Part shown: positions 1 through 43,577 of the stretch, in pieces
Position numbering within the stretch: position 1 is the first letter of the stretch
Layout of the letters: every line of letters begins with the position of its first letter
Source of the DNA: Bacilli bacterium
Lineage (GTDB): Bacteria > Bacillota_I > Bacilli_A > RF39 > UBA660
DNA length: 43,577 nt
NCBI GenBank assembly: GCA_017484125.1
Contig: JAFUTV010000024.1
Span: 1-43,577, forward strand
Direction of reading: 5' to 3'
Translations under genes and position numbers: made by a program
The notes under the pieces: model-generated
Seen by the model: the letters and a program-made list of their open reading frames with translations, nothing else
The model's database searches: none
Told to the model about the DNA's origin: nothing

Positions 1-90
1 AATAATATCACATCTTTACAAGAATACCAAAAACTTGTAGAAGATTGGATATTATTTTACAATACAACTAGATTAAAGTCAAAAAAATAG
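1..90 (+). CDS. IS3-family transposase, C-terminal tail (partial)
   Basis: The frame open from base 1 reads 29 residues ending in DWILFYNTTRLKSKK and TAG at 88-90. The pattern W-I-x-F-Y-N-x-x-R is typical of the C-terminus of the DDE integrase (OrfB) of IS3/IS150-type elements. The rest of the element lies outside the window, so it cannot be judged intact. The last residues look shorter than usual for the family, so the copy may be degraded. The right end of the IS is probably at about 133-157. Confidence 0.6.
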   Translation, partial: NNITSLQEYQKLVEDWILFYNTTRLKSKK

Positions 91-109
91 GAAGTGAATA
101 ATCACTTCC
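90..109 (+). terminator. Hairpin after transposase
   Basis: Perfect stem GGAAGTGA/TCACTTCC with a 4-nt loop directly on the transposase stop codon, followed by TTTAAAAAG. There is no long U-run, so terminator activity is moderate at best. Confidence 0.45.
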
Positions 110-132
110 TTTAAAAAGTCCTTTTTTATTAC

Positions 133-157
133 TGTGAACTATTTGGGGTTCACTTCA
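133..157 (+). repeat. Probable right end of the IS3-type element
   Basis: TGTGAACTATTTGGGG followed by TTCACTTCA resembles the terminal inverted repeats of IS3-family elements of low-GC bacteria. It sits about 45 bp after the transposase stop. It contains the internal palindrome GTGAAC/GTTCAC. The matching left end is outside the window, so this is inferred from position and resemblance. Confidence 0.35.
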
Positions 158-169
158 AATTGAAGTTTT

Positions 170-466
170 TTATTTTTTTTGTAAATTTTTCTTATCTTTA
201 TCAGTTAATAAAAATAAATTATCTAAACCTGTAATAACAAATATTTCCTTTATAGAATCACTAGGATTGATTATACTAAAGTCATATCCTTTTGCTCTAA
301 ATTGTTTTAAAAACATAATTAAAACCCTAATACCAGCAGAACTAATATATTCAGTATCTTTAAAATCTATAATAACATCATCACCATTATTTAAAATTTC
401 TTGTAAATCGTTAGTTATTTTTTGCCAATTGTCTGATGTTATTCTTTTTCCTACTTTATATATCAT
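170..466 (-). CDS. STAS-domain protein (anti-sigma-factor-antagonist-like)
   Basis: A small soluble protein of 98-101 residues consisting of one STAS domain. The pattern VIIDFKDTEYISSAGIRVL is the classic SpoIIAA/RsbV phosphorylation loop, with Ser in SSAG as the likely phospho-acceptor. Known family members bind anti-sigma kinases and release a sigma factor when dephosphorylated. No partner kinase lies nearby, so the target is unknown. The second Met (466) is preferred: the ribosome site GGGGAGAG touches the first ATG (475) but is well spaced from the second. The 3' end abuts the IS right end, so the insertion may have landed just downstream. Confidence 0.8.
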   Translation of the reverse strand: MIYKVGKRITSDNWQKITNDLQEILNNGDDVIIDFKDTEYISSAGIRVLIMFLKQFRAKGYDFSIINPSDSIKEIFVITGLDNLFLLTDKDKKNLQKK

Positions 467-556
467 TTTAATCATCTCTCCCCTATATATACTAACATAT
501 AATAAATTTTAAGTAAATATTTATAATTAATAGACTCTATTAAAACGTATATAAAT

Positions 557-581
557 AAAAAAAGACTAAAGTCTTTTTTTA
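557..581 (-). terminator. Terminator of the lipoprotein gene
   Basis: AAAAAGACT-AA-AGTCTTTTT hairpin with A- and T-runs on both sides. It overlaps the lipoprotein stop codon at 579-581 and could act in both directions. Confidence 0.7.
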
Positions 582-1073
582 ATTGCATTTAAATGAAATA
601 GATTCTAACAATGATTTAACTTCATCATAAGATTTACCATCTAATTCTTTTAATCCAGTTTCTTCATAAGATTTTTTAGCTTCATCATCTAAATCTTTAA
701 TTACAAAAGAATAAGTTAAATATACAGATGTACCTGAAGTTTGAACATTTGCAGATACTCCTTTGTTTGTATTAACCTTTTTAACATCTTCAGCAACTTT
801 TTCATATTCTTTTTTCGCAGTACTTTCAGATTCATATTTATTTTGCACTGATGCTATAGCTTTTGAATATGCATTACCATCATATGTTAAAGTATATTTA
901 ACGGTTTTAACATATTCTTCCTCATCTTCAGTCATTGAACAAATAAGTAATTTTGATTCTTCTTTTTGTTCTACTGGTTTAGTTTCCTCCTTTTTTTCTT
1001 CCTTTTTTCCGCAACCAACTAAACTAAGTGTTGCTGTTGCAATTAAAGCTCCAAGTAATATTTTTTTCTTCAT
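579..1073 (-). CDS. Small secreted lipoprotein (DUF1307/YehR-like)
   Basis: A 164-residue protein with a lipoprotein signal peptide: MKKK, a hydrophobic stretch (residues 5-20) and the lipobox LVGC with Cys21 as the lipidated residue. A charged Lys/Glu linker (22-41) follows. The rest is a compact domain rich in Tyr/Thr, with two further cysteines (C45 and the penultimate C163) that may form a disulfide. Size and pattern fit the YehR/DUF1307 lipoproteins, whose function is not established. The ATG has a clear GGAGGT ribosome site (rc of ACCTCC at 1079-1084). It appears monocistronic with its own terminator. Confidence 0.75.
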   Translation of the reverse strand: MKKKILLGALIATATLSLVGCGKKEEKKEETKPVEQKEESKLLICSMTEDEEEYVKTVKYTLTYDGNAYSKAIASVQNKYESESTAKKEYEKVAEDVKKVNTNKGVSANVQTSGTSVYLTYSFVIKDLDDEAKKSYEETGLKELDGKSYDEVKSLLESISFKCN

Positions 1074-1178
1074 AAGCTACCTCCTTGAAAAAAATTATAC
1101 TTTTATTATAACATTATATTAAAAATTGTAAATATTAATTACTAATAAACCAATTACATATACTTTTAATATAATTTT

Positions 1179-1187
1179 TGCTATAAT
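1179..1187 (+). promoter_or_regulatory. Extended -10 promoter of the polysaccharide operon
   Basis: TGCTATAAT is a perfect extended -10 (TGn-TATAAT) 31 bp before the first gene. No good -35 is visible, as is usual for extended -10 promoters. Confidence 0.5.
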
Positions 1188-1217
1188 TATTAACGAGGGT
1201 ATTTATGGTGATTAAAA

Positions 1218-1868
1218 GTGAAAGTTGTAGTAAAAAGAAGAAAATTTATTTATCCGATAATTAAACGTTTATTAGGTCTAATACTTGCAATAATATTATT
1301 AATAATATTATTGCCTATAATGCTTATAATATCTATTTGTATAAAAGCAGAAAGTAAAGGTCCTATTCTTTTCAAACAACAAAGAGTTGGAAAAAATGGC
1401 AAAATATTTGATATATATAAATTTAGAAGTATGCAATATGGAAATGATGTTCATAACATAAATGAAGAAAATAAAATAACAAAAGTAGGAAGGTTTATTA
1501 GAAAAACATCATTAGATGAATTACCCCAATTATTTAATATCATAAAGGGGGAAATGGCATTTATTGGACCAAGACCTTGGATAATAGATTACTATCAAAA
1601 TTTTACTAAAAAACAAAAAGATAAAGTAAAAGTATTACCAGGTATTACAGGTTTAGCACAAGTATCTGGAAGAAATGAAATTTCAATACTAAAAAAGATT
1701 AATTATGATTTGGAATATGTTAATAATATTTCATTTATATTAGATTTAAAAATAATATATTTAACAATAAAATCATTATTTTTAAAAGAAAATAATGAAA
1801 TGTCTAAAAAAACAATTATGGAAGAAATAAATGAATTAAAAGATAATAAAAGACATATGGGAGAATAA
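1218..1868 (+). CDS. Priming sugar transferase (bacterial sugar transferase family)
   Basis: A 216-residue undecaprenyl-phosphate sugar phosphotransferase that starts polysaccharide repeat units at the membrane. One hydrophobic segment (about 17-42) is followed by the family signatures GPILFKQQRVGKNGKIF, YKFRSM, a TSLDELPQL block and the GPRPW motif, then LPGITGLAQVSGRN. It is the short, catalytic-domain-only type, like RfbP/WcaJ C-termini. Start is GTG 1218, since an in-frame stop lies at 1209-1211; GGTG at 1207-1210 serves as ribosome site. A short out-of-frame ATG at 1205 sits behind GAGGG and could give a 19-residue leader. It is first in the operon, 1 nt before the next gene. The sugar specificity cannot be read from sequence. 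Confidence 0.92.
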   Translation: MKVVVKRRKFIYPIIKRLLGLILAIILLIILLPIMLIISICIKAESKGPILFKQQRVGKNGKIFDIYKFRSMQYGNDVHNINEENKITKVGRFIRKTSLDELPQLFNIIKGEMAFIGPRPWIIDYYQNFTKKQKDKVKVLPGITGLAQVSGRNEISILKKINYDLEYVNNISFILDLKIIYLTIKSLFLKENNEMSKKTIMEEINELKDNKRHMGE

Positions 1869-1869
1869 T

Positions 1870-2409
1870 ATGAATATTATACGAACAAGAAAAGATTTAA
1901 AAGAATGGTTAAAATATGAAAAAAAGCTATATCCACTAAATTTATTTGCAATATTAACTAGAAATCAAAGATATTATAATTGGAAATATATTAAGCTATT
2001 AAGACACTGTGAATATTATCGTAATAGCAAGTATAAATTCTTGTTACTTTTATTTCCAATATATCGTTTAAGAAGAAATTTACTAGGTGCAAAAATAGGA
2101 GTACAAATTACTGAAAACTGTTTTCAAAAAGGACTATTAATATGTCATCATGGTTCTATAGTGGTAAATAGATTTGCAAGAATTGGCGAAAATGCTATTT
2201 TACATGGATGTAATTGCATTGGAAGTATTGATAATGACGATTGTCCTATTATTGGAAATAATGTGGAATTTGGCGTTGGTTCTATTGTTTTAGGAAAAGT
2301 AAAACTTGCAGATAATATTAAAATTGGTGCTAATTCAACTGTTTTAAAAGATTGTCTAGAAAGTAATGTTACTTTAGTTGGATCACCTGCAAAAATAATA
2401 AAGAAATGA
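1870..2409 (+). CDS. Hexapeptide-repeat acyltransferase (serine acetyltransferase-like)
   Basis: A 179-residue protein whose C-terminal half forms a left-handed beta-helix of hexapeptide repeats (for example IGNNVEFGVGSIVLGKVKLADNIKIGANSTV) ending in VGSPAKIIKK, as in CysE-like and polysaccharide acetyltransferases. The catalytic-type His is in CHHGSIVV. The N-terminal 70 residues are basic and aromatic and differ from true CysE. Because it lies between the priming transferase and glycosyltransferases, a role in acetylating a sugar of the repeat unit is more likely than cysteine synthesis. It has a GGAGA site, and its stop overlaps the next start as ATGA. Confidence 0.85.
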   Translation: MNIIRTRKDLKEWLKYEKKLYPLNLFAILTRNQRYYNWKYIKLLRHCEYYRNSKYKFLLLLFPIYRLRRNLLGAKIGVQITENCFQKGLLICHHGSIVVNRFARIGENAILHGCNCIGSIDNDDCPIIGNNVEFGVGSIVLGKVKLADNIKIGANSTVLKDCLESNVTLVGSPAKIIKK

Positions 2410-3170
2410 GTATGAGTATAATGAATAAAGATTTAGTTAGTGTAATTATTCCAATATATAATGCTGAAAAATACATTATTGAAACTATAGAATCAGTACT
2501 AAATCAAAGTTATAATAATATAGAAGTAATACTAGTAAACGATAAATCAACAGATAATAGTAAAAAAGTATGTAAAAAATATATAAAAAATAATGTTATA
2601 TGGATAGATTTAAAGCAAAATTCTAAAGCAGCTACTGCCAGAAATGAAGGAATTAAAAAAGCTAAAGGTAGATTTATTTGTTTTATTGATGCTGATGATT
2701 TATGGGAAAATACTAAAATAGAAAAACAAGTAAATTTTATGAAAAAAAATAACTGTGCTTTTTCATTTACGGGATATGAATTTGCAGATAAATATTGTAT
2801 ACCAAATGGAAAAAAAGTATTTGTACCATATAAAATAAACTATAAAGCAGCGTTAAAAAATACTACAATCTCCACAATAACTGTAATGTTTGATATGAAT
2901 AAACTAACTAAAGAAGATATATTTATGCCTAATGTTGCAAGTGAAGATACTGCAACATGGTGGAAAGTATTAAAAAAAATTGATTATGCTTATGGATTAA
3001 ATGAAATACTATCTTATTATAGAAGAGATAATAACACATTATCTTCAAATAAAATAGTAGCCATTAAAAGAATATGGAACTTATATAGAAATGTTGAACA
3101 TTTAAATATTTTTTATAGTATATATAATTTTATTTTTTATGCGTTCAATGCACTTAGGAGAAGAATATGA
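2406..3170 (+). CDS. Glycosyltransferase family 2
   Basis: A 254-residue GT-A fold glycosyltransferase. The N-terminus SVIIPIYNAEKYI and ESVLNQSYNNIEVILVNDKSTD is the nucleotide-sugar binding half, and CFIDADDLW carries the metal-binding DxD. ATARNEG follows the usual acceptor-side pattern. It has no membrane helix. The length is short for the family, so the C-terminal extension is minimal. It overlaps both neighbours by 4 nt (ATGA), so translation is coupled. A second in-frame ATG at 2421 is an alternative start. It likely adds one sugar to the lipid-linked repeat unit. Confidence 0.9.
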   Translation: MSMSIMNKDLVSVIIPIYNAEKYIIETIESVLNQSYNNIEVILVNDKSTDNSKKVCKKYIKNNVIWIDLKQNSKAATARNEGIKKAKGRFICFIDADDLWENTKIEKQVNFMKKNNCAFSFTGYEFADKYCIPNGKKVFVPYKINYKAALKNTTISTITVMFDMNKLTKEDIFMPNVASEDTATWWKVLKKIDYAYGLNEILSYYRRDNNTLSSNKIVAIKRIWNLYRNVEHLNIFYSIYNFIFYAFNALRRRI

Positions 3171-4372
3171 AGAAGTTAAAAGAAAATATTAAATATATAA
3201 AAATTGCTGATATACTTGATATATTTTTATTTTTAATAATATTAATTCCTGCAATGATTTATAGACTATTTAATAAAATAAGAAAAAAAGAAATTTGGCT
3301 TTTAGCTGAAAGAAAAGATACAGCTAGTGATAATGCATATTACTTTTATATTTATTTAAAGGAAAATCATCCAGAAATAAACTCATACTATGCAATCGAT
3401 AAAAAGTGCAAAGAATATGAAAATGTAAAAAAATATGGCAATATAATTAATTTTAGAAGTTTAAAACATTGGATATATTATTTAGCAGCAGATAAAAATA
3501 TTAGTTCTCAAAAAAGTGGCAATCCATCAAATGCCCTATTTTACGTATTGCATGTTAAATTAAATTTGTTTAAAAACAGATATTATTTACAACATGGATT
3601 AGTTAAAGATGATTTAAAATGGTTATATTATAACGATACTAAATTTAATAAATTTTATTGCGGAGCAAAGCAAGAATATGATTATATTAAGAAATATTTT
3701 GGATATCCAAAAAATAATTTAGAATATACTGGATTAGCAAGATTTGATAATTTAATAGATATCAAAGTAAATAAAAAACAAATATTATTAATACCTACTT
3801 GGCGTAGTTATTTAACAAGAGAAACAAATGCTTTAAATAAAAAAGTAGACTTTAAAAAAACTGACTTTTTTATATATTGGCAACAATTACTAAATAATAA
3901 AAAACTACATAATTATTTAGAAAAAAATAACATTACTGCTTATTTTTACCCACATTATAATATGCAAAAATATATAAATAATTATAAAAACAACTGTTCT
4001 AATATAATAATTGTTAAATCTTCAAAAGAAAATATTCAAAAATATTTAAAGGAATCAGCATTAATGGTAACAGATTATTCAAGCGTATTTTTTGATTTTG
4101 CATTTATGAAAAAGCCAATAATTTTTTACCAATTTGATATAGATGAATATAGACAAAATCAATATCAAGAAGGATACTTTAGCTATGAAAATGGTTTTGG
4201 GGATGTAATAAAAAATACGGATGATGTAGTTAATAAAATAATTAAATATATAGATAATAATTATAAAGTTGAACAAAAATATATAAAAAGAATGGATGAT
4301 TTTTTTCAACTTAGAGATAAATTAAATTGTCAAAGAATATATGAAAGTATAAGTGGTAAGAATGAAAAATGA
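3167..4372 (+). CDS. CDP-glycerol glycerophosphotransferase-family protein (TagB/TagF-like)
   Basis: A 401-residue protein. Residues 13-33 form a hydrophobic, probably membrane-anchoring stretch. The family motifs are YLQHGLVKDDLKW, VTDYSSVFFDFAF and KKPIIFYQFD, all typical of TagB/TagF-type polyol-phosphate transferases. These enzymes transfer glycerol phosphate or ribitol phosphate from CDP-polyols to teichoic acid or capsule units. No CDP-glycerol synthesis gene (tagD) lies in the window, so the donor must come from elsewhere. Its place among glycosyltransferases suggests polyol-phosphate decoration or linkage in the polysaccharide. It is translationally coupled to the previous gene by a 4-nt overlap. 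Confidence 0.85.
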   Translation: MKKLKENIKYIKIADILDIFLFLIILIPAMIYRLFNKIRKKEIWLLAERKDTASDNAYYFYIYLKENHPEINSYYAIDKKCKEYENVKKYGNIINFRSLKHWIYYLAADKNISSQKSGNPSNALFYVLHVKLNLFKNRYYLQHGLVKDDLKWLYYNDTKFNKFYCGAKQEYDYIKKYFGYPKNNLEYTGLARFDNLIDIKVNKKQILLIPTWRSYLTRETNALNKKVDFKKTDFFIYWQQLLNNKKLHNYLEKNNITAYFYPHYNMQKYINNYKNNCSNIIIVKSSKENIQKYLKESALMVTDYSSVFFDFAFMKKPIIFYQFDIDEYRQNQYQEGYFSYENGFGDVIKNTDDVVNKIIKYIDNNYKVEQKYIKRMDDFFQLRDKLNCQRIYESISGKNEK

Positions 4373-5399
4373 TTTAGTAAGTGTAGTAGTTCCTCTTTAT
4401 AATAAAGAAGAATATATTTTAGAATGCGCTAATTCAATAATTAATCAGACATATAAAAATATTGAAATAATAATAGTAAATGATGGATCAAGTGATAATT
4501 CTAAAAAAATATGTGAACAATTAGCCAAAAAAGATAAAAGAATAAATCTTATAAATCAAAAAAATCTAGGAACTTATATGGCAAGATACAATGGTATTAA
4601 AAATTCACATGGAAAATATATTATGTTTATAGATGCTGATGATTATATAAGAGTTGATGCAATTGAAATACTATATAATACAATTTCTAAAGAAAAATGT
4701 GATGTTATTAGATTTAATCCTGAAATTATCTCAAATAATAATACTAAAAATAATTATATTTATAAAGGAAAAGAATTAATTGAAAAAGATGATATATTTA
4801 ATTGTTTATTAACAAGTAATTATTTAAATAGTTTATGCTTATGTTTTTATGAAAGAAAGTTATTTAATAATATTAAACCAATAGAAAAAAACATAATAAA
4901 TGGTGAAGATTTTTTATTAAATTTAGATGTTTTTTCTAAAGTAGATAAAGTATTATTTTTAAATGATTATTTATATTATTATCGATATAATATTAATTCA
5001 ACAACAAAAAAAATTGATTATAAACAAATATTAAATAACATTAATAATTTTATCTATTGTTTTGATAAGTATTATATTTATGTAAATAAATGGGATAAGT
5101 CAGATAAATATAAAATGTTAGCATCATATAAAATATTAGAACAAACATTATCAATCTTATTTAATTTTTTTAATGTTAATATATCTAAAAAAAAATTTAT
5201 TAATATTTGCAAACAAATAATGGAAAGTAATGTTTATAAAAATGTTTATAAATATATGAGTTACAAAGATATGAAAAAAATCATAAAAAATAAATCATTT
5301 AAATATATTATTAAACATTATATTAATTTATGTAATTTTTACAAAAAAAATTATAGCTTATTATGGTATAATAAATTAGTATTTAAAATAATTAAATAA
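4362..5399 (+). CDS. Glycosyltransferase family 2
   Basis: A 345-residue GT2 enzyme. NDLVSVVVPLYNKEEYI and CANSIINQTYKNIEIIIVNDGSSD form the nucleotide-binding half, and MFIDADDYI the DxD site. NGEDFLLNLDVF matches the acceptor-site E-D pattern of capsule GT2s. The C-terminal third (from about residue 190) is rich in Lys, Asn, Tyr and Phe and probably membrane-associated. An upstream GTG (4353) adds three residues, but ATG 4362 is preferred. The gene overlaps the previous one by 11 nt. Confidence 0.9.
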   Translation: MKNDLVSVVVPLYNKEEYILECANSIINQTYKNIEIIIVNDGSSDNSKKICEQLAKKDKRINLINQKNLGTYMARYNGIKNSHGKYIMFIDADDYIRVDAIEILYNTISKEKCDVIRFNPEIISNNNTKNNYIYKGKELIEKDDIFNCLLTSNYLNSLCLCFYERKLFNNIKPIEKNIINGEDFLLNLDVFSKVDKVLFLNDYLYYYRYNINSTTKKIDYKQILNNINNFIYCFDKYYIYVNKWDKSDKYKMLASYKILEQTLSILFNFFNVNISKKKFINICKQIMESNVYKNVYKYMSYKDMKKIIKNKSFKYIIKHYINLCNFYKKNYSLLWYNKLVFKIIK

Positions 5400-5404
5400 A
5401 GCTG

Positions 5405-6517
5405 GTGAAAATATTGGATAAGATTAAAAATAGTATTTATTATATTGCATTTTCTTTACTTGTTATAGTTAATACCTTGTTAAAATCAGTATTAATACAA
5501 CCACCAGTATTATTTTTTCAAGTTACATATGTATTAATTACCATACTCTTTTTAGTAAAAATAATACTTGATAAACCTAATATCAAAGAATCTATTATAT
5601 ATGTAATTTTATTAATATTGATGATTTATTTGTACTATATTACTAGAAATAAATTTTTGGTATTAAACTTATTAGCCTTTATTTCAATAAAAAATATAGA
5701 TATTAAAAAAATAATAAAAATAGATATTATAATAAAATTATTGTTTATTTTATCACATAGTATATTTTATTTTTATGATTATATATTTAATAATAATAAT
5801 ATATTAGAATTAATTCATACGTCATCAAAAGGGACAAGTTTATACTTATACTTTATTAATCCTAATTTTACTTCATATTTAGTATTTGCGATTGTATTTG
5901 ATTATTTATTCTTACAGGAAAAAATAAATATTAAAAAGATAATTATCTGTACATTACTAATAATTATTACTTTTATAATTACAAGATCTAGAACTCCATT
6001 TATAATGTATTTATTATTATTGTTGTTTTATTTAATTAAAAATAAAAAATTAATTAATTGTATTTACTATAGTTCATATATAATATTATCTTTTATATCA
6101 CTATACTTTTTAAAATTTTCATTTCATACACCAATTTATTATAAGTTAAATGATTTACTAAGTGGAAGATTTGGCTACCCAAGGTTAGCATTTGAAGAAA
6201 TAGGATTATCACTTATTCCAAGTAGTTCATCAATGCAAATATATGGTAAATACATTGTCGATAATTTTTATGATATGTGTTTTCTATTCTTAGGCGTTAT
6301 TACATTATTAATATATTTAGTACCAATAATAATGACACCAAAAAAGGGATTTGAAAAAGAAAAAAAGTTTATAATTATATGTATTATATATTTATTTTTT
6401 GAAACATTAACAATTAAAATTGGTGTATCTATTTTCTTATTATTAATAGCAAATATTATTTACAATAGAAAAGGTGAAGTAAAAAATGAAAGTAACAGTT
6501 ATAGTTCCAATATATAA
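5405..6517 (+). CDS. Wzy-like polysaccharide polymerase / O-antigen ligase-type membrane protein
   Basis: A 370-residue integral membrane protein with about ten hydrophobic segments and the conserved-type loop RSRTPFIMYLLLLLFYLI near residue 195. A larger exterior loop around residues 240-285 carries SGRFGYPRLAFEEIG. The pattern (poor sequence conservation, many helices, one long periplasmic-side loop, location between glycosyltransferases and flippase) fits Wzy polymerases. The start is uncertain: GTG 5405 lacks a ribosome site, while GGTGA at 5404-5408 is well placed for TTG 5414. The 3' end overlaps the next gene by 32 nt. Confidence 0.75.
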   Translation: MKILDKIKNSIYYIAFSLLVIVNTLLKSVLIQPPVLFFQVTYVLITILFLVKIILDKPNIKESIIYVILLILMIYLYYITRNKFLVLNLLAFISIKNIDIKKIIKIDIIIKLLFILSHSIFYFYDYIFNNNNILELIHTSSKGTSLYLYFINPNFTSYLVFAIVFDYLFLQEKINIKKIIICTLLIIITFIITRSRTPFIMYLLLLLFYLIKNKKLINCIYYSSYIILSFISLYFLKFSFHTPIYYKLNDLLSGRFGYPRLAFEEIGLSLIPSSSSMQIYGKYIVDNFYDMCFLFLGVITLLIYLVPIIMTPKKGFEKEKKFIIICIIYLFFETLTIKIGVSIFLLLIANIIYNRKGEVKNESNSYSSNI

Positions 6518-7436
6518 TGTAGAAAAATATTTAGCTAAATGTTTAGATTCAATTATAAATCAAACTTATAATAATTTAGAAATTATATTAATAAATGATG
6601 GTTCAAAAGATACATCCTTAGATATTTGTAAGGCTTATGAAAAAAAAGATAAAAGAATAATACTTATTGACAAGAAAAATGAAGGACTTTCAGCAGCAAG
6701 AAATGATGGACTAGATAAAGCAACAGGTAATTACGTAGCATTTATTGATTCAGACGATTATATTGATAAAGAATTTATTGAAGAACTTTTAAATGCAAAT
6801 ATTAAAAATAATACTAAAATAAGCCAATGTGGATTAAATTTAGTATTAAATAATAAAATAATAGAACAAAAAAACTATAGTGAAGATATGATAAAAACTA
6901 CAAGAGAGGTTATATACGATATATTAAAATATAATTTGTTACAAAACGAAAGTGTTTGTAATAAATTATATGATGCATCAATATTTAAAAATTTAAGATT
7001 TGAAAAAGGAAAATTACATGAAGATGATTATATAAACTATAAACTATATTTTAATCAGAAATATGTTAGTATTATTTCTTCAAATTTATATAATTATAGA
7101 CAAGAAGGAACAAGTATAACCAGTAATTTTTATGAAAAAAGATTAGATGGACTAGATGCAATTGAAGAAAGAATTAAATTTTTTGATAGCAGAAAAGATG
7201 AAGAATTTAAAAAATATGCAATAGATTCTTTTTTAAAATATTTAAGAAATAATTACTTCAAAGTAAAGGAATATTTAAAAGATAATAAAGATATTTGTGA
7301 TACAATATTAGATAAGTATAAACATTATTATAAATTATCAACATTTGGATTAAGAAAGTGGATTTTTCGCTATTTTCCAAACATGTATTTTAAATTAAAG
7401 AAAACTATATATAAACTAAAAAATAAAAAATTATAA
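6486..7436 (+). CDS. Glycosyltransferase family 2
   Basis: A 316-residue GT2 enzyme. KVTVIVPIYNVEKYL and CLDSIINQTYNNLEIILINDGSKD form the nucleotide-binding half, LSAARNDGLDKATG the following helix, and AFIDSDDYI the DxD site; KLHEDDYINYKLYF is the acceptor-side acidic motif. It closely resembles capsule and teichoic acid glycosyltransferases of Firmicutes. The ATG has GGTGA 8 nt upstream. The start lies inside the end of the polymerase gene, indicating one operon. Confidence 0.92.
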   Translation: MKVTVIVPIYNVEKYLAKCLDSIINQTYNNLEIILINDGSKDTSLDICKAYEKKDKRIILIDKKNEGLSAARNDGLDKATGNYVAFIDSDDYIDKEFIEELLNANIKNNTKISQCGLNLVLNNKIIEQKNYSEDMIKTTREVIYDILKYNLLQNESVCNKLYDASIFKNLRFEKGKLHEDDYINYKLYFNQKYVSIISSNLYNYRQEGTSITSNFYEKRLDGLDAIEERIKFFDSRKDEEFKKYAIDSFLKYLRNNYFKVKEYLKDNKDICDTILDKYKHYYKLSTFGLRKWIFRYFPNMYFKLKKTIYKLKNKKL

Positions 7437-7447
7437 ATTATAAAAAT

Positions 7448-9004
7448 ATGATAGAAAGTGTAGTAGATATGTCAGAGTCAAGAATTAAAAATATCCAAAA
7501 AAATATTACTTATACATTTATATTTCAATTTATAAAATTAATTCTTGTTTTTTTAAACAGAGTAATTTTTGTAGCTTGTTTAGGTCCTGTATACCTTGGA
7601 ATAAATAGTTTATTTACTAATATTCTATCATTTTTAACGTTAGCAGATTTTGGTGTTATAACGGCAATGATGTATAGTCTATTTAAACCACTAGCAAATA
7701 AAGATGAAAAAAAGATAAGTGAATATGTATTCTTTTTTAATAAAATATATAATGTAATTGCATTAGCTATATTTATATTAGGTATAATAATAATGCCATT
7801 TTTAAAATATTTTGTTAATTTACCCGTAGATGTTGATAATATATATATATATTACTTTTTAATGTTGATAAATGTAGTAATTGGATATTTATTTGTATAT
7901 AAAACAACAATATTATTATCTGATCAAAAAAAATATATTATAAATAGTTATGACACAAAATTTTATATATTATTATTTATTATACAAGTACTAATACTAT
8001 ATCTTACAAAAAATTTTATTTTATATTTAATAGCTAATATAATAACGACATTACTTTCAAATATTTTTAAAGCAAGAAAGGTTAATAAACTATACCCTTA
8101 TTTAGATAAATATAAAGAAAAAACTTTAGATAAAAAAGAAAAAAAAGAGGTATTTAAAAATGTAAAAGACTTATTTCTTTATAGAATTGGAGCTGTAATA
8201 CAAAATAATACTGATAATATTTTAATATCAATATTTGTTGGAACAATTATTGTAGGATATTATTCAACATATCTAATGATAATATCTGGTATTACATCAT
8301 TTGTTAATTTAATATTTTCATCAATAAAATCTAGCTTAGGTAATTATATAGTTAAAGAAAAAAAAGAAGATCAATTAAAAATGTTTTTTATACTAGAGGA
8401 TATAAACTTTTTAATAATTGGATTTTGTGCAAGCTGTTTTATTATATTAATACCTGATTTTATTGAAATGTTTTTTGGCAAAGAATACTTATTATCTAAT
8501 ATTACATTAATACTTGTCGTAGGAATCTTTTATACAGAAAATATAAGACAAAATATATGGATGTTTAGAGAAACAACTGGAATATTTGGTAAAACTAAAT
8601 ATGCTAATTTAGTTACTGCAGTTTTAAATCTTATATTATCTATTATCTTAGGATACTATTTTAAAATAGATGGTATATTATTTGCATCAATTATATCATG
8701 TTTATTGTTTGCATGGTGGATGGAACCTAAGATAATGTTTAAAGAATATTTTAATTCTAGTTCAAAAAAATACTTTTTTAACTATATTAAAAATGTCTTA
8801 ATAATAGTAATTATTATAATAATTAATAGTTATTTAATAAATATTAATTTATCTAATATATATATAAACTTTATAATAAAATTAATACTAACAGTTATAA
8901 TAACTTCAATATTATTAATAATACCATTTATAAAAAGTAATACCTTTAATTATATTAAATCTATTATATTAGAGCATTTGAATAAAAATAAAAAATCAAA
9001 CTAA
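7448..9004 (+). CDS. Wzx-like polysaccharide flippase (MATE/MOP superfamily)
   Basis: A 518-residue membrane protein with about 12-14 hydrophobic segments. It starts with SRIKNIQKNITYTFIFQF, then FLNRVIFVACLGPVYLGINSLFTNILSFLTLADFG, the standard opening of Firmicutes O-unit flippases (oligosaccharide flippase family). It would move the lipid-linked repeat unit across the membrane for the polymerase upstream. The last residues are Lys/Asn-rich and cytoplasmic. The first ATG has no clear ribosome site; the Met at 7469 is an alternative. It is the last gene of the operon. Confidence 0.9.
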   Translation: MIESVVDMSESRIKNIQKNITYTFIFQFIKLILVFLNRVIFVACLGPVYLGINSLFTNILSFLTLADFGVITAMMYSLFKPLANKDEKKISEYVFFFNKIYNVIALAIFILGIIIMPFLKYFVNLPVDVDNIYIYYFLMLINVVIGYLFVYKTTILLSDQKKYIINSYDTKFYILLFIIQVLILYLTKNFILYLIANIITTLLSNIFKARKVNKLYPYLDKYKEKTLDKKEKKEVFKNVKDLFLYRIGAVIQNNTDNILISIFVGTIIVGYYSTYLMIISGITSFVNLIFSSIKSSLGNYIVKEKKEDQLKMFFILEDINFLIIGFCASCFIILIPDFIEMFFGKEYLLSNITLILVVGIFYTENIRQNIWMFRETTGIFGKTKYANLVTAVLNLILSIILGYYFKIDGILFASIISCLLFAWWMEPKIMFKEYFNSSSKKYFFNYIKNVLIIVIIIIINSYLININLSNIYINFIIKLILTVIITSILLIIPFIKSNTFNYIKSIILEHLNKNKKSN

Positions 9005-9025
9005 TATTTAGTTTGATTTTTTTTA
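8991..9025 (+). terminator. Rho-independent terminator of the polysaccharide operon
   Basis: A 13-bp perfect stem (8991-9003 with 9009-9021), 5-nt loop and a run of T to 9025. It overlaps the flippase stop codon. It probably also ends the convergent channel gene. Confidence 0.85.
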
Positions 9026-9032
9026 TTATAAA

Positions 9033-10241
9033 TTACTTTTTACTCTTACCATCAATTTTCTTTTCCAATTTTGATAACATTGATTTGGCAAAATCTCTAC
9101 CACCTACACCAAAGGCAATAGCAAATGCAACTGCAAAAGCACCAAGAATAATTATAAATGCTGAATTAACCATTGATTTGGCAATGCCTAGTTGATATAA
9201 AGTAACAAATACACCTACAACAACTATAGCAACTTTAGCAATAAAGGCAATAGCTTTGTTATCTTTAAATTTTTTATTAATAGAACTTTCAGCAAAGTTT
9301 CCAACTAATATAGCAATTAACATAATAATAACTGAAGAAACAGCATAAGGCATATATGCAATAATATTATTACCAATATTAGTTAATACTTGAAGTTGTA
9401 AAATATTAACACCTTCAACTACAAAGAATACAATAATAACAATTTTTATTATATTTGCTATTATTTTTGATAAAGAGAAATCTTTACTTACTTTAGTATC
9501 AGATGCATCCATTATACTTTGAGTTACCTTATCAGTTCCAATAGATACTAATAATTTTTCAAGTAACCCACATGCTAAACCAGCAATAAATTTACCAATA
9601 TATACTATAACAATTGCAATTAATACTCTAGGCATAAATACTAAAATATTATTTAACATATCAGTTGCAGGTTTAGAAATGGCTTCTATTTTTAATGCAT
9701 CTAAAGAAGCAATAACAACAGGAATTAATATAAGTACATAAACAATATTAGCTAAAACTTCAGATAGACCAACTTTATTGTTTCCATCAACTCCAGCTTT
9801 TTCTAAAAATTTATCAAAGTTTAATTTTTTAAATGTTGGAATTAGTAATTCTCTAACTCCTTTTGAAATACATAAACCTATAATTAAAATAATTACTGCA
9901 GCAATAATATTTGGTAAATATGTTAATAATTCATTCATCATTGATACTACAGGTTCACTAACTCCTGTTAATCCAAGTTTTCCAAAAATACCTGGAACGA
10001 ATAAAACAAAAGTAATTAAATAAAATAATTTTGCTACAAATTCTTTTAAAGATGTCTTTTTATTATCATCTATTTTTGCTTTATCTAAAGCACTATCTAG
10101 TTTTAATACATTCATAGTAGTATTTACTAAACTTTTAATAATTGAAGCACATATCATAGCTAAAACTAGTAATATTAAAGCTTCAACATAATTTGGAACA
10201 TTAATCATTAATCTATCCCATACATTTGTAATCATTTCCAT
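9033..10241 (-). CDS. Mechanosensitive-channel-type membrane protein (TM-helix repeat)
   Basis: A 402-residue membrane protein with five repeated blocks, each a transmembrane helix of the pattern LPNIIAAVIILIIGLCISKGVRELL / MPRVLIAIVIVYIGKFIAGLACGLL / MPYAVSSVIIMLIAILVGNFAES. It matches the 'conserved TM helix' proteins related to the MscS family. The final GGRDFAKSMLSKLEKK segment, preceded by the Gly/Ala-rich helix AFAVAFAIAFGVGG, resembles the MscS pore helix, but the cytoplasmic beta and cage domains are missing. Function as a true channel is therefore likely but not shown. The start has AAGGAG 8 nt upstream. It is monocistronic. Confidence 0.8.
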   Translation of the reverse strand: MEMITNVWDRLMINVPNYVEALILLVLAMICASIIKSLVNTTMNVLKLDSALDKAKIDDNKKTSLKEFVAKLFYLITFVLFVPGIFGKLGLTGVSEPVVSMMNELLTYLPNIIAAVIILIIGLCISKGVRELLIPTFKKLNFDKFLEKAGVDGNNKVGLSEVLANIVYVLILIPVVIASLDALKIEAISKPATDMLNNILVFMPRVLIAIVIVYIGKFIAGLACGLLEKLLVSIGTDKVTQSIMDASDTKVSKDFSLSKIIANIIKIVIIVFFVVEGVNILQLQVLTNIGNNIIAYMPYAVSSVIIMLIAILVGNFAESSINKKFKDNKAIAFIAKVAIVVVGVFVTLYQLGIAKSMVNSAFIIILGAFAVAFAIAFGVGGRDFAKSMLSKLEKKIDGKSKK

Positions 10242-10426
10242 AAAAAATACTCCTTCTATAATTTCAAATTAAATAAACAATATATTTTTAATATTTACTT
10301 CTTTTAAAATGCATCTCCTTTCTAAATTAATAATATATGTATTAAACATAATTACTTAATATAATTATATCATTATTTTATTACATTTAAATATATAAAT
10401 TAAGAATAATATATTATAAATAATAA

Positions 10427-10580
10427 CTATTTATAACGCCCATTTAAATATGCAAAAATATTATTAATAAAAGTAGGTGCTAAATGACTAATTCTATTTC
10501 TAAAATTAACTCTAATGAATTAAAGTAACAATTATATATGCTATCCAAAACCAAAGCATAGACATTCCAATATTTTGCAT
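10427..10580 (-). pseudogene. Possible frameshifted remnant of a small membrane protein
   Basis: On the minus strand, an ATG at 10580 opens MQNIGMSMLWFWIAYIIVTL and hits TAG. Shifting one frame lets the reading continue as VNFRNRISHLAPTFINNIFAYLNGRYK up to TAG at 10427. Together this gives a roughly 50-residue protein with one transmembrane helix and a basic tail. The interpretation as a pseudogene rests only on this frame continuity; it could be chance. Confidence 0.25.
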
Positions 10581-10604
10581 TTCTAATTCAAATCCTCTTT
10601 ATAG

Positions 10605-10648
10605 TTATAACATAAGTATAGTAAATATGAATAAACATATGTTATAAT
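10605..10648 (+). promoter_or_regulatory. Inverted-repeat operator over a -10 box
   Basis: Arms TTATAACATA (10605-10614) and TATGTTATAA (10638-10647) are perfect inverted repeats 23 bp apart. The right arm overlaps TATAAT (10643-10648). This position suits autoregulation by the XRE protein encoded 117 bp downstream. Confidence 0.45.
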
Positions 10649-10764
10649 TTATATATAGCTAGTAAATGCTACGCAAAGTAGCAAAAAAATTATAAATTGC
10701 TACAAAAAATTGCTTGTTAAATACTATAAAGTAAGTAAAATTGTTTTCAAGGAGCGTGAATTAT

Positions 10765-11595
10765 ATGTTATTTAGTGAAAAACTAAAATTATTTAGAAAT
10801 TCAATTAATTTAACACAAGAAGAGCTTGCTGAAAAATTAAATGTTTCAAGACAAGCTATTACAAAATGGGAAAGTGGGGATGGAATACCTGATATTGAAA
10901 ACTTAAAACAACTTAGTATATTATTTAATGTTACTATAGATGAATTAATAAAAGAAGATAAACCAATTAATATTAAAGGAAAGTATTATTATAAAGAAGA
11001 AATAGAAATAGATCATACTAAACATTTTGATATTAAAATTAGTAAATCATTCGAAGTAAATATTAAACCTAATAACGAAGAGAAAGTTAAAGTAGAAGTA
11101 TATTCTGATGAAGAAAATAAATTATCAGAACTATATAAAATTAAATTTGATAATATATTTGATAGATTAGATATTAATATTAAAGGTAAAAGTGAATATC
11201 AAGATATAGTTATAAATATTTATATTCCTGAAAAATATATAGATGAAATAGAACTTAATACTAGAACTAAAACTCTTAATATATTTAATCTAGATTTAAA
11301 TAAATTAGAATATGATGGAGAATTAAAATATATTAATGTTAATGACTCTAAAGGAAAAATAGTATTAAATGTCACAAAATGTGATATTGAAGCTAAATAT
11401 AATAAGTTAAATGGAATATTAGAGGTTAATACAATAAATTCAACTGCAAGAGTTGAATTACCAAAAGATTCTAAATACAAAACAATACTAAAAGGAATAA
11501 AGAATAGATTTATTGATGCAAATAACACTGATGATTCAACAAATATTATTGAATTAAATGGTGCAAATAGTAAACTAATTATAATTGAAAAATAA
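10765..11595 (+). CDS. XRE-family regulator with C-terminal adhesin-like (DUF4097-type) beta domain
   Basis: A 276-residue protein. Residues 1-60 are a helix-turn-helix XRE domain (FSEKLKLFRNSINLTQEELAEKLNVSRQAITKWESG), followed by the usual DIENLKQLSILFNVTIDELIK. The remainder (about 75-276) is a repetitive beta-rich domain with strands spaced as in DUF4097 'putative adhesin' proteins, for example IVINIYIPEKYIDEIELNTRTKTLNIFNLDLNKLEYDGEL. Such proteins act as DNA-binding regulators, possibly sensing the envelope, but the ligand is unknown. The ATG at 10765 has AAGGAG 10 nt upstream; an in-frame TTG at 10741 precedes that site and is not the start. Likely self-regulated through the upstream inverted repeat. 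Confidence 0.8.
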   Translation: MLFSEKLKLFRNSINLTQEELAEKLNVSRQAITKWESGDGIPDIENLKQLSILFNVTIDELIKEDKPINIKGKYYYKEEIEIDHTKHFDIKISKSFEVNIKPNNEEKVKVEVYSDEENKLSELYKIKFDNIFDRLDINIKGKSEYQDIVINIYIPEKYIDEIELNTRTKTLNIFNLDLNKLEYDGELKYINVNDSKGKIVLNVTKCDIEAKYNKLNGILEVNTINSTARVELPKDSKYKTILKGIKNRFIDANNTDDSTNIIELNGANSKLIIIEK

Positions 11596-11596
11596 T

Positions 11597-11630
11597 TAAA
11601 AAACCACGCCTAAAAGTCGTGGATTTTTAA
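11597..11630 (+). terminator. Terminator after the XRE gene
   Basis: CCACG/CGTGG stem extended by A/T runs (AAAAAACCACG with CGTGGATTTTTAA), 9-nt loop, right after the stop codon. Confidence 0.75.
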
Positions 11631-11667
11631 TTATCTATGGCACGGTAATCATATGGGTTTAAAACTT

Positions 11668-12129
11668 TTAGTCTATGTTCATAGTAAGTGTTAAGTCAAA
11701 ATCTTCAAATCCATTTTTATGATAAAAATTGATGGCATTTTCATTTTTATAACTTGCTACAACTTTAATATTATGTATATTATGTTCTTTACAATACACT
11801 TTAAAATTATCTATTAATAATTTTCCTATACCCTTACCTCTGCACGAATCAGATACTAACATATTATTTATTTCACCATATTGAATTAATTCATAAGAGC
11901 CTTTTTCTTCAATACTACCAGCAAGATATCCAACAACATTATTGTCTTGTATGGCTACTATAACATAATGATTATTAATCAAATCAGTAAAATATTCTTT
12001 ACCTTCATTTGATATTGGCCAACCTTCTACTAAAGTTGGATCATATTTTTCTTTTTCAAGTTTAAATAATTCATTATTTAAATTACAAATATCATTTAAA
12101 TCACTTAAGTTTGCTTTACGAATATTCAT
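11668..12129 (-). CDS. GNAT-family N-acetyltransferase
   Basis: A 153-residue GNAT enzyme. The acetyl-CoA pyrophosphate loop is SDSCRGKGIGKLLIDNF (R/Q-x-x-G-x-G/A type), preceded by INNMLVSDS and followed by the C-terminal NENAINFYHKNGF motif common to the family. The N-terminus NIRKANLSDLNDICNLNNELF matches typical small-substrate acetyltransferases. The acceptor is not predictable. GGGAGTGA precedes the ATG. It lies upstream of nothing co-directional within 400 bp, so it is probably monocistronic. Confidence 0.85.
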   Translation of the reverse strand: MNIRKANLSDLNDICNLNNELFKLEKEKYDPTLVEGWPISNEGKEYFTDLINNHYVIVAIQDNNVVGYLAGSIEEKGSYELIQYGEINNMLVSDSCRGKGIGKLLIDNFKVYCKEHNIHNIKVVASYKNENAINFYHKNGFEDFDLTLTMNID

Positions 12130-12164
12130 AGTTAATCACTCCCAAATATATTATACCATGAAAA

Positions 12165-12183
12165 AAAGTAGCCTAGCTACTTT
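12165..12183 (-). terminator. Terminator downstream of tRNA-Trp
   Basis: AAAGTAGC/GCTACTTT stem with a 3-nt loop. Read on the minus strand it is followed by a run of seven T residues, so it fits termination of the tRNA transcript. Confidence 0.7.
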
Positions 12184-12194
12184 GATTTACTTAA

Positions 12195-12268
12195 TGGCAG
12201 GGGCACAAGGATTCGAACCCAGACGAACGGTTTTGGAGACCGTCATACTACCATTATATTATGCCCCT
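12195..12268 (-). tRNA. tRNA-Trp (anticodon CCA)
   Basis: The minus strand folds into a full cloverleaf: acceptor AGGGGCA with TGCCCCT, discriminator G and encoded CCA; D-arm with AATGGTAG; anticodon stem ACGGT/ACCGT with loop CTCCAAA (anticodon at 12234-12236); T-arm TGGGTTCGAATCC. It closely resembles the B. subtilis tRNA-Trp. A CCA anticodon agrees with TGG-only tryptophan use in the window. Confidence 0.97.
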
Positions 12269-12348
12269 AAAAATAATAACAAAGATATTATAATATATTA
12301 TATAGTAAAATATCAAGTTTTTTTAAGTAAAAAAGTAAAGTTAATACT

Positions 12349-14442
12349 TTACTTTAATACTATATTATTATCTTCTATATCTATTATTATTTCTTGGCCA
12401 TACTTTATTTCATTTTCAATTAACTTAGTTGCTAATTTAGTTTCTAATTCTTTAGTTACTATTCTTTTTAATGGTCTTGCTCCAAATGCTTCATCATAAG
12501 AATTATTTATTAAATATTCTTTTGCTTTATCAGTCAATTTTAAGCTTATATTAGAGTCTTTTAATCTATATTCAATATTTTTTATTAAATTATCTAATAT
12601 ATCAAATAATACATCTTTATTTAGTTTATTAAATATTATTATTTCATCTATTCTGTTTAAAAATTCTGGTTTAAAATAATTATGTAGTTCATTTAATACT
12701 AAATCATCATGTCCTTCTAAGATATGTTCACTACCAACATTAGATGTCATTATAATAATAGTATTTTTAAAATCTACTAATCTACCATTAGAATCAGTTA
12801 CTCTACCATCATCCAATATTTGAAGTAATAAATTTAACACATCAGGATGGGCTTTTTCTATTTCATCAAATAAAACAATAGAATATGGATTTCTTCTTAC
12901 TGCCTCAGTTAATTGACCACCCTCTTCATAACCTATATATCCAGGTGCTGCACCAATTAATCTTGATACAGAATATTTTTCCATATATTCACTCATATCA
13001 ATTCTAATCATATGACGTTCATCATCAAATAACTCATAAGCAAGAGTTCTTGCAACTTCTGTTTTACCTACACCGGTAGGTCCTAAAAAGATAAATGAGC
13101 CAATTGGTTTATTGGGATCTTTTATTCCACTTCTACTTCTAATAATAGCATTAGAAACTAGTTTAAGAGCCTCATCTTGACCTTTTACTCTTTTACCTAG
13201 ATTATCCTTTAAATTAATTAATTTGTCCTTTTCACTACTTATTAACCTAGCAATTGGAATATTAGTCCACTTACTAATAACTTTAGCAATATCATCACTA
13301 GTTACATCATCAGATAATATTTTATCACTTTCTACTTGTTTTAAATTTTCTAACTCTTTTTCTAAGTCAGGTAATACTCCATGTCTTAATCTAGCCGCTT
13401 CTTCTAAATTATAGTTTTTCTCTGCTTCATCTAAATCATATTTAGTTTTTTCTATTTCTTGTTTTTTTGCTTTAATTTGAGATTTAATATTTTTTTCTTT
13501 TTGCCATAACTCATTTAATTCTTTTTCTTTATTTTTAAATTTAAATAAACTACCTTCAATTTCTTCTTTTCTTTTTAGTGATAACTCATCCTTTTCTTTC
13601 TTAATAGCTTCTTTTTCTATTTCAAGTCTCATTATTTGTCTTTGTAAATCATCAAGTTCAACAGGAACAGAATCCATTTGAACTCTAATTGTTGCACAGG
13701 CTTCATCAATTAAATCTATAGCTTTATCTGGTAAATATCTATCTGTTATATATCTATTTGATAATGTAGCAGCACTAATTAATGCTTTATCTTGAATTGT
13801 TACTCCATGATGTATTTCAAATCTTTCTTTAAGTCCACGAAGGATAGTTATTGTATCTTCAACAGTAGGTTCACTTACTAATATTTTTTGAAAACGTCTT
13901 TCTAAAGCACCATCTTTTTCGATGTATTCTCTATATTCTTTAAGTGTTGTTGCACCAATTACATGTATTTCACCACGAGCAAGCATTGGCTTTAATATAT
14001 TTCCAGCATCCATTGCACCAGATATAGCACCGGTTCCAACAATCATGTGAATTTCATCAATAAACATTATTATATTTCCTTCACTTTTTTTAACTTCATC
14101 TAGAACTTTTTCTAATCTTTCTTCAAACTCACCACGATACTTAGCACCTGCAACAAGTGAAGCCATATTAAGTTCCCAAATAGTTTTATTTTTTAAACTT
14201 TCTGGAACATCACCCTTAACTATTCTTTGAGCAAGCCCTTCAACTATTGCAGTTTTACCAACACCTGGTTCACCAATTAATACAGGATTATTTTTAGTTT
14301 TTCTAGATAAAACTCTAGTAATACTACGTATTTCTTCATCTCTTCCTATAACAGGATCTATTTTTCTTTCTTTAACGGCATCATTAATATTTCTACCATA
14401 TGCCTCTAAAACATTTTCTGGTATTTGATTTTCTTGCATCAT
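12349..14442 (-). CDS. clpB: ClpB disaggregase lacking the N-terminal domain
   Basis: A 697-residue Hsp100 chaperone with two AAA+ modules. NBD1 has GEPGVGKTA and VIGRDEEI; the central part is the long coiled-coil M domain that marks ClpB (about 260-395, [19 protein letters not shown] to [10 protein letters not shown]). NBD2 has [43 protein letters not shown] and FLNRIDEI. It works with DnaK to rescue aggregated proteins. The normal 145-residue Clp_N domain is absent: the protein starts with about 13 residues and goes straight into NBD1, as in Mollicutes ClpB. The upstream sequence has no room for it, because the CIRCE and promoter lie immediately before. GAGGTGA precedes ATG 14442; ATG 14439 is equally possible. 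Confidence 0.95.
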
Positions 14443-14462
14443 AATACTCACCTCATATTAGT

Positions 14463-14490
14463 ATTATACTCAATAATTAGCACTTGTCAA
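14463..14490 (-). promoter_or_regulatory. SigmaA-type promoter of clpB
   Basis: On the minus strand: TTGACA (14485-14490), 16-bp spacer, TATAAT (14463-14468). The -35 hexamer is inside the CIRCE element, so repressor binding would block it. Confidence 0.8.
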
Positions 14491-14503
14491 TACAGAGTGC
14501 TAA
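14477..14503 (-). promoter_or_regulatory. CIRCE operator (HrcA site) of clpB
   Basis: TTAGCACTT, 9-bp spacer, GAGTGCTAA: 8 of 9 arm positions pair, against the consensus TTAGCACTC-N9-GAGTGCTAA. This places clpB under HrcA heat-shock control. The HrcA gene is outside the window. Confidence 0.93.
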
Positions 14504-14609
14504 TTATTACTAATTATATCAAATATTATTATAATTATACATACTATATTATTTTTTCTTAAATAATTATATTTGGCATGTTATAATTATAAAAATAGAG
14601 GTGAAATAT

Positions 14610-15464
14610 ATGAACAATTGCCCTAAGTGTGGTGCATTAAATGCAATTGATGCCCAAAAGTGTAATATGTGTGGTACAACTTTAAGTACAGTACATCCCG
14701 ATCTATATGTTGCAAAAAATAGCAGCATCAACTTAGATAATGCACCAATAGATTATGAAAAAATAAAAAAAGAGGAAGAATTAAAAAAGTTTAATGAAGA
14801 ATTAGAGCAAAATAATAATCCTAATAATATAGATTATAATAAAACAGAATATAAAAACTATTCTACTGAGCATTATCAAAACTATGCAGTTTATATTTTA
14901 ATTTTAATTATTGTCTTAATTGCTGGCGCTATATTTTTTGCATATAAAAATAATTTATTTACTTTAACAAATCATAATCAAGAAATACTAAACCAAGTTA
15001 AAAATAATGCAAATGATTATATAAAATTATTAGAAAACTATATGAGTTTTTCAATTAAAAATAGTGGACTACAGGAAAAAATTCAATATCAAATTAAAGG
15101 AAGAGAATATACATACCTACCTATGCCAGAATCAGGGCAATGTAACTACAAAGATAGTGTATGGACAGGTTCTGAAGGATTTGGTTCTTCATGTAAAGAA
15201 TTTATGAGTGATATATCTGATAATAGATGTCGTGATGGCTCATGGTATGATTCTGAAAAAAATGGAACAATATGTAATAGATATGATTTAAAAGATCATA
15301 GTTGTTGGTTAAACAATAGTATTACATGTTATTTTCCAACTGAAGCACAAATAGTATTTAGTAAAGAAGGAAAAGTAATTGGAGACACTTATGTAATATT
15401 TGATACCATAAAATGTAGTAAAAAAACAAATAATAGCGATTTTGAATGTATTGAATTAGAATAA
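14610..15464 (+). CDS. Zinc-ribbon, single-pass membrane protein with Cys-rich exterior domain
   Basis: A 284-residue protein of unknown function. Residues 3-22 are a zinc ribbon (CPKCG and CNMCG pairs). A charged linker with KKEEELKKFNEELEQN follows. One transmembrane helix lies at about 95-113 (YAVYILILIIVLIAGAIFFA). The C-terminal 165 residues should be outside the cell, and contain about eight cysteines (C177, C194, C205, C219, C228, C233, C262, C272, approximately), likely in disulfides, within a pilin-like Trp/Gly/Ser-rich section (SVWTGSEGFGSSCKEF). Cytoplasmic zinc ribbon plus exported domain suggests a sensor or envelope protein. ATG 14610 is chosen since GAGGTGA ends 5 nt before; an upstream GTG lies inside that site. 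It lies between clpB and htpG, diverging from clpB. Confidence 0.7.
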   Translation: MNNCPKCGALNAIDAQKCNMCGTTLSTVHPDLYVAKNSSINLDNAPIDYEKIKKEEELKKFNEELEQNNNPNNIDYNKTEYKNYSTEHYQNYAVYILILIIVLIAGAIFFAYKNNLFTLTNHNQEILNQVKNNANDYIKLLENYMSFSIKNSGLQEKIQYQIKGREYTYLPMPESGQCNYKDSVWTGSEGFGSSCKEFMSDISDNRCRDGSWYDSEKNGTICNRYDLKDHSCWLNNSITCYFPTEAQIVFSKEGKVIGDTYVIFDTIKCSKKTNNSDFECIELE

Positions 15465-15490
15465 TTTCTAATTCTTTTTTAATTAAGAAA

Positions 15491-15510
15491 AGTAGAGAAT
15501 AATCTCTACT
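15491..15510 (-). terminator. Terminator of htpG
   Basis: AGTAGAGA/TCTCTACT stem, 4-nt loop, then TTTTCTTAATT on the minus strand; overlaps the htpG stop codon and may also stop the convergent zinc-ribbon gene. Confidence 0.75.
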
Positions 15511-17398
15511 TAGATATGATGTTAGCAATTAAGTTGCTAATTTCAGTAGGATTCTCAATTGAAAGTCCTTCAATTAGTAAACTTTGAGCATATAATACTT
15601 TTGCATAATTTTTTAATTCTTCTTTATCCTTTTTATACAAATCTTTTAATTTTTTAACAATAGCATGATTTTCATTTATCTCTAATATTTTTTCTGCTTT
15701 AACATTTCCTTCAGCACTAGGAATAGCATTCATTGCTTTTTCCATTTCAACAGATATTGCGCCATCAGTAGATAAACATACTGGATGATTTTTTAATTTA
15801 TTAGTAAATCTAATATCTTTTACTTCAGGAATAGCTTCTTTCATTAAACTAAACATATCTTTACTATCGTCATTTTTCTTTTTTAATTCTTCTTGTTCTT
15901 CTTTACTATCAAGTTCAATATTTTGATCACATACATTTTTTAATTCTTTATCATCATATTTTTGAAGCATCTTTATAGCAAATTCATCTACATAATCAGT
16001 GCAATATAATACTTCAAATCCTTTATCTTTAACGGCATCTACTTGAGGAATTAAATCTACTTTATCAACACTATCACCACAAGCATAATAAATATCTTTT
16101 TGATCTTTTTTCATTCTTTCAACATATTCTTTTAAAGTAGTTAATTTCTTATCTTTAGATGAATAAAACATAATTAAATCTTTTAATTTTTCTTTATTCA
16201 TACCAAAATCAGCATATACACCAAATTTAATTTGCATACCAAATGCTTCATAAAATTTATTATAATCTTCTCTATTATTATTCTTTAAATCCTCTAATTC
16301 TTTTAATACTTTATTTTCTATAGAATTAGCAATAGTTTTTAAAACTCTATTTTGTTGTATAGTTTCTCTAGAAATATTAAGAGGTAAATCAGGAGAATCA
16401 ACTACACCTTTAATGAAACTCAAATAATCAGGAACTAATTCTGCACATTTTTCCATGATTAATACGCCATTAGAATATAATTGTAATCCTTTTTCATATT
16501 CTTTAGTGTAATAATCAAAAGAAGCATGAGAAGGAATAAATATTAAAGAATTATATTCAATTGTTCCTTCAGCGGATGTATGTATTCTATGAATAGGTTT
16601 TTCATAATCCATAAATTTATCAGCATAAAATGTATTATATTCTTCTTCTTTAATATCTTTCTTATTTCTTTTCCATATAGGAACAAGATCATTTATTACC
16701 TCTTCATGAGTAACTGTTTCATATTCATCTTTATCATTATCATTTGTCTTTTCTTTCAAATGTTGATGAGTAACATTCATCTTAATTGGATAAGTAATAT
16801 AATCGCTATATTTCTTTATTAAACTTTGTATTTCATAGTCTTCAAGATATTTAGCATAATCTTCATTATCATCATCTTTAATAGTTAATATAACATCAGT
16901 ACCATATTCATCTCTTTTACTACTTTCAATACTATATCCATCTATTCCTTCACTAGTCCATGAGTATGCCTCATCACTTCCATAAGCCCTAGATATAACC
17001 TCAACCTTTTTAGCAACCATAAATGCTGAATAAAAACCTACACCAAATTGTCCAATTATATCAATATCTTTTTTATGGTCATTGTTTTCTTTAAATTCTA
17101 ATGAACCACTTTTGGCAATAGTACCTAAATTATTTTCTAATTCATCTTTACTCATACCTATACCATTATCAGATATAGTTAAAGTTTTATTATCTTTATC
17201 AATAGCAATATGAATATCTAACTTTTTAGGATCTATTTTAATAGATTTATTAGTTAAAGATTCATAATGCAATTTATCTAGTGCATCACTTGCATTAGAT
17301 ATAATTTCTCTTAAAAATATCTCTTTATTAGTATAAATAGAATTAATCATTAAATCCATTAACTTTTTAGATTCAGCTTTAAATTCTTTCTTTTTCAT
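15506..17398 (-). CDS. htpG: Hsp90-family chaperone HtpG
   Basis: A 630-residue Hsp90. The N-terminal GHKL ATPase has EIISNASDALDKLHY, SDNGIGM and IGQFGVGFYSAFMVA. The middle domain includes the catalytic Arg region (NISRETIQQNRVLK). The C-terminal dimerization domain runs to ISNLIANIISK. Length is normal for bacterial HtpG. The start is ATG 17398, 5 nt after AGGAGGT; a longer frame from 17428 would put that ribosome site and an operator inside the gene. Two CIRCE-like operators precede it, so it appears to be HrcA-controlled, unlike B. subtilis htpG. Confidence 0.97.
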   Translation of the reverse strand: MKKKEFKAESKKLMDLMINSIYTNKEIFLREIISNASDALDKLHYESLTNKSIKIDPKKLDIHIAIDKDNKTLTISDNGIGMSKDELENNLGTIAKSGSLEFKENNDHKKDIDIIGQFGVGFYSAFMVAKKVEVISRAYGSDEAYSWTSEGIDGYSIESSKRDEYGTDVILTIKDDDNEDYAKYLEDYEIQSLIKKYSDYITYPIKMNVTHQHLKEKTNDNDKDEYETVTHEEVINDLVPIWKRNKKDIKEEEYNTFYADKFMDYEKPIHRIHTSAEGTIEYNSLIFIPSHASFDYYTKEYEKGLQLYSNGVLIMEKCAELVPDYLSFIKGVVDSPDLPLNISRETIQQNRVLKTIANSIENKVLKELEDLKNNNREDYNKFYEAFGMQIKFGVYADFGMNKEKLKDLIMFYSSKDKKLTTLKEYVERMKKDQKDIYYACGDSVDKVDLIPQVDAVKDKGFEVLYCTDYVDEFAIKMLQKYDDKELKNVCDQNIELDSKEEQEELKKKNDDSKDMFSLMKEAIPEVKDIRFTNKLKNHPVCLSTDGAISVEMEKAMNAIPSAEGNVKAEKILEINENHAIVKKLKDLYKKDKEELKNYAKVLYAQSLLIEGLSIENPTEISNLIANIISK

Positions 17399-17408
17399 AA
17401 ATGACCTC

Positions 17409-17435
17409 CTAGCACTCATCAAATTCAAATGCTAA
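17409..17435 (-). promoter_or_regulatory. Second, degenerate CIRCE over the htpG ribosome site
   Basis: CTAGCACTC, 9-bp spacer, AAATGCTAA: 7 of 9 consensus positions in each arm. It overlaps the AGGAGG of htpG, so it could act on transcription, or on translation as RNA. Confidence 0.6.
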
Positions 17436-17439
17436 TAAT

Positions 17440-17468
17440 AATATAATACTATTAATAGCACTTGTCAA
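17440..17468 (-). promoter_or_regulatory. SigmaA-type promoter of htpG
   Basis: Minus strand TTGACA (17463-17468), 17-bp spacer, TATATT (17440-17445). The -35 is within the upstream CIRCE. Confidence 0.7.
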
Positions 17469-17481
17469 TATTAAGTGCTAA
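17455..17481 (-). promoter_or_regulatory. CIRCE operator (HrcA site) of htpG
   Basis: ATAGCACTT, 9-bp spacer, AAGTGCTAA. Same spacing and -35 overlap as at clpB. Confidence 0.85.
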
Positions 17482-17642
17482 ATAATAAATATATAGACAT
17501 AAGCATATACATAATTATATATAAAACATATAATAAACTAGATAAGGAATCTTATTTATTAATAATTAATAATTTAAAAAAGAACAAATTCTTTTACTTT
17601 TTTAAATACCTTATCAAGCATATTATTCCATCCTTTATACTT

Positions 17643-17670
17643 AAAAATCATCTTTTATAGATGGTTTTTT
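17643..17670 (+). terminator. Hairpin terminator upstream of the small peptide gene
   Basis: AAAAATCATCT/AGATGGTTTTT stem (with G-U pairs), 5-nt loop and T-run. It isolates the peptide gene from upstream transcription. Confidence 0.55.
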
Positions 17671-17733
17671 TATTTTAAAAAAGGAAATCAATTATTTACC
17701 TATAATAATATAATTAGAGGGAGGTGAAAGATA

Positions 17734-17850
17734 ATGCAATTAACTAGTGCTGAATTAATAAATATTCATGGTGGTTGTATAACACTTTTTGGACATACAA
17801 TTTCTAAATTAATAAGAATATTTAGAACTATCAATCTATTCTTTAGATAG
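17734..17850 (+). CDS. Double-glycine-leader peptide (bacteriocin or signal peptide precursor)
   Basis: A 38-residue ORF with a very strong ribosome site (GAGGGAGGTGA, 6 nt before ATG). The leader MQLTSAELINIHGG matches the double-glycine consensus L-S/T-x-x-E-L-x-x-I-x-G-G exactly. Cleavage after Gly14 by a peptidase-containing ABC transporter (C39 family) would release a 24-residue peptide starting with Cys15, cationic (K25, R28, R31, R38) and hydrophobic, ending NLFFR. This fits a bacteriocin or a secreted signal peptide. No transporter, immunity protein or sensor is in the window. It is a single gene between two hairpins. A TATAATAATATAAT stretch (17702-17715 region) is a likely -10. Confidence 0.75.
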   Translation: MQLTSAELINIHGGCITLFGHTISKLIRIFRTINLFFR

Positions 17851-17867
17851 CTATAAGCTATCTTTTT
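17845..17867 (+). terminator. Terminator of the double-glycine peptide gene
   Basis: AGATAGCT/AGCTATCT perfect stem, 3-nt loop and TTTTT; overlaps the stop codon. Confirms a short, separate transcript. Confidence 0.85.
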
Positions 17868-17871
17868 AATT

Positions 17872-17895
17872 TAAAAAGATTCTTATAAATAAGAA
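17872..17895 (-). terminator. Terminator of the amidase gene
   Basis: Minus strand GATTCTTAT/ATAAGAATC stem followed by TTTTTAAA, directly after the amidase stop codon. Confidence 0.7.
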
Positions 17896-18924
17896 TCATG
17901 GTATTAATAATTTTTGACCAATACTTAGTAATGTTGATTCTAAATTATTTAACTCTGCAAGCATACTTACTGTAGTATTGAATTTTCTAGCTATAGAATA
18001 TAAATTATCTCCTTTATTAACTGTATATATACTAGAATAGTTATTAGAATTATTATTACTTACTAATAAAGATTTACCTATACTTAAAGTATCACTATTT
18101 AAATTATTTATTTCTTTTAATTCATCAACTGATAAATTAAATTTCTTAGCAATACTATATAGAGTATCACCTTTTTTAACTATATAGTAATTATCATTAT
18201 TATTTAAATTTTCACTTACTTGAAGTCTTTGGCCTATACTTAACATATTACTAGTTAGATTGTTCATATCTTTTAATTTATCAACAGTTGTATTAAATTT
18301 TCTTGCTATACTCCATAAAGTATCACCTTTTTGAACAGTATAATAATAACTAGGTTCAACATTATAATCTACTCCAATATAACTTGCTAATGCTTTAACG
18401 GTTGCTTCAGCTAAGTTTTGCCAGTTATTTTTAAGTAGATTTACATCATCTCCTTTAGTACTATCTAAAAAACCATACTCTACTATTAAACTTTCAGTAT
18501 TAGGAGTATTTCTAAGCATATAATAATAATCTTTTGATGGATCTGATGGTAATACTCTTTGATATACTTTTCTTACATTTTGTCCCTTATTTTCTAATTC
18601 CATTAATATTTTTTTAGCAAGAGTATCATTATTTCTTAAGGCATATATAACTTCAGCACCATCACCACCACCAGCATTAATATGATTAGATAATACTATG
18701 ACATCACTTCCATTACCATATGTATTTAATACTTTATTTACTCTATTAGTAGGTTCTAAAGTAATATCACTATCTCTAGTTAATGTTGATTCTATACCTA
18801 ATTCATCTAATCTATTTTTTATATATTGAGAAATCTTTAATGTTAAATCTTTTTCAACAATCCCATTTGCAGTTGCACCAGAATCAACTCCCCCATGACC
18901 AGCATCAATTACAACCTTTTTCAT
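17896..18924 (-). CDS. N-acetylmuramoyl-L-alanine amidase with three LysM repeats
   Basis: A 342-residue peptidoglycan hydrolase. Residues 1-178 form an Amidase_3 domain: the zinc ligands are in VIDAGHGGVDSGA (His), VEKDLTLKI (Glu) and LSNHINAGGG (His), with VEYGFLDS holding the catalytic Glu. Three LysM domains follow (about 192-236, 246-290 and 298-341), each with YTVQKGDTLWSIARKFNTTVDKL-type sequence. There is no signal peptide: the amidase domain starts at residue 2. Export must be non-classical, or the enzyme is released by lysis. GGTGA precedes the ATG. It shares direction with, and lies 53 bp after, the 440-aa gene. Confidence 0.93.
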   Translation of the reverse strand: MKKVVIDAGHGGVDSGATANGIVEKDLTLKISQYIKNRLDELGIESTLTRDSDITLEPTNRVNKVLNTYGNGSDVIVLSNHINAGGGDGAEVIYALRNNDTLAKKILMELENKGQNVRKVYQRVLPSDPSKDYYYMLRNTPNTESLIVEYGFLDSTKGDDVNLLKNNWQNLAEATVKALASYIGVDYNVEPSYYYTVQKGDTLWSIARKFNTTVDKLKDMNNLTSNMLSIGQRLQVSENLNNNDNYYIVKKGDTLYSIAKKFNLSVDELKEINNLNSDTLSIGKSLLVSNNNSNNYSSIYTVNKGDNLYSIARKFNTTVSMLAELNNLESTLLSIGQKLLIP

Positions 18925-18977
18925 AATAAAATCACCTATATTATTTTATGTATCAAAATAATATAAGTGATTAACTA

Positions 18978-20300
18978 TTACTTTTTAATTAACATTCTCT
19001 TCTTTTCATTATCAATAACTTTATCAAAAGTAGTATAAGATAAATTAGGACCATTTATTACATCATCGAGTTTATTTCTAAAAGTATATTCTGGTGCTGG
19101 AGTATGATTTATCTTCTTTATTCTATCATCAGTTTCCTTAGCTTTAATAATATCTTGTTTAGAACCTTTTAATACACTAAATCTATCAGATGGTAAAGCA
19201 TATATTGCTTCACCATGAGTTAATATTGTTTTTTTACTTGGATCTATAGTTTCAGAATTATGAAATTTATCAAATATTAAATATTCATTTTTATATGAAA
19301 AACCAATATATCCTAATAAACCATATTTGCCTTGAATGTAATTTATATATGGACTATTCATATAATAATTCATTTTAACTTCAAATAATTGTAAATATTT
19401 ATCATAATCAACATTAGGGGTACTTCTTAGAAAATCATGAGTATCTCTAATTTGTCTTTCAAGCATACCAGGTTTTAATATATCCCATGCAAGTAACACT
19501 TCATGATCATTTAATAAATAATTACTATCATCAATAATTTTATCTTCACCAACTAATAATTTATATTTAGTTCTAAAATCAGTGAACCATTGTTTTATAC
19601 CATTAACACTAATAACATGAGGATAGGCACTATTTAACATATGAGATACATAGTGATAATATTCATATGGAAGTATTACATATTTTTCATCATTTGTTTC
19701 TTCATATTTTAATAAACTATAATCAGCTAAGTATAAAAGCATATCTTTAGGTATAACATTATCATAAATTATATTATCTAAATCTTTATAATACATATTA
19801 ACTATATTATCTAAATTATCTTTTAATTCACTAATTAAATCTACTTTTAAATCATAATTTCTACTATCTATTTGACTATCATCTCTATAAAAATCATCAA
19901 TATAAGCTCTAACATAATCTTTTAAATAATTAATACCATAACCATTATCTAAATTAATAAATGGTATTTCATAATCTAAGTGCATATATTTAAATAAACT
20001 ATTAATAAAATCTATAGGATTAAATCTAAAGTCATAACCAGAAGTATGCGGTGTGTAAGTAATACCACTATAATTACTAATAAAATAATTCTTAGCTTCA
20101 TCATATAATGATGGTAAATACTTAAATATATTATTATAAAATAATACAATATAATTATTTAATTCTTCTTTATTATTAAATAAAGATAATATATCTCTTT
20201 TATTAATAAATATAGACATATTAATAGGATTAATAAAGTTAGATAATTCATCAACAGGTATATTAAATATACCTCTATAATTATGTTTACTTTTTTCCAT
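18978..20300 (-). CDS. Unknown 440-residue protein
   Basis: Not recognised. It is soluble-looking, without signal peptide or transmembrane helix, and is rich in Tyr, Asp and Asn (for example YLKDYVRAYIDDFYRDDSQID). The sequence HDFLRSTPNVDYDKYLQLF and the stretch YGLLGYIGFSYKNEYLIFDKFHNSET look like a folded globular domain. The last 80 residues are charged with a Pro-rich piece (HTPAPEYTF). AGGTGATTA precedes the ATG. It may be co-transcribed with the downstream amidase, but nothing in it indicates a cell-wall function. It is the last gene before the integrated element. Confidence 0.7.
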   Translation of the reverse strand: MEKSKHNYRGIFNIPVDELSNFINPINMSIFINKRDILSLFNNKEELNNYIVLFYNNIFKYLPSLYDEAKNYFISNYSGITYTPHTSGYDFRFNPIDFINSLFKYMHLDYEIPFINLDNGYGINYLKDYVRAYIDDFYRDDSQIDSRNYDLKVDLISELKDNLDNIVNMYYKDLDNIIYDNVIPKDMLLYLADYSLLKYEETNDEKYVILPYEYYHYVSHMLNSAYPHVISVNGIKQWFTDFRTKYKLLVGEDKIIDDSNYLLNDHEVLLAWDILKPGMLERQIRDTHDFLRSTPNVDYDKYLQLFEVKMNYYMNSPYINYIQGKYGLLGYIGFSYKNEYLIFDKFHNSETIDPSKKTILTHGEAIYALPSDRFSVLKGSKQDIIKAKETDDRIKKINHTPAPEYTFRNKLDDVINGPNLSYTTFDKVIDNEKKRMLIKK

Positions 20301-20515
20301 GTATTAATCACCTAATCAAATATTATATATATAAAATATAAATAATACAAGTATTTTAATATTACAGATATGCTCTCTTCAGGGGGCAATTAGGTTCCAC
20401 ATTGTCAATATTTATATAAATAAGTAAAACCCTTTATTTATAAGGGTTTATGTGTATATTAGTTTATCTAAGTTTATTCAAATTTATATGTTTTTAGGTA
20501 CTTTACGTACCTAAA
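20301..20515. other. Left junction region of the integrated element
   Basis: Non-coding. It contains the 15-bp repeat (20372-20386), a terminator-like hairpin (AAACCCTT/AAGGGTTT, 20427-20449), and the beginning of the GTACCTAA repeats. Confidence 0.5.
20372..20386 (+). repeat. Candidate attL: 15-bp direct repeat
   Basis: GCTCTCTTCAGGGGG occurs here and, in the same orientation, at 37054-37068, 16.68 kb away. Flanking bases differ. The two copies enclose all the relaxase, integrase and cargo genes. GC-rich against the AT-rich background, so chance identity is unlikely. Confidence 0.6.
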
Positions 20516-20527
20516 TTAGTACCTAAA
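20494..20527 (+). repeat. Left subterminal GTACCTAA repeats
   Basis: TTAGGTAC (inverted) followed by ACGTACCTAA, A, TTAGTACCTAAA. The 23-bp unit at 20505-20527 recurs at 36980-37002 with one mismatch. Position inside both ends of the element suits integrase arm-type sites. Confidence 0.5.
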
Positions 20528-20875
20528 TTTATATTGTTTATTCTTTAAATTAGATAGAAAAATGCAAGTAATAATATATAAAATCATATATACAATTGTT
20601 GCTATAATAATATCCTTAATTATTAATGAAACACCATAAAATGAAAAGGTAATCAATGCATAATTAAAAGTATATAAAAAACTACCAACCGCTGGCGCTT
20701 CACCTCTTTCATAAACACATCCTGTTAAAAAATAAGATAATCCACCAATAATTGCTCCACCAACAATCAAATTAAATAAATCTGCTATACCTTGTGTAGC
20801 AAAAATATTAACAAATGGATTAGGCAGATATACTTGTCTAAGTATACTCCCTAAAATACTAACAATACCATACAT
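20516..20875 (-). CDS. Small integral membrane protein, unknown
   Basis: A 119-residue protein with three to four hydrophobic segments (about 31-50, 64-80, 82-108) and a basic C-terminus (NLKNKQYKFRY). Not recognised; the loop CVYERGEAPAVGSF is distinctive. AAGGTGATC precedes the ATG. Its 3' end overlaps the GTACCTAA repeats, so it is the outermost gene of the element. It is separated from the helicase gene by a terminator, so it is its own unit. It could be a cargo membrane effector or immunity protein, but nothing shows this. Confidence 0.6.
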   Translation of the reverse strand: MYGIVSILGSILRQVYLPNPFVNIFATQGIADLFNLIVGGAIIGGLSYFLTGCVYERGEAPAVGSFLYTFNYALITFSFYGVSLIIKDIIIATIVYMILYIITCIFLSNLKNKQYKFRY

Positions 20876-20912
20876 AATATGATCACCTTCTTTTAATATT
20901 CTATTATACTAC

Positions 20913-20937
20913 AAAAAGCGGCTAATTCAGCCGCTTT
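20913..20937 (-). terminator. Terminator of the NUDIX-helicase operon
   Basis: AAAGCGGCT/AGCCGCTTT, 9-bp GC-rich stem with loop GAATT region and TTTTT on the minus strand; overlaps the helicase stop codon. Confidence 0.9.
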
Positions 20938-23713
20938 ATTGTATTTCATTTGGAATTTCAAAATCCACAAAATATTCTTCTGGAACAGGATTATCTAACT
21001 TAATATCAAATAATAAAGTTTTATAAACTGCTTTTGTTTTTTGGTCTATAACTTTTGATTCTCTCATATTAGTAAATTTACCTGTACCAAAATATGTAAA
21101 TGGAAGAACTATATTATCTTCATCATCCATTTTTCTAACAAATAAATAAACATTTTTTGTATTTTTTAATTTAATACCTATACCATTATCCACTGTTGTA
21201 TTATTTTCTGATTCCCATTGGAATATTGATGGATTAATAAACTTGTCTTTATAATCTGTTCTTTCTTGTTTAGCTTTATCCTTTTTTAATCCAACATACA
21301 CATAAGTATCTCCTGTATCAGTATCAAAATATGTACCTTTTAATAAAATATCCATTGTATATTTTCTTCCTATAGAAGTCATTGTTTGTTCTTTTGAATA
21401 ATTTGCATATAATTTATACTTTCCATCAAAATCTCCAAATTCAATTTCATATCTATTAATTCCATAATCAATTAAATCTTGAAGATAATTATTAATATTG
21501 GATATATTTTCAATTGCTAATTGATTATCAATTAGAATACCTTTATTTGTTAAGAATTCAATAGCATTATTTAATGTATCTTCAGTTACTCGTGAATTAT
21601 AATCTTTTATCTTATCAATATTAATCTCATTATGATGTAATAAATAATTAATTATTAAATATTCATCTGCTCTAACAATTGGTAATAATTCCTCAATTGA
21701 ATCAATTAATTTTATTTCATTTTCAGTAAATAAAGGAAGTCTTTCTTCACCAATCATAGTTAAGAATTCATAATATGATCTAACTCTCTTACCACCAATT
21801 TTGCATTTTATAAATCTATTTAAATCTGGTGATATTTCTGATTCTAAATAATCCATATGAGTTGGTATATCATCTTTATTTAAATACTTTTTAAAATTTT
21901 CATAATCCTTTTTCAAGAAAGTCTTCTTATTAAAGTTTTCTTGATCTATAAATTTAATTATTTCTTTTTTAGATAATTCATCTATATGAATCTCAACATT
22001 TGGAATACTCAATGTTTTATAATCTGATTCAATTAAATTCTTTAAATATGCTTTTTCAGTATATGTAGTTTTCCCTAAAGTACCTAATGCTAAAGCTATT
22101 TGAACAGATCTACCATAATCATTACCTATAAAATCAAGTACTGTTAAATACTCTTTATTTTGATATTTTCTTAAACCTCTACCTAATTGTTGTAAGAAAA
22201 TTGTAGAACTTTCAGTTGGTCTTAAAAATAAAACCATATTAATTGCGGGTATATCTACACCTTCATTTAAAATATCCACAGTACAAATAATTTCTAAATC
22301 TTTTGTTTCATCCTGTAAATCATTAAATGCTTTAATTCTTTCACCAGTATTATTTTCACCAGTTAGAGCTACAGTAGAATATCCTCTCATAGCAAATTCA
22401 TTTGCCATTAAAGTACAATGTGCAATATTAGTACAGAAAGCTACAGCTTTTAACTTTTCGTTTGGTAATCTTTTCTTCTCTATTTCTTTAACTATAAAAT
22501 CAACGTTATCAGATTCAGCTATATTTTTTGATACTTTATTCTTGTCATCTTCACCATAATTAATAAGATCATCTCTTATTCCATAATAATGGAATGGTAC
22601 AACTAAATCATTATTAATTGCGTCTCTAAGTCTTAATTCAAATGGTACATTTTGTTCAAATAATTCAAATATATCTTGATTATCCATTCTTTCTGGAGTT
22701 GCTGTTAAACCTAATAAGAATTCAGGATTAAAATGATTTAAAATCTTTTTACCACATTCTGCAACTATATGGTGAACTTCATCATAACAAATATAATCAA
22801 ATTCGTTTTTATCAAACTCACTTAAATGTCTTGCTAACATATTACTTGAAGCAAAAACAAAATCACAATCTAAATCTTTTGAATTTCCGGTATATAACCC
22901 ACAAGTTTTTTCTGCACCAAATACGTTCATAAATGTTTGCTTTGCATCTTTTAATATTGTTTCCCTGTGAACAACAAATAAAACTCTCTTAGCGCCAAAA
23001 TTACGTGCATCAAAGGCAGCTAAATATGTTTTACCAGATCCAGTAGCACTAATTATTAATGCTCTTTTAACTCCAGTATCTCTATATCTTATTAATTCCT
23101 TTAATGCCTTTCTCTGCATTGAATTAGGAACAATATTTTGAGTCATTGGATTTATATAATCCATATCCCATCTTTCAATTGCATAATCTAAAACAAATGA
23201 ATATTGTTTAATTACATCTTCACTTAATTTAAATGTTCTATCCCATAAGTATTCAAAAGTTTTCATAGCTTCATCATAAGAATCAATACTATCTTTTGAA
23301 ATTAAAGATATATTCCACTCAATATTCTTCAATAAAGCAAATCTTGTTATATTTGATGAACCAACAATTATTTCTATTGAATCATCATATTCAAATAAAT
23401 AACCTTTTGAGTGAAATCCATTTTCGCCAAAGCAATTCATATCTAAATGACATTCAAAATTTGAATATTTATTTTGCCATGCTAAGAAATCCTTTAAAGA
23501 GGCTATATCGGTAAAGTTTTGATATGTAGAAGTTATAATTCTACCCCTAGCACCTCTTTCTAATGCTTCTTCTATTTCTCTTTGAATTAAAACTAAACCA
23601 GCTTTTTTTATAAAGCTAACAGACAAAGTAAAAGAATTACATTTTTTAAAACTATTTTTTATTTTATCTAGAAATGACAAATCACTATAATTAGTTAAAA
23701 ACAAATCCTTCAT
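20936..23713 (-). CDS. PLD-nuclease / DEAD-box helicase with DUF3427-type C-terminus
   Basis: A 925-residue superfamily 2 protein. Residues 1-170 are a phospholipase-D-like domain with the HKD motif pieces H101-S-K103 and GSSNITRF. The helicase core has Walker A ATGSGKT (223-229), DEVH (311-314), LTATPERMD, and motif VI QQLGRGLRKY. The C-terminal part (about 570-925) is the DUF3427-like region with SIGRKYTMDILLKGTYFDTDTGDTYVYVGL. The architecture is common in phage-defence or mobile-DNA contexts. It probably cuts or remodels foreign nucleic acid; not tested. It follows the NUDIX gene by 3 bp, so the two are co-translated. All motifs look intact. Confidence 0.88.
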   Translation of the reverse strand: MKDLFLTNYSDLSFLDKIKNSFKKCNSFTLSVSFIKKAGLVLIQREIEEALERGARGRIITSTYQNFTDIASLKDFLAWQNKYSNFECHLDMNCFGENGFHSKGYLFEYDDSIEIIVGSSNITRFALLKNIEWNISLISKDSIDSYDEAMKTFEYLWDRTFKLSEDVIKQYSFVLDYAIERWDMDYINPMTQNIVPNSMQRKALKELIRYRDTGVKRALIISATGSGKTYLAAFDARNFGAKRVLFVVHRETILKDAKQTFMNVFGAEKTCGLYTGNSKDLDCDFVFASSNMLARHLSEFDKNEFDYICYDEVHHIVAECGKKILNHFNPEFLLGLTATPERMDNQDIFELFEQNVPFELRLRDAINNDLVVPFHYYGIRDDLINYGEDDKNKVSKNIAESDNVDFIVKEIEKKRLPNEKLKAVAFCTNIAHCTLMANEFAMRGYSTVALTGENNTGERIKAFNDLQDETKDLEIICTVDILNEGVDIPAINMVLFLRPTESSTIFLQQLGRGLRKYQNKEYLTVLDFIGNDYGRSVQIALALGTLGKTTYTEKAYLKNLIESDYKTLSIPNVEIHIDELSKKEIIKFIDQENFNKKTFLKKDYENFKKYLNKDDIPTHMDYLESEISPDLNRFIKCKIGGKRVRSYYEFLTMIGEERLPLFTENEIKLIDSIEELLPIVRADEYLIINYLLHHNEINIDKIKDYNSRVTEDTLNNAIEFLTNKGILIDNQLAIENISNINNYLQDLIDYGINRYEIEFGDFDGKYKLYANYSKEQTMTSIGRKYTMDILLKGTYFDTDTGDTYVYVGLKKDKAKQERTDYKDKFINPSIFQWESENNTTVDNGIGIKLKNTKNVYLFVRKMDDEDNIVLPFTYFGTGKFTNMRESKVIDQKTKAVYKTLLFDIKLDNPVPEEYFVDFEIPNEIQ

Positions 23714-23716
23714 ACT

Positions 23717-24115
23717 TCACCTTCTTACTACTTTATTATTTTTTATATATTCAGCTAATGGAATATCTGCAGGGCATAAATCATAATTAATAATTTCATC
23801 TTTATCTACGAATACATATTCTGAATGATCATGTAAGTGAAAATCGCCAGAAATATGCTTACATTCATATAATCTTAAATCAATTGTCTTTGTAGGATAT
23901 TCACAAACATTATTTGTTAAAAATCTAATAGCTTTAATATCCATTTCAAATTCTTCTTTTATTTCTCTTTCAATTGCATTCTCTTCTGTTTCATCTTTTT
24001 CTACTTTTCCTCCAGGAAATTCCCATTTACCTAGTACATCTTGAGAACCAGTAGATCTTCTAGCAATCAAATATTTATTATCTTTTTCTATTAATGCCGC
24101 TACAACCGTAATCAT
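23717..24115 (-). CDS. NUDIX hydrolase (MutT-like)
   Basis: A 132-residue NUDIX enzyme. The Nudix box is GGKVEKDETEENAIEREIKEE (all catalytic Glu and Arg residues present), preceded by GKWEFPGG as in MutT 8-oxo-dGTPases. The N-terminal VVAALIEKDNKYLIARRS is also MutT-like. The natural substrate may be a damaged or non-canonical NTP, or a nucleotide signal. ATG 24115 is preferred to the in-frame GTG 24124, because AGGTGG lies exactly over the latter. It is immediately upstream of, and presumably works with, the helicase. Confidence 0.88.
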   Translation of the reverse strand: MITVVAALIEKDNKYLIARRSTGSQDVLGKWEFPGGKVEKDETEENAIEREIKEEFEMDIKAIRFLTNNVCEYPTKTIDLRLYECKHISGDFHLHDHSEYVFVDKDEIINYDLCPADIPLAEYIKNNKVVRR

Positions 24116-24172
24116 CTTAACCACCTATAAACAGTATACCAGCTTTTTACTTTTTAGAACAGATCTAGGCAT

Positions 24173-24202
24173 AAAAAAAGGATACAAACTAACTTATATC
24201 CT
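24173..24202 (-). terminator. Terminator after the DUF2075 gene
   Basis: AGGATA/TATCCT stem with T7 on the minus strand. Splits the cassette into two transcripts: MazG-71aa-DUF2075 and NUDIX-helicase. Confidence 0.6.
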
Positions 24203-26063
24203 ATCTATTTTTTAAATATTCTTGTAACTTTTTATCTGTACAATAAACATAACAACCTTTCATTCCTCTAGTCATTAATGTTTTATATGTATTTTTAATT
24301 ATTGAATCAGTAATTCTTTGTGCTTCTTCAATACCTTCTTCTTTTGCTATTTTATTAATACCTTTTATTGATTGATCTGTCTTTGCTCTTTTTGTATAAT
24401 CAGTAACTATATGATCATTTTCATATCTTAGATCATCACCTATTATTACACCAACATAGTCAAATTCTAATCCTTGACAAGTATGAATGCATCCAATTTC
24501 ATTAACAGATTCTTTATCGATTGCCCATGTACTTGAATTACCAAGATTCCAACTCATTCCAAAATTATATTCAGGAATTGTTATATCAAATACATCAGAC
24601 TTATTTTTACCTTCACTTATCCAATTCCAACAATATCCAGCTACTAATCTTGATTTATTATTAATTCTATTTTTTTCTTCTATTGCTTTTCTTAATTCAT
24701 TAGGATCATCAAATACTTTAAAATCATATTTACTATCCAAATCAAAATTAGCAGTTTCTCTTATTTCAAGTACATTGTCTAGCCATGCTAAATATCCATC
24801 AGAACCATCACATCTAAATTGACTCTTTAATTCCATTTTATGTATACCAGCATTATAATATCTAGCATACTTCTTTATTTCATCAATTGAACCATTATCT
24901 TTTAAAGTTACTCTTTGATTCTCATCTATAAAGAAAATTGAGAACAAACTTGAATTAATAATTTCTTTAATTTGGTTTTCACCTAAATTTGAAAATAAAC
25001 CTGATTTTTTATTTAATCTATGTGCTTCATCCACTATCAATACATCAAATGAGTTTGGTTCACAATCATAGAAACTTCCTGATCCTTTAAATAAATTATT
25101 TAATCCACTCATTTTGTCTATTTTTAATTTAGCTTTAAATACTTCTCTAGGTGCACTGTTTTTTGTAACATAGAAACTGTTTAAACTTCTATTTAAGAAT
25201 TGTTTTAAAAGATTAATTGCTAATACTGATTTACCAGTACCAGGTCCACCTTCTACTATTAATACGTTCTTTTCATTATGTATATGTGCATTAATTCCTA
25301 TTCTTAAAGCCTCTTCAAAAATAACTTTTTGATCATCTATTAATACAAACTCTTTATTACCTTTTAATACTGAAGAAAATGAATCTTGTAACATCTTGGA
25401 AGGTTTAATCTTACCATTTTCTATAATATATAAGCCTTCTTTATCATCACCTTCAGTAACAAACCTTTTAATAAAATCTCTTAATTTTTCAAAATCTTTA
25501 GCACCAAACATTGGAGCTGCATTTATATAATCTCTATATTGTTCACTATTAATTGGATCATTGTCTGTTAATTCATAATTATGTAAAAATGCACAAGGAT
25601 GTAATCCGACATTTCTATCATAAACCTCTTGATTATAACTATCAATTAAACTTGCATAACTCCATGCTTGATATGATGGATGTGTAACTTCTCTAAGTGC
25701 TTTACCAGTAACAGTAGAAACTACTCCATCCTTACCAGGAACTGCATCTGCATGAGTCCATTGCTTTAATTCAATTATAATAATAGAATTCTTTTTATTT
25801 TTATCATATCCAGATAAAAGAAAATCAATTCTATTAGAAGTATGAGGAATATTAAATTCAATAGCCACACCAGCATTATCTGGTATTTCATTATCAGCTA
25901 ATACTCCTCTCATTCTTAACATGGATTCACGCCAAGAATTAATTTCAGATTCACCTGTACTTCTATGAAATACTTCTTTAAATCTAGTTAAAATTTTATC
26001 TGTAATTAAATTTAAATCAACATCATTAATAAATCCTGATTTTACTCCTTCATATACTAACAT
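24201..26063 (-). CDS. DUF2075 nuclease-helicase fusion
   Basis: A 620-residue protein. The N-terminal 210 residues contain a PD-(D/E)xK-type nuclease pattern (RIDFLLSGYD with D80, and IIIIELKQW with E98 and K100). The C-terminal part is a DUF2075 superfamily 1 helicase: Walker A EGGPGTGKSV (271-280), Walker B VLIVDEAHRL (DEAH 345-348), IFFIDENQRV, HTCQGLEFDYVGVIIGDDL and MTRGMKGCYVYC. Such proteins are linked to DNA processing and defence. The gene is 10 bp after the 71-aa gene. Both domains look intact. Confidence 0.85.
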   Translation of the reverse strand: MLVYEGVKSGFINDVDLNLITDKILTRFKEVFHRSTGESEINSWRESMLRMRGVLADNEIPDNAGVAIEFNIPHTSNRIDFLLSGYDKNKKNSIIIIELKQWTHADAVPGKDGVVSTVTGKALREVTHPSYQAWSYASLIDSYNQEVYDRNVGLHPCAFLHNYELTDNDPINSEQYRDYINAAPMFGAKDFEKLRDFIKRFVTEGDDKEGLYIIENGKIKPSKMLQDSFSSVLKGNKEFVLIDDQKVIFEEALRIGINAHIHNEKNVLIVEGGPGTGKSVLAINLLKQFLNRSLNSFYVTKNSAPREVFKAKLKIDKMSGLNNLFKGSGSFYDCEPNSFDVLIVDEAHRLNKKSGLFSNLGENQIKEIINSSLFSIFFIDENQRVTLKDNGSIDEIKKYARYYNAGIHKMELKSQFRCDGSDGYLAWLDNVLEIRETANFDLDSKYDFKVFDDPNELRKAIEEKNRINNKSRLVAGYCWNWISEGKNKSDVFDITIPEYNFGMSWNLGNSSTWAIDKESVNEIGCIHTCQGLEFDYVGVIIGDDLRYENDHIVTDYTKRAKTDQSIKGINKIAKEEGIEEAQRITDSIIKNTYKTLMTRGMKGCYVYCTDKKLQEYLKNR

Positions 26064-26073
26064 ACTTCATCAC

Positions 26074-26289
26074 CTATATATTATTATTTTTTATATCTTG
26101 TTCTAAAAGTGCTAACGCATTTAATCCTATATAATAAACTTCTTCTTTTGTATATTTCTTTTCTTCATTATGTATTTTATTTAAATCAAAAAGGATTTTA
26201 AAATTTCCATCTTTATAGTCTTTATAAGTATCTTTATAATCTTTATATAAATCAATAATAGCTTTATCTAATTCTTCTTTACTATGCAT
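26074..26289 (-). CDS. Small charged protein, unknown
   Basis: A 71-residue acidic-basic, helical protein (LYKDYKDTYKDYKDGNFKILFDL contains a repeated YKD pattern). Not recognised. It lies between the MazG-like and DUF2075 genes with 9-10 bp gaps and has AGGAGG (rc of CCTCCT) before its ATG, so it is expressed as part of that operon. It may be an adaptor or inhibitor. Confidence 0.65.
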   Translation of the reverse strand: MHSKEELDKAIIDLYKDYKDTYKDYKDGNFKILFDLNKIHNEEKKYTKEEVYYIGLNALALLEQDIKNNNI

Positions 26290-26298
26290 TTGATCCTC

Positions 26299-26616
26299 CT
26301 ATAATTTGTTGTACTTAGTGCTAACACCTCTTGCTTTTTCAACAGGATATTTTTTAGCTGTTTTCTCCATTTTATCTAATACTATTTGTTTAGCATCAAC
26401 ACCTAATTTATCAGCCATTAATAAACAATAATTAATGACATCCGCTAGTTCTTCTTTTACTTCATCTAAATCGTATTCATTATTCCATTGAAAACACTCT
26501 AATAACTCACCAGCTTCAATAGAAATACTTTTTGCTAAATTTTCTGGTGAATGAAATTGATCCCAATCTCTATCTCTTGTGAATTCTACAACTTTTTCTG
26601 TTAATTCTTTCATCAT
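26299..26616 (-). CDS. MazG-like nucleotide pyrophosphohydrolase
   Basis: A 105-residue all-alpha NTP pyrophosphohydrolase. The metal-binding motifs EAGELLECFQW and EELADVINYCLLMADKLG match the E-x-x-E ... E-x-x-D pattern of the MazG/dCTPase (RS21-C6) group, and the C-terminal KYPVEKARG is typical. It hydrolyses an NTP or dNTP to NMP and pyrophosphate. AGGAGG precedes ATG-ATG. It starts the three-gene operon with DUF2075. A second nucleotide hydrolase (NUDIX) follows in the same cassette. Confidence 0.9.
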   Translation of the reverse strand: MMKELTEKVVEFTRDRDWDQFHSPENLAKSISIEAGELLECFQWNNEYDLDEVKEELADVINYCLLMADKLGVDAKQIVLDKMEKTAKKYPVEKARGVSTKYNKL

Positions 26617-26685
26617 ATACCTCCTATGACACTATGACACTATTTATCGGTGTAGTCCACACCTAAATCTAATGTCATTCTGTCA

Positions 26686-27228
26686 TTAATCTAATATATC
26701 GCTGACTTTAATATTGTAATATTCAGCTATCTTTCTTACTACTTCATTATTTAATTTTCTACTACCCTTTTCATATTTATTGTAAGTAGAAATATCTATA
26801 CCTAAATAATCTGCAACTTCTTGTTGTGATTTTTTGTTATCTAATCTATATTGTTTAACTCTTAATCTAGCTCTTGCTTGAACTTTTTCTTCTAATTTTG
26901 CCATACCTTCAGAAAAATTCATAATATCACCAATATATTGTTGTTTATTTTGTGATACATCAAAAGCAAATCTTCTTACTTCTAATTCTTCTTTTGTAGA
27001 TAGTTCTGGCATATTTTCAAAAAAATAATCTGTTGAAATTTTATAAAAATTAGCTAAATCTCTAATAACTGCTAATGGTGTACATCTATCACCTAACTCA
27101 TAATGTTTATATGTAGAAACATTAACACCAACTACTTGAGCTATTTCTTTTTGTGTTAAATTAAATTTATTACGCATATTAGCCATATTCTTACCTATAG
27201 CAATATCACTTTTTCTACGATTCTCCAC
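26686..27228 (-). CDS. Double-XRE repressor of the mobile element
   Basis: A 180-residue protein with two complete helix-turn-helix domains: residues about 10-65 (ANMRNKFNLTQKEIAQVVGVNVSTYKHYELG) and 125-180 (LRVKQYRLDNKKSQQEVADYLGIDISTYNKYEKG). They are joined by an acidic helical linker. Starts at GTG 27228 after AGGAGG; the longer frame from 27300 would run through the operator and promoter DNA. Five TTCC/GGAA-type half-palindromes lie just upstream, where a repressor of the rightward replication and transfer genes would act. The twin-domain form suggests cooperative binding to paired sites. Confidence 0.85.
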   Translation of the reverse strand: MENRRKSDIAIGKNMANMRNKFNLTQKEIAQVVGVNVSTYKHYELGDRCTPLAVIRDLANFYKISTDYFFENMPELSTKEELEVRRFAFDVSQNKQQYIGDIMNFSEGMAKLEEKVQARARLRVKQYRLDNKKSQQEVADYLGIDISTYNKYEKGSRKLNNEVVRKIAEYYNIKVSDILD

Positions 27229-27273
27229 AAGTATACCTCCTAATATCTTCTTGATACCATTATAGCATATATT

Positions 27274-27412
27274 TTCCATTTTGGAACACAGAAATTCCAT
27301 TTTGTCAATTTTTTATCATTTTAGTATTGACATTATGGAACTAAGATGATATATTATAATTGTATTTCCAATTTGGAACTTTTATTTTAAAATATAATTT
27401 GACAAATTGGAA
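27274..27412. promoter_or_regulatory. Operator array and promoters between repressor and mobilization genes
   Basis: Sites: TTCCATTTTGGAA (27274-27286), TTCCATTTTGTCAA (27295-27308), TTGACATTATGGAA (27327-27340), TTCCAATTTGGAA (27366-27378) and TTGACAAATTGGAA (27399-27412). Two are full palindromes. A rightward promoter TTGACA-N17-TATATT (27327-27355) has its -35 within a site. This is a classic repressor-controlled divergent switch. Confidence 0.8.
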
Positions 27413-27437
27413 CTACAAAGTTCTTTGAAAATTTGTA

Positions 27438-27585
27438 AGTTGCGGAAATCGCCGATATGCCGTAACTAAAAAAAGGCAAGGCAGAAATTATAACCCTATT
27501 GGCACGGGAGTTATGAAATAACTAAAATTTCAACAAGTGGGCTTAGCCCAGGGGAAACTCTACCCTTTTTTAGAGAGAAAGGAGG
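27438..27585 (+). ncRNA. Structured 5' leader RNA before the mobilization genes
   Basis: GC-richer than its surroundings. At least four hairpins: AGTTGCGG/CCGTAACT (27438-27467), ATAACCC/GGGAGTTAT (27490-27514), GGGC/GCCC (27539-27549), and CTCTA/TAGAG (27558-27575), just before the AAAGGAGG site at 27578-27585. It lies downstream of the rightward promoter. The last hairpin could affect ribosome access. No family was recognised. Confidence 0.5.
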
Positions 27586-27591
27586 AAAATT

Positions 27592-27813
27592 ATGAATAAA
27601 GAAGTATTAGATTCTATATTACCTACTATGGATACTAATGATATTGTTGAATTAGTTCATAATCACTTATGTGGATTAAGAGTTATAGAAAACAAAGATC
27701 GTGAAGATGTTAAAGTAGAATATGGTCTTAATGAAGATATTGAAGACAATTCAAAAGAAGAATTAATTAATGCATTATATAAAATGAATGAAAAAATAAT
27801 GAATGGCAGATAG
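27592..27813 (+). CDS. Small acidic protein, unknown
   Basis: A 73-residue acidic protein (VEYGLNEDIEDNSKEELINAL) with a strong AAAGGAGG site, first gene of the rightward operon. Not recognised. Its place before the DNA-binding, RepA-like and relaxase genes suggests an accessory regulator or replication protein. Confidence 0.65.
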   Translation: MNKEVLDSILPTMDTNDIVELVHNHLCGLRVIENKDREDVKVEYGLNEDIEDNSKEELINALYKMNEKIMNGR

Positions 27814-27825
27814 GAGGTTTGATAT

Positions 27826-28062
27826 ATGACTGCAGTTGAAACATTAGAATTATTATCTAAACAATGGTGTACATTACAAGACTTAATGAAACTAACTAGT
27901 CTTGGTAGAAATTCAGCACTTAAAATAAGAAAAGAAATAATAACAGATCTTACTGATCAAGGCTATAAGCTACCATGTAATTTAATACCTATGTGTGAAG
28001 TTGTTAATAAACTTAATATTAATGTTCCTTATCTAAAAGATATGGCAGAATTGGAGAAATAA
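27826..28062 (+). CDS. Small helix-turn-helix protein (excisionase or replication accessory)
   Basis: A 78-residue protein. WCTLQDLMKLTSLGRNSALKIRKEI looks like a helix-turn-helix with a winged end, similar to MerR/excisionase-like small DNA-binding proteins of mobile elements. It has AGGAGG 8 nt upstream and its stop is directly followed by the RepA-like ATG. It may be a directionality factor for the integrase or an origin-binding protein; the two cannot be told apart here. Confidence 0.6.
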   Translation: MTAVETLELLSKQWCTLQDLMKLTSLGRNSALKIRKEIITDLTDQGYKLPCNLIPMCEVVNKLNINVPYLKDMAELEK

Positions 28063-29007
28063 ATGATTCCTATTGAAGATTTAAAAATTGACATAAAAAA
28101 AGACAACATTATTGATGGAATAATGAAGTCAAATGGATTATATTGTTTAGTAGCAGAACCAAAAGTTGGTAAATCGTTTTTAGCACTACAGATTGCCAAC
28201 TCTTTGGTTAATCATAAACAATTCTTAGGATTCAATACAAATCCCACTTCCGTTTTATATGTTAGCACAGAAATCTCAGAATTACAACTTAAAGAAAGAT
28301 TAGAAATAACTGGATACACTTTTAAGCCTAATTCTTTCTTCTTTGTACAAAAGGATGAACAACATAAATTATGTATTAGAGATGATCTATTATTAGATTT
28401 AAAAGAATTCTCAGAAACCTATAATGGTAGATTTGTAATCATAGATATTATGTGCGGTATAGATTATGGATATGAAACTGATATTAATAATTATAGTGAT
28501 GTAATGAAGAATATGTTTGATAAATATAGAGAATTATCTAAAAAATATAATCTTACATTTCTTTTAATACATCATCTAAATAAAGAAGGTAAAACACTTG
28601 GTAGTACAGGTATTGATGGTAATATGAATGGTATATTAACATTAATCAATAATAAAGATAATACTTATACTTTAAAAATAATCAATAGAGACTTTGAAGA
28701 ACAAAATCTTAATCTTATAAGAAATGATAAACTTGAATTTGAAATTATTAATGAAGATAATACTGAACTAGATTTTAATCTTAGCGTATTTATGAGATAT
28801 ATAATTAAGAAGAAAGAAGTAATATTTACTCCAGCTGAAATGATAGCAGAATTAAATCTATTAATTACCCCTTCTCGTTTTGGAAGATTATTAAATAGTA
28901 ATATTAAAAGATTAGAAAAAGAAGGTATATATGTTGAGCTAAATAGAACTGCTACTTCTAGAAATTACAAAGCTAAGTTTATAGATCCTCTTGTTTTAGA
29001 AGAATAA
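28063..29007 (+). CDS. RepA-like AAA ATPase (replicative helicase-type)
   Basis: A 314-residue RecA-fold ATPase. Walker A is AEPKVGKSFLALQIA (31-45), Walker B FVIIDIMCGIDYG (about 125-137), and LLIHHLNKEGKTLGSTG matches the sensor loop of RSF1010 RepA-type hexameric helicases. The C-terminal part has an FTPAEMIAELNLLITPSRFGRLL winged-helix-like region. It would unwind DNA at an element origin, allowing replication of the circular form. It starts immediately after the previous stop. Confidence 0.82.
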   Translation: MIPIEDLKIDIKKDNIIDGIMKSNGLYCLVAEPKVGKSFLALQIANSLVNHKQFLGFNTNPTSVLYVSTEISELQLKERLEITGYTFKPNSFFFVQKDEQHKLCIRDDLLLDLKEFSETYNGRFVIIDIMCGIDYGYETDINNYSDVMKNMFDKYRELSKKYNLTFLLIHHLNKEGKTLGSTGIDGNMNGILTLINNKDNTYTLKIINRDFEEQNLNLIRNDKLEFEIINEDNTELDFNLSVFMRYIIKKKEVIFTPAEMIAELNLLITPSRFGRLLNSNIKRLEKEGIYVELNRTATSRNYKAKFIDPLVLEE

Positions 29008-29027
29008 GGTTTTAGGATTTATCCTAA

Positions 29028-29059
29028 CTCACATTTGGTCTATGACCTAGTGAGATAAG
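29028..29059 (+). other. Candidate origin of transfer (oriT)
   Basis: CTCAC (29028-29032), then GGTC-TAT-GACC (29037-29047), then TAGTGAG (29048-29054): a nested inverted repeat, followed by ATAAG. The relaxase nick region of pMV158 (MobV) is TAGTGTG/TTAT; here TAGTGAG/ATAAG is closely similar, predicting a nick after 29054. It lies 0.55 kb before the relaxase gene. Confidence 0.6.
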
Positions 29060-29108
29060 TCATAAAATGACTTCTTTCCGTGGTATAATGGAATTGAGGT
29101 GAAAACTT

Positions 29109-29576
29109 GTGAATAATGATGACTTAATAATACTTGAAAAAAAGATGAATCTATTCAATGAAAAATACGATATATATAAAAATAATAATAAAATTTATCA
29201 ACTAGAATTAAAAGAGGTAATATATGATATATTGGATTATTTTGAAATTTGTTTAAAGAGAGTCAAAAAAATTCCAATAGAATATGAAGGCATAATAAGT
29301 GGAATAAAATATGCTAATAATGTTAAAAAACATAGTAAAAGTATTTTTGAACACACATTAAAAACAACAGCATTATTTCCTTCAAATAATCTTTACCCAT
29401 CTAACAATTTATTTCCAAGTGATTTTAAAATTTGGTGGAACGAATTACCTTTAGATAATAATGACTTTATGAATCAATATAAAAATTATAAAAAACATCT
29501 AGAGGGACAAGATGTAAAGAAAACATTAAATGATATATATACAATAATTAAATCAAATTATAACTACTATTTTTAG
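29109..29576 (+). CDS. Unknown protein of the mobilization module
   Basis: A 155-residue, mainly helical, basic protein. Not recognised. The middle holds a short repeated motif, LFPSNN-LYPSNN-LFPSD. Start is GTG 29109 with GAGGTGA 7 nt upstream. A TATAAT at 29084-29089 and a hairpin AAGTCAT/ATGACTT lie just before. Its place between oriT and the relaxase suggests an accessory mobilization protein. Confidence 0.6.
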   Translation: MNNDDLIILEKKMNLFNEKYDIYKNNNKIYQLELKEVIYDILDYFEICLKRVKKIPIEYEGIISGIKYANNVKKHSKSIFEHTLKTTALFPSNNLYPSNNLFPSDFKIWWNELPLDNNDFMNQYKNYKKHLEGQDVKKTLNDIYTIIKSNYNYYF

Positions 29577-29605
29577 TAGTTTTTCTTTTGTAAAGGAGGT
29601 TTTAA

Positions 29606-30976
29606 ATGTATGATGGATATCAAGTATTAAGATTTGAAAATAATTATAAAAGTAAAGATTTATATCTTATTGGAAATGAGATGGAAAATAGAGTTGGAAC
29701 AGGTAATTATGATTCAGAAAGAACTAAATTTAATATTAAGTATAAAGAACTAGAAAAAGATAATTTATATCAAGATGTTAAATATAAATTAGAAAGCAGA
29801 AATATAGAATATCTTCACAAAACTAAAACTAATCTATTAAATGGTGTAACTATATCAAGCGGCCCAGAGTTTTTTATGACTCTGGGTTTACCATTTAAAG
29901 AAACAGATAGGAAATATAAAACAGGAAAAAAAGAAGGACAAAATATATGGACTCCTGATATTAAAAGTAAAGATGATATTCCTGAAGAGGTAATTAAATA
30001 CTTTGATGAAAGTTATAACTTTTTAAAAGAATTAGTTGGAGAAGAAAATATAGTAATGGCTCAAGTACATTTTGATGAAGATACTCCTCACCTACAAGCT
30101 TACTTTTTACCAGTAGTAAATGAAGTAAAAAGAAAATGTTATCAAAGAGATAAAGATGGTAATTTGATAAAGGAGATAAAAAAAGATAAAAATGGAAAAA
30201 ATAAAGAAGTACCTATTCTACTCAGAGATAAAAATGGTGAGATGGTATATGAAACAGTTAAAGGTAAATTTTTAAATAACGATCAATTTTGGAAAGATTT
30301 AGGTGGTAGAAATTCTTTTTCAAAATTGCAAGATAGATTCAACAAATATATAACAAGTAAAGGTTTTAATTTAGATAGAGGTGAAATTGGTGCTAATAAA
30401 TATCATCAAACTAAATTAGAGTATCATATTAATGAATTAAAGGCTGAAGAAAAGAAATTAAGTAAAGATTTGAATAATTATAAAGATAAAATAAATGAAG
30501 CTAAAAACGTATTAGAAACGTCTTTAAAAGATACTAATTCAGATTTAAAGAAAAAGATTATTGGATATAGTAAAAAAGAAGTAGAAAAAATAATGGATGA
30601 TTTTGATAATCTTACAAGATTAAATACAATAAAAACATATGAATCAAAAGATAAAGATGATAAAATTACTTCCCTATCTATTGAAAATGATTTTTATAAA
30701 AATAATAGAAGACTTATTAAAAGCGAAAAGATAAGACATGAACAATCTAAAGAATTATCAAATAAAGATGAAGAATTAAAATATTATAAAAATGCCTTTA
30801 GTAAAATAACTCGTGCTTTAGATATTATTACGAAACGAAGACCAATGCCATATGTACATAATTATGTATCATTTGCAGAATCTGTTATGGCTGGTAAAAG
30901 AGCTCGTGAAATGGATGAAGAAGCACAACGAGAATTCGATGAAGCTAATAAGAAAGGAGAAGATATATGGCTATAA
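29606..30976 (+). CDS. MobV-type relaxase (Mob/Pre)
   Basis: A 456-residue plasmid mobilization relaxase. The metal-binding motif is HFDEDTPHLQA (155-165), matching the MobV HxDExTPHxH pattern, but with Gln164 in place of the last His. Residues 250-420 form long coiled coils (YHINELKAEEKKLSKDLNNYKDK). The N-terminal motif I region GNEMENRVGTGNYDSERTKFN resembles the HNxR-type segment, yet the catalytic-type His is not evident (Met/Glu there). AAAGGAGG precedes the ATG. Its 3' end overlaps the integrase by 10 nt. It would nick oriT and allow transfer by a helper conjugative element, since no type IV secretion genes are present. Confidence 0.85.
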   Translation: MYDGYQVLRFENNYKSKDLYLIGNEMENRVGTGNYDSERTKFNIKYKELEKDNLYQDVKYKLESRNIEYLHKTKTNLLNGVTISSGPEFFMTLGLPFKETDRKYKTGKKEGQNIWTPDIKSKDDIPEEVIKYFDESYNFLKELVGEENIVMAQVHFDEDTPHLQAYFLPVVNEVKRKCYQRDKDGNLIKEIKKDKNGKNKEVPILLRDKNGEMVYETVKGKFLNNDQFWKDLGGRNSFSKLQDRFNKYITSKGFNLDRGEIGANKYHQTKLEYHINELKAEEKKLSKDLNNYKDKINEAKNVLETSLKDTNSDLKKKIIGYSKKEVEKIMDDFDNLTRLNTIKTYESKDKDDKITSLSIENDFYKNNRRLIKSEKIRHEQSKELSNKDEELKYYKNAFSKITRALDIITKRRPMPYVHNYVSFAESVMAGKRAREMDEEAQREFDEANKKGEDIWL

Positions 30977-32217
30977 GACAAGTTAAAAGTAAATACGCTA
31001 CTAAGGATGGTAGAACTTGGGTAGTAGATATAACTTATAGAGATTATTTAGGTAGACCTAGAAGATATCACTCTAAAAAGTTCGCTACCAGAAGAGAAGC
31101 TAAAGATCATGAAGCAGAATATAAAGTTAATATTAAAAATATGACTGAATTTACTGATCTAACATTCAAACAATTAATTGATGAACATTATAAATATCAA
31201 CAAGATAAAGTTAAATCTACTACACTCTATAATTATAGAAATATGATGCCTTATCTTGAACCTTTATTTAATATTAAAGTTGAATCATTTAATATAAGAC
31301 ATTTTGAATTATGGAGACAATACATGAATGAAAAGAAAATATCTACTAGATATAAAAATGGTGTATATAAATATTTAAAAGCTATTATGAATTTTGGAAC
31401 TAAATGGTATGATTTAAATTTTGTTAAAGTTTATAATAAAATGACTAATTTTACTAATCCAAATGAAAGAAAAAAAGAAATGTCTTTTTATACTCCAGAA
31501 GAATTTCAAAAATTCTTATCTGTAGAAGATGATTTAAAATGGATATGTTTATTTCAAATATTATTCTATTGTGGACTTAGAAATGGTGAATTAAGAGGAT
31601 TAACATGGAATGATATTAACTTTAATAAAAGTTGTTTATCAGTAAATAAAAACATAACAAAAACGCCTGATCCAGTAACCGGTAAACCATATACTGTATC
31701 AAGTCCTAAAACAATGTCTAGTTATAGAACAATACCCATTCCTAATTTCTTATTAAATTATTTAAAAGATTTATATGATGATTGTAGTAGTTATTATAAC
31801 TTTAATGATAACTGGTATGTATTTGGAGATATTGATCCCCTACCAGATACTACTTTAAGAGTTAGAAAATCTAATAATGCTTTTAAAGCTCGTGTTAAAG
31901 ATATTAGAGTTCATGATTTTAGGCATAGTTGTGCTTCACTATTAATTGATAGTGGTGCTAATATAACATTAGTAGCTAAATATTTAGGACATTCTAAAAT
32001 TGATGAAACACTTAACACCTACTCTCATATGTATCAAAATAGACTTGAGAATATAGTTCAAATAATAGAAGTTCAAAATACTAAATTATTAGAAAGCAAA
32101 CAAAAAGAATTACCTGAACCCAAAGAAACAATTATTGATTATGAAGATGATGAGTATTATGATTATGATGAATATGAAGATTTAGATAATAAAAAAGAAG
32201 ATGACCTAGTCCTTTAA
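30967..32217 (+). CDS. Tyrosine recombinase/integrase (Tn916 Int-like)
   Basis: A 416-residue integrase. Residues 1-55 are an AP2-like arm-binding domain (KDGRTWVVDITYRDYLGRPR), 63-155 the SAM-like core-binding domain, and 175-360 the catalytic domain. Catalytic residues are R205 (CGLRNGEL), K248, H316 and R319 (HDFRHSCASLL), H342 (LGHSK) and nucleophile Y352 (TYSHMY), so it is complete. The C-terminus is an acidic Asp/Glu/Tyr tail. It overlaps the relaxase gene by 10 nt. The likely target is the 15-bp repeat pair at 20372 and 37054. Confidence 0.95.
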   Translation: MAIRQVKSKYATKDGRTWVVDITYRDYLGRPRRYHSKKFATRREAKDHEAEYKVNIKNMTEFTDLTFKQLIDEHYKYQQDKVKSTTLYNYRNMMPYLEPLFNIKVESFNIRHFELWRQYMNEKKISTRYKNGVYKYLKAIMNFGTKWYDLNFVKVYNKMTNFTNPNERKKEMSFYTPEEFQKFLSVEDDLKWICLFQILFYCGLRNGELRGLTWNDINFNKSCLSVNKNITKTPDPVTGKPYTVSSPKTMSSYRTIPIPNFLLNYLKDLYDDCSSYYNFNDNWYVFGDIDPLPDTTLRVRKSNNAFKARVKDIRVHDFRHSCASLLIDSGANITLVAKYLGHSKIDETLNTYSHMYQNRLENIVQIIEVQNTKLLESKQKELPEPKETIIDYEDDEYYDYDEYEDLDNKKEDDLVL

Positions 32218-32236
32218 TGGGCTAGGTCATTTTTTA
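32199..32236 (+). terminator. Terminator after the integrase, duplicated at 33704
   Basis: GACCTAG...CTAGGTC hairpin with T6 overlapping the integrase stop codon. The 38-bp sequence recurs at 33704-33741 with a single mismatch. Confidence 0.85.
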
Positions 32237-33127
32237 ATTATTAACTTCTTTCATGACATCAACAAGATCTTTATGCCAATTTTCGTTATGATTAATTTTC
32301 TTAATAATATATTTTGAAGAAAGTAAATCACCTTTTGACATTTTTGAAAGTTCCTCCCAATTTTCTACTGGTATCACGTAAGTAGCATTTCCATAATAGC
32401 TTGATTCTAGGCAACAATACGTATTAAATATAAATGCATAATAACCTGTAAATCCGCCTGTACCACAGAATATATCAATAGGATTAAATTTATTTAACGT
32501 TTCTATTCTGTATTCTTCAAATCCTTTATTCTTACTTTTATGTTTCTTTTTATCTTTTAAAGATTTAATATCTATTTTTATGCCTTTAGGAAGAATTTCC
32601 CAATTACATCGTTTAATTAATAAATTATCTTTAACAAGATCTAAATCCTCATTAAAGATTTCACAATAACCAAAGACTTCAAGAAACATATTAATTATCT
32701 GTTTTAAAAGACTTTTATTTGAATAATCTTTTATATTAGCTATTATAAATTTTCTATCATTTTTATCTTTTGTTAATACTATTTCTATATTTGTTGGACT
32801 TACTTCTATTTTGGGATATGCATATCTGTATACATCACTATATCCTGTATGTTCATATCCACCCCAATCTAGTAAAGACCATTCTCTTGTTGTTATATAT
32901 CTATATACCTTCTCACTACTTTTATCTGCATATGAATAACCTTCAGTATTTCTTCTACAATTAATCCCATAATTTGGTGAAGGTTCTATTGATAATCCTT
33001 CTTCAAATTCATCTATTCCTAATTTTTTGTATTCATCTTCTGTAATTCTAATTCCAATATAGATTTTTTTACTATCAATTTTGTCTAAAAAATCTATGGA
33101 ATTAATACGTTTCTTTGCAATAACCAT
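32234..33127 (-). CDS. Unknown 297-residue cargo protein
   Basis: Not recognised. It is soluble, without signal peptide. The N-terminal 100 residues are rich in Tyr (SYADKSSEKVYRYITTREWSL); the C-terminal third has NPIDIFCGTGGFTGYYAFIFN and YYGNATYVIPVENWEELSKMSKGDLL, followed by a His/Trp-rich end (INHNENWHKDLVDVM). AAGGAGG lies 8 nt before the ATG. It is the second gene after the 57-aa gene, 52 bp away, in a two-gene unit bordered by duplicated terminators. The unit was probably acquired as a block. Possibly a defence gene, by location only. Confidence 0.65.
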   Translation of the reverse strand: MVIAKKRINSIDFLDKIDSKKIYIGIRITEDEYKKLGIDEFEEGLSIEPSPNYGINCRRNTEGYSYADKSSEKVYRYITTREWSLLDWGGYEHTGYSDVYRYAYPKIEVSPTNIEIVLTKDKNDRKFIIANIKDYSNKSLLKQIINMFLEVFGYCEIFNEDLDLVKDNLLIKRCNWEILPKGIKIDIKSLKDKKKHKSKNKGFEEYRIETLNKFNPIDIFCGTGGFTGYYAFIFNTYCCLESSYYGNATYVIPVENWEELSKMSKGDLLSSKYIIKKINHNENWHKDLVDVMKEVNN

Positions 33128-33179
33128 ATTTTTTCCTCCTTAACTAGTAAGTAGGAACTACAAGCAAACAACTAACTAA

Positions 33180-33353
33180 TTATTTTTCTTTTCTAACGCC
33201 TTTAAACTTGCCACCGCTAGTTTTAACATCCATAAATCTTCCGGTAGATGTGTTTCTTTTAACATATAAGTTTGTCTTACCATTAAATGTTTGAGAACGG
33301 CCTTTTACTGCTCCAACTCTTGCATTATCACCTTTTGGTTTATTTACTGCCAT
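33180..33353 (-). CDS. 57-residue basic protein of mobile-element type
   Basis: Too short for usual gene calling but well supported: AGGAGGTG 5 nt before the ATG, and 57 residues starting MAVNKPKGDNARVGAVKGRS and ending FMDVKTSGGKFKGVRKEK. It is strongly basic (about 14 Lys/Arg) and Gly-rich, without a membrane helix. I recall small proteins with the pattern KPxGDNAxxGAVxxRxQ ... KFKGVRKEK in many mobile islands; their function is unknown. It is co-transcribed with the 297-aa gene and preceded by a long structured leader. Confidence 0.8.
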   Translation of the reverse strand: MAVNKPKGDNARVGAVKGRSQTFNGKTNLYVKRNTSTGRFMDVKTSGGKFKGVRKEK

Positions 33354-33703
33354 AAAGCACCTCCTATTTACATACTCGGAGATCCCTTTTTCTAAAAAAT
33401 ACCTATTTTTTGATCAAAGACTTGCAATTTTTTTAAATTATTGCTAAGATATTTATAGAACAAGGGTGTCTATTGTTTATCTCCTGTTCTTCATATAGTT
33501 TACTTGTGTATTCTATATCTTGTGTTGCTATGTAGTTCGTACCTACATATGCATAGAGTATTTGTATTGCTAGCAAATACTTTTTTATTTGCCAAATAAT
33601 CTATGCAACTTAATAGTATCATATTCTTCAAAAATAAGCAATTTTTGTCGTAAAAAAATCTGTTTTTTTGTTGTTTTTATTAGTTTTTTAAGCTAATAAT
33701 ATC
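33354..33703 (-). ncRNA. Structured leader RNA / upstream region of the 57-aa gene
   Basis: A 350-bp non-coding stretch. On the minus strand a promoter TTGCTT-N17-TACTAT (33613-33641) predicts a start near 33606. The RNA would begin with a long hairpin: TGCATAGA/TCTATGCA (33550-33557 with 33600-33607) enclosing AGTATTTG/CAAATACT (33557-33581). ATGTAG/CTACAT (33530-33548) follows. About 250 nt of leader precede the small gene. No known riboswitch recognised. Confidence 0.45.
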
Positions 33704-33741
33704 AGATGACCTAGTCCTTTAATGGACTAGGTCATTTTTTA
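33704..33741 (-). terminator. Second copy of the 38-bp terminator, after the RloB gene
   Basis: 37 of 38 bases identical to 32199-32236, in the same orientation. GACCTAG/CTAGGTC stem; here it overlaps the 3' end of the rloB-like gene, read from the other strand. Confidence 0.8.
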
Positions 33742-34350
33742 TTTTTCTAATTCATCTATTATTTGATAAACATCTGAGTGAGGATTAGCTTCAACTGATT
33801 GAATATCTCTATTATTATCTTTTTGATATTTTTCCAGTTTTTTAGCATTATCATATGCTTCTTTAGTTTTATCAACAATAATTGGATACATATTACAATT
33901 CTTAGTATATTTTGGAAAATGTTCTTTTAATCTTTTTATTACTGCATCACTATTCATGTTAGCGGTCGTGTATTCATAATGCAATAAAAACCACGTTTCT
34001 ATACAAGGTGAAGATGTAATTACAACCACATTATTATTTTGTGCTAATTTTATTGCTTCTTTTATTTGAGTGTTTTTACTAGGATTAACATCTGTATCAA
34101 ATATACAAAATGCTCTATCATCATCTTCTAATACTAACCTTAATTCTTTAGCTTTATCTATTGTTTGTTTAACTAAATTTACTGGATCAGTTTCATTACC
34201 AGGAACTACTTTAATTGTATAATTCTTATCTATACCTTTAAAGCTATCAAAATAATTTCTTTCAGTTTTATTTTTACCCTCATAAGCTACTAATATTACT
34301 CTTTTTGATCTACGGTCATTTCTATTTCTTTGTCTATCTCTACTGCTCAT
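33739..34350 (-). CDS. RloB-family protein (TOPRIM-like)
   Basis: A 203-residue RloB-like protein. Acidic TOPRIM-type residues are E24 in LVAYEGKNKTERNYF and D85/D87 in FCIFDTDVNPS; the later segment VITSSPCIETWFLLHYEY is the conserved RloB core. TOPRIM domains in this setting are thought to be nuclease effectors. The gene is 2 bp after its ATPase partner, so the two are one system. The N-terminus is very basic (RDRQRNRNDRRSKR). It resembles the ATPase + TOPRIM two-gene abortive infection systems (AbiL- and PARIS-like). Confidence 0.88.
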   Translation of the reverse strand: MSSRDRQRNRNDRRSKRVILVAYEGKNKTERNYFDSFKGIDKNYTIKVVPGNETDPVNLVKQTIDKAKELRLVLEDDDRAFCIFDTDVNPSKNTQIKEAIKLAQNNNVVVITSSPCIETWFLLHYEYTTANMNSDAVIKRLKEHFPKYTKNCNMYPIIVDKTKEAYDNAKKLEKYQKDNNRDIQSVEANPHSDVYQIIDELEK

Positions 34351-34352
34351 AT

Positions 34353-35597
34353 TTACTCTTTAAAGTCATCAAAATTATTTACTAAGAATGGAACAGCACC
34401 ATATCTTCCTAATAAATAACCTTTCTCAACATTTTCAGATTTTCTTATAGAGAAGTCATCTAAAGCATATAATGTACTTTCTCCATTTTCTGGATTTTTT
34501 TCCGTAAACCATATTTGATCTCTTCTTAGTAACTCTAAATCTAATAAATTAGTATCATGCGTATTAAAAATTAACTGAGCATTATTTTTATTCAAATCTG
34601 GATCATTAAATAATTCAACTATATATTTAACAATATATGGATGTAAACTTTTATCAAATTCATCTATTAATAATATTTTACCACTATCAATTACATCTTT
34701 AATAACTGGTATAAATGAGAATATTACTTGTGTACCTAATGATTCTTCAGAAATATCAAAATCATATTTTTCACCATTTGCAATATGTGTTGTATTTACT
34801 TTAAACATAGGTGTATTTGTTGGTATAAATGGTCTCATAATATCAGGTAATGTGCTAATTAATTCATCTGTCATTTTTTCTTGTACAACCTTATAACCTT
34901 TAATATTAAAATCTGCTTTTTCTAAAAATTTAAGTGCAAACTTTTCTAAAGATTTATCTTTATCATTATAATACATATTATAAGAGTAATTATTTAATTG
35001 TTCATATGACATTACTACGCCAAGTTTCTCAGTTAAAAAATCAAATGCTGGTTTTGTTTTCTCAAAATTCCAATTAGTTGCAGTTGTTATAAAAAACTTA
35101 TTAGCAGTATTTTTTTCTTTAACATCATTTAAGAATTTTTCATCACTTACATTAAATGAATATTCATTGATATTTTCTCTATTAAATATTTTAACTGGTC
35201 TTCCATTTGGATAATATGTTAAATATTCCTTATAAATATTTTTTGCATCTGCTTCAAATCCATATATATATCTTACACCATCAATTAAAAATTTTATTTC
35301 AAACTCACTTGGTTTTTTTATAGTTTCTTTATCTAATTTAAATGGTATTATTGGTAACATAACATTTGGATTAATAAAATTTGATTGTCTAATCATAGTA
35401 CTTATTAAAGCTAATATTTTGAATAAATTACTTTTACCAGATGCATTTGCACCATATAATGCAGTCATCTTTAATAGTTTTTCATTTCCTATATTTGTAA
35501 AATTATCTTCCAAAGTATTGTCTGAAGATGCAATCATTGAAAAAGTGTTTTTTTCTTTAAATGATAAAAAATTTGTAATGCTAAATTCTATTAACAT
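34353..35597 (-). CDS. AAA/ABC-type ATPase (RloA-like), partner of RloB
   Basis: A 414-residue SMC/OLD-like ATPase. Walker A is GANASGKS (49-56), the ABC signature region SEESLGTQ (283-290), Walker B KILLIDEFDKSLHP (307-320) and H-loop FNTHDTNLL (344-352). The start MLIEFSITNFLSFKEKNTFSM is characteristic of AAA_15/AAA_21 defence ATPases. ATG 35597 is chosen because AGGAG lies 9 nt upstream; the ATG at 35606 overlaps that site. It forms a two-gene operon with the RloB-like gene. It probably senses phage activity and releases or activates the nuclease partner; inferred from related systems. Confidence 0.88.
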   Translation of the reverse strand: MLIEFSITNFLSFKEKNTFSMIASSDNTLEDNFTNIGNEKLLKMTALYGANASGKSNLFKILALISTMIRQSNFINPNVMLPIIPFKLDKETIKKPSEFEIKFLIDGVRYIYGFEADAKNIYKEYLTYYPNGRPVKIFNRENINEYSFNVSDEKFLNDVKEKNTANKFFITTATNWNFEKTKPAFDFLTEKLGVVMSYEQLNNYSYNMYYNDKDKSLEKFALKFLEKADFNIKGYKVVQEKMTDELISTLPDIMRPFIPTNTPMFKVNTTHIANGEKYDFDISEESLGTQVIFSFIPVIKDVIDSGKILLIDEFDKSLHPYIVKYIVELFNDPDLNKNNAQLIFNTHDTNLLDLELLRRDQIWFTEKNPENGESTLYALDDFSIRKSENVEKGYLLGRYGAVPFLVNNFDDFKE

Positions 35598-35725
35598 ATA
35601 AATCATCTCCTCTTTGTATATATTATATGCATATTTTTAAATAAAAATCAATATTTTTAACAATTATTATTCATTTTTTGCACATTTTTTGCACTTTTTA
35701 CAATTTATTTAGCCATTTGTGCCAA

Positions 35726-36040
35726 TTAGTAATCTAATAAATAATTAACTTCAGAAAGTAAATCATCTATTTTATCTATTAAATCATCATCTAAATAAAC
35801 ATGTTTGCAATCTTTTATTAATCCATGTTCATCTTTTGGCAATTCATCTCTTGCTTTTTCAAATTCAGTATATGTATATAATTTGCCATTACATAAGATT
35901 CTTACATTATTATCATATCCTTTATATAATTCTCTACGCCAATTTTTTATATCGTCTAATACAGATAATATTTTATGTCTAGATGAAACTAATTCCATTT
36001 CTCTAGCACTTTCAGTTTCAAATATATATTTATCATTCAT
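35726..36040 (-). CDS. Unknown 104-residue protein in the AbiEi operon
   Basis: An acidic, helical protein (DDIKNWRRELYKGYDNNVRIL ... YLDDDLIDKIDDLLSEVNYLLDY). Not recognised. It overlaps the zinc-ribbon gene by 8 nt and has GAGG before the ATG, so it is translationally coupled. It occupies the place where an AbiEii-type toxin would be expected but is far too small and has no nucleotidyltransferase motif. Confidence 0.65.
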   Translation of the reverse strand: MNDKYIFETESAREMELVSSRHKILSVLDDIKNWRRELYKGYDNNVRILCNGKLYTYTEFEKARDELPKDEHGLIKDCKHVYLDDDLIDKIDDLLSEVNYLLDY

Positions 36041-36242
36041 CTTTTTTATCCTCCTCTTCTACTTCTATTGCTTCAAATAATTCTTCATAATCATCTTCAT
36101 TGCCTAATCTTCTTAAATAATCTTTTCCACCATCTACTGCAACTGCTCCACATTTACAAAATTTAAAATCATGTCTATGTGTTGATTCAATTATATCTCC
36201 ACATTTTTTACATTTAATCTTATTAACTATTATCTTATTCAT
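36033..36242 (-). CDS. Small zinc-ribbon protein in the AbiEi operon
   Basis: A 69-residue protein with a zinc ribbon (CKKCGDIIES, then CKCGAVAVDGG) and an acidic tail (YEELFEAIEVEEEDKKDE). The pattern IKCKKCGDIIESTHRHDFKFCKCG..VDGG is a family of small Firmicutes phage/island proteins of unknown role. Starts within the end of the AbiEi gene (8-nt overlap, GGAGTGG site). Confidence 0.75.
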   Translation of the reverse strand: MNKIIVNKIKCKKCGDIIESTHRHDFKFCKCGAVAVDGGKDYLRRLGNEDDYEELFEAIEVEEEDKKDE

Positions 36243-36861
36243 AAAACCACTCCAATAAATCCATAACTTCTTTTTTTATACCCATTTTATCGGCATATTT
36301 AGAAAGTTTAACTAAATCTTTATCTTTTCTCTTAATATATTCTCTTAAGCTATATTTAACATGTTCTCTATCCATTCTCTTTTCAGATCTAATAATATCA
36401 CAAATACATCTTTCAATATCATAAGCTCTTACTTTATTACCAAATGGTGTTGTTACTTCTGTTAATCCTAATTCATAAATATCATCAGATACATAAAATA
36501 CATTATGATTTTTTAACTTAATGCTATTGTAATTCTTCTTAACTGTTATATCATATTTATCATTAGGAGCTTTAATAGACATTCCGTGAAAGTATAATGC
36601 AGTCATATGAGAATATATAATACCTGGTAAGTTCATATTTAGTACATAATAAGAATCTGGAAATTTGTTAACATCTAGATATATTCCATTATCAAGTTTT
36701 TCTATAATGCCTCTATCCACCATAATATTTAAATACATTCTATGGATACCTAATTCAGTTAATTGTTTAGATGTAATATATCCATTATTAACTTTCATTA
36801 ACTCTTGTATTATTTCAATATTACTTTGATCTTTAAATTCTTTTATAGTCATTTTATCCAT
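36235..36861 (-). CDS. AbiEi-family antitoxin / transcriptional regulator
   Basis: A 208-residue type IV antitoxin-like protein. The N-terminal winged helix is YITSKQLTELGIHRMYLNIMVDRGIIEKLDNGIYLD; the C-terminal domain has YSHMTALYFHGMS, NHNVFYVSDD, TTPFGNKVRAYDIERCICDIIR, as in AbiEi_4 proteins that repress their operon and counter the AbiEii nucleotidyltransferase. No AbiEii follows; instead a zinc-ribbon and an acidic protein do. ATG 36861 has AAGGAG 7 nt upstream; the longer frame to 36888 covers this site. Promoter at 36891-36919. Confidence 0.85.
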   Translation of the reverse strand: MDKMTIKEFKDQSNIEIIQELMKVNNGYITSKQLTELGIHRMYLNIMVDRGIIEKLDNGIYLDVNKFPDSYYVLNMNLPGIIYSHMTALYFHGMSIKAPNDKYDITVKKNYNSIKLKNHNVFYVSDDIYELGLTEVTTPFGNKVRAYDIERCICDIIRSEKRMDREHVKYSLREYIKRKDKDLVKLSKYADKMGIKKEVMDLLEWFYE

Positions 36862-36890
36862 ATACATTCTCCTTTGGCTTTTACACATTT

Positions 36891-36919
36891 ATTTTATCTG
36901 TTGTCAGTATAAATGTCAA
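36891..36919 (-). promoter_or_regulatory. Promoter of the AbiEi operon
   Basis: Minus strand TTGACA (36914-36919), 17-bp spacer, TAAAAT (36891-36896). ACAAC/ATTTATACTG repeats inside the spacer may be the autoregulatory operator. Confidence 0.7.
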
Positions 36920-36979
36920 TATCGCTATAAAAAGAAAATACTAAAATTTTATCTAAAAAATTAGTATTTTTCTAAATTC

Positions 36980-37002
36980 ACGTACCTAATTTAGTACCTA
37001 AA
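36980..37002 (+). repeat. Right subterminal GTACCTAA repeat
   Basis: ACGTACCTAATTTAGTACCTAAA, identical to 20505-20527 but for one base, same orientation. It lies 51 bp inside the right copy of the 15-bp repeat. Confidence 0.5.
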
Positions 37003-37053
37003 AATATCTAATAGGCTTTTTACCCTTTAATTTAAACAAAAATGAGAACTTTC

Positions 37054-37068
37054 GCTCTCTTCAGGGGG
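37054..37068 (+). repeat. Candidate attR: 15-bp direct repeat
   Basis: GCTCTCTTCAGGGGG, identical to 20372-20386. Beyond it lies non-coding DNA with a T-run (37073-37080) and a partial echo, CACTCTTCAG, at 37136-37145. Confidence 0.6.
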
Positions 37069-37231
37069 TCCGTTTTTTTACCGTTTTGCCTCTTATACAA
37101 AAATTTAAAAAACCCGTAAAATAAGACTTTGCGTGCACTCTTCAGTTTATAATAGTTTATAGAAATACATATAAGTGTTAATGTAAAAGTTAATATAAAA
37201 ATAAAATCCAGTCTTTATTTTGACTGGTTTA
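37069..37231. other. Non-coding DNA beyond attR
   Basis: No gene seen. Contains a terminator-like AAAATCCAGTC/GACTGG hairpin at about 37200-37228 after the 153-aa gene (minus strand) and the CACTCTTCAG echo of the att core. Confidence 0.4.
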
Positions 37232-37693
37232 TTATTTAAAACAGTAATAATCATAATAATTATCAATTATATAATTTGCAAATGACATTAATTCAGGAAT
37301 CCACTCATCACTATAATTTTCAAAATCAGTAATTTTTTCTATTTTTGGATGGCCAGAGTCAATGTTAGGAAAAGGTTGTAACAATTTATTTAAATTAGTT
37401 ATTCCACCCCTAACATCAATATACAAATCATGATTCATATATTTATTATAACAACAACAATGGTCCTCAGTTCCAGAATCATTAGTAATTATTATTACAT
37501 CATACCCAAAGCGCAAGTGAAGTACGTAAGCAAACACAAGACAATATCCATCTAAAAAATTAAAGGCACTATAATAAATAGAAGTTCCATTCACAATGGT
37601 TGCTACATATTTACTATTAATTTGTTTTAACTTATTAAATGACGTGTCACAATTTGAATAAAAGCCAGTATGAATCAATCCATTATTTATCAT
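37232..37693 (-). CDS. Putative papain-like cysteine peptidase, partner of the AAA ATPase
   Basis: A 153-residue protein. The order LDGYCLVFAYVLHLRFG (Cys51), EDHCCCYNKY (His78) and HDLYIDVRGG (Asp93) follows the C...H...D/N layout of papain/transglutaminase-like folds (pattern DGxCxxFAxxL ... H ... YxDxRG seen in phage and bacterial proteins). The function as protease, transglutaminase or deamidase is not proven. Its ATG overlaps the ATPase stop as ATGA, so synthesis is coupled one-to-one. It has no signal peptide, so it acts in the cytoplasm. It could be the effector of a two-gene defence system. Confidence 0.65.
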   Translation of the reverse strand: MINNGLIHTGFYSNCDTSFNKLKQINSKYVATIVNGTSIYYSAFNFLDGYCLVFAYVLHLRFGYDVIIITNDSGTEDHCCCYNKYMNHDLYIDVRGGITNLNKLLQPFPNIDSGHPKIEKITDFENYSDEWIPELMSFANYIIDNYYDYYCFK

Positions 37694-39891
37694 AATATGT
37701 CAATAATTTGCTGTATAACATATTTTGGAATAGCTTTATATTCATTTAGTGATAGTTTTGTCCAGTAAATTTCATCATCATCTGAATGCATTATGGCATT
37801 TAATAATGTTTTAAACTCTTCCAAACGTTTTTCTTTTATTGAATCGGTTATTTTCCACATACTTAGCATTGATTTCCTAAAACGATTAGGAGAAATAGAT
37901 TCAGTACGCACAGCATATTCTGCAATTGTTCTTAAACAACATAATTCCTCTATAGATAATTGATAAGCATTTTTCACAACAATTGTGCTATACAAATTTT
38001 CAATCTCAAGGAAAATAGCACTTTCATCCTGTATGGATTCAAAAGTGTTATCATAATTTAGACCAAAATATTCGAATATCTTTCTAATATCATCTATATA
38101 ATCATTATTCCAACCAATAGTTGATTCATCTTTTCTATAATGTACTAATTTGCATACATACTTATAAATAGGCATATTACTAGGCAATTTATTTATGTAT
38201 TTATATAATTCATATAATTGTCTAAAGGCAATAGCACGTTGAACAATAGAATAATGACCATTAGAATTAGATAAAATATTTTTGTATAAATCAATTTCTG
38301 GTAAATAATTATCCTCTAAATTCATAATCTCAATTTCAGAATCATTAGTTTCAACAAGTATCAAAGGTGTTGTATTTAAATATCCTCTAAAACCTTTTAC
38401 AACAGAAGAAACAAAGTCTAATTCATGAGTTAATAAAAACATTTTTTTAAAAGTTGCATCCCCCAGGCTTCTAAGTATATCAACAGATGTATATCGTCTA
38501 AAAATATCATAACTCGAAATAGGATCATCAATAATAATTACTTTGTTAGTATTACCATTACTTAAAATTATTTGAATAAAAAAAGCAAATGCTAAAGTAC
38601 TTTTCTCGCCATAGCTTAATGTATTAGCAACATTATTAGTTACATCAATATCATTTTTAGATTTCAAAAAAATATATTCGCTATTATCGTTTATGCCATT
38701 TTTAATAACTTCATTTTTATCAACTTCTATTTTATAATTCAATCCTAATCTTTCTAAAATATGATTAATAGAATTTTCTTTATTTCCTATCAATGAAATC
38801 AATTGATTATTCGACTCTATAACTGCTTGTTTTAAAGTCTCCAAGCGTTGTATTACGTTGTTTATATCATTAATAATAGTTTGGATATAATTAGAACTAA
38901 CATCAAAAAATTCAAATTGTAAAAACTTATTTTCAATATTAATTCCTTCGATATCATCTATTTCATTAAATTTTTTTAAATCTAAAATTGTTTCTTCAAT
39001 TAATACTTTATCATATTCATACTTTGTTTTAACTTGACGCATCAAGTTAATTATTTCATCTTCTTTATTAATTTCGATAGAATCATCTATTAGAGAAATG
39101 ATTCTTTGAATCTCATCTTTAATGACTGAATTAATTTTTTCTTCTTCTAATAACACAGATAATCTATCTTTTTTTGTAACCTTATCACTAAATAATTTAT
39201 CATGAATAGGAGAAACACTATTAACACCACTAATTTGTCTTTTAATATCATCAGAAATATTATCAATAATATTTTTGCACCAAGGACAGTAATCCATATT
39301 TAAACTTTTGTATAAATAAAGACCTTGATACCACCAGTTTTTATGTTGTTCATTATTAATATTAAAAATGTCATCATATGATAAAGGAAGATTACCTTGA
39401 AGAAAAGTAGTAGCAAATCTTTTTTTAGCAGGTGTAACAGTTCCAGTTGTTGAAAAATCAAATGCCTTTTCTATTTCATCAAAAATAGTATTCAATTGAT
39501 TAATTTTAGATAATACCTGATTAATTTCATCCTTAGTAATATTTATATTATTTATTTGTTCCTCCAGCTCTGGACTATTGAATATTATTTTAGATTGATT
39601 TTTTTGCAAGGAATCATTTAAATAAATAAAGTTATTTATAAATTTATCATCAAATATGCATAAATCGTTTGAATTATATATATTATAAATTTCGTTAAAT
39701 TGTTCTTCATCCTGCATATCAAAATTTTTTGAAAGATTTTTGTTTATTAGCAAATCTTTCAAAGTAGACTTACCCCTACCATTAGAACCATAAAATAAAA
39801 TTATTTTGTTATCCATATTTAATATTTTATCTTTAAGTTGTTCTGAAATTTCAAGTTTTTTCATACCCTTTTGATTTTTTGCAATAATCAT
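37690..39891 (-). CDS. PrrC/RloC-like AAA ATPase with CPWC motif
   Basis: A 733-residue ABC-type ATPase (AAA_13-like). Walker A is GSNGRGKS (35-42), a coiled-coil middle region holds YCPWC (C202, C205; possible zinc hook), the ABC signature is LSYGEKSTLAF (425-435), Walker B VIIIDDPISSYD (451-462), and H-loop LLTHELDF (H489). The ATPase half resembles PrrC and RloC, whose C-termini are tRNA anticodon nucleases. The C-terminal 240 residues here are helical (VHYRKDESTIGW, LLNAIMHSDDDE) and I see no clear PrrC active site. AAGGAAG precedes the ATG. Together with the downstream coupled peptidase-like gene it probably forms a defence operon. Confidence 0.82.
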   Translation of the reverse strand: MIIAKNQKGMKKLEISEQLKDKILNMDNKIILFYGSNGRGKSTLKDLLINKNLSKNFDMQDEEQFNEIYNIYNSNDLCIFDDKFINNFIYLNDSLQKNQSKIIFNSPELEEQINNINITKDEINQVLSKINQLNTIFDEIEKAFDFSTTGTVTPAKKRFATTFLQGNLPLSYDDIFNINNEQHKNWWYQGLYLYKSLNMDYCPWCKNIIDNISDDIKRQISGVNSVSPIHDKLFSDKVTKKDRLSVLLEEEKINSVIKDEIQRIISLIDDSIEINKEDEIINLMRQVKTKYEYDKVLIEETILDLKKFNEIDDIEGINIENKFLQFEFFDVSSNYIQTIINDINNVIQRLETLKQAVIESNNQLISLIGNKENSINHILERLGLNYKIEVDKNEVIKNGINDNSEYIFLKSKNDIDVTNNVANTLSYGEKSTLAFAFFIQIILSNGNTNKVIIIDDPISSYDIFRRYTSVDILRSLGDATFKKMFLLTHELDFVSSVVKGFRGYLNTTPLILVETNDSEIEIMNLEDNYLPEIDLYKNILSNSNGHYSIVQRAIAFRQLYELYKYINKLPSNMPIYKYVCKLVHYRKDESTIGWNNDYIDDIRKIFEYFGLNYDNTFESIQDESAIFLEIENLYSTIVVKNAYQLSIEELCCLRTIAEYAVRTESISPNRFRKSMLSMWKITDSIKEKRLEEFKTLLNAIMHSDDDEIYWTKLSLNEYKAIPKYVIQQIIDIL

Positions 39892-40072
39892 TATAACACT
39901 TCCTTACTACTAAATACCTCTTTGTTAGCTATATAATAAAGTATAATTATATCTAAAATAAAGCAAAGTCCTCTTGCATATAATAAATATCTTATTTATA
40001 TATAAAGTATTTACTTTTTTTATTAAATATGCTAATATAATACGCATTGAAAAAGAAAGGGGTTATTTTTTT

Positions 40073-41122
40073 ATGTCTAACTCTACATTTTTAGATGATT
40101 TAAAGATAGTACATGATGAAATAATACAAAATGAATGTATTACTTCTTTTGATGCTTTTAAAAGAGTTAAGAATTATATGTATGATCATCCTAATGATAT
40201 TGATGTTAAAACAGTATATAATTGGATATTAATTAATTATAAAGCTCCTTTTTTAAATCCTAATTTAATTGATGCTTTTAATATTACTCTTCCTTATTTA
40301 AGACAACAAGAAGTATATAAAAACTTGCCATTTGTTTCAAATAATGTATATTATCCACAATATATGTATAGTTTACTTGCTTTACCTAGTCAATATTATG
40401 GAAGTTTACCTAATTTTTATAAAGGTTGTTATTATTTCTTTAATGAACAAAATAGTCTTGATATACCTACTAGTGTAATTAGTGAAATAGATAAATATAT
40501 TAATGAAAACTTATATGTTATTAGGGGTAGTAAAGATAACTATGATGATTTAGAAACAGAACTTTATAGATATCATAATGCTTTAGTTGGTAAATTTGGT
40601 GATGATTTTGATGAGTTTAAATTAATTTTAGGACTTAGTGAAAACTTATATGATGATGAAATAATAGATAGATATATTAATAAGAAACTAGGTAATATTG
40701 GTGAATTATTTATCTATAATAAGATAAAAAAATTACCTAATGCTATATTTACTGCAAAAGAGCTTGGAAATGGATTTGGTTACGACATGTATTTTCAAAG
40801 TGATGAAAATAATACCCTAACTGAAAACTTAATTGAGGTTAAAACAACTTCAAACGATAAGAAAAATAACTATTTTTCTCTATCAGAAAATGAATATAAA
40901 ACTATGCTTTCAACACTTGATAATAAACAAGCTAATTATATTATTTATAGAGTATTCCTAAATAATAATAAATTAGAATTTGATATACTATCACCAAGAG
41001 AAGACAATATATTTGTATCTGTAATAAACGGAAATATCGAATATGAATTAGATAAAACTATAAATAATAAATTTGTATTTAATAGAAAACATATAGTTAG
41101 AAAATTAGTTAAAGAAAATTAA
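40073..41122 (+). CDS. DUF3883-type (PD-(D/E)xK-like) protein
   Basis: A 349-residue protein. The C-terminal 140 residues match the DUF3883 nuclease-like domain: KKLGNIGELFIYNKIKK (Glu), GNGFGYDMYFQ (Asp) and ENLIEVKTTS (E-x-K), then YFSLSENEYKTM. The metal-binding residues appear present. The N-terminal 200 residues are a Tyr/Asn-rich region with repeated LPNFYKG/YYFFNEQ segments, unknown. DUF3883 domains are often found in restriction-type or defence helicases; here it is alone. AAGGGG lies before ATG 40073; the longer frame to 39974 runs through promoter-like AT-rich DNA and is rejected. Divergent from the ATPase operon. Confidence 0.75.
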   Translation: MSNSTFLDDLKIVHDEIIQNECITSFDAFKRVKNYMYDHPNDIDVKTVYNWILINYKAPFLNPNLIDAFNITLPYLRQQEVYKNLPFVSNNVYYPQYMYSLLALPSQYYGSLPNFYKGCYYFFNEQNSLDIPTSVISEIDKYINENLYVIRGSKDNYDDLETELYRYHNALVGKFGDDFDEFKLILGLSENLYDDEIIDRYINKKLGNIGELFIYNKIKKLPNAIFTAKELGNGFGYDMYFQSDENNTLTENLIEVKTTSNDKKNNYFSLSENEYKTMLSTLDNKQANYIIYRVFLNNNKLEFDILSPREDNIFVSVINGNIEYELDKTINNKFVFNRKHIVRKLVKEN

Positions 41123-41155
41123 AAATAGATTAGAATTTCTAATCTATTTTTTTAT
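41121..41155 (+). terminator. Bidirectional terminator
   Basis: A 14-bp perfect stem AAAAATAGATTAGA/TCTAATCTATTTTT with 4-nt loop, shared by the converging DUF3883 and membrane-protein genes. Confidence 0.85.
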
Positions 41156-41461
41156 TAATTCATCATATTGTTTATATAAGTATTGTACACCATTTTCTAA
41201 ATTAAAATAAAGGATAATATAACATATTAAAAATATTAATATAATAGATGCAATTATAAAAAACATAGGATAAATAAAACCAAGTGCCATAAATACAAGT
41301 AATAATAATGCATAAAATATAGTTACTATTAAATGTATTAATCTTTCATGTTGAAAGAAACTTATCTTTTTTAAATGATTATCTATTACATCTTTACTTA
41401 CTTTCTTTTTATTTAATATAATATCAATTTCATCTATATAATTATATAAATACTTTTTCAT
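41144..41461 (-). CDS. Small membrane protein with two transmembrane helices, unknown
   Basis: A 105-residue protein. Residues 1-38 are cytosolic and charged (DIILNKKKVSKDVIDNHLKK). Two hydrophobic helices follow (about 43-63 and 64-86), then a short tail. AAGGAG precedes the ATG. It lies 9 bp after the diguanylate cyclase gene in the same direction, so likely co-transcribed with it. Function unknown. Confidence 0.7.
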   Translation of the reverse strand: MKKYLYNYIDEIDIILNKKKVSKDVIDNHLKKISFFQHERLIHLIVTIFYALLLLVFMALGFIYPMFFIIASIILIFLICYIILYFNLENGVQYLYKQYDELIKK

Positions 41462-41470
41462 ATAAACTCC

Positions 41471-42544
41471 TTAGCTGACTAATTTATTTCTACCAGATTC
41501 TTTTGCTTTATATAAATTAATATCAGCATTAACAACTGCTTCATCAAGTGGTTTACAATCTTTTGTTATTGAAGCTCCAATTGATATAGTTACTTTAATA
41601 GTTTTTTCATCAAACTTAAATGGATGGTTTTCTACTTTCTTTCTTAGTTTTTCTAAATTTGAAGTAAATTCATTATATCTTATGTTAGGATAAGAGAATA
41701 TAACAAATTCTTCTCCTCCCCATCTTCCAATAATATAACTTTTACTAAAATGATTTTTTATAATATTAGCTAAATCTTTTAATACTATATCTCCATTTGA
41801 ATGCCCATATTTATCATTTATTTTTTTAAAATGATCTATATCAAGTATTGCAACATTATAAGATTTTTTATGTTCTTTAGCAATCTCTATTATTTTTTCA
41901 GACATTTCATTTAATGCATGTCTATTATATATATTAGTTAATTCATCAAAATCAGCTTTTCTTGATAGTTCTCTTTCTCTTCTTATACTAGTTCTTGTAA
42001 AAAATAATGCAAGCATCATAATTGAAAAGAAAGACATTAAATTATTAAATAAAAATAATAAACGATTCAAAAAATTAGATAATGGATTAAATATTTTAAA
42101 ATCAATTACATTAATTAATACAGAAAATATCATATATGTTAGTATTACACCAAATGCAAGAATAAATGATTTTAAATGCGACTTATTTGTGTTTTCACTA
42201 TTAAATACAGGTAGGAAAAAAGCAGCAATTAATGCGAAAGACCAGTTTTGAAAGCAAGGTGTCCATCCAAATGATATTATTGCACAAATCATATGTAACC
42301 ATACATTAATAAATAATATAGCAAAATATCTATCTATATTCTTATAACAATTAAATATAGATATAGTATATATTGTTATAGATATACAATTCATAATAAT
42401 CATAAAAGTATGATTTGCAAAACTATACACAATCATTAAAAAAATATTACATATCAAAAGAAAAATATTAATAAAAAAAACAGTAATATCAACTCTTCCC
42501 TTGGAACTAAATCTATTTTCCCATAAATTACTTAAAGAATTCAT
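41471..42544 (-). CDS. Membrane diguanylate cyclase (GGDEF domain)
   Basis: A 357-residue protein. Six to seven transmembrane helices (residues about 20-185) form an unassigned sensor module, then a GGDEF domain (about 197-357): DFDELTNIYNRHALNEM, LDIDHFKKINDKYGHSNGD (metal and substrate Asp) and the active-site loop WGGEEFVIF (GGEEF at 276-280). The RxxD product-inhibition site upstream of the loop is absent. It should make c-di-GMP. ATG 42544 is chosen as AGAAGGG is 9 nt upstream; a TTG at 42553 lies against that site. Confidence 0.92.
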   Translation of the reverse strand: MNSLSNLWENRFSSKGRVDITVFFINIFLLICNIFLMIVYSFANHTFMIIMNCISITIYTISIFNCYKNIDRYFAILFINVWLHMICAIISFGWTPCFQNWSFALIAAFFLPVFNSENTNKSHLKSFILAFGVILTYMIFSVLINVIDFKIFNPLSNFLNRLLFLFNNLMSFFSIMMLALFFTRTSIRRERELSRKADFDELTNIYNRHALNEMSEKIIEIAKEHKKSYNVAILDIDHFKKINDKYGHSNGDIVLKDLANIIKNHFSKSYIIGRWGGEEFVIFSYPNIRYNEFTSNLEKLRKKVENHPFKFDEKTIKVTISIGASITKDCKPLDEAVVNADINLYKAKESGRNKLVS

Positions 42545-42607
42545 AGCATTCAACCCTTCTATTATGCTTATAAAAAATTATATCAAAACAAAAACAATTA
42601 TGCAATC

Positions 42608-43039
42608 TTATAATCGTTTCTTTAATGAATAAAATCTAGAGTTTCCATCTTTATACCCCATATTTGTATAAAAGTCTGAATCAGTAATATCTGTCAACTT
42701 ACTGTAATTAAATTCTTGATTAAAATATCTTTCAATATTATATTTATCATTTAACACATATTTTAAAAGATTAGTACCTATATGCTTATTTTGATAACTT
42801 TTAGCTACAAATAATTGCTCTATATATAAAGAATTAAAAGAATTACTTACATATGCACCACCTAATATTTTTTTATCACCTGTGCATATATATGCAAGCA
42901 TTTTTCCATTTTCTAATTCATTACGATATAAATTACTAATATGACGATAATCCAAATCAAAAGCATTAGCTCTTACTTTTTCTAAATCATCTAAAGAATA
43001 ATCATTAAAATCACATAATCCATAATTATAAAAAATCAT
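42608..43039 (-). CDS. GNAT-family N-acetyltransferase
   Basis: A 143-residue protein with a GNAT fold. SLYIEQLFVAKSYQNKHIGTNLLKYVL is the beta4-alpha3 acetyl-CoA binding segment (Q-N-K-H-I-G in place of the R/Q-x-x-G-x-G loop, i.e. one Gly missing). FYTNMGYKDGN is the C-terminal motif. The middle ICTGDKKILGGAYV is beta-strand-like. The substrate is unknown. GGGGG lies before the ATG. Confidence 0.75.
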   Translation of the reverse strand: MIFYNYGLCDFNDYSLDDLEKVRANAFDLDYRHISNLYRNELENGKMLAYICTGDKKILGGAYVSNSFNSLYIEQLFVAKSYQNKHIGTNLLKYVLNDKYNIERYFNQEFNYSKLTDITDSDFYTNMGYKDGNSRFYSLKKRL

Positions 43040-43238
43040 AAAAATACCCCCGCATAAGTACAGTATTATATATTATTTATAATTACAAATCAAGTATTTA
43101 TTTTAATATAAAAATAGTATAGTAATTATACTACCATCATATTTTATGATAAGACAATTTAATAATTTACAATTAATTATAATTTTTTGCTGGTAATTTT
43201 TTAAACTTTTCAATTAGTTATATTTTATAACATGCAAA

Positions 43239-43262
43239 AAAGCCCGTATATACGGACTTTAA
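43239..43262 (-). terminator. Terminator of a minus-strand transcript
   Basis: AAAGTCCGTA/TACGGGCTTT stem followed by TTTTTT on the minus strand. No protein gene on that strand ends here, so a non-coding RNA or a remnant gene may end at this point. Confidence 0.6.
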
Positions 43263-43413
43263 TAAACTGTTTAAATTATCTCCTTGTAAATTAGTGTTCC
43301 TTTATTTATGTGGGTTTACAGGCATTTTGTAGCCTACGTGTCGCCTACATAACAGGTTCCCAGTGTTCTTAATAGTACCTTAGTAATTTTTTACACATTT
43401 TTAAACTATATTA

Positions 43414-43442
43414 TTGATTATAGAACATTTGTTTACTATAAT
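43414..43442 (+). promoter_or_regulatory. Promoter of the hydrophobic small ORF
   Basis: TTGATT (43414-43419), 17-bp spacer, TATAAT (43437-43442). The 5' leader is about 55 nt, holding CTTCTT-GAAAGAAG, a hairpin in front of the ribosome site. Confidence 0.7.
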
Positions 43443-43505
43443 ATATCTTGGAACATTTAATAAGTTGGGTGGAGCCAAACTTCTTGAAAGAAGGGAGGCG
43501 AGAAT

Positions 43506-43577
43506 ATGAACAAGAAGGATTTTTTAATTCTATCTTTAGTAATTATTATCTTCCTTTTACTATTCTTACTATTTATA
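43506..43577 (+). CDS. Hydrophobic small peptide, type I toxin / holin-like (partial)
   Basis: The ORF begins MNKKDFLILSLVIIIFLLL and continues hydrophobic to the window edge, 24 residues without a stop. Strong ribosome site GGGAGGCGAG. A short charged N-terminus plus a single membrane helix is typical of type I toxins (Fst/TxpA-like) and 'holin-like toxins' of Firmicutes. The leader CTTCTTGAAAGAAGGGAGG is similar to the ones I know in front of such genes. The end and any antisense RNA lie outside. Confidence 0.5.
   Translation, partial: MNKKDFLILSLVIIIFLLLFLLFI

Follow-up and report, generated by a model that had tools for sequence, protein, structure and literature searches.

The locus raises a simple question: is a 38-codon open reading frame, standing between two minus-strand genes, htpG and that of a LysM/Amidase_3 cell-wall amidase, a gene at all, and if so, what exports its product, what switches it on and what does it do? 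The window analyzed here is the whole stretch of 43,577 nucleotides from a Bacilli bacterium of the RF39 lineage (contig JAFUTV010000024.1); genome size, AT content and genes also point to an RF39-like host. Read in order, the locus presents the following features:

17643 to 17669, plus strand: upstream hairpin and T tract, intrinsic-terminator-like (-9.4 kcal/mol, z -5.3)
17680 to 17707, plus strand: sigma-H-type promoter, AAAGGAAAT-N11-CTATAATA, with the layout AGGAWWT-N11-RNN[G/T]AATWW
17718 to 17727, plus strand: ribosome-binding site AGGGAGGTGA, read from the sequence
17734 to 17850, plus strand: peptide open reading frame, 38 aa, with the precursor MQLTSAELINIHGG followed by CITLFGHTISKLIRIFRTINLFFR
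17734 to 17775, plus strand: double-glycine (GG) leader MQLTSAELINIHGG, 14 aa, from the translation and kept in homologues
17776 to 17847, plus strand: predicted mature peptide CITLFGHTISKLIRIFRTINLFFR, 24 aa, charge +4, amphipathic, from the translation and a charge count
17845 to 17868, plus strand: downstream intrinsic terminator overlapping the stop codon (hairpin 17845 to 17863 plus T tract, z -2.3)

The initial annotation had described a double-glycine leader peptide with a strong ribosome site, a cationic mature 24-mer starting with Cys, a terminator on each side and no export or immunity gene nearby, and the sequence bears out this description. The leader carries L, E-L, I and G-G, all at consensus spacing, and GGGAGGTG lies 7-8 nt ahead of the ATG. 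The mature core has Cys as the first of its 24 residues, a net charge of +4 and no acidic residue. The upstream hairpin-T element and the downstream terminator isolate the peptide gene transcriptionally; for the latter, the search found one terminator vs. a mean of 0.0 in shuffled sequences. No export gene, immunity gene or partner peptide adjoins the frame.

When the strict GG-leader pattern was applied to all frames of 25-60 aa (six frames, whole window), it fitted this one alone. By chance, second-order Markov sequence yields 0.013 GG-leader frames per window, and 0 in 300 simulations combined the leader with a ribosome site. The 38-codon gene is a real, overlooked coding unit. Scanning the 38-aa peptide against Pfam gave 0 matches, and NCBIfam returned likeness at the level of the leader alone, to the bacteriocin leader models TIGR03949 and TIGR01847. 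Upstream of the neighboring htpG, we also observed two CIRCE-like inverted repeats, at 17410-17435 (TAGCACTC-N9-AAATGCTAA) and 17455-17481 (TAGCACTT-N9-AAGTGCTAA), which suggests HrcA control of Hsp90.

Relatives with a conserved leader and a variable core had been proposed as a check, and they occur within the genus and, beyond it, in six or more other genera of the family. Two homologues are from the same genus: the one in G002 adjoins the same amidase as in the window, and the one in G004 sits between a Fic-domain gene and gatB. Family searches and their follow-up added G066, G077, G075, G139, G157 and G185. In other genera, these stand-alone peptides, called orphans hereafter, occupy different chromosomal positions, such as directly behind enolase in G139 and G157. 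An alignment of seven members keeps L3, L8, I11, G13 and G14 of the leader invariant, with differing cores. Across all nine orphans, the cores have 22-26 residues, a net charge of +3 to +5 and no acidic residues; Cys is the first residue in six and stands at position 5 or 6 in the other three, and the helical hydrophobic moment exceeds that of shuffles (p < 0.1) in 8 of 9. G066 and G077, the only close pair, show 12 differences; these fall at every codon position and most are non-synonymous, and hence the pair gives no demonstration of purifying selection on the core. A further GG-leader frame in G137 (L109) was left out of the orphan count, having no Cys and no clear promoter. Recognizable orphans occur in only about 9 genomes of roughly 195, the host included, and the peptide is thus dispensable for the system to which it belongs.

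The second proposed check, a C39-peptidase ABC transporter in the same genome, was also positive. The host assembly (1.18 Mb, 33 contigs, 88.9% complete) contains exactly one Peptidase_C39 match, on a different contig from the peptide gene. It is a 683-aa peptidase-permease-ATPase, and its best NCBIfam match is the peptide cleavage/export ABC transporter model TIGR01193, at a score below the cut-off of that model. Both hallmarks of a double-glycine secreted peptide, the leader and a C39-peptidase ABC exporter in the same genome, are present, and we infer that this exporter handles the window peptide. At the family level, a C39 protein is present in 183 of the 193 genomes sampled, and among the matches listed, leader-type matches fell in at least 84 C39-positive genomes vs. 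0 of 10 C39-negative ones (counted by eye; Fisher p 0.005, approximate).

Downstream of the exporter gene lie a 148-aa stalk-like protein, two frames of 43 and 51 aa with GG leaders, and a hydrophobic frame of 49 aa. The operon peptides are located as follows:

L005:6964-7261, minus strand: exporter-operon peptides A and B, with GG leaders

Peptide A scores 28.8 bits against the class IIb model TIGR03949, over the cut-off of 21.5. From related loci we collected 61 A and B peptides. All 32 B peptides have a Cys at most 4 residues from the C-terminus, using a search pattern without a Cys requirement; all 29 A peptides have one near the C-terminus, a figure that is conditional because their search pattern required Cys. 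Directly behind the exporter operon, pilin-like proteins (KNGFIATS... / NKGFIAIS...) were seen in two genera (L005:5933-6727, minus strand; L189:3476-3802, plus strand).

The peptide gene and the distant exporter are linked by their promoters. Orphan and exporter upstream regions both contain AAAGGAAAT and, after a spacer of nearly constant length, a TATA-like box. The pattern AAAGGAAAW-N11-CTATAATA has 8 sites with 0-1 mismatch in the 1.18 Mb genome, every one upstream of genes; about 0.01 would be expected from composition, and eight genome-sized third-order Markov sequences contained 0. A control pattern with a spacer one base longer had no exact match in the host genome. The sites are:

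Site 1: before the window peptide gene
Site 2: before the exporter operon
Site 3: before comEA-comEC
Site 4: before recA
Site 5: before dnaG-rpoD
Site 6: before a UvrD-like helicase gene
Site 7: before a MvaI/BcnI-family restriction-type nuclease gene (L097:2134-2892, minus strand)
Site 8: before a SpaA-fold surface protein and sortase (L065:4564-6736, plus strand)

In NCBIfam, ComEA has matches to its own models, and ComEC scores over the cut-off of its model. The SpaA-fold protein ends in a sorting-signal-like tail (IPVLDT), and no methyltransferase was seen among the frames of the 4.5 kb read with the nuclease gene.

The link also extends to other genomes. A promoter matrix was built from exporter promoters alone, all from other genomes (25 of 27 entered the training). 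It placed the upstream regions of 7 of the 9 orphans no lower than the 96th percentile of 226 control genes, several of the top-scoring "controls" being regulon genes themselves. In two relatives, the orphan and exporter promoters are near-identical and lineage-specific, both carrying AAATTCGCGGTGTATATAT in G139 and ATATATAACTTATGAAGG in G004; as the shared stretches differ between genomes, the link holds within each genome rather than through one inherited block. In G002, the orphan lacks the promoter immediately upstream, as a KilA-N gene occupies that position at the contig end. Regarding such insertions, KilA-N genes stand ahead of the orphan in G002 (L004:194, plus strand), and in the same genome an antirepressor-like (BRO-N-like) gene lies between the sigma-H-type promoter and recA (L161:547, plus strand); the regulon seems to receive insertions of antirepressor-like genes. 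A DinD-like gene was seen behind comEC on L095.

Which factor could read this promoter? In Bacillus subtilis, sigma-H promoters follow RNAGGAWWW-N11/12-RNNGAATWW. The layout found here, AGGAWWT-N11-RNN[GTC][AT]AT, fits them, with TAAT rather than GAAT as the -10 of the window promoter and GAAT in the same register in several relatives. Among the seven sigma-70 proteins of the host genome, one of 208 aa is SigH-like: its five best NCBIfam matches all belong to the SigH group (PRK08295, TIGR02859; best 5e-31), at scores under the curated equivalog cut-offs, and its gene has a conserved neighborhood, mrnC-rlmB-sigH-(one gene)-nusG, as in Bacilli. The peptide gene has what marks a member of a sigma-H regulon, an AGGAWWT-N11/12-RNNGAATWW-type promoter near the start codon and a probable SigH orthologue in the genome, and SigH probably reads its promoter. 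Together with its homologues, the peptide makes up a new family of GG peptides that stand alone and belong to a predicted sigma-H/competence regulon.

Similar couplings are known. In Lactobacillus sakei (PMC3364868) and Staphylococcus aureus (PMC3486894), competence genes are driven by factors of the SigH class, which activate genes of the comEA/comG type. The host is alike in this; in contrast, its regulon is predicted from promoters only, and it has a Tad-type ATPase and no clear ComGA. We searched the host genome for a competence-pilus ATPase, and of its T2SSE matches one is the Tad/CpaF-type ATPase and a second is at C12:65269. The Tad/CpaF-type gene, at L204 (G000:C15), has CpaB- and TadB-like neighbors. 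Since no clear ComGA was found, we propose that the Tad pilus might serve DNA uptake in the host. Our search for literature linking RF39, competence and a sigma factor found none.

In Streptococcus, the related SigX (ComX) couples bacteriocins to competence (PMC4497675, PMC4739728), and the host resembles it in placing GG bacteriocin-type genes under the same SigH-class control as DNA uptake. However, the host belongs to a different lineage of small genomes, uses a sigma-H-type promoter instead of the streptococcal com box, presents no ComCDE that we could see, and has its exporter operon itself in the regulon. With class IIb two-peptide bacteriocins (lactobin A/cerein 7B, TIGR03949), the window peptide shares the GG leader, a C39 exporter and a cationic amphipathic core; unlike them, it matches the model in the leader only, at 13.6 bits against the cut-off of 21.5, has an N-terminal Cys, and stands alone with neither an adjacent partner nor an immunity gene.

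The explanation that we favor, giving it slightly better than an even chance, is a GG peptide exported in trans under sigma-H/competence control that acts as a bacteriocin-like effector alongside the operon peptides. It starts from computed results: the coding unit, its conservation in the family, the common promoter, the single exporter and the SigH-like factor at a syntenic locus. RNA polymerase containing SigH would transcribe the peptide gene and, from distant loci under the same control, the C39 exporter operon, comEA-comEC, recA, dnaG-rpoD and the helicase gene. The C39 domain of the exporter would then cut the precursor after GG and release a cationic amphipathic 24-residue peptide with Cys at its N-terminus. 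This 24-mer would probably act on the membranes of neighboring cells as a bacteriocin-like peptide, together with the two class IIb-type operon peptides, and the coupling to competence would resemble that of streptococcal competence-coupled bacteriocins.

Several alternatives deserve weighing. That the frame is a decayed or spurious small ORF without function might be suggested by its tiny size, the lack of annotation and the absence of functional neighbors; it is very improbable, since chance is excluded for a leader, ribosome site, promoter and terminator together, and homologues stand at different chromosomal positions in other genera. Much more serious, although still somewhat unlikely in our judgment, is a pheromone of the ComC or plantaricin A type. 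It would leave the cell through the C39 transporter, and its sensing would turn on the sigma-H/competence genes and those for bacteriocins, with positive feedback through the sigma-H promoter of its own gene. The window peptide resembles those induction peptides in being a short cationic GG peptide with a C39 transporter, and in its size, charge and stand-alone position; one homologue matches the ComC model weakly (E 0.011), the regulon is common with comEA-comEC, and the genome has a LytTR response regulator. Receptor genes normally adjoin induction-peptide genes. However, in the stretches read none of the nine orphans has a receptor gene next to it, and no ComD/AgrC-type (HPK10) kinase was found beside the window peptide or anywhere in the 88.9%-complete genome. 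Its sole HATPase_c_5 match is an ordinary OmpR-type histidine kinase, and the LytTR regulator has no adjoining kinase, so the gene pair of HPK10 kinase and LytTR regulator that characterizes ComC/CSP-type pheromones is absent from the sequence at hand. The pheromone stays the main rival because the genome is incomplete and the LytTR regulator exists.

The orphan could also be a third subunit that works with operon peptides A and B, for example joined to them via the single Cys near one end of each. The Cys near the C-terminus of A and B and near the N-terminus of the orphan would suit such an arrangement, as would the promoter common to orphan and exporter operon. Most genomes with A and B nevertheless have no recognizable orphan, and the likely habitat is anoxic, which bears on the predicted joining by disulfide; we regard this reading as improbable. 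Bacteriocin-like action is more likely than a pheromone role on four grounds: class IIb-type peptides are encoded in the exporter operon; the core combines amphipathicity with positive charge; the search for an HPK10-type kinase found none; and a gene for a Rce1/CPBP-type membrane protein is convergent with the orphan gene in two genomes (G066 and G185). The Rce1/CPBP family includes known class II immunity proteins. From these points we infer that killing is a more probable role of the 24-mer than signaling.

For the biology of the family, a broader picture can be drawn tentatively, and we hold it to be rather doubtful as a whole: in a family of small-genome, largely uncultured Bacilli-like bacteria, one sigma-H promoter may tie natural transformation to a set of secreted peptides. 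Two of these would be class IIb-type peptides that keep a Cys at the C-terminus; some members of the family would add a third peptide, located separately and with Cys at its N-terminus, to join or prime the other two. Judging from the positions of these residues, a disulfide between peptides is possible, be it between A and B or between the C-terminal Cys of A or B and the N-terminal Cys of the orphan. Small orphan peptide genes of this kind escape gene finders and cluster-based bacteriocin mining because they are located apart from their exporter, and a lineage-specific promoter common with the exporter provides a means to find them. The same promoter gives a predicted competence-type regulon in a group for which we found no such report, and therefore peptide warfare or signaling and DNA uptake can be tested together.
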